Source: Natronococcus occultus SP4 (lineage in GTDB: Archaea; Halobacteriota; Halobacteria; Halobacteriales; Natrialbaceae). Taken from it: DNA of 64,000 bases. Each line of letters begins with the position of its first letter. The stretch's first letter is position 1. This document shows positions 1 to 64,000 of the stretch, piece after piece. The stretch covers positions 1,603,001 through 1,667,000 of the forward strand of contig NC_019974.1 of the NCBI RefSeq assembly GCF_000328685.1. The letters run 5' to 3'. The notes under the pieces were generated by a model that was not told the origin of the DNA, did not search any database, and saw only the letters and a list, made by a program, of their open reading frames with translations. The translations under genes and the position numbers were made by a program.

Positions 1-187
1 CGCCGTGTCCCGAGATCGGGTTGAACGTGCCGGTGATATCCCACTCGTGGATACAGTGGGGGTTACCGACCTGTTTGTCGCCGTCCTCTAGAACCAGTTG
101 CCACGCACCGAGATCCTCGTCCCATCGTTCTGCTCGTTCGCACTCCTCGCATACCCGCGTCGTCGGTTTTCGTACCTGTGCGTTCAT
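1..187 (-). CDS. HEWD family small protein (3' end beyond window)
   Basis: A reading frame runs leftward from an ATG at 187 to the window edge, giving at least 62 codons without a stop. It has a CxxC pair (residues 13-16), a further Cys at 45, and the run CIHEWDITGTFNP. That run is the hallmark of the short haloarchaeal HEWD family, which has no known function. Family members are about 60 residues, so the stop should lie just outside the window. The CxxC plus later Cys/His residues suggest metal binding, which is inference. The overlapping reading frames here do not look like protein. Confidence 0.7.
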   Translation of the reverse strand, partial: MNAQVRKPTTRVCEECERAERWDEDLGAWQLVLEDGDKQVGNPHCIHEWDITGTFNPISGHG

Positions 188-388
188 TGTCGGGTGTGAG
201 AACTCGACGCACATAACGCTGTCTTTGTCCGGCAATTGCTGCCACCGTCATCGAAACGAGACGGTAACGGATCCGTGACGGTACGGAGTGAATAACTATC
301 CCGATCGGTTGGCTCGCGTCTCGAGGGCGGATTCGATCGGCGAGCAGCCGTGGTGGCGGCCCGATCAAAAAACCGCCTCGGGGGCCAG

Positions 389-2044
389 TTAGCAGGCGGT
401 CGCCGCCTTCTCGCCGTCGTAGTTGTCGTGCTTCTGGTCGTCAGTCACGTCGTTGTGCTTCTGGTCGTTAGCCTCGTCGTTGTGCTTCTGGTCGTCAGTC
501 GCGTCGTCGTGGTTGTCGTACGCGTTCTCGTCGTTGTCGTCGATCGGCTCCTCGGGTTCAGCGGGCTCCTCTACGGGCTCTTCATCGACCGGCTCCTCGG
601 GCTCGGCAGGCTCATCCTCGACGGGTTCGTCCTCAGCTGGCTCCTCTTCGACAGGATCGTCGATCGGAGCTTCCTCCGCGACGTCGTTCGCGTCGGCGAT
701 CGCGACGAAGATCAGTGCCTCTTCGATCGTCACGTGGAGAACGTCGTCAGCCGGATCGGCGGGCTCGTCGTCGACGGGTTCGTCATCGACTCCGACGTCC
801 TCGTCGTTCTCGTAGTCGTCAGCCTCGTCGTTCTCGTAGTCGTCAGCCTCGTCGTTCTCGTAGTCGTCAGCCTCGTCGTTCTCGTAGTCGTCAGCCTCGC
901 CGTTCTCGTAGTCGTCGGCTTCATCGACCGGTTCCTCGTCGACCGGCGCGTCGTCGTGGTGGACACCGAGATCGACGATGATCGCCTGTTCGATCGTTAC
1001 TTCGAGCGATCCCTCGTAGACGTGGACGTCGTGGTCGTCGGCCTCGTCGTTCTCGTAGTCGTTGGCTTCGTCGTCTTCGTAGTCGTCGGCCTCGTCGTTC
1101 TCGTAGTCGTCAGCCTCGTCGTCTTCGTAGTCGTTAGCCTCGTCGTCGGCGTCGAGTTCACCCTCGAGACCGTTCTCGTCGAGTTCGTCCTCGAGCTCGG
1201 AGAGGTCGTCGACGGTTACGAAGATCGTGGCCTGTTCGACGGTCACCTGTAGCTCGTCGTCAGCTGGATCGGCAGGCTCGTCATCGAGTTCGTCCTCCTC
1301 GACGTCGTTCTCGTAGTCGTCGGCCTCATCGTCCGCGGCGACGTCCTCGTCGTCGTTCTCGTAGTCGTCGGCCTCATCGTCCGCGGCGACGTCCTCGTCG
1401 TCGTTCTCGTCGAGTTCGTCGTCATCGTTTTCGACCGGGGCGTGTTCGATCTCCTGCTCGTCGTTTTCGTCCCCGTCCATCTCGACTTCGTCGTCGGCCT
1501 CGTCAACTGGTTCCTCATCGACCGGTTCCTCATCGACCGGTTCCATAACCGGCTCCTCCTCGAGGATGACGTAGGCGGTCGCCTGTCCGATCGTGATCTC
1601 CTGTGCGTCCTCGACGTCGTTCTCGTCGAGTTCGTCATCAGTGTCGACCTCCTCGTCGGCCTCGTAGTCGTCGGTCTCGTCGTTCTCGTAGTCGTCAGCC
1701 TCGTCGTTCTCGTAGTCGTCAGCCTCGTCGTTCTCGTAGTCGTCAGCTTCCTCGTCCGGGGTAACCTCCTCGTCGTCAGTCTCGTCGAGTGCGTCCTCGT
1801 CGTCAGCCGGGTCAACCGGGTCCTCGTCGACGTCCTCGACGAGGACGTAGACGGTCGCCTGATCGATTGTTACGTGTATCGCTCCGTCATCGTCGGGAGC
1901 GTCGGTCGGTGCCTCGTCCGCGGTGTCGTCGTTGTCGTAGTCGTCGACGCTGGTTGCAGCGGGACTCGCTGCGATGGCCGTGGCTCCGCCGGAGCCAAGC
2001 ACCATCAGCGCGACTACTACGACGAGTATGGTACGTACGCTCAT
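389..2044 (-). CDS. Secreted ultra-acidic repeat protein
   Basis: A 551-residue protein with an N-terminal hydrophobic signal segment (about residues 5-27, ending near SPAATS). The rest is dominated by Asp/Glu. Two kinds of repeat alternate. One is an 8-residue unit ADDYENDE, present about 15 times with variants. The other is a β-strand-like module of the type HVTIDQATVYVLVEDV, seen five times (about residues 55, 145, 260, 345 and 445; the variants include QEITIGQATAYVILE and LHVTIEEALIFVAIA). No anchor or enzymatic domain is visible. A secreted, cation-binding or surface-associated role is inference. The antisense frame is long only because of the repeats. A TATA-like AGTTTAAG lies about 36 bases upstream of the ATG. 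Confidence 0.75.
   Translation of the reverse strand: MSVRTILVVVVALMVLGSGGATAIAASPAATSVDDYDNDDTADEAPTDAPDDDGAIHVTIDQATVYVLVEDVDEDPVDPADDEDALDETDDEEVTPDEEADDYENDEADDYENDEADDYENDETDDYEADEEVDTDDELDENDVEDAQEITIGQATAYVILEEEPVMEPVDEEPVDEEPVDEADDEVEMDGDENDEQEIEHAPVENDDDELDENDDEDVAADDEADDYENDDEDVAADDEADDYENDVEEDELDDEPADPADDELQVTVEQATIFVTVDDLSELEDELDENGLEGELDADDEANDYEDDEADDYENDEADDYEDDEANDYENDEADDHDVHVYEGSLEVTIEQAIIVDLGVHHDDAPVDEEPVDEADDYENGEADDYENDEADDYENDEADDYENDEADDYENDEDVGVDDEPVDDEPADPADDVLHVTIEEALIFVAIADANDVAEEAPIDDPVEEEPAEDEPVEDEPAEPEEPVDEEPVEEPAEPEEPIDDNDENAYDNHDDATDDQKHNDEANDQKHNDVTDDQKHDNYDGEKAATAC
803..921 (-). repeat. 24-bp tandem repeat inside the acidic protein gene
   Basis: Five consecutive copies of a 24-bp unit, reading on the + strand as tcgttctcgtagtcgtcagc plus four bases, encode ADDYENDE. 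Similar blocks lie near 1040-1145 and 1680-1750 in the same gene. The copies are nearly identical at the base level, so copy number probably changes by slippage or recombination. Confidence 0.8.
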
Positions 2045-2346
2045 GCCCCGCGTTCGTGATACGGGGGGCCGTCCCGCTTAAACTGGGACTGCTATTTCAC
2101 TGATAAATATCCCGTTCCGCGGTGTAATTCGGCTCTAGTCGCTGTTCGCGGCGGAACGTACCAATTATGTCCACCCTTCCACGGGACGTCGGTTCGAGGG
2201 ACAGTGTCGCGCCGACGTGGGGAACGAGCACCCTAGTGTCGGCTCGTCTACTGGTATGGGCGATCTCTCAGATCCCGTTTCAGTCACCGATCGACGGCGG
2301 TCGTTTCACCGCTCGAGAGCGACTGTCGAACGGGTCGACACCGCGC
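2045..2346. other. Intergenic region between the acidic protein and pckA
   Basis: This gap holds the promoter side of the acidic repeat gene (TATA-like AGTTTAAG near 2077-2084 and an AT-rich ATATTTATCA at 2101-2110, both read on the minus strand) and the 3' flank of pckA. No convincing protein frame or RNA gene is seen in the GC-rich remainder. Confidence 0.5.
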
Positions 2347-3858
2347 TCAGTAGACCGCTTCGAGGATCTCCTCGCGAAGCTCGTCGAACTGCGCGAGGTA
2401 GTCACGGCGCTCGCGGCGCAGCTCCGCGATGGCTGTCTCGTAGTCGTCGACGTAGTCCGGGACGTAGTAGTCCTCGATATCGATTCCGGGGACCGATTCA
2501 GGAATCGTCAGCCCGGTCGCGTCGTCGTCGGTCCACTCGACGGTACCGCGGGCGGTCTCGGTAAGGATCGTTACCGACTCGGTGACGCCGATGTCCTTCG
2601 CGTCGTCGCCGAGATACCCCGTGTTGAGCAGGTAGCAGTCGACGTCGAGTTCGTCGATGAGATCGCGGAAGACGTTCCCCTCCTCGCCCTCGGGACCGAC
2701 GATGAAGGGGTTCGTCCCGACGACACGGATCGACTCGCCGGCCCGCGAGGGGTCGCCGGCGCTGGTTTCGATCGACTCGCCGAGCATGAACGCCGCGGCG
2801 GCCTGTGCGGTCGAGAGCTTCGAGACGGGCGGCATCAGCGGGTTCCGCGTGATGAAAAACACCTGATCGACCCGGTCGAGGTCGATCTCGTCGGCCGCGC
2901 TCGAGAGCTCGTCGCGCTGAACGATCGCACGCGCGTTGGACGTGTATCGGGCCTCGTCGAAATCGACCGTTCCGTCGTCGTCGACGGCGACGTTCTCGAG
3001 GATCGCCGACTCGTCGGTCGCGGCCTCGTAGAGGGCGGGCTGTTCGTCCTCGCCGAGTCCGATCGTCTTGATGAACAGCCCCTTCCCCTCGCTACCGGGT
3101 ACCGTCCCGTCGGGTAACAGTCCGCAGACGTCGTCCTGGAGCATGGTCGCGCCCTCCTCGCCGTCGAGCCAGCAGCCGTGGGCGGTCAGCGTCGACTTGC
3201 CCGTTGCCGACAGTCCCATAAAGAGCTGGCCGACGTCGCGCAGGTCGCCGTCGGCGTCGCGGACGCGGACCCGTTTGCTCCCGGCGTGGAGACCGAGCCC
3301 ACCCTGCTGTTTGAGCCGGTACATGAACAGTCGGAGGAACGATTTCTTGGCTTCGCCGGTGTAGTCGCTGCCAAGTACCGCAGTAAACCCGTCCTCGGGG
3401 AGGATTCGGATCGCGGTCTCGTCGTGGTCGGGGAGCTGTACGGTCTGGAGGTCGGGCTCGCGGCCGTCGCTGGGCTCGAACAGGCTCGCCCAGGCGAGCG
3501 CGATCCGGGCGTGTTCGACGGGGACGTAGAGCCGACAGCAGAACGTTGCCTCGGGGTGGCGCCCCATCAGTCGGTCCACACAGAGCAGCTCGTCGCTTCC
3601 GGCAGCCTCGATCGCGGTGTCGACGAACTCGTAATCGCGCTCGCCGAACCCGTGGTCGACGGCGTTTTTCGTTCGATCTGAGCTCCGCGAGCGAACGTCA
3701 CTGACGTACGACGGGGAGCCAAACTCCGTCGTCGTCTCCTCGTGTTCGGCGAGCTCGCGCAGCTCCTCGAGCGACGGATCGTACCGGACGTTCGATGCGG
3801 TCGCTGGATCGGGAAGCGCTCGGCTCGGCGGACGCGGCTCCGCCCCGGTTTCGGACAT
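2347..3858 (-). CDS. pckA: ATP-dependent phosphoenolpyruvate carboxykinase
   Basis: A 503-residue protein with the family landmarks in order: DYTGEAKKSFLRLFMYRLKQ (from residue 165), QQGGLGLHAGSK, the kinase-1a/P-loop GLSATGKST (215-223), and a downstream LQDDVCGLLPDG metal/nucleotide site. The C-terminal TGYLG follows. The enzyme interconverts oxaloacetate + ATP with PEP + CO2 + ADP and is normally gluconeogenic. The length is close to the usual 520-540; the N-terminal 60 residues are haloarchaeal-style and acidic. A TATA box (TTTATACATA, minus strand of 3881-3890) sits about 28 bases before the ATG, which fits a leaderless transcript. Confidence 0.95.
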   Translation of the reverse strand: MSETGAEPRPPSRALPDPATASNVRYDPSLEELRELAEHEETTTEFGSPSYVSDVRSRSSDRTKNAVDHGFGERDYEFVDTAIEAAGSDELLCVDRLMGRHPEATFCCRLYVPVEHARIALAWASLFEPSDGREPDLQTVQLPDHDETAIRILPEDGFTAVLGSDYTGEAKKSFLRLFMYRLKQQGGLGLHAGSKRVRVRDADGDLRDVGQLFMGLSATGKSTLTAHGCWLDGEEGATMLQDDVCGLLPDGTVPGSEGKGLFIKTIGLGEDEQPALYEAATDESAILENVAVDDDGTVDFDEARYTSNARAIVQRDELSSAADEIDLDRVDQVFFITRNPLMPPVSKLSTAQAAAAFMLGESIETSAGDPSRAGESIRVVGTNPFIVGPEGEEGNVFRDLIDELDVDCYLLNTGYLGDDAKDIGVTESVTILTETARGTVEWTDDDATGLTIPESVPGIDIEDYYVPDYVDDYETAIAELRRERRDYLAQFDELREEILEAVY

Positions 3859-3880
3859 ACGATTCGGTCATCATCTTCCC

Positions 3881-3890
3881 TATGTATAAA
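3881..3890 (-). promoter_or_regulatory. TATA box of pckA
   Basis: Read on the minus strand, TTTATACATA lies about 28 bases upstream of the pckA ATG (3858). This is the spacing expected for an archaeal promoter driving a leaderless mRNA. Confidence 0.55.
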
Positions 3891-3894
3891 CATG

Positions 3895-4204
3895 GTGGCC
3901 TTTGATTCGAGCGTGTCACTTTCTACCGAGGCCCTGAGAGAAACAGGTATAGCGTACGATATGGGTTCTATCGCTACCGTTTCGGGAATTTCGGTAGCTA
4001 TCACGTTTCATATGGTTCTCGAAGAGTACTCGGATCAAAATTAATTCTGATTCGATTTTGAACGCCGTACACTCTCAGGTCAGACCGAGCGGCGAACCCG
4101 ACACAAAACGTACCGAGGACGTCCCGTCGACCTGACGCGACTCCGGGCTGCCGGAGACGGGCGTCGCTGGTCGGTCGACGACACACCGGCGAGAAGCGGA
4201 AGCG
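3895..4204. other. Intergenic region without recognisable gene
   Basis: About 310 bases between the pckA promoter and the stop of the cupin gene. The first half is less GC-rich than the genes. Short frames exist on both strands but none shows acidic haloarchaeal composition, motifs or a sensible promoter. I see no RNA structure I would call. Confidence 0.4.
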
Positions 4205-4570
4205 TTACTCCTCGAGGATCCCGTCGTCCGCGACGTTCGGCGCGCCGACGACGAGGACGCGGCTCTCCTCGACGGCTCTGAGCTGGCGCCACGACTCGGG
4301 CGGCACGAGCAGGACGTCCTCGGCGGTGAGCTCGACGACGTCGCGCTGGTCGTCGCGTTCGATCGTCACGTCGACGGTTCCCTCGAGGACGACGTACAGC
4401 TCTTCCTGTTGGTCCTGGCGGTGGTAGGCGTTTTCCTCGCCTTTCTTGTAGTGCCAGACGGTCGGACGCATCCGTTCGGACTCCAGCTCCGCTGCGGTCT
4501 GGAGCAGTGTCGGCGCCTCACCGTCGAGTTCGCGTGTGTCGACGTTCTGGAGGTTAGCAATCGAATACAT
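4205..4570 (-). CDS. Cupin domain protein
   Basis: A 121-residue single-domain cupin, starting at MYSIANLQNV; longer upstream frames lack coding character. The first cupin motif is recognisable around HYKKGEENAYHRQDQQEELY, followed by the typical VLEGTVDVTIE strand. The second motif is around LLVPPESWRQLRAVEE. The first motif has His residues and Glu in roughly the metal-binding places, but the second lacks a clear His, so catalysis is uncertain. The protein may be a sugar- or metabolite-binding cupin. It diverges from the small CxxC protein at 4758; the two promoters share 4571-4757. Confidence 0.8.
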   Translation of the reverse strand: MYSIANLQNVDTRELDGEAPTLLQTAAELESERMRPTVWHYKKGEENAYHRQDQQEELYVVLEGTVDVTIERDDQRDVVELTAEDVLLVPPESWRQLRAVEESRVLVVGAPNVADDGILEE

Positions 4571-4757
4571 AGCCGACGGTTCGGCGAACGAGGACAAAAA
4601 AGCGCTGCCGGCGATCCGACCCCTCGTTGGCGAGGACGTACTCGCCGTCGTTCGGGCACACTCGATTTCACACCTCCCATGGCGAAAGCCGTAGGCGTTC
4701 GCCTGTACCTTCTGTAACGACCCCGATACCAATATCGTTCGCTGTCGAAGGGAGCGT

Positions 4758-4994
4758 ATGGACCCGTATTTCCCCAGCCCGAACCCGCCCTGCGTCCCCA
4801 AACCCTGTCAGCGGTGTGGGACCGGTGTCGACGGGGACGAGACCGAGGGGTGGTGGCTCGAACGGGAGGTTTGGCAGGGACCGAACTACCACCAGCTGCT
4901 CTGTCTGTCCTGCTGTGTCCAGGTGATGAACGAGGAGTCGATCCATCCCGACGTCGTCCACGAAGCCGAAGCGAAGAACGTACTGTACGAGTAA
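4758..4994 (+). CDS. Small CxxC-rich haloarchaeal protein
   Basis: A 78-residue protein with CQRC near residue 17 and a second cluster CLSCC near residue 49, as in a zinc-ribbon knuckle pair. The spacer contains WWLEREVWQGPNYHQLL. Function is unknown and I do not recognise a named family. Two Cys pairs about 32 residues apart fit one structural zinc, which is inference. It precedes the methyltransferase at 5056 on the same strand by about 60 bases. Confidence 0.65.
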   Translation: MDPYFPSPNPPCVPKPCQRCGTGVDGDETEGWWLEREVWQGPNYHQLLCLSCCVQVMNEESIHPDVVHEAEAKNVLYE

Positions 4995-5055
4995 CCGGCG
5001 AGAGGGAGGGGGGACCGATAGGAACCGGGAAGTATCGCCGGCGTCAACCGACAGT

Positions 5056-5631
5056 ATGGGCTTTCATACGTTTCCGATGGAGCGGGCCGACGCGCTCGAC
5101 GATCCATCACGGTACCGGTTCTGTTCCAGGGAGGAGCTGCTCGAGATGCTCGCGCCGACCGCCGAGGACGTCGTCGCCGACCTGGGATCGGGAACCGGCT
5201 TTTACACCGACGACGTCGCGCCGTTTGCAGGGACGGTGTACGCGGTCGACGTCCAGTCGGCGATGCACGACCGGTACCGGGAGGCAGGTGCGCCAGAAAA
5301 CGTCGAGTTCGTCACGAGCGAGGTGTCCGCGCTGCCGTTCGCCGACGATGAGCTCGACGGGGCGTTCTCGACGATGACCCACCACGAGTACGCGAGCCCG
5401 CCCGACGCCGCGACTCCCGGCGACGCGATCGCCGAGCTCGCCCGGGTACTTCGGCCCAACGGTCGGCTCGTCACCGTCGACTGGTCGGCAGACGGAAACG
5501 GCGAGGACGGCCCCGACCTCGCGGAGCGGTACTCGCTCGAGGACGCCGTCGCCCAGCTCGAGGCCGGGGGGTTCACGGTCGAGAGCGCTCGCGACCGGCC
5601 CGAGACGTTCGCGCTGGTCGCGGTGCGGTAA
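5056..5631 (+). CDS. Class I SAM-dependent methyltransferase
   Basis: A 191-residue protein of the small Methyltransf_11/25 type. Motif I is VADLGSGTGFYTDDV (about 40-54), the acidic end of strand 2 is YAVDVQ, motif III-like residues are FVTSEVSALPFADDELD, and RVLRPNGRLVTVDW is the post-motif strand. The substrate is unknown. The N-terminal FPMERADALDDPSRYRFCS resembles UbiE-like stand-alone methyltransferases in haloarchaea. Menaquinone needs a MenG/UbiE methylation step, but nothing in the context ties this gene to the distant men genes. Confidence 0.85.
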   Translation: MGFHTFPMERADALDDPSRYRFCSREELLEMLAPTAEDVVADLGSGTGFYTDDVAPFAGTVYAVDVQSAMHDRYREAGAPENVEFVTSEVSALPFADDELDGAFSTMTHHEYASPPDAATPGDAIAELARVLRPNGRLVTVDWSADGNGEDGPDLAERYSLEDAVAQLEAGGFTVESARDRPETFALVAVR

Positions 5632-5766
5632 CCCCAGACCGCGACGACGTCCAGTGGACGAGCGTCCAGATATTAAGGAGGTTGCGCATATTCCAACGTA
5701 CGGATAACGCCTTTACCTGTTCGTACGAAACGCTTTTTCCGCTATCGCCGCACTCTCACGGTCGTC

Positions 5767-5904
5767 ATGATCGTGGATCCGTACACCCCGGACGAACCGC
5801 GCTACGAGTGTGCCAACTGCGGCTACAGGGGCGGTCCCGGCTCGGGTGAGCTGTGTCCCGACTGCGCCGGCCAGCTCAGGAATATCGCCGTCCCCCGAGA
5901 GTAG
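5767..5904 (+). CDS. Rubrerythrin-like zinc-ribbon small protein
   Basis: A 45-residue protein starting MIVDPYTPDEPRYECANCG and ending NIAVPRE. It has two CxxC pairs (ECANCG and LCPDCAG), forming a rubredoxin/zinc-ribbon knuckle. Haloarchaeal proteins with this pattern and the same N- and C-termini are annotated as rubrerythrin-like domain proteins. They have only the ribbon, not the diiron domain, so an enzymatic role is unlikely. The gap upstream (5632-5766) contains AT-rich promoter-like sequence and CGTACG hexamers. Confidence 0.75.
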   Translation: MIVDPYTPDEPRYECANCGYRGGPGSGELCPDCAGQLRNIAVPRE

Positions 5905-5909
5905 AACGG

Positions 5910-6380
5910 TCAGTCGAAGTCGGGCAGATCTTCGGGTGGTTCGTACTCGGCCTCCCAGTCGACGTACTCCTCTTTGAGGACGACCGAGACGATCTGGCCG
6001 AACTCCGTGAGTTCGGCGTTGATCGCCGAGACGGTCCCCCAGGTGTCGAGCTCGGGGTGGTACTCCCGCTCCTGCCAGTCCTCGGGAATCCCGGGGGCGT
6101 GGTAGCCGACGCGGTCGGCAAAGTCGTCCCAGAAGAAATCAAAGCCCGCGAACAGGTCGAGATCGCGGGCGATCCCGTACTCGCGCTCGTCGAGGTCGGT
6201 GTCCTCGAGCCACTCCTCGAAGGCCTCTTCCCAGGCGCCCTCGTGGAGGAATTCCTGTAGCTCCTCGCGTCGGTAATCGATCTCGGTCGGATCCTCGGCG
6301 CTGATCGTCGCGTCGTCGTACTCGTTCGGATCGACGAACGACAGCTCCGGTGGTTCCGGCGGCTCGACCTCGAGTCCCAT
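5910..6380 (-). CDS. Uncharacterised acidic protein
   Basis: A 156-residue protein chosen to start at MGLEVEPPEPPEL; the frame stays open upstream, but there it is antisense to the next gene and loses the acidic composition. It is rich in Glu, Asp and aromatic residues (for example FAGFDFFWDDFADRVGYHAP). It has no Cys, no signal peptide and no membrane segment. I do not recognise the family. Its stop lies 6 bases from the stop of the rubrerythrin-like gene, so the two converge. Confidence 0.7.
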   Translation of the reverse strand: MGLEVEPPEPPELSFVDPNEYDDATISAEDPTEIDYRREELQEFLHEGAWEEAFEEWLEDTDLDEREYGIARDLDLFAGFDFFWDDFADRVGYHAPGIPEDWQEREYHPELDTWGTVSAINAELTEFGQIVSVVLKEEYVDWEAEYEPPEDLPDFD

Positions 6381-6424
6381 ACCGCGGGGTACGATCGGTC
6401 GGCGGATAAGGATTCCCACACCGG

Positions 6425-6919
6425 TCAGGCGATCCCGAGCAGCGAAACGCCCGCGACCGAGGCGACCGTCAGCAGAACCGTCCAGACCGCGATCCCGAGG
6501 GTCATCCAGCCCGCGACGAGCCGTCCGCGACTGCCCGCGAGCAGGGCCACGAGGGCGGCGACGTGGACGCCGGCCATCACTGGACCCGCGATGGAGACGC
6601 CCGGCAGCCCGTACCGATCCCAGAGCCGGCGTGCCCGGGCGTAGCGATCGCTTGGTTCGTCGTCCCCGGCGTATCCTCGCCACCACTCCAGCAGCCGCCG
6701 GTAGCTCACGATTAGTGCGTACACCGAGCCGACGTTGCCCGCGAACGCGACGACGGCGGTCGTCACCGGGTTCAGTCCGAGCCCCACCGCGACCGGGATG
6801 ACGACGAGGATCTCGATTACCGGGATCGCCGCGAACAGGAACACGAGCGCGTACCGGACGAGACCCGTAGTTTCCTCGAGGACGGTACCGACGTCGACGA
6901 GCAGCGGTGTGACGGACAT
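6425..6919 (-). CDS. Small multidrug export (sm_multidrug_ex) family membrane protein
   Basis: A 164-residue integral membrane protein. Hydrophobic helices lie at about residues 22-45, 52-72, 105-130 and 138-162. The signature region FLFAAIPVIEILVVIPVAVG, followed by GNVGSVYALI, matches the PF06695 family, called putative small multidrug export protein. Transport activity for this family is poorly established, so the role is uncertain. It is divergent from the HAD gene at 7035. Confidence 0.8.
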   Translation of the reverse strand: MSVTPLLVDVGTVLEETTGLVRYALVFLFAAIPVIEILVVIPVAVGLGLNPVTTAVVAFAGNVGSVYALIVSYRRLLEWWRGYAGDDEPSDRYARARRLWDRYGLPGVSIAGPVMAGVHVAALVALLAGSRGRLVAGWMTLGIAVWTVLLTVASVAGVSLLGIA

Positions 6920-7034
6920 CCTGTACGGTCACCGGTTCGACGCGTTCGTCGACGGTAGACCCGTCCCGATGAAGTACCTGCCGTTAGCTCGCGGATCCGA
7001 ACACTCAACCCGCGTCCGTCCGTACCCACGCGGG

Positions 7035-7811
7035 ATGACATACGAGGCGGCGATCCTCGACGTCGACGGGACGATCGTCCGCGGGGAGCGACTCCTGCCG
7101 GGTGCGACCGACGGGCTGGCGGCCATCGACGCGGCGGGCTGTGGCCGGCTGCTGTTCTCGAACAACCCGACCCGGGGCAGCGACCACTACCGGTCGAAGC
7201 TCGAGCCCCACGGCATCGAGGTCGACCCTGAGCGAGTGCTTACCTCGGCGACGGTCTCGGCTGCCCATCTCGCCTCGGCCCACCCCGACGCGGCGGTGTA
7301 CCTGGTCGGCGACGAACGCCTCGAGTCGATCCTCGAGGACGCCGACGTCGAGCTGACCGCCGACCCCGAGGCCGCCGACGTCGTGCTGGGCTCGTTCGAC
7401 AGCGACTTCTCCTACGGCACGCTGTGGGAGTCGCTGCAGGCGCTACAGAACGGGGCCGTCTTCTACGGGACCGACCCGGATACGACGATCCCGGTCGACG
7501 ACGGGCTGATGCCGGGTTCAGGGGCAATCCTCGCGGCGATGGGCGCCGTCGGCGGTCGCGAGCCCGACGCGATCCTGGGGAAACCCTCGGGCGTCGCGGC
7601 CGAGGCGGCGATCGAGCGGCTCGGCGCCGATCCCAAGGACGTCCTCGTCGTCGGCGACCGACTCGACACCGACATCGCGCTTGGCGAACGCGCCGGGATG
7701 GAGACCGCACTGGTGCTGACGGGGATCACCGACGAGGACACCCTCGCGTCGACAAGCGTCGAACCCGACCACGTCCTCGATTCGCTGGCCGACGTCGAGC
7801 GGCTGCTGTAG
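7035..7811 (+). CDS. HAD superfamily IIA hydrolase (NagD-like)
   Basis: A 258-residue protein starting MTYEAAILDVDGTIVRGE. HAD motif I is DVDGTI, motif II is LLFSNNPTRG (Ser/Asn-type as in NagD), and motif III is LGKPSGVAAEAA. Motif IV is VVGDRLDTDIALGERAGM. The C2-type cap between motifs II and III fits subclass IIA, which includes nucleotide and 4-nitrophenyl phosphatases and phosphoglycolate phosphatases. The exact substrate cannot be read from the sequence. The frame is open further upstream, but that part is antisense to the previous gene and the ATG at 7035 starts the conserved domain. Confidence 0.9.
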   Translation: MTYEAAILDVDGTIVRGERLLPGATDGLAAIDAAGCGRLLFSNNPTRGSDHYRSKLEPHGIEVDPERVLTSATVSAAHLASAHPDAAVYLVGDERLESILEDADVELTADPEAADVVLGSFDSDFSYGTLWESLQALQNGAVFYGTDPDTTIPVDDGLMPGSGAILAAMGAVGGREPDAILGKPSGVAAEAAIERLGADPKDVLVVGDRLDTDIALGERAGMETALVLTGITDEDTLASTSVEPDHVLDSLADVERLL

Positions 7812-7832
7812 CTCGTCCAGGCCCAGTTCGTC

Positions 7833-8165
7833 TCAATCGTCCGGGCTCTCGAGGAGCTTCGCGATCGTGACGAACGCGTCGAACTCGGGGGGCGAACCGT
7901 TGATCTGGACGACGTTCTGGCTCGGATCGTACTGGACGAACTCGACTTCGGCCGAGCGTGGCAGATGGCGGTGTTGGAGCTCCAGGGCGATCTCCTCGAA
8001 GGAGCCGTCGTCCAGAACGCGTCCGTCACCGTCCGTCTCCCACCGTTCGACCGTCTCGACGACGTCCTCGATGGGGACCGGACCGTCCCGCTCGTAGAGG
8101 TAGTAGAGGGCGTACCTGCGGCGCTCGTTCTCGAGGAGCTCGAAGACTGTCTTCAGCGCAACCAT
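7833..8165 (-). CDS. DUF7344-type winged-helix protein
   Basis: A 110-residue protein beginning MVALKTVFELLENERRRYALYYL. This is the typical opening of the haloarchaeal DUF7344 family, a small winged-helix fold thought to act as a transcription regulator. Helix-turn-helix-like residues follow at VPIEDVVETVERWE. The C-terminal segment FVQYDPSQNVVQINGSPPEF corresponds to the family's wing region. There is no effector domain, and targets are unknown. It converges on the HAD gene and is followed upstream by the thioesterase, also on the minus strand. Confidence 0.8.
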   Translation of the reverse strand: MVALKTVFELLENERRRYALYYLYERDGPVPIEDVVETVERWETDGDGRVLDDGSFEEIALELQHRHLPRSAEVEFVQYDPSQNVVQINGSPPEFDAFVTIAKLLESPDD

Positions 8166-8206
8166 GCGAGGTTTTGGATCACACCGAATTTAGCCTTCTC
8201 GGTGGT

Positions 8207-8647
8207 TCAGCCGTTTTCACCCTCGAGAGCCGCCTGTCGGAGCCGTTCGCCCTCGTCGGTGTCGACGGTCAGCTCCGGCACGGTCGTCGGTTGGTTCTCC
8301 TCGTCGATCGCGACGTAGACGAAGTACGATTCGGTGGTCTTCTCGCGCTCCCGGGTGCGGAGGTCCTCGCGCTCGGTGAGCAGGCGAACCTTCACGCTCG
8401 AGGTCCCGGCGTCGTAGACGTAGGCCGTGATGTAGGCGGTGTCGCCGACCGGGATCGGTCGCTTGAAGTTCATCCGGTTGACGCGGGCCGTGACGCAGGT
8501 CTCGCCCGAGAAACGCATCGCCGACATCGCGCCGATCTCGTCCATCCACTTCATCACGTTCCCGCCGTGGGCGACCTCGAGCATGTTCGCGTGGTTCGGC
8601 TGGACCATCTCGCGGTTCTCGATCAGCGTCTCGAGTAGATCGGTCAT
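8207..8647 (-). CDS. Acyl-CoA thioesterase (hotdog fold)
   Basis: A 146-residue hotdog protein; MTDLLETLIENREMVQPNHA is the conserved start in haloarchaea. An upstream ATG at 8710 would add 21 poorly conserved residues. The catalytic loop HGGNVMKWMDEIGAMSAMRF is the YciA/BACH-type acyl-CoA hydrolase signature. CVTARVNRMNFKRPIPVGD is the central strand. The family hydrolyses fatty acyl-CoA to free acid and CoA in the cytoplasm. The C-terminal tail is acidic and haloarchaeal. Confidence 0.9.
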   Translation of the reverse strand: MTDLLETLIENREMVQPNHANMLEVAHGGNVMKWMDEIGAMSAMRFSGETCVTARVNRMNFKRPIPVGDTAYITAYVYDAGTSSVKVRLLTEREDLRTREREKTTESYFVYVAIDEENQPTTVPELTVDTDEGERLRQAALEGENG

Positions 8648-8764
8648 CGAAGAGGGGTTGCCCGTCTCCACAGTTAGGAATGCCGGGAGTCCGTTGTCAG
8701 CCGTGAACATATCTCGTTCAAGCCTTCGATACTGGTAAAAGTCGGCGACGAGTTGGCACTCCTA

Positions 8765-10537
8765 ATGAGTGATGCAGGCGACGCCGACGTCCCGGAGCCC
8801 CCCGACGCCGCCGGCGAGGGACGGGGCTCCGTCGACGTCCTCGGGACCGCCCACGTCTCGAAGGCCAGCGTCGAGGAGGTCCACGAGACCGTCGACGAGC
8901 GGGAGCCGGACGTCGTTGCCGTCGAGCTCGACGAGAACCGGTACCGCCAGATGCAGGGTGGCACCCCGGACGATATCGAAGCGAAGGATCTCCTCTCCGG
9001 AAACACCGTCTTCCAGTTTCTGGCCTACTGGATGCTGTCGTACGTCCAGTCGCGGCTGGGAAGTCGGTTCGACATCGAGCCCGGTGCGGATATGCGGGCC
9101 GCCATCGAGGCCGCCGAACGGAACGGCAGCGGCGTCGCACTGGTCGACCGTGACATCCAGATCACGATCCAGCGATTCTGGACGCGGCTGTCGTTCGCCG
9201 AGAAGCTCAAAATGGTCGGCGGGCTCGCGCTCGGAGTCACCGATCCGCGGACGATCGGGCTCACCTTCGGTGCGGCCCTCGGTGCGTTCTTCGGGCTGAT
9301 CTTCGGTGCCTTCCTCGCGCCGACGTTCGGACTCGGCGACCTGCTGGCGCTCGGGGTCACCGATCCCGCAACGTTGCAGTACGTCGGCGCCGCCGGCGTC
9401 GGACTCGTCGGCGGACTCGTCGTCGGGCTGCTCTTCTTGCCCTCGCTCGAGTCGGCCGGCCGCGCGGCCGGCGGGCCCATCAGCGGGTTCTCGCTGCGCT
9501 TGCTCGGCGGGGCCGTCCTCGGGCTGGTCGGCTGTCTCGCGCTGGTCGTGACCGGGACCGCCATCGGACCCCTCTCTCCGGGAAGCTTCGAGAACTGGGG
9601 CGGGTACGCGGTTCGCGGCGGTGTCGGCGCTGTCGCGGGACTCGGTATCGGCGTCTCCGTCGGCGCCGTCGTCGGGTTCGTTCTCGACGGGCTCGCCGAG
9701 GACACCGAGGAGTTAGACGAGATCGACATCGAGGAGATGACCGATGGCGACGTCGTCGCCGCGATGATGGAGGAGTTCCGCCGGTTCAGTCCTCGCGGAG
9801 CCGAGGCTCTGATCGACGAACGGGACGCCTACATCGCCCACAAGCTCCACGGGCTCCGCGAGCAGGGGTACCACGTCGTCGCCGTCGTCGGTGCTGGCCA
9901 CAAGGCCGGGATCGAGCGCTACCTCGAGAATCCGCGGGAACTGCCGCCGATGGAGTCGCTAACCGGAACCGCGTCGGGGCGACGGTTCTCGCCGGTGAAG
10001 ATCGTCGGCTACCTGGTGATGGTCGCCTTCCTCGGTTTCTTTTTCCTGCTGATCATGGCGGGCGTTCAGAACACCTTCCTGCTCCAGCTGTTTCTGGCGT
10101 GGTTCGCGTTCAACGGGATCTTCGCGTTCTCGCTGGCCCGGCTGGCAGGCGCACGCTGGATCAGTGCCGGCGTCGGCGGAGCGGTCGCCTGGCTTACGAG
10201 TATCAACCCGCTGCTGGCGCCGGGGTGGTTCGCCGGCTACGTCGAACTCAAGTACCGCCCGGTCAACGTCCGGGACGTCCAGCAGCTCAACGAGATCATC
10301 GGCGACGCCGACCGCCCGATGAGCGAGGCGATCGAGGAGATGTTCGACGTCCCGCTGTTCCGGCTGATCATGATCGTCGCGCTGACGAACATCGGAAGCA
10401 TGATCGCAACCTTCCTGTTTTTCATCGTCGTCATCCCGTGGCTCGCGCCGGAGATCGGTGGTGTCGACGCCCTGATGAACGAGCTGATCCGGGGCGCCGA
10501 GAACAGCCTCGATCTCATCCGGGGGGTGGTGGCGTGA
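8765..10537 (+). CDS. TraB/GumN-family membrane protein
   Basis: A 590-residue protein, started at the ATG at 8765 (MSDAGDADVPEPP); a TTG 12 bases earlier is less likely. The N-terminal TraB domain carries VDVLGTAHVSKASVEEVHE and DVVAVELDENRY. The second conserved block (YIAHKLHGLREQGYH... VVGAGHKAGIERYL) comes after a glycine-rich multi-helix insertion. Further C-terminal helices follow. The TraB fold (also in animal TRABD/Tiki) is a putative metalloprotease, and the archaeal function is unknown. Its stop overlaps the GTG of the next gene (GTGA), so the two are probably translated together. Confidence 0.88.
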   Translation: MSDAGDADVPEPPDAAGEGRGSVDVLGTAHVSKASVEEVHETVDEREPDVVAVELDENRYRQMQGGTPDDIEAKDLLSGNTVFQFLAYWMLSYVQSRLGSRFDIEPGADMRAAIEAAERNGSGVALVDRDIQITIQRFWTRLSFAEKLKMVGGLALGVTDPRTIGLTFGAALGAFFGLIFGAFLAPTFGLGDLLALGVTDPATLQYVGAAGVGLVGGLVVGLLFLPSLESAGRAAGGPISGFSLRLLGGAVLGLVGCLALVVTGTAIGPLSPGSFENWGGYAVRGGVGAVAGLGIGVSVGAVVGFVLDGLAEDTEELDEIDIEEMTDGDVVAAMMEEFRRFSPRGAEALIDERDAYIAHKLHGLREQGYHVVAVVGAGHKAGIERYLENPRELPPMESLTGTASGRRFSPVKIVGYLVMVAFLGFFFLLIMAGVQNTFLLQLFLAWFAFNGIFAFSLARLAGARWISAGVGGAVAWLTSINPLLAPGWFAGYVELKYRPVNVRDVQQLNEIIGDADRPMSEAIEEMFDVPLFRLIMIVALTNIGSMIATFLFFIVVIPWLAPEIGGVDALMNELIRGAENSLDLIRGVVA

Positions 10538-11172
10538 GCTACCCGACCGAGCGCGCCTCGGCGCTGTCCTTTAGCGACAAGGAGCTGTTCGACCTCGCGA
10601 TCGCGTGGATCTCCCTGAGCGTCGCGTTCGCACTGCTGCTGGCGCCGATCCACCGGTTCGACATCGGGCTCGGCTGGTTCGTCACGATGATCGGGCTGAG
10701 CTTCGTCACCGTCGGCGTCGCCTTTCTGCTACACGAGCTCGCCCACAAGGTCGTCGCGATCGAGCACGGCCAGACCGCGGAGTTTCGGGCCGACTACCAG
10801 ATGCTATTTTTAGCGATCATGAGCGCGCTGGTCGGCTTCCTCTTTGCGGCCCCCGGCGCGGTCTACCACCGCGGCCGGATCACGGTCCGGGAGAACGGCC
10901 TGATCGCGCTCGCGGGACCGGTGACCAACCACCTGCTCGCGCTGTTGTTCCTGCCGCTGATGCTGTTTCCGGGCATCATCGGACTCGTCGGCCACCTCGG
11001 GGTCCTCATCAACCTCTTTCTGGCCGCGTTCAACATGATCCCCTTCGGCCCGCTGGACGGAAAGTCCGTCCTCGAGTGGCACAAGCCGATATTCGGGGCC
11101 GTCTTCGGGCTGAGCCTGCTGTTGTTGGTGGGTTTTTACCTCGTCTTCGGCTTCCCGGCACTGTTCGGTTGA
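10534..11172 (+). CDS. Site-2-type zinc metalloprotease (M50 family)
   Basis: A 212-residue polytopic membrane protein starting with GTG inside the TGA of the TraB gene. The zinc site HELAH (H67, E68, H71) lies in a transmembrane helix. The second motif NMIPFGPLDGK (about 168-178, with Asp175) supplies the third ligand. It is a minimal M50 protease without a PDZ or CBS domain. Such enzymes cleave membrane-spanning substrates. The GTGA coupling to TraB is visible in the sequence; a functional partnership is inference. Confidence 0.9.
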   Translation: MSYPTERASALSFSDKELFDLAIAWISLSVAFALLLAPIHRFDIGLGWFVTMIGLSFVTVGVAFLLHELAHKVVAIEHGQTAEFRADYQMLFLAIMSALVGFLFAAPGAVYHRGRITVRENGLIALAGPVTNHLLALLFLPLMLFPGIIGLVGHLGVLINLFLAAFNMIPFGPLDGKSVLEWHKPIFGAVFGLSLLLLVGFYLVFGFPALFG

Positions 11173-11229
11173 GGCCGTTCCCTTCTGCGGACCGGTGATC
11201 TTTTGCTCGACCCTGGCAGTCGTTGAGGT

Positions 11230-12225
11230 ATGACGGACCACGCCGACGAGGGGAGTGACACGGAGGGACTGACCTACGCCGACACCGGCGTCGACATCGC
11301 GGCCAGCGAGGACGCCACCGCCGCCTTGCTCGAGGCCTTCGGCAGCGACCTGACGACCGAGTACGCCGGTCTGCTGGATATCGGCGACCGGTATCTCGCG
11401 CTGGCGACCGACGGGGTCGGCACCAAGCTGCTGGTCGCCGAGGCGATCGAGGACTTCTCGACGATCGGGATCGACTGTATCGCGATGAACGTCAACGATC
11501 TGGTCGCCGCGGGGGTCGAGCCCGTCGCCTTCGTCGACTACCTCGCGGTCGACGAGCCCGACGACGCCCTGACAAACGAGATCGGCGAGGGGCTGGCCGT
11601 CGGCCTCGAGCAGGCAGATCTCACGCTGCTCGGGGGCGAGACGGCCGTGATGCCCGAGGTCGTCTCCGGGTTCGACCTCGCCGGGACGTGTGCGGGCCTG
11701 GCGCCGAAGGACGCGATCTTCGAGGGGGAGGCGAAGGTCGGTGACGTCCTCGTGGGCTTTCACTCAGACGGGATCCACTCCAACGGGCTGACGCTGGCCC
11801 GGGAGGCCGTCACCCGCGAGCACGAGTACGCGGACCCGTTCCCGCCGAACCCCGAGGTGTCGATCGGTGAGGAGCTGCTGCGACCGACCCGGATCTACAC
11901 CGACTTGCTCGAGCCGATGCGCACCCACGGCGTCCACGCGGCGGCCCACATCACGGGCGGTGGCTGGACGAACCTCTCGCGGATGGGCGAGCGCCGGTAC
12001 GTGATCGACGATCCGCTGCCGGCCCAGCCGGTCTTCGGGTTCGTCCAGGCGGAGGGCGACGTCTCCGACGAGGAGATGCATCGCACGTTCAACATGGGAA
12101 CCGGGTTCGTCGCCGCCGTCCCCGAGGATCGGGCCGACGGGCTCGTCGACGCCACCGACGGGCGGGTCATCGGCCGCGTCGAGGACGGCGATTCGGTCGA
12201 GATCCGCGGCCTGACGCTGTCCTGA
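11230..12225 (+). CDS. purM: Phosphoribosylformylglycinamidine cyclo-ligase
   Basis: A 331-residue AIR synthetase of normal length. Family landmarks are ALATDGVGTKLLVA, CIAMNVNDLVAAGVEPVAFV, the GGETAVMPEV loop, LVGFHSDGIHSNGLTLAR, HITGGGWTNLSRM and FNMGTGFVAAV. It catalyses the ATP-dependent ring closure of FGAM to AIR in purine synthesis. The start MTDHADEGSDTEGLTYADTG gives the expected domain beginning; an AT-rich TTTTGCTC stretch about 30 bases upstream is a weak promoter candidate. Confidence 0.95.
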   Translation: MTDHADEGSDTEGLTYADTGVDIAASEDATAALLEAFGSDLTTEYAGLLDIGDRYLALATDGVGTKLLVAEAIEDFSTIGIDCIAMNVNDLVAAGVEPVAFVDYLAVDEPDDALTNEIGEGLAVGLEQADLTLLGGETAVMPEVVSGFDLAGTCAGLAPKDAIFEGEAKVGDVLVGFHSDGIHSNGLTLAREAVTREHEYADPFPPNPEVSIGEELLRPTRIYTDLLEPMRTHGVHAAAHITGGGWTNLSRMGERRYVIDDPLPAQPVFGFVQAEGDVSDEEMHRTFNMGTGFVAAVPEDRADGLVDATDGRVIGRVEDGDSVEIRGLTLS

Positions 12226-12284
12226 ACGCAACCGCGTCGACGGGTTCGAGGCCTGGTCGAGCGCGACGCGCCCGTGTCGGTCTC

Positions 12285-12707
12285 TCAAACCGCCTGTACT
12301 GGGGTCTCGGTCTGACGCACGACCCGTTCGGTGACGCTGCCGAGCGGCGTCCGTCGGTCGTCGGTCTCTCCCCGGCGTCCCATCACGATCAGGTCGGCGC
12401 CCTCCCGCTCCGCGCGCTCGACGATCTCCTCCCAGGGGAGTCCGCGGCAGCACTCACACTCCGCCTCGAGACCGATCTCGCCGGCGCGATCGGCGATCCC
12501 CTCGAGCATGTCGACGGCTTCGTCCTCGACTTTCTCGTGTTCGGCCTCGACGCTGCCAAGCGCCGGGGGTCGTCCGTGGCGTCGTTCGTCGACGACGTAG
12601 AGACACACCACCGACGCGCCGTACTGCTCGGCGAGGTTCAGCCCGTGGTCGACGCCGCGAGCGGCCTGTTCGCTCCCGTCCGTCGGAATGAGGATCGTAT
12701 CGTACAT
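12285..12707 (-). CDS. Universal stress protein (UspA family)
   Basis: A 140-residue single UspA domain. The opening is MYDTILIPTDGSEQAARGVD, and the C-terminal nucleotide-binding motif GADLIVMGRRGETDDRRTPL followed by GSVTERVVRQTETPV matches the ATP-binding class (G-2x-G-9x-G-S/T). Roles of individual UspA paralogues in haloarchaea are mostly unknown. It stands alone on the minus strand. Confidence 0.93.
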   Translation of the reverse strand: MYDTILIPTDGSEQAARGVDHGLNLAEQYGASVVCLYVVDERRHGRPPALGSVEAEHEKVEDEAVDMLEGIADRAGEIGLEAECECCRGLPWEEIVERAEREGADLIVMGRRGETDDRRTPLGSVTERVVRQTETPVQAV

Positions 12708-12854
12708 CTCCGTTCACCCGTTTGACACTCCGACGCTCTGGCACGTAAAGACCGGGAGCGGTTCCCGGCGAGGAGGAACTCGTTGCCGCCGGCCGATTTC
12801 GAATTCGGACCCTGCTCGGCTCGGACCTGACCGATCGCTTTCGTCGAGAGTCGG

Positions 12855-13391
12855 TTACCGATCGGCCTCGCGTTCGCCCTGACGGGACTCGTCGGCGCTC
12901 CCGGTCGCCGCCCGGACCGCGTCGTACTCCGCGTCGCTGTAGGCGATGAGCCGGACGTCCTCGAGGTGCTTCGGCTCGTACGCGTCGATCTCCTCGCCGA
13001 TGATCGCGGCGCCGTTCTCGAGGTCGAACCCCGCGACGCCACAGCCGAGCGCCGGGGTCACGAGCGACCGACAGTTCAGCTCGTCGGCCGTCTCGAGGGC
13101 GTTGCGGGTCGCGTCGCGGATGCTCTCGGCGGTCGCCTGCCCGTCCCCGTAGTGGGGCATCGCCGCGGCGTGGACGACGTAGTCGGCGTCGAGACCGTAG
13201 GCGTCGGTCGCGACCGCCTCACCGAGATTGATCGGTCCCTTTGCGGTGGCCGCCTCGTTGAGCTCCTCGCCGGCCCGGTCGCGGAGTGCGCCGGCGACGC
13301 CGGAGCCCATCTCGAGGCTGGTTCCGGCGGCGTTGACGAGCGCGTCGGCGGACTGTTCGGCGATATCGCCCTGAACGACGTCGAACTCCAT
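12855..13391 (-). CDS. Macro domain protein (ADP-ribose binding)
   Basis: A 178-residue protein consisting of one macro domain. It has VVQGDIAEQSADALVNAAG (ADP-ribose loop 1), GSGVAGALRDRAGEELNEA, VVHAAAMPHYG and LVTPALGCGVAGFDL (loop 2). The family binds or hydrolyses ADP-ribose derivatives such as O-acetyl-ADP-ribose or protein ADP-ribosylation. The substrate is not determinable. The last 15 residues are charged and unconserved. Confidence 0.9.
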   Translation of the reverse strand: MEFDVVQGDIAEQSADALVNAAGTSLEMGSGVAGALRDRAGEELNEAATAKGPINLGEAVATDAYGLDADYVVHAAAMPHYGDGQATAESIRDATRNALETADELNCRSLVTPALGCGVAGFDLENGAAIIGEEIDAYEPKHLEDVRLIAYSDAEYDAVRAATGSADESRQGEREADR

Positions 13392-13495
13392 ACTCGCGGC
13401 TACGACGCTGTCCGATTTGAAAGTACGCCCGGCAGGCGGATCGGTCGGAAACTGACCCGTTCCCGCGGTCTTAGGCCGACCAAAACCTTTTACAT

Positions 13496-13509
13496 TTAGG
13501 TACGCCTAA
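13496..13509 (+). promoter_or_regulatory. DtxR/Idr-like inverted repeat
   Basis: TTAGG-TACG-CCTAA is a perfect 5-bp inverted repeat with a 4-bp spacer, ending 9 bases before the ATG at 13519 and just after the TATA-like CTTTTACAT. The half-sites match those of DtxR-family iron-dependent repressors (the bacterial DtxR box starts TTAGGTTAGCCTAA). A repressor bound here would block transcription start. Regulation by iron or manganese is inference. Confidence 0.5.
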
Positions 13510-13518
13510 TCCCTCGTA

Positions 13519-13686
13519 ATGGACGTACCCGCCCGAAAAGAGGAGACGGACACCGAGGACGGAGACGAGGAGTCGACTGCGATCGTGTCGAGCCACGAAC
13601 CCCGTCCAGGGAAGCTCGTCATCACCGAACGCGGCAACAAGGACGGCTGGCTCGCGACCGATTCGGCCGTCGATCTCGAACCCTAG
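13519..13686 (+). CDS. Small acidic haloarchaeal protein
   Basis: A 55-residue protein starting MDVPARKEETDTEDGDEEST and ending NKDGWLATDSAVDLEP. The C-terminal block GKLVITERGNKDGWLATD resembles the conserved tail of short haloarchaeal families of unknown function (a distant DUF7331-like pattern, unconfirmed). It has no Cys, signal or membrane segment. It sits directly behind the DtxR-like inverted repeat, so it may be metal-responsive. It is probably leaderless. Confidence 0.65.
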   Translation: MDVPARKEETDTEDGDEESTAIVSSHEPRPGKLVITERGNKDGWLATDSAVDLEP

Positions 13687-13794
13687 CCCAGCGGTCGCCC
13701 GTTTCTCGAGGGGCGACTCGTCGAGAGTCGTCGATCCGGAGCGGAGCTTCCCGCCCTCCACGCCCCGACGGAACGGCCGTTCGACGAGCCCTCC

Positions 13795-15360
13795 TTACTC
13801 CGACCCCGACCGCGTCGAGACATCGGTCCCGAACTCGAGCAGCCGCGTCCGAACGCGCTCGCGGTCGACGGTTCCCGAGTGGGTACGCGGGAGCGCGTCG
13901 ACCACCCCGAGCGTCTTCGGTCGCTTGAATCCCGCGAGGCGGTCGTCACAGTGCGCGAGGACGTCCTCGAGGTCGACCGGACCGTCGTCGGGAACGACCA
14001 GCGCGGCGACCCGTTCGCCCCACTCGGCGTCCTCGAGCCCCACGACGGCTGCGTCTCCGATCGCGGGATGGGAGCGCAGGACGTCGGCGACCGCGCCGGG
14101 GTCGACGTTCTCCCCGCCGGTGACGATCCGATCGCTCCGGCGGTTGAGCACCCAGAGTCGTCTCTCCTCGTCGGCGTAGCCGACGTCGCCGGTGTGCAGT
14201 CCGCGGTCCCCGAACGCCACCGCGGTGTTGTCCGGATCGAGATAGCCCGGCGTAACCGTCGGTCCGGCGACGACGAACTCGCCGACCTCGCCCGTCGGTA
14301 CCGGCTCGCCGTCCTCGCCGACGACGGTAACGTCGGTTCCGAGCAGGGGCTGGCCCGCCGTTCCCTCGTGGGTCCGCGTCTCGGCGGGCGTCGCGGTGGC
14401 GATCTGGGAGGCCGTCTCGGTCATCCCGTAGGTCGGGTGGACCGGAACGTCGGCCTCGTGGCAGCGCTCGAGTAGCTCCGTCGAGGCGGGCGCACCCCCC
14501 AGGAGGACGAACCGCAGCGAGTCGGCGGGCCGCCAGCCGTCCTCGAGCAGGCGCTTGCACATCGTCGGCACCAGCGAGACGCCGGTGATCCCGAACGCCT
14601 CGAGGACGTCGGCGGTCGCTTGCGGCGCGAACGATCGCTGGACGACGACCGGGGTGCCGTACAGCGCCGAGCGGACGACGGGTGCGAGCCCGCCCATGTG
14701 GTACATCGGGAGACAGCAGAGCCACCGGTCCTCGCGGGTGACGCCGAGGCGAAACGCCGACGCCGTCGCGCTGGCGACGAGGTTGGCGACGGTCAGTTTC
14801 ACTCCCTTCGGCTCGCCGGAAGTGCCGGAGGTGAACATGACGAGCTGGACGTCGTCGGGGTCGAGTTCGGCGGGCTCGACCGCGGACGAGGACGGGGAGT
14901 CGGCTGCTCCGTCGCTGACCGCGATCGGTCGGACCCGACCCGAGCCCGGATCGTCGACGGATCGAACCGGGAGTCCGCCCAGTTCGTCCGCCAGCGCGAC
15001 GGCGTCTGTCGCGGTGTCGTCCTCGCAGACGACGGCGTCGAGGGCCGTCCGTTCGCCCTTCTCGACGAGTTCGGGGAGCGCCTCGCGGACGTTCAGCGGG
15101 ACGACGGTGGTCCCGAGCCGCATCGCGGCGAAAAACAGCGTCGCGAACGCGGGCCGGGTATCGAGCAGGAATCCGAGCCGGGCCTCGCGCGGGGTCTCGA
15201 GGACGTCCCGGAGCGCGGCCGCGGCCGCGTCGACACGTCGGTCGAGTTCGCGGAGCGTCCACGACTCGTCCCGGTCGGCGTCGATCAGGGCGGTCCGCTG
15301 GGGCGTCGACGCGACGCGGTGGCTGACGAGATCGCGGGCGGGCCAGGAAAGCGACGTCAC
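13795..15360 (-). CDS. menE: o-Succinylbenzoate-CoA ligase
   Basis: About 521 residues of ANL-family ligase: the phosphate loop FTSGTSGEPKGVKLT, HPTYGMTETASQIA, the TGDVGYADEERRLWVLNRRS hinge and the C-terminal GTVDRERVRTRLLE. It activates o-succinylbenzoate with ATP and CoA in menaquinone synthesis. The assignment to MenE rather than another acyl-CoA ligase rests on the menA-menC-menE order. The GTG at 15360 overlaps the TGA of menC (GTGA); another GTG nine bases upstream is possible. Confidence 0.88.
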   Translation of the reverse strand: MTSLSWPARDLVSHRVASTPQRTALIDADRDESWTLRELDRRVDAAAAALRDVLETPREARLGFLLDTRPAFATLFFAAMRLGTTVVPLNVREALPELVEKGERTALDAVVCEDDTATDAVALADELGGLPVRSVDDPGSGRVRPIAVSDGAADSPSSSAVEPAELDPDDVQLVMFTSGTSGEPKGVKLTVANLVASATASAFRLGVTREDRWLCCLPMYHMGGLAPVVRSALYGTPVVVQRSFAPQATADVLEAFGITGVSLVPTMCKRLLEDGWRPADSLRFVLLGGAPASTELLERCHEADVPVHPTYGMTETASQIATATPAETRTHEGTAGQPLLGTDVTVVGEDGEPVPTGEVGEFVVAGPTVTPGYLDPDNTAVAFGDRGLHTGDVGYADEERRLWVLNRRSDRIVTGGENVDPGAVADVLRSHPAIGDAAVVGLEDAEWGERVAALVVPDDGPVDLEDVLAHCDDRLAGFKRPKTLGVVDALPRTHSGTVDRERVRTRLLEFGTDVSTRSGSE

Positions 15361-16406
15361 GCCTCCCACACCCCCTCGACGCCTAGCCCCTTGGCCTGGG
15401 GGACGACCGCGGCCCCGTTCTCGAAGAGGACGGGATCCCGACCGAGGTCCTCGGCGAGCAGGTCGCCGGTGGCCAGCCCGCAGGCCGGCAGCTCGGGCAG
15501 CGACGCCGCGAGGTGGACGGCGCCGGTGCGGGCGACGACGCCGTCGATCGTCGTCGTCACAAGCGGCGTGATGCCGAACTCGGCCACCCAGGTCGTCACC
15601 CGCTGGGCGACGTCGAGCCCGCCAAGCGGCATTGGCTTGACGACGACGGCGTCGGCGGCCTGGGCCTCGCAGATCGCGTCGACGCCGTGCTCGAGCAGCC
15701 CCTCGTCGAGGGCGATCTCGACGCCCCGTCCGCGGAGCTCGGCGTGACCCTCGAGGGCGCCCGCGGGAAGGGGTTGTTCGACGAGCGCGACGTCCTCGTC
15801 GTCGAAGGCCTCGACCGCCGCGAGCGCCTCCTCGTAGTTCCAGGCGCCGTTGGCGTCGGCCCGGAGCTCGACCGACGGACCGACGGCCTCCCGCACGCGA
15901 CGGACCCGTTCGATATCCGCGTCGACACTCCGGCGGCCGACCTTGAGCTTACAGCAGCTAAAGCCACGCTCGACGGCGCCCCGGGCTGCAGCGACGGTCT
16001 CCTCGATCGAGCCGTCGCCGACGGTCGCGTTCACCGGTACCCGGGCGACAAGCGAGTCGGGTGCGTAGTAGCGATACAGCGGGACCGACTCGCTCGAGGC
16101 CGCCAGATCCGCGAGGGCAAGCGAGACGCTGTGTCGGGCAGCGACGTCCTCGTCGACGGCCTCGAGGACGCCGTCCTCGTCGCCGGAATCGAGCGCTTCC
16201 TGCGCGCGCTCGAGAGCGGCCTCGCAGTCCGCGAGCGACTCGGTCCACCCCGGCAGCGGGGTCGCCTCGCCGTAGCCGACGGCGCCGTCCTCGCGGGTTA
16301 CGCGGACCAGGAAGCCGTCGCGGGACTCGATCGTGCCGCTCGCGGTCTCGAGGGGGTCGGCCAGCGACAGCGAGAACGAGCGGTACTCGAGGTCGTACCG
16401 GCTCAT
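15357..16406 (-). CDS. menC: o-Succinylbenzoate synthase
   Basis: A 349-residue enolase-superfamily enzyme starting MSRYDLEYRSFSLSLADPLE. Active-site landmarks: CCKLKVG with the catalytic Lys pair region, RADANGAW (metal Asp), VEQPLP (metal Glu), ALDEGL (metal Asp) and VVVKPMPLGG (second catalytic Lys). It dehydrates SHCHC to o-succinylbenzoate. Its ATG overlaps the stop of menA and its TGA overlaps menE, so the three form one translationally coupled operon. Confidence 0.92.
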   Translation of the reverse strand: MSRYDLEYRSFSLSLADPLETASGTIESRDGFLVRVTREDGAVGYGEATPLPGWTESLADCEAALERAQEALDSGDEDGVLEAVDEDVAARHSVSLALADLAASSESVPLYRYYAPDSLVARVPVNATVGDGSIEETVAAARGAVERGFSCCKLKVGRRSVDADIERVRRVREAVGPSVELRADANGAWNYEEALAAVEAFDDEDVALVEQPLPAGALEGHAELRGRGVEIALDEGLLEHGVDAICEAQAADAVVVKPMPLGGLDVAQRVTTWVAEFGITPLVTTTIDGVVARTGAVHLAASLPELPACGLATGDLLAEDLGRDPVLFENGAAVVPQAKGLGVEGVWEA

Positions 16407-17344
16407 CCGAGCACCAGCCCTCCGGCGAACAGGACGGCGTACAGCGCGAGCAGCTTTCCGGTCTGCTCGAGGGCGGGGTTGAGCGCCTCGCCGTCGGTAC
16501 GGGTCAGTATCGTGCGGGCGATCGGCGCGGCGTAGGGGAGGGTAACCACCGGCAACAGAACTGCGGGGCCGAACCCCTCGCCGAGCCAGAACCACAGCGG
16601 GGTGAGATACGCCAGCGCGAGCAGGGCGAGGTACTCGACGCGACTCCCCCGGTAGCCGAGCCGCACCGCCAGCGTCCGCTTCCCGGCCTCGGCGTCGGTC
16701 TCCACGTCCCGGACGTTGTTCACGACGATGATAGCCGTCGAGAGCCCCGCGATCGGGAGGCTCGCGAGGACGGCCTCGCGGGTCACGGTCCCCTCGGGCA
16801 GCGTCGTGATGAACGGCTCGAGGTGGGCCGCGGCCTGGACGTAGAACGTGCCGACGACGGCCACGAGTCCGAAGAAGACGAACACGAACAGATCCCCGAG
16901 CCCGTGGTAGCCAAGCGGGTAGGGACCGCCCGTGTAAGCCCACCCGCAGAGAACGCTGACGAGGCCGATCACGAGGATCGGCACGCCGCCGACGTAGACG
17001 AGGTAGGTCCCCGAGAGGATCGCCAGTCCGAAGGTGACGATCGTCGCCAGTTTGACCCGTTCGGCCGAGATCAGCCCCGACTGGGTGACCCGGGTGAACC
17101 CCTCTCGATCGTCGGTGTCAGCGCCCTTGATGGCGTCGTAGTAGTCGTTCGCGAAGTTGGTACCGATCTGGATCAATGCCGCGCCGACGAAGGCCATCAG
17201 CGCCGGCAGCGGGGCGAACACGCCCTCGTGGACCGCGATCCCGACCCCGACGATAACGGGGGCCGCCGCCGCGGGTAACGTCTGCGGGCGCGCGGCCATC
17301 ACCCACGCCTTCGTCCGCGAGATATCGAGCTCCGCCGTACTCAT
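16403..17344 (-). CDS. menA: 1,4-Dihydroxy-2-naphthoate polyprenyltransferase
   Basis: A 313-residue UbiA-family membrane enzyme with about eight to nine hydrophobic helices. The first aspartate-rich motif is NFANDYYD (63-70) and the second is NNVRDVETDAEAGKRTLA. It prenylates DHNA to demethylmenaquinone in the membrane. It is first in the menA-menC-menE operon; the promoter lies in the short gap 17345-17418. Confidence 0.94.
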   Translation of the reverse strand: MSTAELDISRTKAWVMAARPQTLPAAAAPVIVGVGIAVHEGVFAPLPALMAFVGAALIQIGTNFANDYYDAIKGADTDDREGFTRVTQSGLISAERVKLATIVTFGLAILSGTYLVYVGGVPILVIGLVSVLCGWAYTGGPYPLGYHGLGDLFVFVFFGLVAVVGTFYVQAAAHLEPFITTLPEGTVTREAVLASLPIAGLSTAIIVVNNVRDVETDAEAGKRTLAVRLGYRGSRVEYLALLALAYLTPLWFWLGEGFGPAVLLPVVTLPYAAPIARTILTRTDGEALNPALEQTGKLLALYAVLFAGGLVLG

Positions 17345-17418
17345 TGTCCGACTACTCCGACTCGGAGACGTGTCAACGTTGGCATTGACGCCGACCGATC
17401 GGGTCGACGCGACCGCTG

Positions 17419-18207
17419 TCAGGCGCGTCGGCGCACCGCCCAGAGCGCGACCGCGAGCCCGAGGACGGCGACGGGCGCACCGAAGCCGGGGACGGAGTCG
17501 TCGTCGCTCGACTCCGTATCGTCACCCGAGCCCGCGCCATCGGTCGTTCCGTTCTCGTCGGCGTCGGCGCCGTTCGCGTCCTCGGCTTCACCCGCGTCGT
17601 CCTCGTCGGCGAGCGTCACGCCGTCAGTTCCGTCGTCGTCCTCGTCTTCGACGTCCTCGTCCCCGCCGTCGACGTGGATCGTCGCGTCGTACTCGAAGGT
17701 CGCCTGCGGGTAGTCCGTGACCAGCGTCGTCGACGCGTCGGCGATCTCGATCGGCTCGCTGGTCGCGTCGGCGTCCTCGGCCACCGCGACGGTGATCGTC
17801 GCCGCGACGTCGGACCCGGTCGCACCGTCGCCCGAGGGCGTCCGTTCCTGTTCGACCGTCACCGTCCCCGCGTCCTCGTCGACGGTACTCGAGCCCTCGA
17901 CCTCGGCGTCGGCGTCGCCCGCGGCGAGCATCGGACCGTGTTCGACGTCGACGACCTCGAGGACGTCACGCTCGTAGGCGATCGTCGCCTCGAGCTCGTC
18001 GATCCCGTTGCCGTGGAGATCGCCGTGGTCGCTGGCGATCAGCGCCAGTTCGACCGTCTCGCCCGGATCGGCCGCGATCTCCTCGTCGTCGAAGTAGAAG
18101 CTGGTCGCGTTGTCGCCGGCCAGCGTCGTCGCCGGGACGAGGACGCCGACGGCGAGCAGCGCGGCCAGTGCGATCGCGAGCACCCGCCGGGTTCGATCGG
18201 CGTTCAT
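17419..18207 (-). CDS. Cohesin-like surface protein with PGF-CTERM anchor
   Basis: A 262-residue exported protein. The signal peptide is residues 1-30 (hydrophobic LAIALAALLAVGVLVPATT). The middle region (about 30-170) is a β-rich cohesin-type domain: SFYFDDEEIAADPGETVELA and YERDVLEVVDVEHGPM are typical strands. A long Asp/Glu-rich linker follows. The end SVPGFGAPVAVLGLAVALWA plus RRR is a PGF-CTERM sorting signal for lipid anchoring by archaeosortase A. Its ATG overlaps the stop of the His-rich lipoprotein gene (ATGA), so it belongs to that operon. Confidence 0.82.
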   Translation of the reverse strand: MNADRTRRVLAIALAALLAVGVLVPATTLAGDNATSFYFDDEEIAADPGETVELALIASDHGDLHGNGIDELEATIAYERDVLEVVDVEHGPMLAAGDADAEVEGSSTVDEDAGTVTVEQERTPSGDGATGSDVAATITVAVAEDADATSEPIEIADASTTLVTDYPQATFEYDATIHVDGGDEDVEDEDDDGTDGVTLADEDDAGEAEDANGADADENGTTDGAGSGDDTESSDDDSVPGFGAPVAVLGLAVALWAVRRRA

Positions 18208-19541
18208 TCCGTTTCCTCCGGGACCGTCAGCTCGAGGGGCTCCATCTCGAGGAACGCGGTCTCGTACCCCTGGTGGCGGGCGACTTGAGGGGGTGACTCG
18301 AACGACACCGTCACGTCGTCGCCCGGGTCGGCCGCGACGTCGGCCCCGTAGTGGAGCCCGTACTCGCCGTCGAGAGTCTGTTCGAGGACGGTGTCGGCGG
18401 CGGAGCCGTCCTCGCGCTCGACCGTCGCGGCCAGCGTCGCGTCCGCCAGTGGCACCCGGTTGTACGGCGTTCGCGGGGAGACCAGCAGGTAGCGCTCGTG
18501 GCCCGCGAGCCGCGAGTCGGGCTCGAGCAGCGTCGCGACGACCGCCGCGTCCCCGCTGCGGGGGAGGTCGGCGTCGTCGCCCGGTTCGGTCTCGTCGGCG
18601 CCGTCCTCGCGGAGCAGCGTTCCGGGGTACTCCTCGACCGGCGGGAGCTGGGAGTAGGGAACCTCGTGGTGGGCGTGATCGTCCTCGTCGTGTTCGTGGT
18701 CGTCGTGATCGTGGTCGTCCTCGCCGTGTTCGTGGTCGTCGTGACCGTGATCGGCTTCGTGGTCGTCCTCGTCGCCATGATGATCGTGGTCGCCGTGCTC
18801 CATCGGTTCGAGCGCGCCCCGCTCGCCCCACAGCTCCTCGTCTAAGTACTCGACCCCGCCGACGACCGCCTCGCGGAACGCCTCGTCGTACTCGAACTCG
18901 AAGCGAGCACTCACAGCCTCGGTCAGCCGGTCCTCGAGCGCTCCCGTCCGCCGGGTCGAGAGCGCGGGCAGGTCGATCTCGACGGCGTAGCTGCCGTCGC
19001 CGGGCAAGGAGACGTTGTCCCCGAAATGAAAGCCCATCTCCTGGGAGAGCATCGTCCACGGCGACAGCGGCGAGCCGATCCGTTCGCCGTCCCGGAACAC
19101 CCGGAGCTCCGCCCCCTCGTCGACCGGGAGGACGGTTCCCGTCTCCCGGTCCCAGGCGGTGAACATCATGTGGACGCCGTGGCCTTCCGCCGGGTCGACG
19201 CGCTCGACCGAGTCCTCGTCGCCGCCGGCGACGATCCAGAACGGATGCGGGTACGACAGCATCGGCGCGATCGCGACGTCGCCGTCCTCGATCGGCTCGA
19301 GCATGCGCATCTGCTCGCGGTGGGTCGGGACGTAGACGGCCTCGGGCGGGTCCTCGACCTCGATGATCTCGGGGACGGCCTCGACATCGTCGTCGGCTCC
19401 GTTCTCGTCGTCCGTCTCGTCGTCGTCTCCGTCGGTTCCGGTACATCCCGCGAGCGCGACCGCTCCCGCGAGCGCGCCCGTTCGCCGGACGAGTGTCCGG
19501 CGGTCGATCGTCCGTCGCGTGTCGTGTCGTTCCTGTTTCAT
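18204..19541 (-). CDS. P19/Tp34-like His-rich Tat lipoprotein, putative metal transport
   Basis: A 445-residue lipoprotein with a twin-arginine signal (RRTLVRRTGALAGAVALAGC) and lipid-attachment Cys33. Two regions resemble P19/Tp34 iron-binding proteins: HGVHMMFTAWDRETGTVLPV (from 121) and EMGFHFGDNVSLPGDGSYAV (from 168), with candidate metal ligands His121/His124, Met125 and His172. Residues 249-292 are a loop of alternating His and Asp/Glu with some 20 His. A further β-domain (DUF7350-like) forms the C-terminus. P19 proteins pair with FTR1/EfeU-type iron importers; none is in the window. Metal capture at the cell surface is inference. Confidence 0.75.
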   Translation of the reverse strand: MKQERHDTRRTIDRRTLVRRTGALAGAVALAGCTGTDGDDDETDDENGADDDVEAVPEIIEVEDPPEAVYVPTHREQMRMLEPIEDGDVAIAPMLSYPHPFWIVAGGDEDSVERVDPAEGHGVHMMFTAWDRETGTVLPVDEGAELRVFRDGERIGSPLSPWTMLSQEMGFHFGDNVSLPGDGSYAVEIDLPALSTRRTGALEDRLTEAVSARFEFEYDEAFREAVVGGVEYLDEELWGERGALEPMEHGDHDHHGDEDDHEADHGHDDHEHGEDDHDHDDHEHDEDDHAHHEVPYSQLPPVEEYPGTLLREDGADETEPGDDADLPRSGDAAVVATLLEPDSRLAGHERYLLVSPRTPYNRVPLADATLAATVEREDGSAADTVLEQTLDGEYGLHYGADVAADPGDDVTVSFESPPQVARHQGYETAFLEMEPLELTVPEETE

Positions 19542-19555
19542 GAGTCACACCGTGA

Positions 19556-20857
19556 TCAGCTATCGTCGTTCGGCTCGGCCGGCGGGAGCGCCCGCAGCGA
19601 TCGGGGCGGGACGAGATAGTTCCCCCGTCGGTCGACGAAGAGGTAGTGCAGAATGCCGTTGTTCGCCGTCGCGACGTCCAGGTCCGTCCCGTTCATCGCC
19701 TCGCGAACCCGGACGAAGTCGGCGATCTCCCGCTGCAACGAGAGGAAGTGCAATCCCGGTCGGTCGCCGTCGACGGTGTTGAAATCCCGCCGCAGGAGCG
19801 GGGGCTCGCCGTCCTCGCGAGCGCGTGCGGCCTTCTGAGCGTGGCCGACGACGCCGCGCTCCCGGGCGTCGTCCTCGGTCGCCGCGATCCGTTCGTCGGT
19901 CAGTCCGTTCGTCGCGCCGAGCTCCTCCCCGACCTCGCCGACGGCTTCCTCCGCGGCGTGTTCGGGGCTGAACAGCTTCGAGACGCGCTGGTAGTGGTTC
20001 TCCTGGCCGAACCACTGCGCCAAGTTGATCTCCATCGAGGACACCTGCTGGGTCGTTCCGCCCGCGAACGGCCCCGACTCGATCGTCACGCGGTCCTCGC
20101 TGGCCTGGCTGTCGGCGAACCCCGAGCGAAACCCCATGAAGAACGGCGCGTCCTCGGGGACGGTCTCGGGCACGCCGGGGACGTCGGTCCGCTCGGCCGG
20201 CAGCCCGTCACCGACGAACCCCGTCCGACGGCGGTCGTCCTCGCGGTCGAAAACGCCCGAGAGCTCCGCCTCGGGTTCGATCCCGTTGACCGACTCCCGG
20301 TCGCCGAACAGCCCCTCTTCGGCCTCGAGGACGACCTCGGGGCGGTCGCTCGCGAGGTGCAGGAGGGCGTCGAACTCGTCGAACGCCGGGTTCTCGCCCT
20401 CACGGAGCGGCTCGGGCTCGGGGAGATCGACCGACTCCGGCAGCGGTTCCTCGAACCGGTCGAAGTACGCCGACGTGTAGCCGATCGTAAACAGCAAGCC
20501 GTCGTTGCTGCGCTCGTAGGCCCGCTCGAGCGTTCGCAGGGCGTCCTCGACGGTCTCCCGGGCGTCGGGGTCGGCGACGCTCCCGACGTCGTCGCTCACC
20601 GACAGCGCTACGAGGACGTGGTGCTCGGCCGGGCGAACGTTCTCGTCCCCGTCGGCCGGAAGCTGCTCGTCCCAGGCGTGCTGGCGGTCGGGCAGCGACG
20701 ACGGGTCGTCGATACCTGCGGGAACCGGGTCCGCGTCCTCGTCCTCGTCGTCGTCCGACAGGTCCAGACAGGCGCTCAGCGCCGTCGCCCCGCCGGCGGC
20801 GACCAGCGCGCGAACGTACTCGCGCCGGGAGAGCGCGGATCGATCTGGGAGGGACAC
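19556..20857 (-). CDS. DyP-type peroxidase-like exported protein
   Basis: A 433-residue protein with a Tat-like signal and lipobox-like SAC (residues 28-30). The DyP/EfeB landmarks are recognisable: FFMGFRSG (239-246) where active enzymes have GFxDG, FAGGTTQQVSSMEINLAQW, and VVGHAQKAARA with His339 in the position of the heme-ligand His. LLRRDFN and GLHFLSLQREIADF follow. The catalytic Asp of GFxDG is replaced by Ser245, so normal DyP peroxidase chemistry is doubtful. Haloarchaeal versions are filed as DUF7405, as I recall. It is first in the operon with the P19-like and cohesin-like genes (14-base gap). Confidence 0.75.
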   Translation of the reverse strand: MSLPDRSALSRREYVRALVAAGGATALSACLDLSDDDEDEDADPVPAGIDDPSSLPDRQHAWDEQLPADGDENVRPAEHHVLVALSVSDDVGSVADPDARETVEDALRTLERAYERSNDGLLFTIGYTSAYFDRFEEPLPESVDLPEPEPLREGENPAFDEFDALLHLASDRPEVVLEAEEGLFGDRESVNGIEPEAELSGVFDREDDRRRTGFVGDGLPAERTDVPGVPETVPEDAPFFMGFRSGFADSQASEDRVTIESGPFAGGTTQQVSSMEINLAQWFGQENHYQRVSKLFSPEHAAEEAVGEVGEELGATNGLTDERIAATEDDARERGVVGHAQKAARAREDGEPPLLRRDFNTVDGDRPGLHFLSLQREIADFVRVREAMNGTDLDVATANNGILHYLFVDRRGNYLVPPRSLRALPPAEPNDDS

Positions 20858-20966
20858 TACTCCAGTGTGGGAGTGTGAGCGTCATATGGGTTTCTCACGC
20901 CGTCGGTTTCGACCGCTGTCGGCGACGGTATAAGGACGGCCGTCGTCGATAGCGGCAATCCGTTCG

Positions 20967-21860
20967 TCAGTAGTGCCAGGGGTAGTCGTCGAAGTCGGGG
21001 TCGCGGCCCTCGACGAAGGCGTCACGGCCCTCCTGGGCCTCGTCGGTCATGTAGCCGAGTCGGGTCGCCTCGCCGGCGAACACCTGCTGGCCGACCATCC
21101 CGTCGTCGGTCATGTTGAACGCGTACTTGAGCATCCGCATCGCCGTCGGGCTCTTCGCGTTGATCCGTTCGCCCCACTCCAGGGCGGTCTCCGCTAACTC
21201 CTCGTGGGGGACGACCTCGTTGACCATCCCCATCTCCGCGGCCTCCTCGGCGTCGTAGGTCTTCCCGAGGAAGAAGACCTCTCGGGCCTTCTTCTGGCCG
21301 ATCTGTTTGGCCAGGTACGCGGAGCCGAAGCCGGCGTCGTAGCTCGCGACGTCGGGATCGGTCTGGAGGAACTTCGCGTGTTCCTCGCTGGCAAGGGTGA
21401 GATCGCAGACGACGTGCAGCGAGTGGCCGCCCCCGACCGCCCAGCCGGGGACGACACAGACCACGACCTTCGGGATGTGGCGGATGAGCCGCTGGACCTC
21501 GAGGATGTGCAGCCGTCCCTGTTCGGAGGCTCGTTCTTCGTCCCCCTCGTACTGGTAGCCGTCCTCGCCGCGGATCGTCTGATCCCCGCCCGAACAGAAC
21601 GCCCAGCCGCCGTCTTTCGGCGAGGGGCCGTTCCCCGTCAGCAGGACACAGCCGACGTCGGTCTGGCGTTTCGCGTGTTCTAAGGCGTCGTACAGTTCGT
21701 CGACCGTGCCCGGTCGAAAGGCGTTACGAACCGCGGGCCGGTCGAACGCGATCCTGACCGTTCCCGAGTCGACCGCCCGGTGGTAGGTGATATCCCGGAA
21801 GTCGCGATCGACGTCCTCGATCGGCTCCCAGCGCTCCTCGTCGAAGAGTTCCGAAACCAT
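20967..21860 (-). CDS. menB: 1,4-Dihydroxy-2-naphthoyl-CoA synthase
   Basis: A 297-residue crotonase-fold enzyme. Distinctive MenB segments are DITYHRAVDSGTVRIAFDRP, GGWAFCSGGDQTIRG (oxyanion hole), VPGWAVGGGHSLHVVCDLTL, and QTDPDVASYDAGFGSAYLAK. The C-terminal EGRDPDFDDYPWHY is also typical. It cyclises o-succinylbenzoyl-CoA to DHNA-CoA. It lies about 3.6 kb from the menA operon and about 4.6 kb from menD, on the same strand, with its own promoter region at 21861-21936. Confidence 0.95.
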   Translation of the reverse strand: MVSELFDEERWEPIEDVDRDFRDITYHRAVDSGTVRIAFDRPAVRNAFRPGTVDELYDALEHAKRQTDVGCVLLTGNGPSPKDGGWAFCSGGDQTIRGEDGYQYEGDEERASEQGRLHILEVQRLIRHIPKVVVCVVPGWAVGGGHSLHVVCDLTLASEEHAKFLQTDPDVASYDAGFGSAYLAKQIGQKKAREVFFLGKTYDAEEAAEMGMVNEVVPHEELAETALEWGERINAKSPTAMRMLKYAFNMTDDGMVGQQVFAGEATRLGYMTDEAQEGRDAFVEGRDPDFDDYPWHY

Positions 21861-21936
21861 CGCTCGAGTGTGGTCGCCGTCGCGTCAAATAGGTTCGCGT
21901 CGCCGGTCGAGGACGGACTCCGGCCAGCACCCCTCG

Positions 21937-22347
21937 TCAGTGCGGATCGTACTTCTCGACGTCCAGTACGGCCTGAACGTCGTCCGTCCAGAACTGCTTT
22001 TCAGCCGTTGCAAATCGTCCGCCGTGCTCTCGAGCGGACGCCGCGATCAACGCGTCGAGTTGATCCACGGGGGCGCCTCGTTCCTGGAGCACCTGCTGAA
22101 GCTCGTGGCCTTCGATTGCCGTTTCCCGGGTGGTCTCGAGGACGTCCATCGAGGTCGTTACGGAGTGGATGATCGCCTCCGGAGTCGCATCGATATATCC
22201 GTACAGACTCCCCATGAGGGCTTCGAAGAGGACGATAGACGGCACACCCCACGGATCTTGCTCGTGTACTTCGAGGAACGATCTCGCGTCGTCCGTACCG
22301 TTGAGGTAATCGCTGAGGAGATTGGTGTCGAAAACGAGTACCGTCAC
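21937..22347 (-). CDS. vapC: VapC-type PIN-domain toxin
   Basis: A 136-residue PIN-domain ribonuclease. The start is the GTG that overlaps the antitoxin stop (GTGA). Acidic active-site residues are visible: Asp7 in VLVFDTNLLSDYL, Glu42 in VLFEALMG, and Asp95/Asp98 in APVDQLDALIAASA. A late Asp lies in FWTDDVQAVLD, and FATAEKQF precedes it. VapC toxins cut specific tRNAs or rRNA. The pair is compact and could be mobile, but its base composition is only slightly lower in GC than the neighbours. Confidence 0.88.
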   Translation of the reverse strand: MTVLVFDTNLLSDYLNGTDDARSFLEVHEQDPWGVPSIVLFEALMGSLYGYIDATPEAIIHSVTTSMDVLETTRETAIEGHELQQVLQERGAPVDQLDALIAASAREHGGRFATAEKQFWTDDVQAVLDVEKYDPH

Positions 22348-22571
22348 TGATCGATCTCCTCGACGTGGCGATCCATTCGGGTTCGAATCCCCTCTCGGAC
22401 CTCCTCCATCCCCTCCTTCGATCGCTCCGGATCGCTCGACGCGATCCCGAATCCGGCCCACTTATCCTCCGACGTAAGACGGAGGATCACGTCGTTGTAG
22501 CTCTCGTCCTCCCGTTTGAATAGATCTAACCGAGACTTCGCCTCCTCCGAAAGCCGGATCGAGGTGCTCAT
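22344..22571 (-). CDS. vapB: VapB-family antitoxin
   Basis: A 75-residue protein starting MSTSIRLSEEAKSRLDLFKR, which is the ribbon-helix-helix opening of haloarchaeal VapB antitoxins. The acidic C-terminal part (SSDPERSKEGMEEVREGIRT) would wrap the toxin. It is upstream of and overlaps vapC by four bases. An inverted repeat sits immediately upstream of the ATG and is a likely autoregulatory operator. Confidence 0.85.
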   Translation of the reverse strand: MSTSIRLSEEAKSRLDLFKREDESYNDVILRLTSEDKWAGFGIASSDPERSKEGMEEVREGIRTRMDRHVEEIDQ

Positions 22572-22573
22572 GT

Positions 22574-22587
22574 ATGCAGTAGTGCAT
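22574..22587 (-). promoter_or_regulatory. Inverted repeat before vapB
   Basis: ATGCA-GTAG-TGCAT is a perfect 5-bp inverted repeat three bases upstream of the vapB start, next to an AT-rich stretch (TTTATTC, minus strand, about 22596-22604) that can serve as the TATA region. Binding by the VapB-VapC complex is inferred from how such operons normally work. Confidence 0.45.
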
Positions 22588-22702
22588 GCAGCCTGAATAA
22601 AGATAGCTGTTTAACTCACAGTACAAAGTCAGAAAGGAATGTTGGGCTCGAATTCGCCTCCAGATCAACTCGGCTGTGGGACAACCGAGGACGTCCGGGC
22701 CG

Positions 22703-24514
22703 TCAGTCGTCGCCGTTGGTCCCGGGCTCCCGATCGAAGCCGACCGCCTGGCCGTCACGGTTCGGGTCGGCCGCGCCGGTCAGCAGGCCGTCCTCGCTGG
22801 CGATGACCTGGACGTTGCCGATCTCGCTCGGCTCGTCGTCGACCTCGTGGCCCCAGTCCGCGAGGGTATCGCGGGCCTCCTGTGGGACGCCCTCGTCCCA
22901 CTCGATCCCGCCCATGTGGTGGGTGTAGATCGACGGCTCGGTGATCGACTCCAGCGGACTCAGACCGTAGGCGTACCGGTGGAGGATCGTCTGGAACGTC
23001 GCGCTGACGATCGCCCAGCCGCCCGGCGAGCCGGCCGTGAACTCCGGCCGACCGTCCCGCAGCACCATCATCGGGCTCATGCTGCTCAGCGGGCGCTTCC
23101 AGGCGTCGGGCTCGTTTGGCCCGCCCGGCTCGGCGTCGAAGTCGGTGAGCTCGTTGTTGAGCAGGAACCCGCGGCCGGGGACCATCTTGCCCGAGCCCAT
23201 GAACTGCTCGATCGTGGAGGTGTAGGAGACGGCGTTGCCCCACTTGTCGATGACCGAGAAGTGGGTCGTCTCGCCGGGCTGTCCCGGGCCCATCTCGTCG
23301 TCGGGGAAGACCGTCCCCCCGAACTCGATGGGATCGGCCCGCGACTGCAGGTAGTCGTCCGAGAGCAGGGCGTCGACCGGGACGTCGACGAACTCGTCGT
23401 CGCCCATGTACTCCATCCGATCGGCCCAGGCGGAGTAGATCGACTCGGCGATCAGGTGGTACTTCTCCGCCGAGCGGACGTCGTACTCCTCGATATCGAG
23501 GAACTCGAGCATCCGCAGCACCATCGCGACGACCGTCGGGCCGGAGCTGGGCATCGGCTGGCCGACGAGCTCGACGTCGCGCCACTCCTTGCGAACCGGG
23601 TCGTCGATCGTGACGTCGTACGTCGAGAGGTCGTCCTCGTCGACGACCTGGTCGGGGTCGCGAGCGTACTCCCGGATCGTCGCGGCGATATCCGCCGCGA
23701 CCGCCCCCTCGTAGAAGCCGTCGGCCCCTCGCCGTCGGATGCACTCGAGGGTGTCCGCGAGGTCCGGGTTGGTCATCGTGTCGCCCTCCTCGTAGAGGTT
23801 GCCCCGATCGTCGCTGTAGGTCTCGATGGCCGCGTCGTTGAACTTGTCGGTGTTCTCCGCGATCTCCTCGGCGAGGAACCAGTCGACGGTGAACCCGTCG
23901 CGCGCGAGGCGGATCGCCGGATCGATCAGCCGCTGGCGCGAGCAGCTCCCGTACCGTTCGCGGGCGGTTTCGAGTCCCTTGACCGTCCCCGGCGTCCCCA
24001 TCGCCTCGCCAGTCTCGATGTCCTGGTCGTACTCGCCGTCGTGACGATACAGCTCCGGAGAGGCGGTCTGGGAGGCGCGCTCCCGGCTGTTCACGCACTC
24101 GACCGTATCCGAGTCGGCGTCGTAGACGACCATGAACCCGCCGCCGCCGATCCCCGACCCGTGGGGCTGGGTCACGGTCAGGACGTACTGGATCGCGACG
24201 GCTGCGTCGATCGCGTTCCCGCCCTCGCGGAGGATCTGCGCTGCGACCCCCGAGGCGATCGGATCGACCGTCGAGACCATCCCGTCCGCGGCCGTGACCT
24301 CTCGTCCGCAGGTGAACTGCGGATCGTCGCAGCTAAAGCCGGGAACGTCGGTGACCGGCTGGTAGTCGTCGGCCGTGACCGTCGGCGTCCCGAACGCAAG
24401 CGCCCCCGCGGCGACCCCCGCGCTCGAGAGAAAGGCCCGACGACGAAGCCCCGAGGACGTCGTTCGTTCTCCCGCCTGTCCCGCCGTCCGTCGTGGCGTG
24501 TCATCTCGTGACAT
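22703..24514 (-). CDS. ggt: Gamma-glutamyltransferase, Tat-exported
   Basis: A 603-residue Ntn hydrolase precursor. A Tat-like signal (GLRRRAFLSSAGVAAGALAFG, about 22-42) follows the chosen start MSRDDTPRRT; a longer upstream frame exists but puts the signal too far in. The large subunit carries LTVTQPHGSGIGGGGFMVVY and CVNSRERA. The autoprocessing site is GETTHFSVIDKWGNAVS, where the second Thr would become the N-terminal nucleophile. The small subunit contains GSGKMVPGRGFLLNNELTDF and PLSSMSPMMVL. It cleaves or transfers gamma-glutamyl groups outside the cell. Since haloarchaea use gamma-glutamylcysteine, the natural substrate may be that thiol. Confidence 0.93.
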   Translation of the reverse strand: MSRDDTPRRTAGQAGERTTSSGLRRRAFLSSAGVAAGALAFGTPTVTADDYQPVTDVPGFSCDDPQFTCGREVTAADGMVSTVDPIASGVAAQILREGGNAIDAAVAIQYVLTVTQPHGSGIGGGGFMVVYDADSDTVECVNSRERASQTASPELYRHDGEYDQDIETGEAMGTPGTVKGLETARERYGSCSRQRLIDPAIRLARDGFTVDWFLAEEIAENTDKFNDAAIETYSDDRGNLYEEGDTMTNPDLADTLECIRRRGADGFYEGAVAADIAATIREYARDPDQVVDEDDLSTYDVTIDDPVRKEWRDVELVGQPMPSSGPTVVAMVLRMLEFLDIEEYDVRSAEKYHLIAESIYSAWADRMEYMGDDEFVDVPVDALLSDDYLQSRADPIEFGGTVFPDDEMGPGQPGETTHFSVIDKWGNAVSYTSTIEQFMGSGKMVPGRGFLLNNELTDFDAEPGGPNEPDAWKRPLSSMSPMMVLRDGRPEFTAGSPGGWAIVSATFQTILHRYAYGLSPLESITEPSIYTHHMGGIEWDEGVPQEARDTLADWGHEVDDEPSEIGNVQVIASEDGLLTGAADPNRDGQAVGFDREPGTNGDD

Positions 24515-24811
24515 GACTGTTGTGCCACCAGGACACTCACTACTCTCTGGCAAAACCGTTTCGGAAACTGTAACCATTCGAACCAGTGGAGGGTCTCGTG
24601 CTCGAAAACGACCGGGCGCATCGACGCGACACCGGTCACGGTACTCGACGGTGGGTGCAGCTGTCCGCGATCTATTTCGTTCGTTGGACGATAGGATAAC
24701 TACCCACGTTCGTTGGTTTTCAGATTTTGAGAACAAAATCGATCTTGATTATCTATTTTATCGTAGTACGTTCCCGTATCGATAGATGATCAAATTCTCG
24801 AAATTAATCCA
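24515..24811. promoter_or_regulatory. Divergent promoter region ggt / LVIVD gene
   Basis: About 300 bases between divergent exported-protein genes. The right half (24670-24811) is strongly AT-rich, including TTGATTATCTATTTTATCG, and probably holds promoters for one or both genes. No protein or RNA gene is seen. Confidence 0.5.
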
Positions 24812-26191
24812 ATGATGAACGCAGACAACTCGGCTCGCCGTCGGTTTCTGAAGCGACTCGGAACAACGACCGCAGCGGTGGCCGCGCTCGGCTCCGGAAC
24901 CGTTGTCGCGTCGCCGCCGGACCGCGCGAACGCCCGCACCCGAGGACGGATCGACAAGCTCGGTCAGGCGCTCCCCGAGGACGCCCCGCGGTACACGTAC
25001 GGCCACGTTCGCGAGGACGGCATGTACGGTGCCGTGAGCAGTTTCCCGCGCGGAGGGAACGATTACGGGAGCACGCTGTACGATCTCTCGGACCTCGAGA
25101 ACCCCGTCGAGGTTCATCGCCTTGAGACGGCCAACGAGCTCACCCGCTCGAACAACCTCAAGTTCGACGGCGTCCGTGACGGGCTCTACTACCGCACGCA
25201 GGAGGCGGACGACTTCGGCGAGGACGACCAGGTCGGCCTGATGGGCTTCGAGGTGGTCGACTACGGCTGGGGCGAGGGGACGCTTGAGGATCCCGAGATC
25301 GTCGCCACCGTCGAAACGCCGAACACGGGCGTCCACACGCTCGCCGAACACCCCGAGAAGCCGATCGTCTACGCCGTCGACAAGGACGCGGAGGAGAGAG
25401 GCGTGATTCCGGTCGACGTGAGCGATCCGGAGAACCCCGAGATCTGTGGCCTCTACGGTCCGCCGGGGTACTGCCACGACTGCGAGGTCGATACGGGCCG
25501 GAACGTGCTCCACTGTGCGTACATCGCCGGCGAGTTCGAAGGGTACGCGATCCTCGACCTCGAGGACCCGCTGGCGCCGACGGAGATCGGCCGGTTCGAC
25601 TATGAGGAGCAGCCGGACTACGAGGAGATCGGAACGCCGGGCTTCGAGGACTGTCACCAGGCCAGCTTCGACCCCGAACGCGGGCTCGCGGTCGTCGGCG
25701 ACGAGATCTGTGCGACCGACGCGATCCCGGGCGGAAAACACGTCTTCGACATCGGCTGGGACGAGGGATCGCTCGAGGACCCGATCCCGATCGGCTTCAC
25801 CCACTCGCCGGACGCCCGGTTCCAGGAGGACGCCTGCTTCTGGACGACCCACTTCCACGACGTCGTCCACGACGGCGACGAGGTCCTGCTGGTCGACGGC
25901 GGCTACCGGCAGGGGACCTGGGTCGCAAACATCACGGATCCAACGAACCCGACGCCGACCGAGCGGTACGCGACCGACGACCGAATGGAGGAAGCCGAGG
26001 ATCACTCGCCGGGAACGCCGCCGTACTGCTGGTCGGCCGTGTACAACGAGGCGCGCGATTTCGTCTTCGCCAGCGATACCCTCACCGGGGCGTACACGTT
26101 CGATATCTGCGCGAAGCCGGCGCGCGGCGAGGACGGGGGTGGTCCCGAGGGTCACTACGACCTCGAGGCGATCCTCGAGCGCGGCGAGTAG
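24812..26191 (+). CDS. LVIVD-repeat β-propeller protein, Tat-exported
   Basis: A 459-residue protein with a Tat signal (SARRRFLKRLGTTTAAVAALG). Six or so repeated blades follow, with phrases such as LYDLSDLENPVEVHRLE, PVDVSDPENPEICGLYG, LDLEDPLAPTEIGRFD and NITDPTNPTPTERYA, which are LVIVD repeats of a β-propeller. There are His/Cys-rich spots: YCHDCEVD, and FWTTHFHDVVHDG, possibly a metal site. LVIVD proteins are extracellular with unknown function. The start could be the second Met. Confidence 0.85.
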   Translation: MMNADNSARRRFLKRLGTTTAAVAALGSGTVVASPPDRANARTRGRIDKLGQALPEDAPRYTYGHVREDGMYGAVSSFPRGGNDYGSTLYDLSDLENPVEVHRLETANELTRSNNLKFDGVRDGLYYRTQEADDFGEDDQVGLMGFEVVDYGWGEGTLEDPEIVATVETPNTGVHTLAEHPEKPIVYAVDKDAEERGVIPVDVSDPENPEICGLYGPPGYCHDCEVDTGRNVLHCAYIAGEFEGYAILDLEDPLAPTEIGRFDYEEQPDYEEIGTPGFEDCHQASFDPERGLAVVGDEICATDAIPGGKHVFDIGWDEGSLEDPIPIGFTHSPDARFQEDACFWTTHFHDVVHDGDEVLLVDGGYRQGTWVANITDPTNPTPTERYATDDRMEEAEDHSPGTPPYCWSAVYNEARDFVFASDTLTGAYTFDICAKPARGEDGGGPEGHYDLEAILERGE

Positions 26192-26485
26192 GGTGACTAC
26201 CGCTCGCCGCCGAACGGAAGCGCGGCCGTTTTCGAAAGCGGCATTGCCGTCCGCGCTTTCGCGTCGTAGTCGGCGCAAAGCCGATTGCCCGCCCGCTCGT
26301 ACCCGATCACGCGGTCGAGATCGGCGCCCGACTCGAGGGGCCAGGACATCTCGGCGGTGATCCGGAGGCCGTCGTACCCCTCACGGGTGGCCGTGGCCGT
26401 TCGTCGATTCCGTATATCGAAATACGATATGTCAGTCCTGCCTCGAGCGGTGTCACACCTCGACTGCCCGGGCCGACGTTCGGCG
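26192..26485. other. Convergent intergenic region with palindrome
   Basis: This gap between the stops of the LVIVD gene and menD contains a palindrome ATATCG-AAATA-CGATAT at 26414-26430. A minus-strand frame of 50 codons from 26349 to 26197 (start MSWPLESG, end AALPFGGER) has some protein-like composition but no recognisable family; it may be a small gene or a remnant. It is left uncalled. Confidence 0.35.
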
Positions 26486-28285
26486 TTACGGGTTGCGCTC
26501 GAACGCCTCCGCGGCCGCGTCCTCGACCCGTTCCGCGAGGACGTCCCGACGGCGGTGGCTCGCCTCGGCGTCGAACGGGACGGCAAGCAGCTGTGTCCCC
26601 TCGCTCTCGAGCGAGCGTCGGTAGGCGTCCGCGAACGCTGCGGGCTCGACGCGCTCGAACTCGAGGTCGTACAGCGCCGCGAGGCGCTCGAACTCGAGGC
26701 CATGGGGAGTCTCGAACTGCTCGGTGAACGGGGGGTCGAAGTCGGCGATCGGCAGCTCGTGGAAGATCCCGCCGCCGTCGTTGTCCAGGAGAACGATCGT
26801 CGCGTCGACGCCACAGCGCTTGACGGCGAGCAGTCCGTTCGCGTCGTGGTACAGCGAGAGATCGCCGGTGACGAACACGAGCGGGTCGTCGGTCGCGCTG
26901 CCGGAACCCAGCGCCGTACTCACCGTTCCGTCGATCCCGCTGGCGCCGCGGTTCCCGAGGACGGTCAGCTCGGCCGCCCGCGGGCGGGCGAACCGGTCTG
27001 CGTCCCGGATCGGCATGCTGTTCGCGACGACGATCGTCGCGGGGTCGGGCGCGTCCTCGAAGACCGTGGCGAGGACGGCCCCCTCGAAGGGAGCGTCGGC
27101 GAGCGTCGACGGTTCGAGCGCCTCGTCGCGGTGCCGCCAGTGGGCCCGCTCGGCGCGCTCGAACCGTTCGCGCCACTCGCCGTCGGCGCCAACGTCCTCG
27201 CTGGAGGACGCGAGGCGCTCGCGGACGCCCTCGAAAACCGAGCCCGGGGTCGCGGCGAGCAGGTCGGTCGCGGTGAAGGTCGCCTCGCGCCACTCCCCGG
27301 CGGGGTCGAGCAGGTACTGGTCAGCGTCGGCCGCCGCGAGGGTCTGCCGGAGCGGTTTCGAGGTCGGCGAGGCGCCGACCCGGACGACGACGTCGGGTTC
27401 GGGCAGGACGTCGGCATAGGCGTCGTAGCCGCCGACGACCGGACTATCGGGGACGTCCTCGCCGAACCGCAGCCCCGAGAGCGGGTCGGCAAACACCGGC
27501 GCGCCGACGCGCTCGGCGACCGCGAGGACGGTCGCGGGCTCGAGTTCTGCGAGGTCGACCGGGTCGGCCGGACCCGCCACGATCAGCGGGCGGTCGGCCG
27601 CCGCGAGCGCGTCCGCGAGGTCGGTAACGGCGTCGCTCGAGGACGCGAGGGTCGGTCGCCCGCGATCGGTTTCGACGAACGCGCCCGCCCGTCCTCGTCC
27701 GGCGAGGGTCTCCCCGAACGAGTCGGGAACGTCCTCGGTCTCGGTCGGCTCGAGGGGTTTCCGGAACGGGCAGTTGAGGTGGACGGGGCCCGCGGGGGTT
27801 CCGATCGTCTCCGCGAGCGCGCGGGCCGCAGTCGTCCGCAGACTCCGGGCCTTTCGCTCGTCGGCCTCGGGGTCGGGAAGCTCGGCGTACCAGCGAACGG
27901 CGTCGCCGTAGAGCTTGACCTGGTCGATCGTCTGGTTGGCGCCGCTGTCGCGCAGCTCGTGGGGACGGTCGGCGGTGAGCACGAGCAGCGGAACGCGGGC
28001 CTGGTTCGCCTCGATGACCGCGGGGTGGAAGTTCGCGGCCGCGGTACCGGAGGTCGAGACCAGCGCCGTCGGCTCGCCGGTTCGTCGGGCCCGGCCGAGC
28101 GCGAAGTAGGCCGCCGACCGCTCGTCGAGCTGGGAGAAGACCTCGATCTCGGGGTGGGCGGCGAACGCGACCGTCAGGGGGGTCGATCGGCTCCCCGGCG
28201 AAATACAGACCGCCTCGAGACCGCCCTCCGCGAGCTCGTCGACGAGGACGCGACCCCACAGGGTGGCCCGATTCGGCGCGCTCAT
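26486..28285 (-). CDS. menD: 2-Succinyl-5-enolpyruvyl-6-hydroxy-3-cyclohexene-1-carboxylate synthase
   Basis: A 599-residue ThDP enzyme. Landmarks: CISPGSRSTPLTVAFAAHP near the N-terminus, ALVSTSGTAAANFHPAVIEA with LTADRPHELRDSGANQTIDQ following, and the ThDP/Mg motif VTGDLSLYHDANGL. LLDNDGGGIFHELP closes the site. It condenses isochorismate with 2-oxoglutarate. The start MSAPNRATLWGRVLVDEL overlaps the stop of menF (ATGA), so menF-menD is a coupled operon. Confidence 0.95.
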   Translation of the reverse strand: MSAPNRATLWGRVLVDELAEGGLEAVCISPGSRSTPLTVAFAAHPEIEVFSQLDERSAAYFALGRARRTGEPTALVSTSGTAAANFHPAVIEANQARVPLLVLTADRPHELRDSGANQTIDQVKLYGDAVRWYAELPDPEADERKARSLRTTAARALAETIGTPAGPVHLNCPFRKPLEPTETEDVPDSFGETLAGRGRAGAFVETDRGRPTLASSSDAVTDLADALAAADRPLIVAGPADPVDLAELEPATVLAVAERVGAPVFADPLSGLRFGEDVPDSPVVGGYDAYADVLPEPDVVVRVGASPTSKPLRQTLAAADADQYLLDPAGEWREATFTATDLLAATPGSVFEGVRERLASSSEDVGADGEWRERFERAERAHWRHRDEALEPSTLADAPFEGAVLATVFEDAPDPATIVVANSMPIRDADRFARPRAAELTVLGNRGASGIDGTVSTALGSGSATDDPLVFVTGDLSLYHDANGLLAVKRCGVDATIVLLDNDGGGIFHELPIADFDPPFTEQFETPHGLEFERLAALYDLEFERVEPAAFADAYRRSLESEGTQLLAVPFDAEASHRRRDVLAERVEDAAAEAFERNP

Positions 28286-29619
28286 TTGAGCTCGTCCAGT
28301 ACGGGCCGGAACTTCAGCTGGACCTCCTCCCACTCCTCCTCGGGGTCGCTGTCGGCGACGATCCCGTTGCCCGCAAACAGCGTCACGGTCTCGTCGGTCG
28401 CGAGCCCCGACCGAATGCCGACCGCGAACTCGCCGTCGCCTGCAGCGTCGAACCACCCGATCGGGGCCGCGTACCACCCCCGGTCGAAGGACTCGGTCTC
28501 GCGGATCGTCTCGAGGGCCGTCCCGGGTGGCACGCCACCGACCGCGGGCGTCGGGTGCAGGGCCTCGACGAGCTCGAGGACGTGCCGGTCGGCCTCGAGA
28601 GTGGCCTCGATCGGCGTCTGCAGGTGCTGGATCGTCGCCAGCCGACGGATCGTCCGCTCGGCGACCGTCAGCTCGCTCGCGAGGGGGGCGAGCTGGTCGC
28701 GGATCGCCTCGGCGACGAGCCCGTGTTCGCGGCGGAGCTTCTCGCTGTCGAGCATCCGCTCGGCGTGGTCGTCGTCCGCCTCGGGGGTCTCGCCGCGGGG
28801 CACCGAGCCCGCAAGCGCCTCGGTCTCAACCCGGTCGCCGCGTTTCGACACCAGCCGTTCGGGCGGGGCCCCGAAGAACGTGCCGCTGGTCCCGTCGCCG
28901 ACGAGAAACCGGTAGCAGTTCGGGTAGCGTCGGCGCAGCCGCTCGACGGTCGCGGGGACGTCGATCGGTCCCTCGAGGTCGACCGACAGCGCCTGCGCGA
29001 GGACGACCTTCGTGAGCTCGCCGGCGTCGATCCGTTCGAGGGCGGTCTCGACCTGGGCCCGCCAGGACTCGATCGCGGTCGTCCGTCGGGTCTCGGCGAC
29101 GCCCGGCCCCGACCCGCTGGGACGCATCGCCGGCAGCTCGAGCAGGCGCTCGTGCCAGTCCTCGAGCCGCCGCGTCGCGTCCTCGGCGTCGTTGGCGACC
29201 GCGGTGAGCCAGGTGCCGTCGTCGCTGCGCGTGACGAGCATCGCGGGAACGACGAAGGAAGCCGCCTCGAACCCGTGCCAGACGCCACCTGCGTCGTGGC
29301 CGTCGTGAAACGAGAAGCCGCCGAACGCGCGCGGACGAGCGACCACCGGGCCGCGGTGATCCAGGTCGTCGAACGCCGCCTCCGCCTGCGTTCGGATCTC
29401 GTCGAACCGCTCCGGGCCCCGTGCCCGAAAGCGAGCCGCGACGCCGCGACCGACGACCTCGAGCCCGTCGGGGGTCGCCCACTGCACCCGGCAGGCGTCG
29501 TCGGCCTCGACGACCGCGCCGAAGGAGACGTCCTCGAGCTCGCGGCTCCGGCTCGTCAGCCCGCCGCTGTCGGGCCGCGAATCGACGGCTGATTGTCGCC
29601 CGTCCAACGTTCTGTCCAT
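28282..29619 (-). CDS. menF: Isochorismate synthase
   Basis: A 445-residue chorismate-binding enzyme of the MenF/EntC type. The conserved C-terminal domain contains IDAGELTKVVLAQALSV (catalytic Lys), FFGAPPERLVSKRGDRVETE, ALAGSVPRGE, LEALHPTPAVGGVP and GNGIVADSDPEEEWEE (metal Glu). It isomerises chorismate to isochorismate, the first committed menaquinone step. The N-terminal 60 residues are variable; the first ATG may be slightly too early. Confidence 0.94.
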   Translation of the reverse strand: MDRTLDGRQSAVDSRPDSGGLTSRSRELEDVSFGAVVEADDACRVQWATPDGLEVVGRGVAARFRARGPERFDEIRTQAEAAFDDLDHRGPVVARPRAFGGFSFHDGHDAGGVWHGFEAASFVVPAMLVTRSDDGTWLTAVANDAEDATRRLEDWHERLLELPAMRPSGSGPGVAETRRTTAIESWRAQVETALERIDAGELTKVVLAQALSVDLEGPIDVPATVERLRRRYPNCYRFLVGDGTSGTFFGAPPERLVSKRGDRVETEALAGSVPRGETPEADDDHAERMLDSEKLRREHGLVAEAIRDQLAPLASELTVAERTIRRLATIQHLQTPIEATLEADRHVLELVEALHPTPAVGGVPPGTALETIRETESFDRGWYAAPIGWFDAAGDGEFAVGIRSGLATDETVTLFAGNGIVADSDPEEEWEEVQLKFRPVLDELK

Positions 29620-29674
29620 CGAGGGAACGTCAGGACTGGCCCGCCTTCAGCCTAACTATTCGGCGGGGGAGACC

Positions 29675-30274
29675 CTAGCTGTACCGCTCCTCGTTCCAGG
29701 GATCGGCCGTCTCGGAGTAGCCGCGTCGCTCCCAGTAGCCCGGCTCGGGATCGGTAAGAAACTCGATCCCGTCGACCCACTTGGCGCCCTTGTAGGCGTA
29801 CTTGTGGGGGGTGACGACCCGCAGCGGACCGCCGTGGTCGGCCGGCAGCTCCTCGCCGTCGTACGCCCAGGTCAGCAACACCTCCTCGCGCAGACAGTCC
29901 TCGAGCGGGAGGTCGGTCGTGTAGTCGTCCAGCGCCGAGAACATGACGTGGACGGCGTCGTCCCGCACCCCGGCGCGCTCGGCCAGCTCCGTGAAGGGGA
30001 CGCCCGTGAACTCGCAGTCGAACTTGCTCCAGCCGGTGACACAGTGGAAGTCCTGGCGCTGGGTCACGGCCGGGAGCGCCCGGAACTCTTCCCAGGACAG
30101 GGAGAGTTCGTCCTCGACCGCGCCGGTGACGGTAAACTCCCAGGTGTCGGGATCGAACTCCGGCGTGCCGCTCTTCGAAAGCACCGGGAACGCCGTCGTC
30201 TCGCGCTGGCCCGGCGGGAGGCGTTCGTCGCCGAACTCGTGGTAAAGATCCGTGACGTCAGTTACGTCGCTCAT
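29675..30274 (-). CDS. Sulfite oxidase-like molybdopterin protein (YedY type)
   Basis: A 199-residue protein with only the Moco-binding SUOX fold. Cys78 in QDFHCVTGWSKFD is the expected molybdenum ligand. LSWEEFRALPAVTQRQ, GGPLRVVTPHKYAYKGAKW and the closing WVDGIEFL are family-conserved. There is no signal peptide, unlike bacterial MsrP/YedY, so it is probably cytoplasmic. The substrate is unknown. It stands alone, upstream of menF on the same strand, 55 bases away. Confidence 0.9.
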   Translation of the reverse strand: MSDVTDVTDLYHEFGDERLPPGQRETTAFPVLSKSGTPEFDPDTWEFTVTGAVEDELSLSWEEFRALPAVTQRQDFHCVTGWSKFDCEFTGVPFTELAERAGVRDDAVHVMFSALDDYTTDLPLEDCLREEVLLTWAYDGEELPADHGGPLRVVTPHKYAYKGAKWVDGIEFLTDPEPGYWERRGYSETADPWNEERYS

Positions 30275-30503
30275 ACGTTACGCCAGGAGTCGTGCTCACG
30301 TAGGTCTGACGTTGCGGCGTCGGCGCGGTCGGCGGGACCACCCGGCTCGAACGCGGCGCCATCGGCGCGAAACGAAATCTGCGGTACCGCTGACGGCGGT
30401 CCGAACGAAACTCGATGAAACGGTTGAAACAATCCGTTAATCGGGCGGTGCGTCGTGAAACCCTCGCCACCGCTTAGTTCGGCCTCGTCGACGACCGCAC
30501 CGT

Positions 30504-30803
30504 ATGGAAAACAAACAGCAGCTGACGGAACGGGAGCTGTCCGACGGGACGGCCGAGGAGGTCGGCAAGCAAGCGATGGGGCCCGCGTTCCTGGCGGCCG
30601 TCGCCTCGGTGGGCCTCTCGTGGTACTACTTCTTCGCACGCGGCGACCGGGAGCGAGGGATCTTCGTCGGGCTCTGGCCGCCGACGATCCTCGCGTTCGC
30701 GAGCTACTTCAATCAGCGGAAGATGCGCAAACAGATGGACTCGATCACCCAGCCCGGAACGACGATCAAAAGCGCCATCGACTCGATGATGGGCAACAAG
30801 TAG
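30504..30803 (+). CDS. Small membrane protein of unknown function
   Basis: A 99-residue protein with two hydrophobic helices (about residues 27-45, GPAFLAAVASVGLSWYYFF, and 53-70, IFVGLWPPTILAFASYF). The C-terminal part is soluble (NQRKMRKQMDSITQPGTTIK). I do not recognise the family. The composition and the clean ATG at 30504 support a real gene. Confidence 0.7.
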   Translation: MENKQQLTERELSDGTAEEVGKQAMGPAFLAAVASVGLSWYYFFARGDRERGIFVGLWPPTILAFASYFNQRKMRKQMDSITQPGTTIKSAIDSMMGNK

Positions 30804-30867
30804 CGGCGCCGAGCGGACGATACCGACATCACGAACGGGCGCGCGACGACACGGCACCGAAAACAAT

Positions 30868-30891
30868 AGTTCCGCGCGAGGAACTTTTTCT
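30868..30891 (+). terminator. Hairpin with T-run after the small membrane gene
   Basis: AGTTCC-GCGCGA-GGAACT is a perfect 6-bp inverted repeat (30868-30885) followed by TTTTTCTTT. This has the shape of a terminator 65 bases after the preceding stop. Archaeal termination mainly needs the T-run. Alternatively the repeat is an operator for the ribbon-helix-helix gene 66 bases downstream. Confidence 0.45.
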
Positions 30892-30951
30892 TTCCCGACG
30901 GCGTACATTCCCCGTCAAAGCTAAATACCCCCTCGCCGAAAGCCGAATCAG

Positions 30952-31176
30952 ATGCCGAAAGTAGAGATCACCATCCCCGAACATCTCGAGATGCAGATCG
31001 CGCAGATGGTCGAGCGGGGCGAGTTCGTCAACCGAGAGGAAGCGATCGAGGACCTCCTGTCGACGGGTATCAAGGCGTACAAGACGAGCGGACCGATGGA
31101 AGACGAGGACGAGGGTATGGGCGGTGGCCTCGAGGACGACGGCATGATGGGCCACGACGACGAGTACGTCTTCTAA
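30952..31176 (+). CDS. Ribbon-helix-helix (CopG-like) regulator
   Basis: A 74-residue protein. MPKVEITIPEHLEMQIAQMV is the β-strand and first helix of a ribbon-helix-helix domain, and FVNREEAIEDLLSTGI is the second helix. The tail is acidic and Gly/Met-rich (EDEGMGGGLEDDGMM) and ends GHDDEYVF, a conserved ending in haloarchaeal DUF7120-type proteins as I recall. DNA targets are unknown. A TATA-like GCTAAATACC lies about 25 bases upstream. Confidence 0.82.
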   Translation: MPKVEITIPEHLEMQIAQMVERGEFVNREEAIEDLLSTGIKAYKTSGPMEDEDEGMGGGLEDDGMMGHDDEYVF

Positions 31177-31361
31177 AACGCCACCAGCGGAATCCCGAAC
31201 GCGATCAGGAGACCGACGACCATGATCGCGAAGCCGACACCGACGTCGCGGGTGCTGTAGTCGCTCATCGGTGCAGTCGTCCGTTCGTCCTCGAGGTCGT
31301 GGCCGACGTCCGCTGCCGAGTCGTGATCCACGGCGGGATCTGTTTCGCTGTCGTCTGCCAT
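31173..31361 (-). CDS. DUF7550-like small membrane protein
   Basis: A 62-residue protein with an acidic N-terminus (HDLEDERTTAPMSDYSTRDV) and one C-terminal hydrophobic helix (VGFAIMVVGLLIAFGIPLVA). The ERTTAPMxxY junction followed by a single helix matches a short haloarchaeal family (DUF7550, recalled, unverified). Its stop overlaps that of the regulator by four bases (convergent). Confidence 0.72.
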   Translation of the reverse strand: MADDSETDPAVDHDSAADVGHDLEDERTTAPMSDYSTRDVGVGFAIMVVGLLIAFGIPLVAF

Positions 31362-31470
31362 ACCCGCGCCTTCTCGGCTCGGGGCCTTAAATACACCTAC
31401 AGCGGACGGAGTCGCCGTTCCGCAACAGGTTATCCAAAAGAACTTACCGAGCTGTTGAGCAGTTTTGTGC

Positions 31471-32109
31471 ATGTCCTCCAGCTTCCCGTCTCGACGGCAG
31501 TTACTGGCCGCCGGGAGCTGTCTCCCCGCGGTGCTCGCCGGCTGTGCCGGCCCCGGCGAGTCGTCGACGACCCACAACACCACCGACGGCGGCGAGCCGA
31601 TGGCGTCGGACGAGTACGACTCGCTGACGCTGCGTGCCGACGACGACGTAGTGTTCGTCTATCCGAACGACGATCCTCCCGATGAAACGGACGAAAGCCG
31701 GTCTCGACCCCGCCGGAACGTCGAGTTCGTTCTCAGTCGGTCGGCTGCCGAAGACCTCCGGATCGACGCCGACGGCATCGAGGACGCGCGAGCGTTCCTC
31801 GAGGAGACGGATTTCGAGACCGAGTCTGTCGTCGTCGAGCAGCGGCCGATCGAGGACTGCTACCGCCGACACGTGCTGGGCGTCCGGGCCGAGGCCGACG
31901 AATTCCGGACCCGGTACTGTCGAACACTGCGGTCGCCGACCACCCCCTGCGAGGCCGACCGCACGGTTATGGAGGCGATCTTTCTCCGGATCCGGCGGAG
32001 CTACGATGACCGCCCCTCGAGTCGCGGGAGCAGCGAGAGCGGTTCCTGTCCGGAATCGGCGCTCGAGACGGGTGAAAACGCGATCGACGTCGAGGTGACG
32101 GGCCGATGA
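31471..32109 (+). CDS. Tat lipoprotein of unknown function
   Basis: A 212-residue lipoprotein: twin Arg (SRRQLLAAG), hydrophobic stretch and lipobox VLAGC with Cys25. The mature part is acidic. It has several Cys (EDCYRRH, RYCRTLRS, TTPCEAD, GSCPES), possibly disulphides on the outside. I do not recognise the fold. A TTG six bases earlier is a less likely start. The end overlaps the next gene (ATGA). Confidence 0.75.
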   Translation: MSSSFPSRRQLLAAGSCLPAVLAGCAGPGESSTTHNTTDGGEPMASDEYDSLTLRADDDVVFVYPNDDPPDETDESRSRPRRNVEFVLSRSAAEDLRIDADGIEDARAFLEETDFETESVVVEQRPIEDCYRRHVLGVRAEADEFRTRYCRTLRSPTTPCEADRTVMEAIFLRIRRSYDDRPSSRGSSESGSCPESALETGENAIDVEVTGR

Positions 32110-33461
32110 CGGACGGCCCGTTCGACCGACGGCACGTCCTCGCGGGGTTCGGGACGGCTGCCGGAGTCGCCGTCGCCGGCTGTAGCGACCTGCCGTGGAA
32201 CGACGCGGAGTCGACGGCGACGACGTTCTCCCGGACCGAGATCGATCCGATCCTGACTGGATCGGTTCCGGACGTCTATCGCCCGGCTCCGGTCGAACCC
32301 GCAGCGAGCGCGCTCGAGGACGCACGGTCGCGAATCGACGAGGTTCTGGAACCCGTTTCGGACACCGTCGACCCCGACGACGTCCCGAACGGCGTCGTGC
32401 GAGCGTCGATCGCCGACCGTCGCGACAGCGCGCTCGAAGCCCGGGACGAAACGGTCGACGCGCCCGCTGACGAACGGTACCGGGCACTGCGGACGAGTCG
32501 GGAGGCCCGCGAGGACGCCCGGGCGTCGGCGACGGCGCTGGCCGCGATCGAAGCCGACCGCGAGTCGCTGCTGGCGGAGCTCGACGACGAGCGGGCCACG
32601 GTCCGATCGACGGTTACGGAACGCCTCGAGGACGTCGACTACCGCGGCGAGGACGGCGACGACGGCAGACTCCGGGCCGCGTTGCTGTTTGCGGCCCGCG
32701 AGAACGACCTCGAGACGGCGGCCCGCCGCGTCGAGCGCTGGGACGTCGACGCCACCACGGACGTCGTCGACCTCGGGAGCGAGGCCGGCGACCTCGAGTT
32801 CGCTGCGGCGACGACGTCCGTCTGGGACCACCTCTTCGAGCGATACGCAGACGAGACTGGGGAGCGGATCGATCTCGAACCCGTCTTCGCCGACGCGCTC
32901 GAAAAGTCCCTCGAGCGCGCGACCGACGTCTCGCTCCCCGACCAGGGCGAGGACGACTGGCTCGCCACACTCGTCGACCGCGAGGTCGAGCAGGGGTTCG
33001 ACCAGACGGTTCTCTGGGACGCGGTCAGGCCGGTGTACAGCGCCCGAGAGCAGCTACAGGACGCGGTCGACGACGATCGGCTCGGCACGGGGCTGGCGGC
33101 CGCGCTCCGGTTCGAAGGAGCGTTCCGGGCGTTCGAACTCGTTCGCGAGCGGTTCGAGGACGGCAAACTCGCTTCGCCCGAGTCGATCGAGGAGATACGG
33201 GCACAGCGGACGGCGGCTGTCTCGGCGGCCGAATCGGTACGCGGCGACGGTACGGGCCCATCGCTCGGCGCCGACGTCCTCGCGAAGACGGTCCGCTCGC
33301 TCGAGCGGGCCGACGACACACTGCGTCGGAGGGCCGACGGCGATCCCGAGGCGAACGTCACGCTCGGCAGCGAGTACAACGAGTACGTCCGCCTGGAGGC
33401 CCGGTTCGAGACGCTCCCGGACGCGATCGCGGCGTTTCGCGGACGGTTGCTCGAGGACTGA
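32106..33461 (+). CDS. Tat lipoprotein, helical, unknown function
   Basis: A 451-residue lipoprotein: twin Arg (DRRHVLAGFG), lipobox VAGC with Cys26. The mature part is almost entirely predicted helix with heptad-like Leu/Ala and many Arg-Glu pairs (for example LEDARSRIDEVLEPVSDTVD and ALEARDETVDAPADERYRAL). It looks like a rod or bundle. No family is recognised. Coupling by ATGA overlap to the previous lipoprotein suggests that the two act together at the outer face of the membrane. Confidence 0.75.
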   Translation: MTDGPFDRRHVLAGFGTAAGVAVAGCSDLPWNDAESTATTFSRTEIDPILTGSVPDVYRPAPVEPAASALEDARSRIDEVLEPVSDTVDPDDVPNGVVRASIADRRDSALEARDETVDAPADERYRALRTSREAREDARASATALAAIEADRESLLAELDDERATVRSTVTERLEDVDYRGEDGDDGRLRAALLFAARENDLETAARRVERWDVDATTDVVDLGSEAGDLEFAAATTSVWDHLFERYADETGERIDLEPVFADALEKSLERATDVSLPDQGEDDWLATLVDREVEQGFDQTVLWDAVRPVYSAREQLQDAVDDDRLGTGLAAALRFEGAFRAFELVRERFEDGKLASPESIEEIRAQRTAAVSAAESVRGDGTGPSLGADVLAKTVRSLERADDTLRRRADGDPEANVTLGSEYNEYVRLEARFETLPDAIAAFRGRLLED

Positions 33462-33536
33462 CGACGGGACGAGACGCCGGATCGCTGCGGGATCCAGACG
33501 GCTTTACTACCCCGGGTGCGAAGCCTCGAGCAACGA

Positions 33537-34352
33537 ATGACCCTGACCAAACGCGTCATCCCGTGTATCGACGTCGACCTCGACGAGGACGGGAACCCGG
33601 CGGTCTACACCGGCGTCCACTTCGAGGACCTCGAGTACACCGGCGATCCCGTCGAGATGGCCAAGGCGTACAACGAGTCCGGCGCCGACGAGTTCGTCTT
33701 CCTCGATATCACCGCCTCGGCGGAGGGCCGCGAGACGATGCTCGACGTCGTCCGCGACGTCGCCGACGAGGTCTTCATTCCGCTGACCGTCGGCGGAGGG
33801 ATCCGCACCACCGACGATATCAAGGAGACGCTGCGGGCTGGCGCGGACAAGGTCTCGATCACCACCGGCGCCCTGGAGCGTCCCGAACTCATCACCGAGG
33901 GCGCCCGCGCGTTCGGCAGCCAGTGTATCGTCATCAGCGTCGACGCCAGACGGCGCTTCGACCGCGAGGGCGAACACTACGTCGAGGTCGACGGTGAGTC
34001 CTGCTGGTTCGAGTGCACCAAGAAGGGCGGCCGCGAGGGGACCGGGATCGACGTCCTCGAGTGGGCCCGGGAGGCCGAACAGCGCGGCGCCGGCGAGCTG
34101 TTCGTCAACTCGATCGACAAGGACGGCACCAAGGACGGCTACGATATCCCGCTGACGGAGGCGGTCTGTGAGACCGTCGACACGCCGGTGATCGCGTCCT
34201 CGGGCTGTGGCGGCCCCGAGGACCTCTACGAGGTGTTCACCGAGGCCGGCGCCGACGCGGGGCTTGCGGCCTCGATCTTCCACTTCGACGAGCACTCGAT
34301 CCAGGAGTGCAAGGAGTATCTGGACGAGCGGGGCGTTCCGGTTCGGCTCTGA
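33537..34352 (+). CDS. hisF: Imidazole glycerol phosphate synthase subunit HisF
   Basis: A 271-residue TIM barrel. RVIPCIDVDLDEDG carries the first catalytic Asp, IPLTVGGGIRTTDDI the first phosphate site, VISVDARRRFD the second catalytic Asp, and NSIDKDGTKDGYD plus VIASSGCGGPED the second phosphate site. It cyclises PRFAR with ammonia from HisH to ImGP and AICAR. HisH is not in the window. The ATG at 33537 starts at MTLTKRVIPC. Confidence 0.95.
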   Translation: MTLTKRVIPCIDVDLDEDGNPAVYTGVHFEDLEYTGDPVEMAKAYNESGADEFVFLDITASAEGRETMLDVVRDVADEVFIPLTVGGGIRTTDDIKETLRAGADKVSITTGALERPELITEGARAFGSQCIVISVDARRRFDREGEHYVEVDGESCWFECTKKGGREGTGIDVLEWAREAEQRGAGELFVNSIDKDGTKDGYDIPLTEAVCETVDTPVIASSGCGGPEDLYEVFTEAGADAGLAASIFHFDEHSIQECKEYLDERGVPVRL

Positions 34353-34365
34353 GCTGACAGGTCGG

Positions 34366-34797
34366 CTACGGATCGCTCCCGTCCATGGCGCCCCACGAGA
34401 CAGTCGAGCCGATCGCGATCTCGAGGACGGGTCGTGTCGCAAGGTCGTGATCGGCGTACTGCTCGTACTTCGCCTCGAGGACGCGGACGGCCTCGGCGTG
34501 CGTCCTCGCGTCCGGCTCGAGGACCGTCGCTCGGCCCCGGACCTGTACCCACGCGAGCCGGGACCAGTCTTCGGCGTACCGGTCGACGACCACGGCGACC
34601 AGAGGGGTCGACCGAACGTTTCGAACGCGACGGAGCTCCCGGGTAGCCTTGGGTTTCTCGTCGATCGCGGAGACGAGTCGCGACCCGTCGCGGAGCGCGT
34701 AACAGATCGGAACGGCGTGTGGCCGTCCGTCGCCGTCGACCGTCGCCAGCCGTCCGACGCGGGACCGCTCGAGAAACGCCCGTTCTGACGGTTTCAT
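34366..34797 (-). CDS. PPOX-class (split β-barrel) F420/FMN protein
   Basis: A 143-residue split-barrel flavin/F420-binding protein. FLERSRVGRLATVDGDGRPH, AVPICYALRDG, and DEKPKATRELRRVRNVRSTP match the F420-dependent TIGR03668-type PPOX family. LAWVQVRGRATVLEPD is the later strand. Its substrate is unknown. It converges on hisF, 14 bases between stops. Confidence 0.85.
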   Translation of the reverse strand: MKPSERAFLERSRVGRLATVDGDGRPHAVPICYALRDGSRLVSAIDEKPKATRELRRVRNVRSTPLVAVVVDRYAEDWSRLAWVQVRGRATVLEPDARTHAEAVRVLEAKYEQYADHDLATRPVLEIAIGSTVSWGAMDGSDP

Positions 34798-34899
34798 ACA
34801 CCGAGGACGTCGGCGGCGTCGAAAAGCTGTTCCCGTGGGGTTCGGAGACGACCCCGCGATCCAGTACGCTTATCTCGTCGCAGTCGTGCTCTTCTACCA

Positions 34900-35733
34900 G
34901 TGAAGTGGCGGTGTACCTGGTGTGGGGAACCACACGAAGAGAACGACCCCCCGTGTCGCGAGTGCGGGCACAACAGCTTCGAGAAGGCGGTCGTCCGGGC
35001 GGACGAAACCGAGGCGGAGCCGACGCGCACGGAGACCGTCGACACCGGGACGACGTACGTCTGGCGCTGTCAGGACTGCGGCCGGGATCACGTGAAGAAC
35101 AACCCCCCGTGTTCGCGCTGTAACGGCCACGACCTCCGAAAGGTCGAGCAGCGCTACGACGACGTCGATCGCGAGCTCGAGGTCCCGGGCTGGCTCGACG
35201 TGGCGAAACCCTACCTGCCGGTGTTCGCCGTGCTCGGCGTCGTCGTCGTGCTTTTCGCGACGGGGATCATCTCGCCGTCGATACTGCCGGGACTGGGCTC
35301 GCCCTCGCCGCCCGACGCGCCGGGCGAGGGTGCCGAGGCGGCCGGGATCGACCTCGCCGAGACCGAGCGGCTGGTCCACGACCGCCTCGAGGACGACCGA
35401 ACCGACGCCACCAGCGCGTACGACGACGACCTCGCCGCGTTCGCGGAGTACCAGAACCGCGCGTTCGTCGCCCAGGAGTACGCCGACGCCGAGCCCGACC
35501 CGGCCGAGCCCGGCGAGTTCGGCGTCGACTGCGAGGCGGAGTTCGTGTTCGTCCCGTTCGCGATGGAGTCCTCGATCGACGACTACGACAGTGAGGCCGC
35601 GCTGGCCGAGGACGTCGCGGCCGCGCTGGCAAGCACCGACGACGGGGAGGCCGTCCTCGCCGGACCGCCCGGCGAGGGGATCGACGTCCACGTCGTCGAG
35701 GGGACGATCCACGTCGTCTACGCGGCCTGCTGA
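34900..35733 (+). CDS. Double zinc-ribbon membrane protein
   Basis: A 277-residue protein with GTG start (GTG AAG TGG CGG TGT). Two near-duplicate zinc ribbons (Cys5/8/19/22 and Cys57/60/71/74; WRCTWCGEPHEENDPPC versus WRCQDCGRDHVKNNPPC) are followed by one transmembrane helix (about 106-125). The rest is a C-terminal extracellular domain of about 130 residues (QNRAFVAQEYADAEPD; ending HVVEGTIHVVYAAC), distantly like a CAP-type domain but unproven. It could sense or signal across the membrane; function unknown. Confidence 0.78.
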   Translation: MKWRCTWCGEPHEENDPPCRECGHNSFEKAVVRADETEAEPTRTETVDTGTTYVWRCQDCGRDHVKNNPPCSRCNGHDLRKVEQRYDDVDRELEVPGWLDVAKPYLPVFAVLGVVVVLFATGIISPSILPGLGSPSPPDAPGEGAEAAGIDLAETERLVHDRLEDDRTDATSAYDDDLAAFAEYQNRAFVAQEYADAEPDPAEPGEFGVDCEAEFVFVPFAMESSIDDYDSEAALAEDVAAALASTDDGEAVLAGPPGEGIDVHVVEGTIHVVYAAC

Positions 35734-35768
35734 GGGTCCGAAAAAGGAGCGACCGAGGGAACGGTCGA

Positions 35769-36053
35769 TTACGCAGCCGCTTCGAACGCCTCGCGGAAGG
35801 TGATCGCCTTCTCGCGAACGTCGGCCGCACCTTCCTCCAGGACCTCGAGGGGATCGGCGCCGCCCTCGGTCTTGATCGTCAGGATCGGCTCGGTCTGGCC
35901 GCCGGACTGTTCCGGGTTGACGTCGTAGGTCGCCGCGCTGATGTCCTCGTGCTCTAGGAGTGCGCCCTTGAGAACGTTCATGAACGTGTGGTCCTCGCCG
36001 GCGATCTCGATCGAGAGTTCGTCCTCGCTGCTCTCGGTGACCCGCAGTTCCAT
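35769..36053 (-). CDS. rpoL: DNA-directed RNA polymerase subunit L (Rpo11)
   Basis: A 94-residue protein starting MELRVTESSEDELSIEIAGE. DHTFMNVLKGALLEHEDISA is the hallmark of the Rpb11/Rpo11 fold; PILTIKTEGG and the last helix complete it. It dimerises with RpoD (Rpo3) in polymerase assembly. Upstream frames that extend the gene overlap the rhomboid promoter and are not conserved. It is divergent from the rhomboid gene. Confidence 0.95.
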   Translation of the reverse strand: MELRVTESSEDELSIEIAGEDHTFMNVLKGALLEHEDISAATYDVNPEQSGGQTEPILTIKTEGGADPLEVLEEGAADVREKAITFREAFEAAA

Positions 36054-36151
36054 ACCCGCTAGTGGGGTCGTCGGTCGCTTGTACCTTTCCTTTTCGGCCC
36101 CGTTTCGGCGACGGCAACAACCCCTATACGGGCGCGGTCGAATCACGAGGT

Positions 36152-37933
36152 ATGGATCCGGTCGCGGTCAGTTTCGGCCTCGTCGTGCTGGCGGTACTGC
36201 TGGGTTCGGTAGCGGTCGTCAGACTGCTCTCCCGGCCGGAACGGCCCTGGAGCGCGGTCGCGCGGGAACGGCTCGTCTGGGGCGTGCCGTGGGGATCGAT
36301 CCTCGTCCTCGTCGGAGTCTGCTGTGTCTATCTGTTCGTTCAGGACGGGATCACCGACTTCACCGATCCCGTCACGATCCCCTACCGTGCCTGGTCGTAC
36401 TTCTCCCCGCTGGGAATGCTCACGGCGTCGTTCGCCCACGCCGACGCGGGTCATCTGCTCGGCAACCTGGTCGGCGCCGCCGTTGCCGCACCGATCGCCG
36501 AGTACGCCTGGGGACACTACCCCGAGGACGACGGCGCGGGCTCGCGGCTTGCCGACCCGCGGGTGCGAGCGCTGGTCGTGTTCCCCGCCGTCGTTGTCGC
36601 CGTCGGACTGACGACCAGCCTCTTCGCGCTCGGTCCCGTGATCGGCTTCTCGGGAGTCGTCTTCGCGTTCGCCGGCTTCGCGATCGTCCACTACCCGATC
36701 GCGACCCTCGTCGCCACGGTCGGGCTCCAGGGAGCCCTGTTGACGGTGCTCGAGGCCCTCCAGCGGCCGATCGGCGTCTACGTCGCCGAGGCGAGCCCCC
36801 CGGGGCCGCCGTCGTGGGCGACGATCGCGATCCAGGGCCACGGCCTGGGCTTCTTTATCGGCCTCGTGCTCGGCATCCTGGTGCTCCGGCGCCGGAGCCG
36901 GTCTCCGAACCCGCTTCACCTCTGGCTCGCCGTCGTCCTCTTCGGCTTCGCCAAGTCACTGTGGGCGATCTACTGGTTCGGCGGCGAGAACACGTTCGTC
37001 CTGCTGCGGGGGCCCGGCGTCGTCGTCGTCGCAGTGCTGTCGGTCGTCGTCACGGTGGCGGTGACAGGCTCCGAGCGAGCGCTGGTGCCACGGTGGCTCC
37101 GGCGGGAGGGTGAGTCGATCGAGCGGCCGACCGCCGAGCGCGTCCTCGAACTCGCTCGGGGCTCGGGTCGGACCGATGGCGGCGCCTCACGGGGACTCGG
37201 CCGGGTCGCCGAGATCGTTCGCGGGACACGCACGGGCGAGAGCGAGCCGCGCTACCACCGGTACGCGGCGTTTCTGTGCGTGTTGCTCGTCACCGCCTCC
37301 CTGATGGGGGTCGCCGTCCCGACGAACGTCCTCGTCGTCGAGTCGGAGACGACCGGGGACGCGACCGTCGAGATCGAGGGTTACACCGTTACCTACGAGG
37401 AGAGCGCCCAGAACCAGCTCGTCTCGCCCGTTGCGGTCGGCCCGCTCGAGGACGCCGTCGCGATGGAGTCGAGCGGGGTGATCGTCTCGAGCGACCAGCG
37501 CCAGATCTGGTTCGACGCGGCGACGAGCCAGCAGCTCGCGTTCAGCGGCGAGGAGACGGTGACCGTCGGCGGCCCCGGCTGGCGAGAGTCGGTTACCGTC
37601 GATCGAACCGGCTGGGAGCCCGTCGGCAACGAGACGGTCTACCAGGTCTGGATCGAGGGCGGCGACGAGGACCGCCAGCTCGCCCACGAGTCGAACGCCT
37701 CCACCGCCGACGTCCGTATCGACGACCGAACCGTGACCGTCGCGAGCGAGGACGGCGAGTACGTCCTCGAGGTCGCAAGCGAGGAGGCGGCCGAGACGGC
37801 AACCGCGACGGTTCCGGCCGAAAACGAGTCGACCGAGGCGGGCGGGCTCGCGTTCGAGCACGACGACGGGACCGTGTACGCGGTCTCGAACGGCACCGAG
37901 GTCGCGGTCGCGGCCGAGGAGACCTACAACTAG
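36152..37933 (+). CDS. Rhomboid-family intramembrane serine protease
   Basis: A 593-residue membrane protein. The rhomboid core has HADAGHLLGN (96-105), the catalytic GFSG with Ser167, and the catalytic His230 in QGHGLGFFIG. The core is extended by further helices to about residue 290. A cytoplasmic-like linker and another hydrophobic segment (about 370-395) follow. A long C-terminal domain (400-593), probably extracellular, is rich in Thr/Val and β-strands. This C-terminal domain is specific to haloarchaea. Substrates are unknown. Confidence 0.9.
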   Translation: MDPVAVSFGLVVLAVLLGSVAVVRLLSRPERPWSAVARERLVWGVPWGSILVLVGVCCVYLFVQDGITDFTDPVTIPYRAWSYFSPLGMLTASFAHADAGHLLGNLVGAAVAAPIAEYAWGHYPEDDGAGSRLADPRVRALVVFPAVVVAVGLTTSLFALGPVIGFSGVVFAFAGFAIVHYPIATLVATVGLQGALLTVLEALQRPIGVYVAEASPPGPPSWATIAIQGHGLGFFIGLVLGILVLRRRSRSPNPLHLWLAVVLFGFAKSLWAIYWFGGENTFVLLRGPGVVVVAVLSVVVTVAVTGSERALVPRWLRREGESIERPTAERVLELARGSGRTDGGASRGLGRVAEIVRGTRTGESEPRYHRYAAFLCVLLVTASLMGVAVPTNVLVVESETTGDATVEIEGYTVTYEESAQNQLVSPVAVGPLEDAVAMESSGVIVSSDQRQIWFDAATSQQLAFSGEETVTVGGPGWRESVTVDRTGWEPVGNETVYQVWIEGGDEDRQLAHESNASTADVRIDDRTVTVASEDGEYVLEVASEEAAETATATVPAENESTEAGGLAFEHDDGTVYAVSNGTEVAVAAEETYN

Positions 37934-38553
37934 GCCCACTCGATGCGGAACAGTTCGGCCGCGAGCGTGGTCTCGTCCTCGGTGTGGAAGTCGAAGCGGT
38001 TCTCGATGGGAAACTCGGTCCGGAAGGCGTGAGTGACGGTGGCGCCCGCGTCGGCGACGAAGGAGTCGACGAAGGATTGGCTTCCCTCGTTGTGGATCGT
38101 GTACGAGACCGTGCCGACCGCTCGGGCGGCCTCGAGGAAGGCGCGATCGGCGTGGCGGTTGCCCCGCTGGGCGCCGAAGGGCGGGTTCGAGACGACGGTC
38201 GCCGACGAGGGGGCCAGCGGCGGTCGCCGGGCGTCGCCGCGGAGCCAGTCGATTCGGTCGGCGACGTCGACCCGCCGAGCGTTCTCGCGGGCCAGCGCGA
38301 GCGCGTCGGGATCGACGTCGACGCCGACGACCCGGTCCGCGCCCGCCAGCGCGGCGCCGACCGCGAGCATTCCCGTTCCGGTACCCAGGTCGATCACTCG
38401 CCGGTCGAGATCGTCCTGGAGCCCCGCGAGGTGACAGAGGTGAGCGGCGATCTCCGGCGGGGTCAGGTACTGTTCGAGCGACGCCGACGGCTCGGCGAAA
38501 TCGGACAGCGACTCGAGTCGGCGAGCGAGCGTTCGCCGCGACGGGCCGGACAT
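37930..38553 (-). CDS. METTL5-like N6-adenine RNA methyltransferase
   Basis: A 207-residue class I methyltransferase. LEQYLTPPEIAAHLCHLAG, motif I VIDLGTGTGMLAVGAALAGA, GVDVDPDALALARENA and the catalytic SNPPFGAQRGNRHADRAFL are the METTL5 pattern. Eukaryotic METTL5 makes m6A in 18S rRNA; the archaeal relatives probably methylate the equivalent small-subunit rRNA position, by inference. The start MSGPSRRTLARRLESL was chosen where the family begins. Its stop overlaps that of the rhomboid gene by four bases. Confidence 0.9.
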   Translation of the reverse strand: MSGPSRRTLARRLESLSDFAEPSASLEQYLTPPEIAAHLCHLAGLQDDLDRRVIDLGTGTGMLAVGAALAGADRVVGVDVDPDALALARENARRVDVADRIDWLRGDARRPPLAPSSATVVSNPPFGAQRGNRHADRAFLEAARAVGTVSYTIHNEGSQSFVDSFVADAGATVTHAFRTEFPIENRFDFHTEDETTLAAELFRIEWA

Positions 38554-38563
38554 TACGCCGGCG

Positions 38564-38965
38564 TCAGCGCTCGAGGGTAATGGGTGCGTCGAGTTCGAGT
38601 TCGATCCCCTCCCGTTCCGCGCGCTCGGCACAGGCCGCGAGCGCGGGTCGGACCTTCTCGGCGTTCGCGACGGTGTCTGCCGACACCGTTACTGAGTCGA
38701 CACCGAGGAACGCTCCTGCGCGGACGTAGCTCCGGATGCGGTCGGCCTCTTCCTGGGTGGCCAGCGAGCAGTCCTCGTCGAAGCAGGTCTCGAGTGAGAG
38801 TGCGGTCGGCGAGAGCCCCTCGCCGTACAGTTCGGCTTTGAGTTCGCGGAGGTACTCGGGTGCGGTCGATTCCAGCGCCGTTGCCTCGATCGTGACGGGC
38901 GTAACGTCTGCGGGTCGACAGCGGTCGATCGGCGACTCGAGTTCGGAACCGGACGTCGTGCTCAT
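38564..38965 (-). CDS. Uncharacterised acidic protein next to the METTL5-like gene
   Basis: A 133-residue protein starting MSTTSGSELESPIDRCRPAD. The central part has LETCFDEDCSLATQEEADRI with two nearby Cys; the second half is GAFLGVDSVTVSADTVAN and an α/β end. I do not recognise a named family. It is 10 bases upstream of the METTL5-like gene on the same strand, so probably cotranscribed. An alternative start 24 bases upstream exists. Confidence 0.7.
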   Translation of the reverse strand: MSTTSGSELESPIDRCRPADVTPVTIEATALESTAPEYLRELKAELYGEGLSPTALSLETCFDEDCSLATQEEADRIRSYVRAGAFLGVDSVTVSADTVANAEKVRPALAACAERAEREGIELELDAPITLER

Positions 38966-39160
38966 TACGAGTACATACATAGCCTGCATACAAAAACATT
39001 TCTAATGCACAGAGGTAATACTCCCCGTCGAACGGCGACCACCAAGGTGACGAGCGACGACGGACAACGAGACGGTCGAAAAACAGCGTGCCGAGCCGGC
39101 CCGGAGCACGAACGGGCCGACTCGAAAAACGGATTCAGTGCGGAGCCAGCCCGCGGCGCC

Positions 39161-40195
39161 TCACTCGCTTGGCGGCGCTGCCTCCGTTTCTGGTTCGGCT
39201 GTCTCCTCGCGGTCGACGTCCTCGTCGGAGCGGGCCGCGACCAGTCCACCGCGCGCGACGCTGTACAGCGGCTCGTTGGCGTGGGAGACGCCGCTGATCG
39301 AGAACGGGATGGTCGCCTCCCGGAGGTGATCGCGGAACAGCTTCTCGAATCCGCGGGGACTCGAGGTGCCGCCGGTGACGACGACCGGGATGTCCAGCCC
39401 TTCCTCGATATCCTCCTCGTCGACCTCGCTGACGATGTTCTCGATGACGTAATCGAGCAGGTTCTCGTAGTAGATCGCCAGCGCGCCCTCGACTCCGCCG
39501 ACGTCGGTCGTGAAGTCGAGCTCGAAGTCGTCCTCCTTGATCGAGGTGACCTTGTCGACCGGCGTCCCGGTCGCGCGGGCGGCCTGCTCGTCGATCCAGT
39601 CCCCGCCGCGGGCGACCGAGAACTTCATCACCGGGACCGCGTAGTACGCCAGACAGACGTTCGTCATGCCGGCGCCGAAGCTGATCCCCAGCCCGGTGAA
39701 GTTGTTGTCCGCGAGCTCGCTGTAGATGACCGACATCCCCTCGTTGATGGGTTCGGCGTCGTACCCCATATCGTCGAGGAACGATTCGATCGTCTTCTGG
39801 TGGTATAGCGTCGAGAGCTCCGAGTCGATCGGATCCGCGGGCGTCGAGAAGTACACCTTCTCGTCGGGGCGGTCGGGTTCGCCGACGACCTGCTGGATGA
39901 TGAGTTTCATCATCGGGATCGCGCTCTGCTCGTCGTTCGAGAGGATCCCGTGTTTCATCGGGCGACGGGTCTCCTTGTTGAAGATGTTCGCGAAGTTCAA
40001 CGCGTCGTCGCCGACGACGTACACCTTGTCGTCCTTCCGGATGTGGAGCACGTCGCTCCGGGCGAGCATCTGCTCGGCCATATCCGAGTACTCGATCTCC
40101 ACGAAGGAGTTGCGTTGCTGTACGAACACCGTGTCGTTTCCGTCCTGCTGTGCCGACAGGATGTTCATCGTGCCGACGTCTAGGCCTTTGGCCAT
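39161..40195 (-). CDS. Archaeal actin-like protein (salactin/volactin type)
   Basis: A 344-residue actin-fold protein. The N-terminal phosphate-1 region is [15 protein letters not shown]; later sites are [20 protein letters not shown] (phosphate-2), [16 protein letters not shown], and [17 protein letters not shown] (adenosine motif). The acidic C-terminal tail ([15 protein letters not shown]) follows the core. Haloarchaeal members such as salactin and volactin form dynamic filaments that affect cell shape or division. Which of the two is orthologous cannot be settled here. It has its own strong AT-rich promoter. Confidence 0.85.
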
Positions 40196-40215
40196 ACCGC
40201 CAAACGTACCTATCG

Positions 40216-40230
40216 GGTTATAAGTTTAAT
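40216..40230 (-). promoter_or_regulatory. Promoter of the actin-like gene
   Basis: On the minus strand, ATTAAACTTATAACC contains a TATA box (TTATAA, 40218-40223) about 25 bases before the ATG at 40195, in an otherwise GC-rich region. The spacing suggests a leaderless transcript. Confidence 0.6.
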
Positions 40231-40281
40231 GGCAAGAATATATTTATTTATGAAATGTGGAGGGCAGCGAGAAGTGGCGGG

Positions 40282-41196
40282 TTACGATCGATCGAACAGC
40301 GCACGGACGCGAGTGCCCATTCTGCCGAGGACGCCGTCGGCGCCGTCATCGGACCGGCTTCGCTCTTCGCGTCGCTGCTCTCGAAGTTCGGTCAGCTTCG
40401 CCGTCTGGTCGTCGACGGTCGAGTTCGAGGCGGTGGTCGAGGTCTCCCGCCCCTGGAGTCCTTTCAGTCCCGCAACCTGTTCGTCGACCCCTGACAGCCG
40501 GGTCGTCGTCGTCCCCTCATCCGGGTCCATCGAGACGTCGTCGAACCCGTCGTCGTCGAACTCCAGACGCTTCGTGTCGGTCTTCTCAACGCCGCCCCAG
40601 GAGAGCTCGACGCTCGCCATCGCCTCGTCGATGTCCTCGCGGATGTCGGCCATCGAGAGTCCGTCGTCCGCGTCGGCGTCGGCGTCCTCGGCTGTGGCCG
40701 GTTCGGCCCGGCTCGCGAGTTCGAGGTAGTGAGCGACCAGCGCGGCGCCCGTCGCGGCGACGAGGCCGGTGAGCCCGACTGCGTACGTCGTGACGACCTC
40801 GACGGTGTAGTCGACGTCGCCGACGAAATACCAGTTGCGGGGGTACGCATAGAGGAAGCCGGCGACTGCGAGGACGGCGACCATCGCGCCCCCGACCGCA
40901 CCGTACAGCGTCCGACGGTCGGAGGGCAACAGGACGACCACGCCCAGCATCGTCGCGGGTAGCGACAACAACCCCAGCGCGTACGCCGGCTGGAGCAGGT
41001 CGTAGTAGGCGCTCTCGAGGGTTCGGGCCTCGTAGGTGCTGCCCCACAGGAACAGTAGCAGGGCGGTCACTCCGATTCCGATCCCGCCGAAAAAGAGGGC
41101 GAATCCGGCGTAGACGTCGGTGTAGCCGTCGGGCTCGCCGACGTACTGTCGGTAGAGGTCGACGAGGTAGCCATCGGGAGGCTGTTCCGTTGTCAT
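40282..41196 (-). CDS. Four-helix membrane protein, CdpA-like (DUF7139)
   Basis: A 304-residue protein. Helices lie at about residues 29-51, 72-92, 98-118 and 137-160. A long hydrophilic, disordered-looking tail (about 165-304) follows, with acidic and Arg-rich segments. It begins MTTEQPPDGYLVDLYRQYVG. This layout fits the haloarchaeal DUF7139 group, to which the cell-division protein CdpA belongs as I recall; the assignment is from memory and needs checking. If right, the tail would contact the FtsZ/SepF machinery. It lies next to the actin-like gene on the same strand. Confidence 0.6.
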   Translation of the reverse strand: MTTEQPPDGYLVDLYRQYVGEPDGYTDVYAGFALFFGGIGIGVTALLLFLWGSTYEARTLESAYYDLLQPAYALGLLSLPATMLGVVVLLPSDRRTLYGAVGGAMVAVLAVAGFLYAYPRNWYFVGDVDYTVEVVTTYAVGLTGLVAATGAALVAHYLELASRAEPATAEDADADADDGLSMADIREDIDEAMASVELSWGGVEKTDTKRLEFDDDGFDDVSMDPDEGTTTTRLSGVDEQVAGLKGLQGRETSTTASNSTVDDQTAKLTELREQRREERSRSDDGADGVLGRMGTRVRALFDRS

Positions 41197-41334
41197 GCCC
41201 CGCTGATTTTTACTCCATCACCATGACTTTTTGGATAGTATATGTGTGAAGAAGAGACTGTATCGGTTACGAATACTCTCGGAGCCAGCCCGCGAAGCGC
41301 CGCCGTTATACGTTCGTGGCTGTAACCGGAGACA

Positions 41335-42384
41335 ATGAGCCAGGAGTCGGAGTACAGCGAGGGAGACCTGCGGAACGTGGGGATGAGCCTCAAGCACGAC
41401 CGGGAGTGGGATTACGAACTCGAGCGGATCATCGAGGCGATCGAGGAACGGGACGCCGAGACCGTCGGCCTGCAGTTCCCCGAGGGACTGAAACGGCGCG
41501 GCCCGAAGGTCGCCGACGACCTGCGGGAGCTGGCCGACGACGACGTGACGTTCATGCTCTCGGGCCAGCCCTGTTACGGTGCCTGCGACCTCGACACCTA
41601 CCTGATGAAACGGACCGACGTGTTCGTCCACTTCGGCCACTCGCCGATGAAGAACACGGACAAGGTGATCTACGTCCCGCTGTTCTCGAACGTCGAGGTC
41701 CAGCCGATCATGGAGGAGGCCCTCGATACCCTCGAGGATCCCGCCGAAACGGAGGGCGTCGGCCTCGTCACCACCGCTCAGCATATGAACCGCTACGAGG
41801 AGATGCGCGAGTTCCTCGAGGACCGGGGGTACGAGGTCCAGAGCCGTCGCGGCGACGAGCGACTCACCCACGAGGGGCAGGTGCTTGGCTGTAACTACGC
41901 CAGCGCCGACGTCCCCGCCGACCAGGTGCTGTACGTCGGCGGCGGGAAGTTCCACCCGCTCGGACTGGCGATGGAACACCCTGAGAAACACGTCGTCATC
42001 GCCGACCCCGTCAACAACGTCGTCACGGTCGCCGATACCGAAAAATTCCTGAAACAGCGCTACGCCTCGGTCCACAAGGCGATGGACGCCCAGAAGTGGG
42101 GCGTCATCTTCTGTACAAAGATCGGCCAGGGGCGCTGGGATCAGGCCCAGGAGATCCTGGCAGACAACGACGACGCCTACCTCATCACGATGGACGAGGT
42201 CACGCCCGACCGCTTACGAAACTTCGACATGGACGCGTTCGTCAACACCGGCTGTCCGCGGATCACGACCGACGACGGCCCGCAGTTCCACAAGCCAATG
42301 CTCACCCCCGGCGAGTACGAGATCGCCGTCGGCAACAAACCGCTCGAGGACCTCTCCTTCGACACCTTCCACGGCACCTGGTAG
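41335..42384 (+). CDS. dph2: 2-(3-amino-3-carboxypropyl)histidine synthase (diphthamide step 1)
   Basis: A 349-residue radical-SAM-like enzyme of the DPH1/DPH2 family. The three cluster Cys are Cys84 (CYGACDLDTYL), Cys186 (VLGCNYASA) and Cys307 (NTGCPRITTDDG). VGLQFPEGLKRRGPKVADDL is the conserved N-terminal strand-helix. It transfers the 3-amino-3-carboxypropyl group from SAM to a His of elongation factor 2. A TATA-like GTTATACG is about 25 bases upstream. Confidence 0.95.
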   Translation: MSQESEYSEGDLRNVGMSLKHDREWDYELERIIEAIEERDAETVGLQFPEGLKRRGPKVADDLRELADDDVTFMLSGQPCYGACDLDTYLMKRTDVFVHFGHSPMKNTDKVIYVPLFSNVEVQPIMEEALDTLEDPAETEGVGLVTTAQHMNRYEEMREFLEDRGYEVQSRRGDERLTHEGQVLGCNYASADVPADQVLYVGGGKFHPLGLAMEHPEKHVVIADPVNNVVTVADTEKFLKQRYASVHKAMDAQKWGVIFCTKIGQGRWDQAQEILADNDDAYLITMDEVTPDRLRNFDMDAFVNTGCPRITTDDGPQFHKPMLTPGEYEIAVGNKPLEDLSFDTFHGTW

Positions 42385-42474
42385 GGTCGGCGTCCGAGAC
42401 CGTCGCGGACCGACCCGCTCGACCCCGCAGTCGTCCGCGGTGTCCCGTCCGCTACCCGAGGACGCGACGTGTCG

Positions 42475-43275
42475 TCACTCCTCGTCGGTGTCCTTCTCCG
42501 CCTTCCCGTCCGACACCTCGTCGGCTCGAGTCTGGGTCAGGAACTCGTAGCGCCGGCAGACGTCGTCCCAGTCGACGACGTTCCACCACTCCTCGACGTA
42601 GCTTCCGCGCTCGTTCTCGTACTGGAGGTAGTAGGCGTGCTCCCAGACGTCCAGCGTCAGAATCGGGATCGCACCCTGGTGGGCGAGCCCGTTCTGGGAC
42701 TCGATCTGGCCGATCACCAGCAGGTCGGCGACCGGTTCGTAAAACAGCATCGCCCACCCGTTGCTCTCGACGTTTTCGGCCGCGGCGGTGAACTCCTCGC
42801 GGAACGCCTCGAACGACCCGAACTGCTCGTCGATTGCGGCCCCGAGCTCGCCGTCCGGTTCGCCACCGCCGTCGGGACTCATGTTCTGCCAGAAGATGGT
42901 GTGGTTAATATGCCCCGAGAGATTGAACGAGAAGTCTCGCTTCGCGGCCTTGACGTCCTCGTAGTCGCCCTCCGAGCGCATCTCCTCGAACGTATCGAGA
43001 GCGGCGTTGGCGCCGTCGACGTACCCCTGGTGGTGGACGCTGTGGTGGAGCTCCATGATCCGTTCGTCGATGTGGGGCTCGAGCGCGTCGTACTCGTAGG
43101 GGAGTTCGGGAAGCGCGTACCGGCCGTCCTCGACGGCACCGTACCCCTCGACGTCACCGTTGTCGCCGGCGCCGGCCGCCGACGTCGAGCCGATCAGCGC
43201 GAACCCGGCGAGTCCGCCGACAGTCTGGAGTACGTCGCGTCGCTGTCCGGTCGGGAGGATCGAGTCGTTCGACAT
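42475..43275 (-). CDS. sod: Superoxide dismutase (Fe/Mn) with Tat-like signal
   Basis: A 266-residue protein. Residues 60-245 are a complete Fe/Mn-SOD: metal ligands His77 (MELHHSVHHQGYVDGANAAL), His125 (GHINHTIFW), and Asp209/His213 (LTLDVWEHAYYLQYE). The first 37 residues (GQRRDVLQTVGGLAGFALIG then STSAAGA) form a twin-arginine signal absent from ordinary cytoplasmic haloarchaeal SODs of about 200 residues. The protein is therefore probably exported and protects the cell surface, by inference. The acidic tail after residue 250 is unconserved. Confidence 0.92.
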   Translation of the reverse strand: MSNDSILPTGQRRDVLQTVGGLAGFALIGSTSAAGAGDNGDVEGYGAVEDGRYALPELPYEYDALEPHIDERIMELHHSVHHQGYVDGANAALDTFEEMRSEGDYEDVKAAKRDFSFNLSGHINHTIFWQNMSPDGGGEPDGELGAAIDEQFGSFEAFREEFTAAAENVESNGWAMLFYEPVADLLVIGQIESQNGLAHQGAIPILTLDVWEHAYYLQYENERGSYVEEWWNVVDWDDVCRRYEFLTQTRADEVSDGKAEKDTDEE

Positions 43276-43450
43276 ACGGGAGTCACACTAACGCGGCGTC
43301 GAATCAAGATTCACCCGGAAATAGAAGGCCCCGTAATTAATACTGGACTGTGGTCGAATCAATCGCCGAGCGAATCGACTCAACCGAGCCGTTGATCGGT
43401 TCTCGCCGAGAGACACAACACTTACCCAGCCGGTTCGCACATCCTCGAGT

Positions 43451-44284
43451 ATGCCAACCAGCGACTGGGACGACTGGCTCGTCCGCGATATCGAGGACGC
43501 CGCCCCCGACGGGGTCGCCGTCTGGTATCTCGGCTGTAACGGGTTCGTGCTCAAGGGCAGCGACGACACGACGATCTTCATCGATCCGTACGTCGGGCTG
43601 GGCGATCCGCCCCGAACGGTTCGGATGATCCCGGTTCCGTTCGACCCCGAGGACGTCGCCGAAGCCGACGCCGTCCTCGCGACCCACGAACACACCGACC
43701 ACGTCCACGGCCCGAGCCAGGCGCCGATCCTCGAGAACACGGACGCGACGTTCTACGCGCCCGACGACAGCCTGGCGGTCGCCCGCGAGGACGAGGCCTG
43801 GCCCGAGGAGTACGACCTCGCGGACGATCAGCTCGTCGAGACCGAAGCGGGCGAGACGATCGAGATCGGCGAGTTTACGGTACACGTCGAGACGGCTCAC
43901 GACCCCGACGCGAGCCACCCCGTCAGCTACGTCGTCGAACACGAGGCCGGGACTGTCTTCCACGGCGGCGACACGAAACCCACCGACGAGTTCGAACGGC
44001 TCGGCTCGACGTACGACATCGATCTCGGCGTCCTCGCCTTCGGCACCGTGGGACAGATTCCTGACAAGGAGACCCGCGAGCCCAAGCGCACGCGGTGGTA
44101 CAACGACGAGAACCAGATTATCGAGGCCGCGGCCGCCCTCGAGCTCGAGGCGCTGTTGCCGAGTCACTGGGACATGTGGCGCGGTCTGACGTCCGATCCG
44201 AAGGTGCTCCACCACCACGCGAAGAGTTTCGAGTATCCGCGAGAGCTCGAACTCGTCGAGATCGGCGATCGTGTCGACCTGTAG
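43451..44284 (+). CDS. MBL-fold metal-dependent hydrolase (UlaG-like)
   Basis: A 277-residue metallo-β-lactamase fold protein. HEHTDH (79-84), VETAHDPDASHPVSYVV with the third His region, VFHGGDTKPTDEFE (bridging Asp) and LLPSHWDMW (last His) are in order. The pattern resembles the UlaG/lactonase type (VWYLGCNGFVLKGSDDTTIF at the start). The substrate is unknown. It is followed by the HisG-like gene after 53 bases. Confidence 0.87.
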   Translation: MPTSDWDDWLVRDIEDAAPDGVAVWYLGCNGFVLKGSDDTTIFIDPYVGLGDPPRTVRMIPVPFDPEDVAEADAVLATHEHTDHVHGPSQAPILENTDATFYAPDDSLAVAREDEAWPEEYDLADDQLVETEAGETIEIGEFTVHVETAHDPDASHPVSYVVEHEAGTVFHGGDTKPTDEFERLGSTYDIDLGVLAFGTVGQIPDKETREPKRTRWYNDENQIIEAAAALELEALLPSHWDMWRGLTSDPKVLHHHAKSFEYPRELELVEIGDRVDL

Positions 44285-44337
44285 CATTCCTTCCTGAAAC
44301 GCAACGCGTTTACCGCTCGACGGCCGAGAACCGTCCG

Positions 44338-45261
44338 ATGGGCGAGACGATACCGATCGCAGTTCCGCGGAAGGGGCGCCCGCTCGAGTGCGTGCTCGAT
44401 CGCATCGCCACGCGGCTCGGCGTGCCGAGCCTCGCGGACGACATCACCTCGACGCTCCGACACGAAAAGGCCCTCACGAAGGGTTCGCTGGAGGCCAAGG
44501 AGGACGTCTACCATCGTCTCGCCGCCTACAGCACCGTCGACGATCCGACCGAACCCGAGTACACCCTCCTGCGGGACGATCGGGCCGGCAAGCCCCGGCG
44601 GATCGTCTTCGACAGCGTCACGATCCCGCTCGGAGACGTCGACGCCGGACCCGACGACGCCGCGATCCAGTTGGTCGGCCGCGAGGAGCCGTTTCGCGCG
44701 CTGCGGACCCACGAGTTCGCGCTCGGATTCGACAGCGCCGACCTCGTCCTCGAGGAGGTCGTCGAGCTTCGGCCCGAACCCCTCGGCCGGATCGAGGACG
44801 TCAACGCGCGGATCAGTCCCGTCGACACCGACGTCCGCGTCGTCACGGGACTGGGCGACACCGTCTACCACACCCTGATGGCGACCCCCGAGACCGCGCC
44901 GTCGAACGCGGCGATCGACCGCGAGTTCCTCCGGGAGTACGCGGGGCCGCTCTGTATCGAACCCCGCTACGAGCGACTGGTCCGGGCCGTGCTGGGCACT
45001 GAAGCTCTCGAGGACGTCACCTTCCGGTACCCCGACGAAGGTCGCGAGGAGGAGGCCGCGATCGCCGAGGCCGGACTGGGCGTCTACCTGACCGTTACGG
45101 GATCTACCGCGCGAGAACACGGGCTGGTGCTCGGCGAGCAGCTGTTCCCCAGCGAGACCGTGTTGCTCGAGAACGGGTCGGAGGTGACCGACGAGGTCGC
45201 CGCGGTTCGGTCGGTGATCGCGAACGGCACCCGGGAGACCGAGCTCGCGGTCACGCACTAA
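44338..45261 (+). CDS. Diverged HisG-like protein
   Basis: A 307-residue protein. The start IPIAVPRKGRPLECVLDRIA resembles the first strand and PRPP-side loop of ATP phosphoribosyltransferase (usual form IAVPNKGR). FALGFDSADLVLEEVVEL and LCIEPRYERLVRAV match later HisG segments. TVTGSTAREHGLVLGEQLFP corresponds to the HisG STGTTLRxNGL loop, altered in several positions. Two lobes of a periplasmic-binding-like fold are therefore likely, with an uncertain active site. It may be a paralogue with another role; canonical hisG must be elsewhere. Confidence 0.6.
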   Translation: MGETIPIAVPRKGRPLECVLDRIATRLGVPSLADDITSTLRHEKALTKGSLEAKEDVYHRLAAYSTVDDPTEPEYTLLRDDRAGKPRRIVFDSVTIPLGDVDAGPDDAAIQLVGREEPFRALRTHEFALGFDSADLVLEEVVELRPEPLGRIEDVNARISPVDTDVRVVTGLGDTVYHTLMATPETAPSNAAIDREFLREYAGPLCIEPRYERLVRAVLGTEALEDVTFRYPDEGREEEAAIAEAGLGVYLTVTGSTAREHGLVLGEQLFPSETVLLENGSEVTDEVAAVRSVIANGTRETELAVTH

Positions 45262-45708
45262 CTTCTTCCCTCGAACCGATTACCGGCTCGTGAGTTTCTG
45301 TCGCTACCGATATCGTCGTCTCGGAGTCCAGCTCGAGATCAGCTATTTCGTATATCGAAATATAGTTTATGGGTCCGCTCTCGAGCACTCCGTAGGGGAG
45401 ATCCGGGTCCGGTTCGAACGGACGGGCAGACGCTTTCCCTCAAATTCGTCTCGAGGGTCCGGCGTAGACGGTCTCGAGGACGTAGCACTCGATTATCCTG
45501 GCGACGGACGTTTGAACTGCGATCCGCGAGCGAAAGGAACTCTATGAACTATCGACAAGAAGCGAGGGGCTGGAACTTCGAGGACCGACGTCCGTGCTCC
45601 GAGGCGTGTCGGCACCACCGCCGGGGTTTCGGCGAATCGTGTCGTTCGCGTCGCGTCCTCGTGATATCTCGACCCACTCGGGCACTCCGGGCTCGCCGCG
45701 GACGCGAA
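45262..45708. other. Intergenic region between HisG-like gene and integrase
   Basis: About 450 bases, both flanking genes ending into it. It contains the palindrome at 45344-45362 and an AT-rich patch (ATATAGTTTATGG). Short frames, including an 85-codon one on the + strand, look non-coding. It may be the boundary of the accessory segment; I found no obvious attachment-site duplication by eye. Confidence 0.4.
45344..45362. repeat. 19-bp palindrome TATTTCG-TATAT-CGAAATA
   Basis: A perfect inverted repeat with 7-bp arms and 5-bp spacer. It shares the 11-mer GTATATCGAAA with sites at 26412-26422 (+ strand) and 57960-57970 (minus strand). Probably a protein-binding site; its owner is unknown. Confidence 0.5.
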
Positions 45709-46746
45709 TCAGTGTAGCGAGTAGATGTGTCGTTCGTACACCGACCGAACCCGATCCCCCCAGTCGTGGGTGTAAGTGTCGATAACGTCGTCGGCCACGT
45801 CACCCCGGAGGTATTTGACGATCCCCCGGTCCCCCGTTCGGTCCCGCAGGTGGGTCGTGAAGAAGTGCCGGAAGTAGTGGGGCGTGACGTTCTCGGTCGC
45901 TCCGCCGCCGGTTCGGTACCAGCCGCGCTCGCGGGCGTGTTTCTCGACGATGTACTGCACGTCCGCCGGTTCGAGTCGTTCCCCCCAGCCGTCGCCGGTA
46001 TCGAGAAAGAGCGGATCCGCCGGCGATAGTGGGTCCGGACGGATCGCCAGCCACTCGAGCAACACTCGCCGGAGTTCGTCGTCGACGGGGATCACCGTCT
46101 CACGCTCGCGTTTGTTCGAGGCCGTTCGCTTCTCGCCGTTGATCGTTTGCCCGCGAGCCGGTTCCGAGGAGACAAACAGCGAGGCGGGGCGTCGTTCGAG
46201 CTGTACCCGGGGCGTCCACTCGAGATCGAGTTCGGGAACCGCGAGGTGGCAGTCCCGAAGATCGAGGTTACAGAGTTCCCCGACCCGCATTCCCGTCTTC
46301 AGCAGCGTGACGACCGCGGCCCGCTCGAGTGGATGGGAGACCGAGCCGACGAACTCGCGCATCTCCGGCACCGAGATATCTCGTCGGGTCGGGTTCGTGT
46401 CAATCGATTCGGACAGCTCCTCCATCACGAGCACCATCGGGTTCTCCTCGAACGCGCCGACCTGGGTCATGTACTCGTAGAAACGGTTGAGGTACGAGGC
46501 GTAGGTCGCGATCGTACTCGATGCGAACCGGTCGCGAAGCGAGTGGACCCAGGCCATACACTCCCGCCGACCGACCGTTGACACCGACTCGGCGTCGAAG
46601 CGCTCGCGGACGAACGCCTCGAACTCGCGGAGCACCCGTTCGTAGGCCTCGAGGGTGCGCTCGCTCTTTCCGTGGTAGCGCTGGTCGTCCAGAAAGTACG
46701 CGATCGGGTCCTCGATCGCGTCGGGGGCGTCGGCGCTACTCGCCAT
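45709..46746 (-). CDS. Tyrosine recombinase / integrase (XerC/D-like)
   Basis: A 345-residue site-specific recombinase. An N-terminal SAM-like core-binding domain (about 10-115) is followed by the catalytic domain. Arg154 (TGMRVGELCNL), Lys212 region, His290-xx-Arg293 (PHYFRHFFTTHL) and nucleophile Tyr325 (VIDTYTHDW) are all present, so it should be active. It was started at MASSADAPDAIEDPIAYFLD, overlapping the previous gene by 11 bases. Such XerC-like genes with a DUF5805 partner occur in many haloarchaeal chromosomes and are not always viral. Confidence 0.93.
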   Translation of the reverse strand: MASSADAPDAIEDPIAYFLDDQRYHGKSERTLEAYERVLREFEAFVRERFDAESVSTVGRRECMAWVHSLRDRFASSTIATYASYLNRFYEYMTQVGAFEENPMVLVMEELSESIDTNPTRRDISVPEMREFVGSVSHPLERAAVVTLLKTGMRVGELCNLDLRDCHLAVPELDLEWTPRVQLERRPASLFVSSEPARGQTINGEKRTASNKRERETVIPVDDELRRVLLEWLAIRPDPLSPADPLFLDTGDGWGERLEPADVQYIVEKHARERGWYRTGGGATENVTPHYFRHFFTTHLRDRTGDRGIVKYLRGDVADDVIDTYTHDWGDRVRSVYERHIYSLH

Positions 46747-47125
46747 CGTCCCCGACGATCGTGTACCCGCCATGGCGGCCACTGTACCGGACGCGGTTCT
46801 CGGCCTGGAGCTCCTCGAGCGTCTCGTCGAGCCGTGACTCGATGTCGTCGCTGACCGCTTCGAGGAGTTCGTCCCACGTGTAAGTGTCATCGGATAGTAA
46901 CTCGAGGAGACGTGTTTCGAGGCCGTTACCCCCAGGGTCTGCGTCCGGAGAACCGGGTTCCTCGGTCCCCCCCTGGAAGCCTCGCCGTCCGGCCTGGACC
47001 ATCGTTCGGAGGAACTCGCTCTGGCTCATGTCGAGCTCGTCGGCGTGATCCTGCCACTCCGCTTTCTGGTACGCGGGGACGTAGGTTTTGACCGCAGTTC
47101 GAGAGGTGTCCTGGGAATCCGCCAT
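46736..47125 (-). CDS. DUF5805-like DNA-binding partner of the integrase
   Basis: A 129-residue protein starting MADSQDTSRTAVKTYVPAYQ. The first 50 residues (KTYVPAYQKAEWQDHADELD, MSQSEFLRTMVQAGRRGFQ) look like a ribbon-helix-helix unit. The C-terminal half (LLELLSDDTYTWDELLEAVS; ENRVRYSGRHGGYTIVG) looks like a winged helix. This matches the DUF5805 proteins found before haloarchaeal integrases. Overlap with the recombinase gene implies joint expression and perhaps a directionality or accessory role. Confidence 0.8.
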   Translation of the reverse strand: MADSQDTSRTAVKTYVPAYQKAEWQDHADELDMSQSEFLRTMVQAGRRGFQGGTEEPGSPDADPGGNGLETRLLELLSDDTYTWDELLEAVSDDIESRLDETLEELQAENRVRYSGRHGGYTIVGDDGE

Positions 47126-47504
47126 ACACAACCAATCAAACTCCGAAACCTTCAATCTGACCATAACTCGGTCTAAGGATATTTATGTCCGGAAGTAGGA
47201 CCAAGATAGAGGAGTGTATAGTTCTAAAATTTCATCTGTGAATAGGTACAGTACTATTAGTTGGTATACTAAGCACGGGCCGCTGTAGTACCACGAGTCG
47301 GGATAACTGACAGAGGGTATGAGAGGTCGAGTCCTCGAACGCGAGACTACTGGTACTTCGGAACGGGTTTCGATCTCGAGTTACGATAGCGTGCGCTGTC
47401 GACTGGCTGTCCGAGGAGAGACGGTCGTCAGAGCCACGGGAAACGAGCGAGCTGAGTAACCGAATTAGCTGAGGAGGACGCAGCGTCCTCGTATCACCAG
47501 TTCG
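47126..47504. other. AT-richer intergenic stretch with a hairpin
   Basis: No gene is recognised. It includes the promoter side of the DUF5805-like gene (47126-47200, with GGATATTTATGTCC and TAAGATAGAGG-like AT stretches) and a perfect inverted repeat GAGGACGC-A-GCGTCCTC at 47474-47490. That repeat is 14 bases outside the putative insertion-element end. Confidence 0.45.
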
Positions 47505-47880
47505 GTTGACATCCTCCTCCGCCTGAAGGCGGAGGAATCCCGAGCGGTGGGGGTTTCAGGTTTGCAGTCCAATCGGTGGACTACCAGCCCTTTCGAGTAC
47601 GGGTAGTCCCACAACATCGGACTGGTGGACTGCTGGCGGCGCCAAACCGCCGGTACTCCTCTCCTCAGTTTCGTTGACTCTCAACTGTTGTTTTTGCCAG
47701 TAGGGAGTCGCTGACACATCAACGGACGTGGAGTTATCGTGGGTTTGCTCAACCGACAGGCACGAGACGAACCCTTCTGGGATTCGCGTTCACCGCGTCG
47801 GCGGTTCGGATACTGTCTCGTTGGGTGGCGGGTAGACCGCCTCCGACAGTCGTTCGGAATCCACTCCGCTCCAACCTGAC
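47505..47880 (-). mobile_element. Decayed right end of an IS200/IS605 (IS1341/TnpB-type) element
   Basis: On the minus strand the end reads ...CCTCCGCC-TTCA-GGCGGAGG followed by AGGATGTCAAC. This perfect 8-bp hairpin (47516-47535) and terminus are typical of the 3' end of haloarchaeal TnpB elements, which also encodes the guide (ωRNA) scaffold. A minus-strand frame of 77 codons (47556-47789) reads like a TnpB C-terminal tail (LRVNETEERSTGGLAPPAV, VVGLPVLERAGSPPIGLQT). No RuvC domain and no left end are found, so the element is a remnant. The upstream limit is approximate. Confidence 0.55.
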
Positions 47881-48171
47881 CTCACTATTATGTAAATACT
47901 CCTTCATGAGGGAGGCATTGATTTGAAGCTCGGACTATGCTAATGTCGATGTAATGTATCACTCAGTGATGGTCCGTATCCACGCCGTGAACGACGTGGT
48001 ACTGTGCCTGTTTAACGTATAATACTCTCATCTGACTAACAGAGACTGTAGATTTGCTTCTCGTATTGAGAGAGAAGATACTATGTGGTATTCGTATATT
48101 TGCTCGATTCGTTCACACGGTCTTCCAGGCTGGATTCGTCGCCAGTGAGGATATACTGTTTGAGATGTTGA

Positions 48172-48864
48172 TCAAGTTGCGAGTGTTTTTTTGAAACAGT
48201 TGATAAACGCTTGCGGACGTTCTCCGCTTCGGTCTTTAAGCGAGTGCGCCAGCATATCTCTCGTTATCGGTTCTCCCCAGTTCTTTGCCGTGGAGAGAAA
48301 GAGCCGATCAGATCCGCTATCCGGTCTGATAGTTAGATACCGAATTAGTTCTCGCTCTACCACGGGAGGTAAGGGCAGTGTAGTCGCTCGAGAACGGGAA
48401 CGCGAAGACGCATTCTCTCGACCCGGAACGACTTCGAGTACTGGGTTCGTAGTATGCGCGATTTCGAAGTGTTCCGCTACAGCTTGGTCTGAGCAGTCGT
48501 AATCGTGCAGTTCCAGGTTACAGAGTTCTCCAGACCCGATACCGTAATACACGAAGAGAACAGTCGCAGCACGCCAAAATGGATGATCAACAGTTTGGAG
48601 GGGGCGACGTGCCCCGGATGGGGTAAGCAAAAGCTGGTATGAGTTCGTGTTTTGTAGCGCCGCAGGCTCGTTTTGGATTCGTTTGCCTTCGGATTTCGTA
48701 TGACACTCCTTGCATAGCGTTACCAAATTGGAGAGTTCGTTCGATCCACCAACCGAGAGGGGGACGATATGGTGAACTTCTAGCCGCTGTTCCGAACTGC
48801 AGTTCATACACTGATGACCGTCTCGTTCTAGGACTTCCTCTCGAAGTGTTTCCAGGCTGACCAA
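48172..48864 (-). CDS. HNH nuclease fused to degenerate tyrosine-recombinase domain, 3' frameshift
   Basis: A 230-codon frame. Residues 10-56 are an HNH/McrA-type domain: Cys19-xx-Cys22, HH at 31-32 in LEVHHIVPLSVGGSNELSNL, then Cys51-xx-Cys54-His55. Residues 96-220 align by eye with the neighbouring integrase (YYGIGSGELCNLELHDYD versus TGMRVGELCNLDLRDC; IRYLTIRPD versus LEWLAIRPD). The catalytic Arg is Gly110 here and the HxxR/Tyr part is missing. The frame ends after an A7 run (48186-48192). One base fewer would extend it to 48081 with a recombinase-like tail (LDQHLKQYILTGDESSLEDR). The start is a TTG at 48864; no ATG is available in frame. Confidence 0.7.
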   Translation of the reverse strand: MVSLETLREEVLERDGHQCMNCSSEQRLEVHHIVPLSVGGSNELSNLVTLCKECHTKSEGKRIQNEPAALQNTNSYQLLLTPSGARRPLQTVDHPFWRAATVLFVYYGIGSGELCNLELHDYDCSDQAVAEHFEIAHTTNPVLEVVPGRENASSRSRSRATTLPLPPVVERELIRYLTIRPDSGSDRLFLSTAKNWGEPITRDMLAHSLKDRSGERPQAFINCFKKTLAT

Positions 48865-49122
48865 CTGAGTCGACTCGGTTTTGGGGAATATGGTTCTGCA
48901 TCTGAACTCGTGGATTGCTGGTCCACAGGAGGATTTCGTTCCATGTTTTCGGTTGTTTTGAGACGCGTTCTAATCTATTCCAGTTAGAAATACCTGGTGG
49001 ATATATACAATAGCTTGCTCGAACCGCATCAGATGAATCGAATAGCGCTATATCAATTTGAGTCGATATCTCGGTCAGAGAGCGCGGCGCTGCTGGTACC
49101 AGAATCCGAGGACGGAATCGGC
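48865..49122. other. Intergenic region upstream of the HNH fusion
   Basis: AT-richer than the chromosome average. It would contain the HNH gene promoter and perhaps a lost N-terminus: the HNH frame stays open about 43 codons upstream of the TTG, without ATG. A different frame offers an ATG at about 48945 (MERNPPVDQQ). No other gene is seen. Confidence 0.35.
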
Positions 49123-50715
49123 CTATTGGTCGACGTCCTCCGAGTTACCGGGAGGAGTATCGGAGTTGGATTCGAGGGCGTACGCCGATTCGTCCTGATC
49201 ACCGAACCACTCCCCGACCGTCCGCTCTCGTTTTCGGGCGCGAAGCCGTTCCTGCAGTCGCTCCTCGATCGTGTCTTGCATCTCGAGGCCCTCGGCGGCG
49301 TCGACGTCGTAGGCGGTCGCCGCCCGGCCCAGCAGCGACGCCGAGGACGCGGTGTCGGCCGTGACGTTCGCGAGTCGACGGCGACGCTGGAAGATCGACT
49401 GAGTGTGAACGACGGCCTGGACGCGATAGTAGGGGACGACCTTCGTCGTTCGCCTCCAGAAGCCGGTTCGGGCGAGGTAGTAGCGATCGCCGAGCTGGTG
49501 GCCCCGACTGCGCCATTTTAGATGGGCCGCGACGGGAACCAGGACGAGCAGGACGGCCGGGAGGTACCATCGCTCGAGGACGGTGGCCGTCGTGACAAGG
49601 TAGCCGGCGCCGACGAGGGCCCCGACGACCAGCAGGTACCGGACGCCGTACCGCTCTCGGGCTCGCTTGGGCGGGTCCTGGAGAGTGACCTCGCCGAAGG
49701 GCTCGATCGAACGGGCCAGTCCGAGGACGCGATCGAATCTCGCGAGCGGGATCGCCGACTCCGTTCCCCGAGAGCCCTGGCCGGGCGCGTAACCCGCGGT
49801 TTCGACCGCCAGCGCGCCGTAGCCGAACCATCGGAACGGCACTCGTTCGGTGATCGTCAGAGTCTGGACCTTCCCGAGCGGGATCGTCCCGCTGTAGCGC
49901 TGGACGAGGCCGCGCTCGTAGTAGAGTTCGTCGTCGACGCGGGTGAGTCGGAACCCGTAGTAGCGGTTGAACGTGAGGACGGCGCTGACGACCCAGGCTG
50001 CAAGCAGGAACAGGACGACGAGCCACGCGAGCGCGACGAGTCCGCCCTCGGCGCCGGGCAGCCCCTCGACGAGGTCGGCGGGGATCAGCGTCGTCGGGTC
50101 GAACCCGCTGAGAAACGACAGCGCGATTCCGCCCAGCAGGCTGGCCCCGGGGTCGATCGTGAACACGCTGAGGATCGCCAGCTCCCGTGGCTGGATCTCG
50201 AAGAGCAGCTCCTCCTCCCTCTCGTCCGACGCTCGTCGATCGGACGTTTCGGATCCCTCTTTTTGCCCGTCCTCGGCCTGGGCTCCGCGGCGGAGCTGCC
50301 GTCTGAGACGACGGGCTTCGTCCTCCTCGATGTACTGCAGGGAGACCTCGGTCTGGCCGCCGCCTGCGGTCTCGATGTGGACGGCTGCGAGCCCGAGGAC
50401 TCTGGCGAGGACGGGCTGTCTGACGTCGACGTTCTGGATCCGGCGAAGCGGAACCTCGCGGTCGCGCCTGGCGAGGACGCCGGAGGCCACGTCGAAAGTG
50501 TCGCCCGTGAGTTCGTAGCGGAACCGCTCGTAGTAGGCGACCTCGTAGCCGATCGCGAGGACGATCCCCAACAGGAGCATCCCCCCGACGGAGACGAGCG
50601 TCCCCCCGGCGCCGCCCGGCGAGGCGAAGACCCCGGCGATAAAAAAGAGGAGGCCGACGTTGACGCTGCGCGAGATCGATCTGACCGCGATCGAGAGCGG
50701 GTGGAGTTTCCTCAT
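49123..50715 (-). CDS. Triple bacterial-PH-domain membrane protein (YdbT-like), copy A
   Basis: A 530-residue protein. Three bPH2 domains each begin after helix pairs: GDTFDVASGVLARRDREVPL (about 70), VDDELYYERGLVQRYSGTIP (about 265), and LGDRYYLARTGFWRRTTKVV (about 405). Helices lie near residues 20-55, 190-245 and 350-385. The characteristic RRIQNVDVRQPVLARVLGLA and VETAGYAPG motifs are present. YdbS/YdbT-type proteins are membrane-associated with unknown function. Its ATG overlaps the stop of the YdbS-like gene upstream. Confidence 0.85.
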   Translation of the reverse strand: MRKLHPLSIAVRSISRSVNVGLLFFIAGVFASPGGAGGTLVSVGGMLLLGIVLAIGYEVAYYERFRYELTGDTFDVASGVLARRDREVPLRRIQNVDVRQPVLARVLGLAAVHIETAGGGQTEVSLQYIEEDEARRLRRQLRRGAQAEDGQKEGSETSDRRASDEREEELLFEIQPRELAILSVFTIDPGASLLGGIALSFLSGFDPTTLIPADLVEGLPGAEGGLVALAWLVVLFLLAAWVVSAVLTFNRYYGFRLTRVDDELYYERGLVQRYSGTIPLGKVQTLTITERVPFRWFGYGALAVETAGYAPGQGSRGTESAIPLARFDRVLGLARSIEPFGEVTLQDPPKRARERYGVRYLLVVGALVGAGYLVTTATVLERWYLPAVLLVLVPVAAHLKWRSRGHQLGDRYYLARTGFWRRTTKVVPYYRVQAVVHTQSIFQRRRRLANVTADTASSASLLGRAATAYDVDAAEGLEMQDTIEERLQERLRARKRERTVGEWFGDQDESAYALESNSDTPPGNSEDVDQ

Positions 50716-51200
50716 ACCGCGTCCTCACCCTCGCTCTCGATCGCGAGCCGGCGCAGGTCCTCGCGGAGCCGTTCGGCCCGCTCCGGGGTCAGCCCGGGGA
50801 TCGCGACGTCGGCGCTTCGGGAGCCGGCCGTGTAGACGACGACGGTCGCCAACCCGGTCGTCCGCTCGATCGGCGATCGCCGCGAGTCGACGTGTTGGAC
50901 GCGGACGTAGGGGACGACCGTCTTGATCCGAGTGAACACGCCCCGTTCGATGTAGAGCCCGTCGTCCTGTACCTCGAAGCGCCAGACGGCGTAGCGCCGC
51001 CAGGCGACGACGACCCGAACGAGCCCGAGGACGACCGCGAGACCGATCGCGCCCGGGACGAGCAGGTCGGGTGGGTTCGTCCACAGCCCGGTTTCGGAGA
51101 GTACCAGCGCGGCGCCGACGAGAAATCCGCCGACGATCCCGGCCCGGAACACCGCCAAGAGTAGCCAGACGACGCGGACCCGGGGAGTGAGTCGCTCCAT
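50712..51200 (-). CDS. Bacterial-PH-domain membrane protein (YdbS-like), copy A
   Basis: A 162-residue protein. Two helices (about 11-33 and 44-65) precede one bPH2 domain with FEVQDDGLYIERGVFTRIKT, PYVRVQHVDSRRSPIERTTG and VVVYTAGSRSADVAIPGL. It is translationally coupled (ATGA) to the YdbT-like gene. Together they are probably a membrane complex; nothing shows a substrate. Confidence 0.86.
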   Translation of the reverse strand: MERLTPRVRVVWLLLAVFRAGIVGGFLVGAALVLSETGLWTNPPDLLVPGAIGLAVVLGLVRVVVAWRRYAVWRFEVQDDGLYIERGVFTRIKTVVPYVRVQHVDSRRSPIERTTGLATVVVYTAGSRSADVAIPGLTPERAERLREDLRRLAIESEGEDAV

Positions 51201-51305
51201 GATGAGCTGAAGGGAGGGGGTACGAATAAAAAGCCGGATCGCGGAGTCGAACGACAGCGAGGAGACGAAATCAGAAGAGAACGGAACGGAACGGAACGCC
51301 GGAGC

Positions 51306-51539
51306 TCAGTGTGTCGCCGCCCGGACGTCGTCGATCTGGTAGAGGTCCTCGCGGAGCCCCTCACCGGCGCAGTCTTCGCTCGGACACTCGTAGTGCCATC
51401 CGTCCTCGGTTGCGTCCCGTTCTCGGAATCGGTCGCCGCATACCTGACAGAACAGTTGGGCTTTCTCGCAGGTATCCCGGTGGAGTTCGAGGGCGAGCTC
51501 GGTCTGGAACGACTGGTTGCAGTTACGACAGGTGTGCAT
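51306..51539 (-). CDS. C2H2-type zinc finger small protein
   Basis: A 77-residue protein starting MHTCRNCNQSFQTELALELH. The first finger is Cys4-xx-Cys7-x12-His20-x4-Cys25; a second Cys set follows (FCQVCGDRF, ECPSEDCAGEG). It ends LYQIDDVRAATH. This matches a haloarchaeal zinc finger family (HVO_2901-like, recalled and unverified). Role unknown; possibly regulatory. It lies between the PH-domain pair A and fumC. Confidence 0.78.
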   Translation of the reverse strand: MHTCRNCNQSFQTELALELHRDTCEKAQLFCQVCGDRFRERDATEDGWHYECPSEDCAGEGLREDLYQIDDVRAATH

Positions 51540-51798
51540 ATTTCGTCTGACGCGAGCATTCGTAAAAACTGCTTGGGTTCTTTTCTTACGGGAGAATCCC
51601 ACTTGATACGGCTTCTTGCTGCCGATTTAGATTCGACCGACCCACAAGAAAGAACGATCAGCGACGGAGAGTACTCGACGCCGTGTCCTTCGGTTCGTGA
51701 GAGATCGCCGGTTTGTGACCACGGGAAGATATGTCGTGTTACTCCGTGACAGTGTTGTGATACGACGGCGAAAAACGAAATCGAACGGCGGCCGAGAG
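51540..51798. other. Intergenic region between zinc finger gene and fumC
   Basis: About 260 bases. The left part should carry the zinc-finger gene promoter (minus strand; TTTACGAATGC-like). No coding frame is convincing. Confidence 0.4.
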
Positions 51799-53214
51799 TT
51801 ACTCTTCCTGGCCCAGGATCCCCCGTTCGGTCATCTTCCGGGGGTCAAGCACCTCGTCGGCTTCGTCCTCGTCGAGGTAGCCCTTCTCGAGGACGACCTC
51901 CCGGACCGTCTTCTCTTCCTTGAGCGCCGTTTTGGCGACCTCGCTGGCCTTGTCGTAGCCGATGTGGACGTTCAGCGAGGTGGCCATCGCCATCGACTGC
52001 TCGACCCGGTCCCGGCAGTACTCCTCGTTGGCCTCGAGCGGATCGACGAACCGCTCGGCGAAGATCTGGCTCGAGTTCGAGATCAATTCGGCGGACTGCA
52101 GGAAGTTGTGGGCCAGCACGGGCTTGTAGAGGTTGAGATCGATCTGACCCTCGGCAGCGCCCGCGGAGACGGCAGCATCGTTGCCGACGACCTGCTTGTG
52201 AACCTGGTTGACCGCCTCGGCGACGACGGGGTTGATCTTGCCCGGCATGATCGAGGAGCCGGGCTGGTTCTCTGGCTGTTCGATCTCGCCGAGGCCGTTG
52301 CGCGGACCGGAGGCCAGGAGTCGAAGATCGTTGGCGATCTTGTTCAGCGAGCCCGCCACCACTCGGAGAGCGCCGTGGGCCTCGCTCATGGCGTCGTGGG
52401 CGGCCTGGGCCTCGAAGTGGTTGTCGGCCTCGCGGAACTGGACGCCGGTCTCTTTCGTGATGTACTCGGCGGCGCGACCGGGGAACTCCTCGTGGGTGTT
52501 CAGCCCCGTTCCGGTAGCGGTGCCACCGAGCGCGAGCTCGGCGAGGTGGTTACGGACCTTGTCGACGCGGTCGAGGCCCTTTTCGACCTGGGTGCGGTAG
52601 CCGGAGAACTCCTGGCCCAGCGTGACGGGTGTCGCGTCCTGGAGATGGGTCCGACCCGTTTTGACGACGTCGTCGAACTCCGCTTCCTTCTCCTCGAGGG
52701 ACTCCCGGAGCGTATCCAGTGCGGGAATGACGTCTTTCTCGACGGCCTCGAGGGAAGCGACGTGCATCGCGGTCGGGATCACGTCGTTGCTCGACTGGCC
52801 GTAGTTGACGTGGTCGTTGGGGTGGACGACGCGGTCGCCGATTTCGGCGCCCATGATCTCGGCGGCGCGGTTGGCGATGACCTCGTTGGCGTTCATGTTC
52901 GAGGACGTCCCCGACCCGGTCTGGAAGACGTCGACGGGGAACTGGTCGTCGTGCTCGCCGGCGATGACCTCGTCGGCGGCCTCGACGATCGCCTCGGCGA
53001 CGTCGTCCTCGATGAGATCGAGGTCGCGGTTGGCCTGTGCGGCGGCCTTCTTGACGACGCCGAGCCCGCGGACGAACCGTCGTCCGAAGCTGATCCCCGA
53101 GATCGGGAAGTTCCCGATCGCACGCTGGGTCTGGGCGCCCCAGTAGGCGTCGGCCGGCACCTGCATCTCGCCGAGACTGTCCTCCTCGATGCGGAACTTG
53201 TCGTCGCGTGTCAT
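51799..53214 (-). CDS. fumC: Class II fumarate hydratase
   Basis: A 471-residue enzyme of normal length. RIEEDSLGEMQVPADAYWGA at the start, FQTGSGTSSNMNANEVIANR, NYGQSSNDVIPTAMHVA, KTGRTHLQDATPVTLGQEFS and the signature GSSIMPGKINPVVAEAVNQV are all in place. Catalytic Ser is in GSSIMPGK and the general-acid His is in THLQDA. It interconverts fumarate and malate in the TCA cycle. The downstream flank 51540-51798 has no gene. Confidence 0.96.
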   Translation of the reverse strand: MTRDDKFRIEEDSLGEMQVPADAYWGAQTQRAIGNFPISGISFGRRFVRGLGVVKKAAAQANRDLDLIEDDVAEAIVEAADEVIAGEHDDQFPVDVFQTGSGTSSNMNANEVIANRAAEIMGAEIGDRVVHPNDHVNYGQSSNDVIPTAMHVASLEAVEKDVIPALDTLRESLEEKEAEFDDVVKTGRTHLQDATPVTLGQEFSGYRTQVEKGLDRVDKVRNHLAELALGGTATGTGLNTHEEFPGRAAEYITKETGVQFREADNHFEAQAAHDAMSEAHGALRVVAGSLNKIANDLRLLASGPRNGLGEIEQPENQPGSSIMPGKINPVVAEAVNQVHKQVVGNDAAVSAGAAEGQIDLNLYKPVLAHNFLQSAELISNSSQIFAERFVDPLEANEEYCRDRVEQSMAMATSLNVHIGYDKASEVAKTALKEEKTVREVVLEKGYLDEDEADEVLDPRKMTERGILGQEE

Positions 53215-53234
53215 ACCCGACACCTCGAGAGCGG

Positions 53235-54881
53235 TTAGGTAAAATCCACCGAAAAGCCGGCGTCGTCGGTACGAGCCCGTTCTCGCAGGGCCGACTGGAG
53301 ACGGGTCCGTCCGGTTCGGTGGACGCCACGGGCGTCCTCGAGGTCGACGTCGTAGATCGTCGGCGTGTCCCAGAACAGCGTCCGGGAGCTTGCGGTGTCG
53401 ACGACGAGCGAGGCGATCCCGAGCCGGCGCTGGAAGATCGACCGTCGGGTGGAGACGGTCTGGATCCGGAAGTACGGAATGACGGTCGTCCGGCGGCGCC
53501 AGAACCCGCGCCGGATCACCAGGTGGTCCTCGCCGACGTAGTACCCCAGGTGGACGTACCGCAGGTGGGCCGCGGGCGGGACCGTCGCGAAGACGACCGC
53601 GGCGAAGTACCACCGCTCGATCGGCGTTACCTGTGCGAGCCCGAAGACGGCCGCGACGACGGCGGCGGCGATCAGCGAGTACCGAACGAGGTACCGACGG
53701 CGGGCGATCGGCGGCGGGCTCTCGAAGGCGGGCGTCTCGACGTGTGTGAGGTTCTCGGTGAACCGGTGGACGTGATCGGCGCGGGCCATGGGAACCGCCG
53801 ACTGGCTGCCCCCGCTGCTGTCGGGGCCGTAGCCGGCCGTCTCGACCCACAGCCCGGCGTAGTCGATCAGCCGCTGGAGCGGGTTGTCCGTGACCGTGAC
53901 CGACTGGACTTTCTCGGCGGGAATCGACCCGCTGTAGCGCTGGAGGAGCCCTCGTTCGTAGACGAAGTCCTCGTCGACCCGCCCCAGCCGGAAGTCGTAG
54001 TACGTCGCGAACGTGTAGGCGACGCTGACGAGGTAGGTGATGATAACACCGTTTATCACCGAGACGACGGTCAACACGCCGTAGCTCTGTGTGTCACCGT
54101 TCTGGAGATCTTCGGGGCCGCCGAGCGGCTGAGCGATGCTCACGAGCAGGTCGAGGATCGTATCGGTTGCGAACAGAAACAGGAACCCGATAGCGGCGAT
54201 TGCGGCGGGCCGTACCGTCGTCAGCGAGTACAACAGGAGCTCGCGGGACTCGAGGGCGAACAGTCGCTGTCGGCTGGACTCGCGTCGGTCGGCGGTCGGT
54301 CGGGAGTCGGTCTCGACCGAGGACGGGCGCTCGTCGCTCCGGTCTGTCTCGTCCGGTCGGTCGGTCGCCGGGGCGTCCTCGGACGGATGTTCGGCCGACG
54401 GGTCGTCCTCGGCCGACTCCGCGCTGTCGTCTTGGTCGACGGCGGCAGTTCGACGGCGGATCTGATGCTGGAGACGGTCGGCCTCGGACTTGCTCACGAC
54501 GTTCAACGCGGCCTCGCTGGTGCCACCGCCGGCGGTCTCGATAGTGACGATCGCGAGCCCGAGGACGCGCTGGAAGACCCCTTGCCGAACGTCGACGTTC
54601 TGGATCCGCCGGTAGGGGATCTCCCGGGAGCGACGGGCGATGACTCCCGATGCGACGTCGAACGTGTCGGGCGTGATCCCGTACTCGAACCGGTAGTAGT
54701 AGACGATCCCGTACCCGGCGCCGAAGAGGAAGCCGAGCGCGGTGACCACCGGGAGCCACGCGATACTGACAACCGCCACCGTTCCGGCCAGGAGGCTGAC
54801 GAGGATGAACGGCAGCCACATCCACAGCAGGCCGTACCGGAGCGCGTAGACGACCGCGCTGAAGGGGTGGAGCCGGTTCAT
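53235..54881 (-). CDS. Triple bacterial-PH-domain membrane protein (YdbT-like), copy B
   Basis: A 548-residue paralogue of the gene at 49123. The same order is seen: PDTFDVASGVIARRSREIPY, RRIQNVDVRQGVFQRVLGLA, VDEDFVYERGLLQRYSGSIP, VETAGYGPDSSGG, then VGEDHLVIRRGFWRRRTTVI and RRSIFQRRLGIASLVVDTAS. The first and second PH domains are separated by an acidic Ser/Asp linker (about 150-210) longer than in copy A. It overlaps the YdbS-like gene upstream by ATGA and ends 20 bases before the fumC start. Confidence 0.85.
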   Translation of the reverse strand: MNRLHPFSAVVYALRYGLLWMWLPFILVSLLAGTVAVVSIAWLPVVTALGFLFGAGYGIVYYYRFEYGITPDTFDVASGVIARRSREIPYRRIQNVDVRQGVFQRVLGLAIVTIETAGGGTSEAALNVVSKSEADRLQHQIRRRTAAVDQDDSAESAEDDPSAEHPSEDAPATDRPDETDRSDERPSSVETDSRPTADRRESSRQRLFALESRELLLYSLTTVRPAAIAAIGFLFLFATDTILDLLVSIAQPLGGPEDLQNGDTQSYGVLTVVSVINGVIITYLVSVAYTFATYYDFRLGRVDEDFVYERGLLQRYSGSIPAEKVQSVTVTDNPLQRLIDYAGLWVETAGYGPDSSGGSQSAVPMARADHVHRFTENLTHVETPAFESPPPIARRRYLVRYSLIAAAVVAAVFGLAQVTPIERWYFAAVVFATVPPAAHLRYVHLGYYVGEDHLVIRRGFWRRRTTVIPYFRIQTVSTRRSIFQRRLGIASLVVDTASSRTLFWDTPTIYDVDLEDARGVHRTGRTRLQSALRERARTDDAGFSVDFT

Positions 54882-55339
54882 ACTGCGTCGTCGGCCTCGC
54901 TCTCGACGGCGAGGTCACGGAGCGTGTCCTGTAGTTCCCGGGCGCGGTCGGGCGTCAGCCCGGGGATGCGGACGTCGGCGTTGCGCGAGCCGGCCGTGTA
55001 GACGACGACACTCGAGAGCCCGAGCAGCCGTTCAACGGGTCCAAACTGGGTGTCGACGTGCTGGACCCGGACGAACGGGACGGCGGTCTCGACGAACGTG
55101 ATGACACCCCGTTCCAGATAGAGCGCGTCGTCTTGTAGTTCGAACTGCCAGATCTGGTAGAGCCGAACGGCGTAGGCGATACCGAGGACGGCTGCGACGG
55201 CGACGATCCCCGCCAGTGCGGCCGTCGGGACGGGGGTGATCCACCGGTCGACGGCGGCGAGGACGGCGCCGAACACGGCCGCCAGGATCGCCGTCTGTGC
55301 GATCCACAGCAGCCTGATCCGCGGGTGAAGTGACTCCAT
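54878..55339 (-). CDS. Bacterial-PH-domain membrane protein (YdbS-like), copy B
   Basis: A 153-residue paralogue of the gene at 50712. Two helices (about 8-30 and 38-58) are followed by FELQDDALYLERGVITFVET, PFVRVQHVDTQFGPVERLLG, VVVYTAGSRNADVRIPGLTP. The C-terminal VESEADDAV resembles the IESEGEDAV ending of copy A. ATGA coupling to the YdbT-like gene is also the same, so the pair was duplicated as a unit. Confidence 0.86.
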   Translation of the reverse strand: MESLHPRIRLLWIAQTAILAAVFGAVLAAVDRWITPVPTAALAGIVAVAAVLGIAYAVRLYQIWQFELQDDALYLERGVITFVETAVPFVRVQHVDTQFGPVERLLGLSSVVVYTAGSRNADVRIPGLTPDRARELQDTLRDLAVESEADDAV

Positions 55340-55457
55340 ACTGACGTTCTCGCGAGCGAACAGGAGTATCCTGCGGTTCGATCCGCTCCGGAAGCGGTGC
55401 GGGCGGAACGGACAGCCACGAGTCCGGTCGCGGGAGGGCGCTCGAGCCCCGCGCGGA

Positions 55458-55703
55458 CTACTCGTCGTACTCCTCGGGCGTGTACGTCGAGAGCTCGAGG
55501 GCGTGGATGTCGGTCGTCATGTGGTCGTCGAGCGCGTCGTACACCTGCTGGTGTTGCTGGACCAGCGACTGGCCCTCGAAGCTCGGCGAGACGACCGTCG
55601 CCGCGAGGTGGTCGTCGTCGTGTTTGTCTCGGGCGTGCGTGACCGTCGCCTCGGCGTCCTCGAGTTCGGATTCGATCACTGCCTCGACGTCCTCGGGTTT
55701 CAT
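55458..55703 (-). CDS. BolA family protein
   Basis: An 81-residue protein starting MKPEDVEAVIESELEDAEAT. The BolA core is DDDHLAATVVSPSFEGQSLV followed by QQHQQVYDALDDHMTTDIHA with its conserved C-terminal His. BolA proteins bind monothiol glutaredoxins or Fe-S clusters in bacteria and eukaryotes; the archaeal role is unclear. The upstream ATG (nine residues earlier) is not needed for the fold. Confidence 0.9.
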   Translation of the reverse strand: MKPEDVEAVIESELEDAEATVTHARDKHDDDHLAATVVSPSFEGQSLVQQHQQVYDALDDHMTTDIHALELSTYTPEEYDE

Positions 55704-55806
55704 ATCCGACTCGAGGAGCGCTCGCGGCAAAAACGCCGCGGTCGAGGGCTACCGGGACGGGATCACGAGGCTTATCCCTCCCCGGTTGTGTGTGACAGCT
55801 ACAGCT

Positions 55807-56304
55807 ATGTCGCTCGCGAGCGAAACGCGCCGAGCCGTCGACGAGAACCCGTTTCTCGTCGCCGCACTGCGGGCCGGAATCGTCAACTACACCGCGGCAG
55901 CTCGGTATCTCGACGTCGACGGCGAGACCGACGCGGTCGCAACGGCGATCCGCCGGTACGCCGAGGAGCTCCCCGCCTACGAGACCACCGACCGGGACGT
56001 CCGCGTCAGGATGGAACGGGGGATCACGCCGGCGCCGATCGACGGCACCAAGCACGAAACGGCGCTGCTGGCCGTCGGCGGGACGTCGTTCAGATCCGAC
56101 GGAGGAGAGCTGACCGCCATCGCGGCCACAGGCGAGATCGACGCGACCGCCCTCGGAACCGCGCTCGGGCGACTCGGAAACGCGGAAATCGAGGTGATCG
56201 CGGCCGGCGTCGGCGAGGGGACCGCGATGGTGGTCGTCGACGACCGCGACGGCGTCGACGCCCTGCGAACCGTCGAAGCGGCCTTCGAGGCGGTTCCGGA
56301 GTAG
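55807..56304 (+). CDS. Haloarchaeal protein of unknown function (DUF7523-like)
   Basis: A 165-residue protein. The N-terminal half (MSLASETRRAVDENPFLVAA, LRAGIVNYTAAARYL) looks like a helix-turn-helix (DNA-binding?), and the second half is an ACT-like α/β region (ETALLAVGGTSFRSDGGELT; AMVVVDDRDGVDALRTVEAA). DUF7523 is recalled and unverified. It precedes cysS on the same strand by 60 bases; cysS has its own TATA box. Confidence 0.72.
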   Translation: MSLASETRRAVDENPFLVAALRAGIVNYTAAARYLDVDGETDAVATAIRRYAEELPAYETTDRDVRVRMERGITPAPIDGTKHETALLAVGGTSFRSDGGELTAIAATGEIDATALGTALGRLGNAEIEVIAAGVGEGTAMVVVDDRDGVDALRTVEAAFEAVPE

Positions 56305-56330
56305 CGCCGGCGGACTCCCGGCCAAAGACA

Positions 56331-56338
56331 TATTTTAA
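56331..56338 (+). promoter_or_regulatory. TATA box of cysS
   Basis: TATTTTAA lies about 30 bases upstream of the cysS ATG (56365) in a GC-rich context. A leaderless or short-leader transcript is expected. Confidence 0.55.
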
Positions 56339-56364
56339 CTGCTGGCCGCGGATACACCCCTGTA

Positions 56365-57855
56365 ATGACCCTGCACGTGACGAACACGTTGACGGGCGAG
56401 ACCGAGCCGTTCGAGCCGCAGGATCCCGAGGACGTCCTTCTCTACTACTGCGGTCTGACGGTGTCGGATCCGCCCCACCTGGGCCACGCCCGCTCGTGGG
56501 TCCACGTCGACGTCATGCACCGCTGGCTCGAACAGCTCGGGTACGGCGTGCGCCACGTCGAAAACTTCACCGACGTCAACGAGAAGATCGTCGCCCGCGT
56601 CGGCGAGGACGGGACCGACGAGGCCGACGTCGCCGAGAACTACATCGAGCGCACTCTCGCGGACATGCGCTCGCTGAACCTCCTGCGGGCGGAGGTCTAC
56701 CCGCGGGTCTCCGAGCACGTCCCCGAGATCGTCGACCTCGTCGAGACCCTGATCGAGAAGGGGTACGCCTACGAGTCCAACGGCTCGGTCTACTTCGACG
56801 TCACCAGCTTCGAGGAGTACGGCAAGCTCTCGAACCAGGCCCTCGAGGAGATCGAGTCCCAGGGCGACCCCGACGAGCGCTCGGAGAAGCGCCACCCCGC
56901 GGACTTCGCGCTCTGGAAGGCCGACGGCGTCGACGCCGACGCGATCGCGGAACACCGCCACGAGGACGCCGCACCGGCCGAGGAGGCCTGCGAGACCGCG
57001 CTGACCTGGGACTCGCCGTGGGGCGAGGGCCGACCGGGGTGGCACATCGAGTGCTCGGCGATGAGCACGACCCACCTCGGGGACACGCTCGACATCCACG
57101 TCGGCGGCCGCGACCTGGTCTTTCCCCACCACGAAAACGAGATCGCCCAGTCCGAAGCCGCGACCGACCAGCAGTTCGCGAACTACTGGCTCCACTGCGA
57201 GCTGTTCCAGATGGACGAGGAGAAGATGTCCTCGAGTCTGGGGAACTTCGTCACCGTCGACGAGGCCGTCGACCGCTGGGGGACCAACGTCGTGCGAACC
57301 TTCCTCACGGCGGGCTCGTACAACAGCCAACAGCTGTACTCCGACGAGACGATCGCGGAGGCCGAGGAACGGTGGGATCGTCTCGAGCGGGCCCACGAGG
57401 CGGCGACCGCGGCGATCGACTCCCCGAGCGCAGGCACCAAAGCCGAGGACGGTGAGCTTCGCGAGACGGTCGAGGCGGCTCGCGAGGCCTTTACCGAGGC
57501 GATGAACGACGACTTCAACACCCGCGAGGCCCAGTCGGCGCTGCTCGAGATCGCAGCGGCGATCAACCGCCACCTCGAAGCCGAGGACGACGCCGCGGAC
57601 TACCGCGGGCTGCGCCGGGCCGTCGAGACCCTCGAGGAGCTGGGTGGCGTCCTCGGACTCTCCTTTACCGGCAAGACCAACGGGAGCGCGGAGCTGGCCG
57701 GCGACGTCGTCGAGCTGGTTCTCGGCGTGCGCGAGCGCGAGCGCGAGGACGGGAACTACGAGCGGGCCGACGAGCTGCGTGACGAGCTCGAGGCGATCGG
57801 CGTCGAGGTCCAGGACACTGACGAGGGACCGAGCTACCGGCTCCCCGGCGAGTAG
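56365..57855 (+). CDS. cysS: Cysteinyl-tRNA synthetase
   Basis: A 496-residue class I synthetase. The HIGH motif is HLGH in LTVSDPPHLGHARSWVHVDV, with the zinc Cys in LLYYCGLTV. KMSSS is in EEKMSSSLGNFVTVDEAVDR. IECSAMSTTHLGDTLDIHVG and LVFPHHENEIAQSEAAT hold the other zinc ligands. It charges tRNA-Cys. The C-terminal DALR-like region is complete. Confidence 0.97.
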   Translation: MTLHVTNTLTGETEPFEPQDPEDVLLYYCGLTVSDPPHLGHARSWVHVDVMHRWLEQLGYGVRHVENFTDVNEKIVARVGEDGTDEADVAENYIERTLADMRSLNLLRAEVYPRVSEHVPEIVDLVETLIEKGYAYESNGSVYFDVTSFEEYGKLSNQALEEIESQGDPDERSEKRHPADFALWKADGVDADAIAEHRHEDAAPAEEACETALTWDSPWGEGRPGWHIECSAMSTTHLGDTLDIHVGGRDLVFPHHENEIAQSEAATDQQFANYWLHCELFQMDEEKMSSSLGNFVTVDEAVDRWGTNVVRTFLTAGSYNSQQLYSDETIAEAEERWDRLERAHEAATAAIDSPSAGTKAEDGELRETVEAAREAFTEAMNDDFNTREAQSALLEIAAAINRHLEAEDDAADYRGLRRAVETLEELGGVLGLSFTGKTNGSAELAGDVVELVLGVREREREDGNYERADELRDELEAIGVEVQDTDEGPSYRLPGE

Positions 57856-58007
57856 AGCCGATTCGCGCTCTCGCCGACGGGCGATCACGAGTTTGTGGCG
57901 CCGTTCTGCGGGAACCCGATCCGTTCGGGAGCCGTCCGTGACGCGTCGTGTACACTGCGTTTCGATATACTAATAGCTCGCTCCCGACGGAGTCGCTCGA
58001 CGAACCT

Positions 58008-58025
58008 GGCCGGCTTGAGCCGGCC
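58008..58025 (+). promoter_or_regulatory. Hairpin GGCCGGC-TTGA-GCCGGCC upstream of a lipoprotein gene
   Basis: A perfect 7-bp stem with a 4-base loop, 39 bases before the ATG at 58065 and followed by the TATA-like ACTTATTG. It could be a regulator site or a 5'-leader structure if transcription starts at the TTTCGATATAC element near 57959. No T-run follows, so it is not a typical terminator for cysS. Confidence 0.4.
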
Positions 58026-58064
58026 GCGCCACTTATTGTCGCGAGGACGAACTATCGAGACAGG

Positions 58065-58772
58065 ATGCATCGACGACAGTTCGTCGCCGCGGGCGCGGTC
58101 GGGGGAGTCGGTCTGTCGGCCGGCTGTCTCGACGACTTCCTCGACGACGCGACGACGTTTTCAGCCTCGCCGGCGATCGTCGCCGAGAGCGCGACCGACG
58201 AGACCGGCTACGAGTACGAGGGAACCGAGGAGATCATCTCTACCGAGTCGGTCGCCGGCCAGGAGGTCGAGGTGACCAGCTACGGCTCCGAGTACGTTCG
58301 AACGATCGATCTCCCGCTCGATATCTTCGGCGATGGCGTCGAAGCGGGGGTCTTCACCGTCATCACCACACCTCAGGTCAGTGTCGCCGGCGAGGAGTTC
58401 AACCCGATCGGCGAGATGGACAACGAAGAACTGCTCCGGGAGATGCAAGACCAGTACGAGGAGCTGACGATCGAGGACGCGGTCGGCGAGCGTTCGGTCG
58501 CCGCGCTCGAGGACACCCTCGTCCTCGAGACCTTCGAGGGTGAGGCCGAACTCCACGGCGAGTACGGGATCGACGTCCTGCTGGATATCGCCCAGCACGA
58601 GTCCGGCGACGACTATCTCGTGGTCGTCGGCGTCTACCCCGACCTCGAGGATCTGCCGATCGACTCCGAGCGCGATCGGATCGATCAGATGGTCCAGGGG
58701 CTCGAACACGGCGAGGACGTCGACGCGGAGATCGTCGAGAGCCGCGAGGACGACGACCCGCTGGCCGACTAA
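58065..58772 (+). CDS. Tat lipoprotein (DUF6517-like)
   Basis: A 235-residue lipoprotein: HRRQFVAAGAVGGVGLSAGC gives the twin Arg and the lipid Cys21. The mature part has repeated Glu-rich β-segments: YEYEGTEEIISTESVAGQEV, VTSYGSEYVRTIDLPLDIFG, GVFTVITTPQVSVAGEEFNP. This fits the haloarchaeal DUF6517 family, of unknown function. Its stop overlaps that of the presenilin gene (convergent). Confidence 0.8.
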   Translation: MHRRQFVAAGAVGGVGLSAGCLDDFLDDATTFSASPAIVAESATDETGYEYEGTEEIISTESVAGQEVEVTSYGSEYVRTIDLPLDIFGDGVEAGVFTVITTPQVSVAGEEFNPIGEMDNEELLREMQDQYEELTIEDAVGERSVAALEDTLVLETFEGEAELHGEYGIDVLLDIAQHESGDDYLVVVGVYPDLEDLPIDSERDRIDQMVQGLEHGEDVDAEIVESREDDDPLAD

Positions 58773-59776
58773 AGTCCGAGCGCGGTCGCGATCGGCACGC
58801 CGCTCGCGAGCGCGCCGAGCAGGTAGCCCCCGATCGCACCGCCGTTGAGCAGCGGCAGGCCAGCGTGGGGTCGTCCCTTCAGCACCATCCCCATCAGGAC
58901 GACCAGCCCGGCGAGCGTGCCGACGATCGCGCCCAGCGCCGGCAGGTTCAGCGCGATCCAGGGGACCTCGAGGGTTCCGGCCTCGATGAAGTAGGCCGCG
59001 CTCGCGACCAGGATCGTCGGGATGATCGCGTCGCCGAGACCGATAAAGAGCGCGTCGCGGCTGCCGTCGGCGGGGGGCTCGTCCGCGTCCGCGGTCGGGC
59101 TCGCCCCGTCGTCGCCGTTCAGTTGCTCGGTCTCCGATTCGGGGGCCGCCTCCGACTCGGCGTCTACGTCGTCCTCGAGGTAGGAGTACGACAGCGTCGT
59201 CGGGACGACCAGCACGACGGGAATCTTGAGGTCCATCACCCCCGCGGCGAGATCGAGCATGTGTTCGGTCCGGTAGACGCTGATGGCGTCGTAGATCGCG
59301 AGCGCCGTCAACAGGAGCAACGCGGGCAGGAGCCCGAAGCTGATCCCGAACAGCGCCGCGGCGCCCGCGCCCATCAACACTCCCGTGAGATCGAGGACGT
59401 ACCACTCGGGGTAGAGGACAAGCGCCGCGCCGATACCGAGGGCGGCGCCGACGGCGAGGACGTTGACCGAACCCGCCGTCAGAACCGGGGGCACGAACTC
59501 GGTGAAGACGAACCAGGCGAGCATCACGCTCACGCCGACGACCAGCGCCCTGATGATCCACTCGAGGTCGTACCGGAACGTCGCGAGCATGAGCCCGGTC
59601 GCGACGAGGATGACCGCGAAGTAGACGAGGCTGTTGGTCGGGTTCTCGGGATCCTCGACGGCCTGGCGGTCGGCGTCGTGGAACGGCTCGATCAGCGCCA
59701 GGGCGCCGAGCTGGACGGCAAGAAAGAGCAACGCCGTCGTTCCGACGGCCGCGAGCACCCGGGTCCGGTGGTCCAT
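58769..59776 (-). CDS. Presenilin/signal-peptide-peptidase family aspartyl protease (PSH)
   Basis: A 335-residue protein with nine likely helices. Catalytic motifs: YD with Asp163 (ALAIYDAISVYRTEHMLD), GLGD with Asp249 (LFIGLGDAIIPTILVASA), and PAL (279-281, LNLPALGAIVG). An acidic loop (200-240) separates the two catalytic helices, as in other family members. It cleaves single-pass membrane proteins. The start MDHRTRVLAAVGTTALLFL was chosen at the first helix. Confidence 0.92.
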   Translation of the reverse strand: MDHRTRVLAAVGTTALLFLAVQLGALALIEPFHDADRQAVEDPENPTNSLVYFAVILVATGLMLATFRYDLEWIIRALVVGVSVMLAWFVFTEFVPPVLTAGSVNVLAVGAALGIGAALVLYPEWYVLDLTGVLMGAGAAALFGISFGLLPALLLLTALAIYDAISVYRTEHMLDLAAGVMDLKIPVVLVVPTTLSYSYLEDDVDAESEAAPESETEQLNGDDGASPTADADEPPADGSRDALFIGLGDAIIPTILVASAAYFIEAGTLEVPWIALNLPALGAIVGTLAGLVVLMGMVLKGRPHAGLPLLNGGAIGGYLLGALASGVPIATALGL

Positions 59777-59829
59777 GCCGCGGCGTTTGCACCCGCTCCT
59801 CTTGGTGCTTTTCGTTGGGCGTCTCTCGG

Positions 59830-60075
59830 TTAGCGCGCGTACAGCGTCGTCCCGACCAGCGTCGGGAGGTGGACGTCGTCGTCGGGCGTCACTGCCAGGT
59901 AGGGGCCGTCGACGGGCCCGAAGACGTCGACGACGCGGCCGACGGACTCGAGGGAGTCGTCGAGCACCATGGTCCCGATCTCCTCGCGGAGGCGGTCGTC
60001 GTCGGTGTCCGGGTTCGCTCGCAGGATGGCGAGCCCCTGGGCAGTACGGACGACCTGGCCGACCCGGCGCATCAC
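59830..60075 (-). CDS. gar1: H/ACA ribonucleoprotein component Gar1
   Basis: An 81-residue protein: [20 protein letters not shown] and [20 protein letters not shown] are the Gar1 β-barrel. It acts with Cbf5, Nop10 and L7Ae in rRNA pseudouridylation. Its ATG overlaps the TGA of srp19 (ATGATG), and a second Met three bases on is equally usable. The srp19-gar1 order is common in archaea. Confidence 0.93.
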
Positions 60076-60350
60076 TCCCGCATCGCGACGACGTACGCCG
60101 CGACGGCCTGGACGAGGTCGTTCTTCGAGTCGTCGGACCCCCGAACGACGACCCGGCCCCGGTCGGCCCAGTGCTCCCGCGAGTAGGACTTCTCACGTTC
60201 GATCGTGGCGTCGTAGCCGATCTGCTGGACAGCTTTCGCGATCTCGTCGACCGTCGGCTCCTCGACCGCCAGCTCCTCGGCGACGCGTCGGCCCTCGGCC
60301 CGGGAGAGCTCCGCATCGAGATAGGCGGGCCAGATGACGTTCTCGACCAT
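60072..60350 (-). CDS. srp19: Signal recognition particle 19 kDa protein
   Basis: A 92-residue protein starting [40 protein letters not shown] and the Tyr/Arg-rich RNA-contact [19 protein letters not shown] are characteristic of SRP19. It binds 7S RNA and helps load SRP54. The first 88 upstream codons in the same frame are antisense-like and excluded. Confidence 0.94.
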
Positions 60351-60462
60351 ACCGTCGTCTCCGGAGGCCTCCCGGTAAACACTTTTCAAAAACGGTCGGT
60401 TCGCACTCGAGGACTCGCCGCGAGCGCGGACGGTTCGGTCGTCGGCGACGATCGGATCGACG

Positions 60463-61578
60463 TTACCGACGGCGAGCGAGGACGGCGAGGACGGCGACCA
60501 GCGCGGCGACCACGGCGGGAACGCCGAAGCCGGGGATCGAGTCGTCCTCGGCGTCGTCTGCGGGTTCGTTGGCGTCGTCGGCCGCCGTATCGTCAGCGTC
60601 CGCCTCGTCGGCATCGTCCGTCTCGTCCTCGGTCTCGTCGACTGCCTCGGCGTACGCCTCGGGGTGGACCTCGGCGACGATCTCCTCGATCGCCTCGACG
60701 ACGAGCGGACCGGGCTGGCTCATGAACTGGTCGTTGACTGCGACGAACTGTTCGTTCTGGTAGGCGGTCGTCCCCATCACGGCCTCGCTAACCGGTGGTT
60801 CGTCGCCCCAGGACTCGCCGTAGATGATCCATTCGGGGTCCTCCTCGACGACGACCTCCTCGCTGATCTCGGCCCAGCCCTCGATGCCGGCCTCTGCGCC
60901 CAGGTTATCGACGCCGGCGGTGGTGATCAGTTCGTCCTGGAAGGTTCCCTCGCCGGCGGTGAAGCCGTCACCCATCTCGTAGTACGCGAGCGGCTGCTCC
61001 TCGTCCTCGACGGTCGCTTCGATGGTTTCGAGACGCTCCTCGAACTCCTCGAGGGCGTCCTCGGCGCCGTCGCACTCGCCGACGATCTCGCCAGTCAGGC
61101 GGACGTTCTCGGCGACGCCGTCGAGCGAGTCCTCGGTCGGGAAGACGTAGACGTCGAGTCCGGCGTCCCGGAGCTGGTCGATCAGGTCGTCGCCCTCGAG
61201 GGCGTTTGCCGCGAGGACGACGTCAGGATCACGGTCGATAACCTCCTCGGTGACGGGCGTGACGCCGTCGTCCTCGGTGATGTCGAGCTCCTCGTCGGCG
61301 CCGAGATAGTCGGTGTACTCGCCGACGGGCATCCCGTCGAGCTTCTCCTCGGCCCCGATCTCGTGCATTACTTGCGCGTCACTCGGCTGGAGGGCGACGA
61401 CCGAGTCGGGTTCTTCCTCGACAGTCACCGTCTCCCCGGTCGCGTCCTCTCCCTCGAAGGGAAACTCGCAGGTCGGCTCCTCCTGTGTGACGTCCGCCAT
61501 CCCCCCTCCCGCGGCGGCGGGAGCGAACGCGGCGAGCGCCGTAAACATCGCGACGAAAACGATCAGTGATTTTCGCAT
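60463..61578 (-). CDS. btuF: PGF-CTERM-anchored substrate-binding protein (cobalamin/iron ABC importer)
   Basis: A 371-residue exported protein. The signal [20 protein letters not shown] is followed by a BtuF/FepB-type binding domain ([60 protein letters not shown]). An acidic linker comes next, then the anchor [20 protein letters not shown]. The match is closest to cobalamin-binding proteins in haloarchaea, but a siderophore cannot be excluded. It diverges from the permease gene through a shared promoter. Confidence 0.85.
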
Positions 61579-61603
61579 CGATCGAACCGTGGAACGCACT
61601 CCA

Positions 61604-61615
61604 ACAAATATTTGT
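61604..61615. promoter_or_regulatory. Palindromic bidirectional promoter for btuF and btuC
   Basis: ACAAATATTTGT is a perfect 12-bp palindrome with a TATA-like core, about 32 bases from the btuF ATG (61578, minus) and 24-29 bases from a GTG start of btuC (61639, plus). One AT-rich element can therefore serve both genes. No second AT-rich site exists in the 60-base gap. Confidence 0.55.
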
Positions 61616-61638
61616 CTAATGCAAGCGAGATTTCAGGC

Positions 61639-62661
61639 GTGTTCCGTCCGGGCCGTCTCGTCTCGTGGTCGGTCGCGCTCTCGGCGCTGCTTGTCGGCGT
61701 CGTCGTCGCGAGCGCGGCGCTCGGCCCGGTGCGAATCGATCCCCTGACGGTTTCGCGGGTCATCGCCGATCTCGCGGGAATCGGCACCCACGAGGTGCCG
61801 GCGACCCATCGGACGATCGTCGCAGACGTCCGTCTGCCACGCATTCTGCTGGCCGCGACGGTCGGGTTCGCGCTGGCGGCCGCGGGAACGGTCATGCAGG
61901 GATTTTTCAGGAATCCGCTCGCGGATCCGTCGATCATCGGCGTCTCCTCGGGCGCCGCAGTCGGGGCCGTCGCGGCGATCGCGTTTCCGGCGCTGGTGCC
62001 GATCGGGAGCGTCCACCTGCCCGCCTTCGTCGGCGCCCTGGTCACCGCCTTCCTCGTCTACGCCATCGCGACCGAGGGCGGACGAACGCCGGTCGCAACC
62101 CTGCTGCTGGCGGGGGTCGCGATCCAGGCGTTTCTCGGCGCGGTGATCTCGTTTATGGTCGTCCACAGCGGCGAGAACCTCCGGGAGGCCGTCATCTGGA
62201 TGATGGGCCACCTCCACCGCAGCAGCTGGGGTGACGTCGGGTTCGCGCTACCCGTCACCGTCGTCGGCGTCCTCGTGCTTGGCGCCTACACCCGCGAGAT
62301 GAACGTCCTCTTGCTCGGCGAGGAGGACGCCCAGCATCTCGGCGTCGACGTCGAGCGAACCAAGCTCCTCCTGCTCGCGCTGGCGAGTCTCGTCACCGCC
62401 GCGGGGGTCGCCGTCGCCGGCATCATCGGCTTCGTCGGCCTCGTCGTCCCCCACATGATGCGCCTGGTCGTCGGCCCCGACCACCGGATCCTGCTGCCGA
62501 CCAGCGCGCTCGCGGGGGCCTCCTTCCTCGTGATCGCGGACACCGTCGCCCGCGTCGGCGCCTTCGGCCTGCCGATCGTCCCCGTCGGGATCGTCACCGC
62601 GACCGTCGGGGCACCCTTCTTCCTCTACCTGCTGACAAACCGGGAGGTGCACGCGCTGTGA
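61639..62661 (+). CDS. btuC: ABC transporter permease (BtuC/FecCD family)
   Basis: A 340-residue permease with about ten helices. [20 protein letters not shown] and [19 protein letters not shown] are the family signatures, and [19 protein letters not shown] near the end is the coupling region. The start is uncertain: the TTG at 61612 lies inside the promoter palindrome, so the GTG at 61639 ([15 protein letters not shown]) is preferred. It exports no signal; it forms the channel for the btuF ligand. GTGA overlap with btuD follows. Confidence 0.9.
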
Positions 62662-63968
62662 CCGACGGCGACCAGCTGTCGAGGGTGAGAGAGGGCGCCC
62701 GGATCGACCTCGAGGACGTCGCGGTTTCGTTCGGCGAGACGGACGTCCTCGCGGACGTCTCCCTGGCGGTCGAGCCCGGTGAGTTCGTCGGGCTGGTCGG
62801 ACCCAACGGCGCGGGCAAGACGACGCTGTTGCGGGCGATGAGCGGCGCCCTCGAGCCCGACCGTGGGCTCGTCGACGTCGACGGCGCCCCGCTACACGAG
62901 CGGTCCTCGAAGGCCGCGAGCCGGCTGGTCGCGGTCGTCCCCCAGAACACCCACCTCTCGTTTTCGTTCGACGTCCGAACCGTCGTGGAGATGGGACGAT
63001 ACCCCCACCGATCGCGCTTTTCGCCGCCCGACGAGGACGATCGGACGGCCGTCGATCGCGCCCTCGAGCGCACGCGAACCGCACGGTTCGCCGACCGACC
63101 GATCGACGAGATAAGCGGCGGGGAGCGCCAGCGGGTCGTCCTCGCGCGGGCGATCGCCCAGCAGACGCCCGCCCTCCTGCTCGACGAGCCGACGGCGAGT
63201 CTCGACGTCAACCACCAGATCGAGACCCTCGAACTCGTTCGCGAACTCGTCGAAGAGGGCCGTACCGCCGTCGCCGCGATCCACGACCTGGATCTGGCCG
63301 CGCGGTACTGCGATCGGCTCGTCGTCCTCTCCGATGGGACCGTCCTCGAGTCGGGACCGCCGGAGACGGTACTGGATCGGGACGTCCTCGCCGCGGCGTT
63401 CGACGCGAACGCCGTCGTGACCGAGAGCCCGGTGACGAGGACGCCGACGGTGACCGCCCTGCGGAACGATCCCGAACGGGGCGTTCCCGATCGAGTTCAC
63501 GTCGTCGGAGGCGGGGCGACCGCCGCGGGCGTCCTCGCCGAGCTCGCCGCGGCCGACTGTACGTGTACGGTCGGCCCGGTCGCGAGCGGTGACGCGGCCG
63601 CGGAGCTGGCCCGCGGGCAGGGGTTCGAAGTGGTCACCGTCGAGCCGTTCGCCCCGCTTGCCGCCGACGAGCTGGAGCGAACACGGACCGCGATGGCGGA
63701 CGCCGACGCGACGGTCGTCGCCGACCTCGAGGTCGGAGCCGGGAACCAGCTGCTGCTCGAGGCGCTCGCAGACCGGGCGTCGCTCGCGGTTCTCGAGGAT
63801 CGCCCGTTCGCCGAGCGAAACCACGCGGGCGAGCGGGCGCGGGCGCTGTACGAACGGTGCCGGGAGCGGGGGGTCGTCGCGTCGCCGGCCGACGTCCTCG
63901 GGGCGGTCGCCGAGGCGGTGGCCCGCACGGAACCGACGGGACGAGCGCTCGAGGCCGACGACGACTGA
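62658..63968 (+). CDS. btuD: ABC transporter ATPase (BtuD type) with C-terminal extension
   Basis: A 436-residue protein. Residues 15-255 are a standard ABC ATPase: Walker [11 protein letters not shown]-loop [12 protein letters not shown], signature [17 protein letters not shown], Walker [13 protein letters not shown] and the switch His in AAIHDLD. About residues 270-430 form an extra α/β domain ([40 protein letters not shown]) not present in E. coli BtuD. It starts with GTG overlapping the btuC stop. The extension may sense or bind a ligand; this is inference. Confidence 0.9.
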
Positions 63969-64000
63969 GATCGCGAGGACGAACGGGCCGACGGAGACGA

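What the first reader, a model, noticed from the sequence alone, without database searches (positions are those of the whole stretch)
48081..48864. HNH nuclease domain fused to a degenerate tyrosine recombinase, with A7 frameshift
An HNH domain (Cys19/22, HH31-32, Cys51/54-His55) is followed by a region that aligns by eye with the catalytic domain of the integrase 1.4 kb away, but the catalytic Arg is Gly110 and the HxxR...Tyr end is absent or altered. An A7 run at 48186-48192 separates the main frame from a further 37 codons that read like a recombinase tail. Either this is a decaying gene, a sequencing error, or a real chimera in which a dead recombinase fold targets an HNH nuclease to DNA sites. 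The last idea is inference, but I know of no named family with this architecture.
Basis: partly seen in the sequence, partly recalled or inferred. Interest (0 to 1): 0.72.

Follow-up and report, generated by a model that had tools for sequence, protein, structure and literature searches.

The report
HNH nuclease joined to dead recombinase
The stretch is a broken copy of an unnamed salt-loving-archaea protein family in which a DNA-cutting HNH domain is joined to a Xer recombinase domain that kept its fold but lost its cutting residues; intact copies sit beside the archaeal Xer recombinase genes and on two viruses, which suggests a nuclease steered to recombination sites.

Summary
ORF 48172-48864 (-) is HNH followed by a Xer-type catalytic domain whose first catalytic Arg is Gly110. 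It is no chance remnant: 10 haloarchaeal or viral copies have full-length open frames (about 280-300 aa), 9 more are decayed. Profiles, trees and a predicted structure show both domains in intact members. All 12 fusions aligned have ArgI changed to Gly, no HxxR His and no Tyr nucleophile; 22/22 neighbouring Xer proteins keep all five catalytic residues. dN/dS of comparable intact pairs is 0.14-0.19, so the dead domain is maintained. Sixteen of 19 copies lie beside DUF5805, 15 with its Xer gene; two intact ones lie on tailed-virus contigs.

The window copy is decaying: against a syntenic Natronococcus jeotgali copy it has the extra A of the A7 run, a 1-nt loss at its 5' end and a TAG stop. Best reading: a low-GC accessory or selfish HNH nuclease docked by a dead Xer fold on sites of the linked DUF5805-Xer system. 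Architecture and linkage are shown; cleavage and target are inferred. In two families DUF5805 copies are truncated near a codon-constrained motif, but intact motif and intact fusion coexist in two genomes, which weakens simple homing.

The parts
48172..48864 (-). HNH-dead-Xer fusion, decayed copy (230-aa open frame, TTG start)
48691..48810 (-). HNH domain (residues 19-58), motif residues intact
   Evidence: PF01844 1.2e-13; invariant columns
48175..48621 (-). Xer catalytic-domain-like part (residues 82-230)
   Evidence: low-confidence window model with XerA as best Foldseek match (E 4.9e-3)
48535..48537 (-). Gly110 codon, in place of catalytic ArgI
   Evidence: Gly in 12/12 fusions, Arg in 22/22 Xer
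48186..48192 (-). A7 run; syntenic relative has A6, so +1 frameshift
48036..48188 (-). Former C-terminal tail in the shifted frame, interrupted by TAG 48081-48083 (CAG in relative)
48852..48853 (-). One A missing relative to N. jeotgali (5' frameshift)
46739..47125 (-). DUF5805 gene (129 aa), single copy in this genome, operon partner of xer1
   Evidence: PF19121 7.4e-30
46928..46938 (-). ACCCTGGGGGT: codon-constrained motif inside DUF5805, near which related copies are truncated
45709..46746 (-). xer1: intact Xer-type tyrosine recombinase (345 aa)
   Evidence: PF00589 3.2e-13; all catalytic residues

Best explanation
Shown: this is a decayed member of a haloarchaeal protein family in which an HNH nuclease domain replaces the DNA-clamping N-terminal domain of a Xer-type tyrosine recombinase, and the recombinase catalytic domain is preserved as a fold but stripped of its catalytic residues. 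The gene is low-GC, patchily present, often decaying, linked to the DUF5805-Xer operon, and also carried by tailed haloviruses. Inferred: the dead Xer domain docks the HNH nuclease on DNA bound by the Xer system (by direct DNA recognition and/or by pairing with active Xer subunits), and the HNH domain nicks or cuts there. This would help the low-GC cassette (fusion, and in some genomes its own DUF5805-xer2) install itself at the resident DUF5805-xer locus, much as a homing nuclease does. After fixation the nuclease gene decays, as in this window.
For: Both domains over Pfam cut-offs in intact members. One profile of 10 intact fusions matches XerC-like 4a8e at 3.1e-11 with its C-terminal part and IscB/McrA HNH at 1e-9 to 1e-11 with its N-terminal part. 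The model of an intact member (pLDDT 80, pTM 0.81) matches XerA, Cre and lambda Int. ArgI, His and Tyr are lost in 12/12 fusions while 22/22 Xer keep them. dN/dS 0.14-0.19. The fusion domains form one clade apart from Xer, support 90/82. 16/19 copies sit beside DUF5805, 15 with xer. Fusion GC3 0.33-0.57 against about 0.8 for resident xer1. Nine of 19 copies decayed. Resident DUF5805 lacks codons 1 to about 60 beside the cassettes, ending at the stretch with the strongest codon constancy.
Against: No cleavage or binding has been measured. Two genomes (G118, G137) carry an intact fusion next to an intact DUF5805 with the motif or a close variant, so simple 'cuts this motif' homing does not fit them. 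No N-terminal DUF5805 fragment lies beyond the cassettes, so the insertion mechanism is unclear. Truncations in one family may descend from one event. The recombinase half is only weakly recognised in some members (for example L085: PF00589 at 0.031).
Confidence: 0.42

Rival explanations
1. Host-useful partner of Xer: the fusion joins Xer tetramers as a catalytically dead subunit and its HNH domain nicks or processes the synaptic DNA, regulating the direction or timing of recombination.
For: Tandem gene order fusion-DUF5805-xer in eight genomes, window included; fusion overlaps DUF5805 in place of xer in G226; purifying selection.
Against: Very patchy (about 19 copies found in roughly 420 genomes of the order) and often decayed, unlike DUF5805, found in 20/20 genomes tested; virus copies have no Xer of this kind beside them.
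Confidence: 0.22
2. Virus-host conflict gene: viruses use it to cut or block the host Xer locus or competing proviruses, and chromosomal copies are captured remnants or defences.
For: Two intact copies on contigs with terminase and portal genes, one of them in IMG/VR; low GC.
Against: Most copies are chromosomal at one conserved locus, and the only hits in PADLOC are to the HNH part.
Confidence: 0.16
3. Dead Xer domain is a dominant-negative inhibitor of Xer and the HNH domain only supplies DNA binding.
For: Loss of catalytic residues with conserved fold.
Against: HNH motif residues are invariant in the 10 intact members, which suggests catalysis.
Confidence: 0.1
4. Chance fusion remnant or sequencing error.
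For: Two of the three lesions in the window are homopolymer indels.
Against: Ten intact homologues, dN/dS well below 1, third lesion is a substitution.
Confidence: 0.03

Closest known systems
Archaeal XerA / Xer tyrosine recombinases (PDB 5hxy, 4a8e)
   Same: Fold and sequence of the C-terminal catalytic domain
   Different: ArgI, His and Tyr missing; N-terminal core-binding domain replaced by HNH
HNH endonucleases of PF01844 (nearest solved HNH domains: IscB, EcoKMcrA)
   Same: Complete HNH motif with zinc cysteines
   Different: No RuvC, guide RNA or modified-base domain seen; fused to a Xer fold
HNH homing endonucleases
   Same: Patchy, often decaying, low-GC, linked to one locus
   Different: Not in an intron or intein; target not shown; Xer-derived domain instead of a known homing DNA-binding domain
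IMEX (mobile elements exploiting host Xer, e.g. PMC5357621)
   Same: Association of mobile DNA with a Xer system
   Different: These cassettes can carry their own xer; no att pair demonstrated

Membership tests
Tyrosine recombinase | Catalytic-domain fold | tested here: met
Tyrosine recombinase | Catalytic R-K-H-R-Y set | tested here: not met
   ArgI, His and Tyr 0/12; ArgII 10/12
Tyrosine recombinase | N-terminal SAM-like core-binding domain | tested here: not met
   HNH in its place
HNH endonuclease (PF01844) | HNH motif and score above cut-off | tested here: met
HNH endonuclease (PF01844) | Nuclease activity | not testable with these tools
   needs protein
IscB | RuvC halves and score above the NCBIfam cut-off | tested here: not met
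   42-68 bits against 175, HNH part only
Homing endonuclease | Cuts the unoccupied allele, occupied allele immune | tested here: inconclusive
   DUF5805 truncated near the motif beside cassettes, DUF5805#2 lacks the motif; but G118 and G137 carry both motif and intact fusion
IMEX / Xer-integrated element | att sites at both ends | tested here: inconclusive
   one junction seen; no second junction with the DUF5805 N-terminus
Known anti-phage system | Full-length match in PADLOC | tested here: not met
   HNH-only matches

The most novel reading that the evidence does not exclude
A natural cut-and-replace element: a nuclease aimed by a dead Xer domain breaks the resident DUF5805-xer operon, and the same cassette supplies a motif-free replacement DUF5805-xer2 copy.
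Probability: 0.15. Interest if true: 0.88.

Novelty: new variant of a known kind. Interest (0 to 1): 0.62.

Why it matters
It would be a new way to aim a nuclease: a retired recombinase used as a targeting domain. It also singles out DUF5805-Xer, found in every one of the 20 haloarchaeal genomes tested, as a unit that mobile DNA repeatedly attacks or accompanies, which may help to find the still unknown Xer sites of haloarchaea (a 2020 review of Haloferax volcanii leaves the role of its XerC/D-like genes open, PMC7776575).

Tried and rejected
Sequencing error alone: rejected because of the TAG substitution and of independent lesions in relatives. Programmed frameshift at A7: rejected, because intact members need none and lesions elsewhere lie at other positions. 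A reversible invertible switch of DUF5805 N-termini: considered because the motif core is inverted in G078, dropped because DUF5805#2 carries no such motif and only one arrangement is ever seen. Phage and plasmid collections: no full-length relatives, only HNH or integrase matches. XerA equivalog model: no gene above its cut-off in 7 genomes. Papers: no record of DUF5805; HNH is not mentioned in the review of archaeal tyrosine recombinases. A search of 247 genomes drawn from the phylum found no member outside the order.

Full report
What is there. The - strand frame 48864-48172 encodes 230 aa with a Pfam HNH domain at residues 19-58, E 1.2e-13. Aligned with the integrase of the window, the rest of the protein follows its catalytic domain, with Gly at the place of the first catalytic Arg.

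This copy is broken. Natronococcus jeotgali (G088; named) has the same gene at the same place. Against it the window has an extra A in the A7 run, lacks one A near the 5' end, and has TAG where the relative has CAG; the relative has two other 1-nt losses. Both lack about 15 residues before the TPxxxR motif. Changes between the two still favour third codon positions (29/18/54 by position; p 2.5e-5) with dN/dS 0.24, so decay is recent.

The family is real. A search of 125 genomes of the family and 392 of the order (overlapping sets) gave 10 full-length open frames and 9 decayed or partial copies. Intact ones score above the Pfam cut-offs for both HNH (1.3e-10) and Phage_integrase (2.2e-8, 34.5 against 27.1 bits) in Natrinema hispanicum. 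A profile of the 10 intact members matches XerC-like 4a8e (3.1e-11) with its second half and IscB/McrA-type HNH with its first. An AlphaFold model of the N. hispanicum protein (pLDDT 79.8, pTM 0.81) has XerA, Cre, Tn1549 Int and lambda Int as best solved matches. The window copy itself gives a poor model (pLDDT 63.8) with XerA as best, weak match, E 4.9e-3. No model in Pfam, NCBIfam, PHROGs or PADLOC was found to cover both domains.

The recombinase half is dead but kept. In 22/22 neighbouring Xer proteins Arg, Lys, His, Arg and Tyr are all present. In 12 fusions ArgI is always Gly, His is always replaced, and the segment with Tyr is missing; the second Arg is kept in 10. The window row ends at its frameshift and so does not itself test Tyr. 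An invariant Tyr does remain near the C-terminus of the 10 intact fusions; by its neighbours it matches a later, non-catalytic Tyr of Xer, but spacing alone does not settle this. Intact pairs with dS that is not saturated give dN/dS 0.14-0.19; other pairs are saturated. Fusion domains form one side of a branch (90/82) apart from Xer, the window copy being a long branch. HNH residues are invariant in the 10 intact members.

Where it lives. DUF5805 was found in all 20 genomes tested, usually as a single copy, and is followed by a Xer gene at the loci read. The fusion lies directly upstream of it in eight genomes including the window, or convergent to a second DUF5805-xer2 pair in six more plus a remnant. 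In G226 it overlaps a DUF5805 copy between sdhB and sdhA (the sdh names are read from the sequences, not searched). Two intact copies lie on contigs with terminase and portal genes. Fusion genes have GC3 0.33-0.57; resident Natrialbaceae xer1 about 0.8.

Breaks in DUF5805. In the genomes with the convergent cassette the other DUF5805 copy has lost codons 1 to about 60, and its homology to empty relatives starts at or slightly left of ACCCTGGGGGT; in G078 the core reads inverted. The same happens in two Halorussus-type genomes, where the truncated copy belongs to a different Xer clade. Codons 56-69 of intact Natrialbaceae DUF5805 show the strongest codon constancy of the gene (232 of 20000 shuffles reach it). 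This makes the motif a candidate recombination or cleavage site, not a proven one.

Mechanism. Shown: architecture, loss of catalysis-critical residues, selection, linkage, decay. Inferred: that the dead domain aims the HNH domain at Xer-bound DNA, and that cutting helps the cassette establish. Intact motif together with intact fusion in G118 and G137 speaks against the simplest homing version.

Noticed in passing
window 47515-47719 (-): Rfam sot0042 match (7.9e-10, below gathering score) inside a stretch with a 79% identical copy elsewhere in the genome (G000:C1:1258003-1258503): probably a short IS605/TnpB-derived element between DUF5805 and the fusion.
   Followed up: partly
window 46928-46938 and relatives: ACCCTGGGGGT motif with codon constancy inside DUF5805; related DUF5805 copies are truncated next to it, once with the core inverted (L042:10151).
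   Followed up: partly
L039, L040, L042, L043, L044, L091 upstream of DUF5805#2: Palindromes of the type CACAAATAA-N6-TTATTTGTG (most complete in G057, G065 and G066) within about 100 bp upstream of DUF5805#2; possible operator or Xer site.
   Followed up: no
L084 8280-9579: DUF5805 copy and fusion overlap by 50 bp and sit between genes that look like sdhB and sdhA.
   Followed up: no
L196, L082: Halorussus-type genomes carry a decaying second xer with truncated DUF5805 head-to-head with the resident pair.
   Followed up: partly
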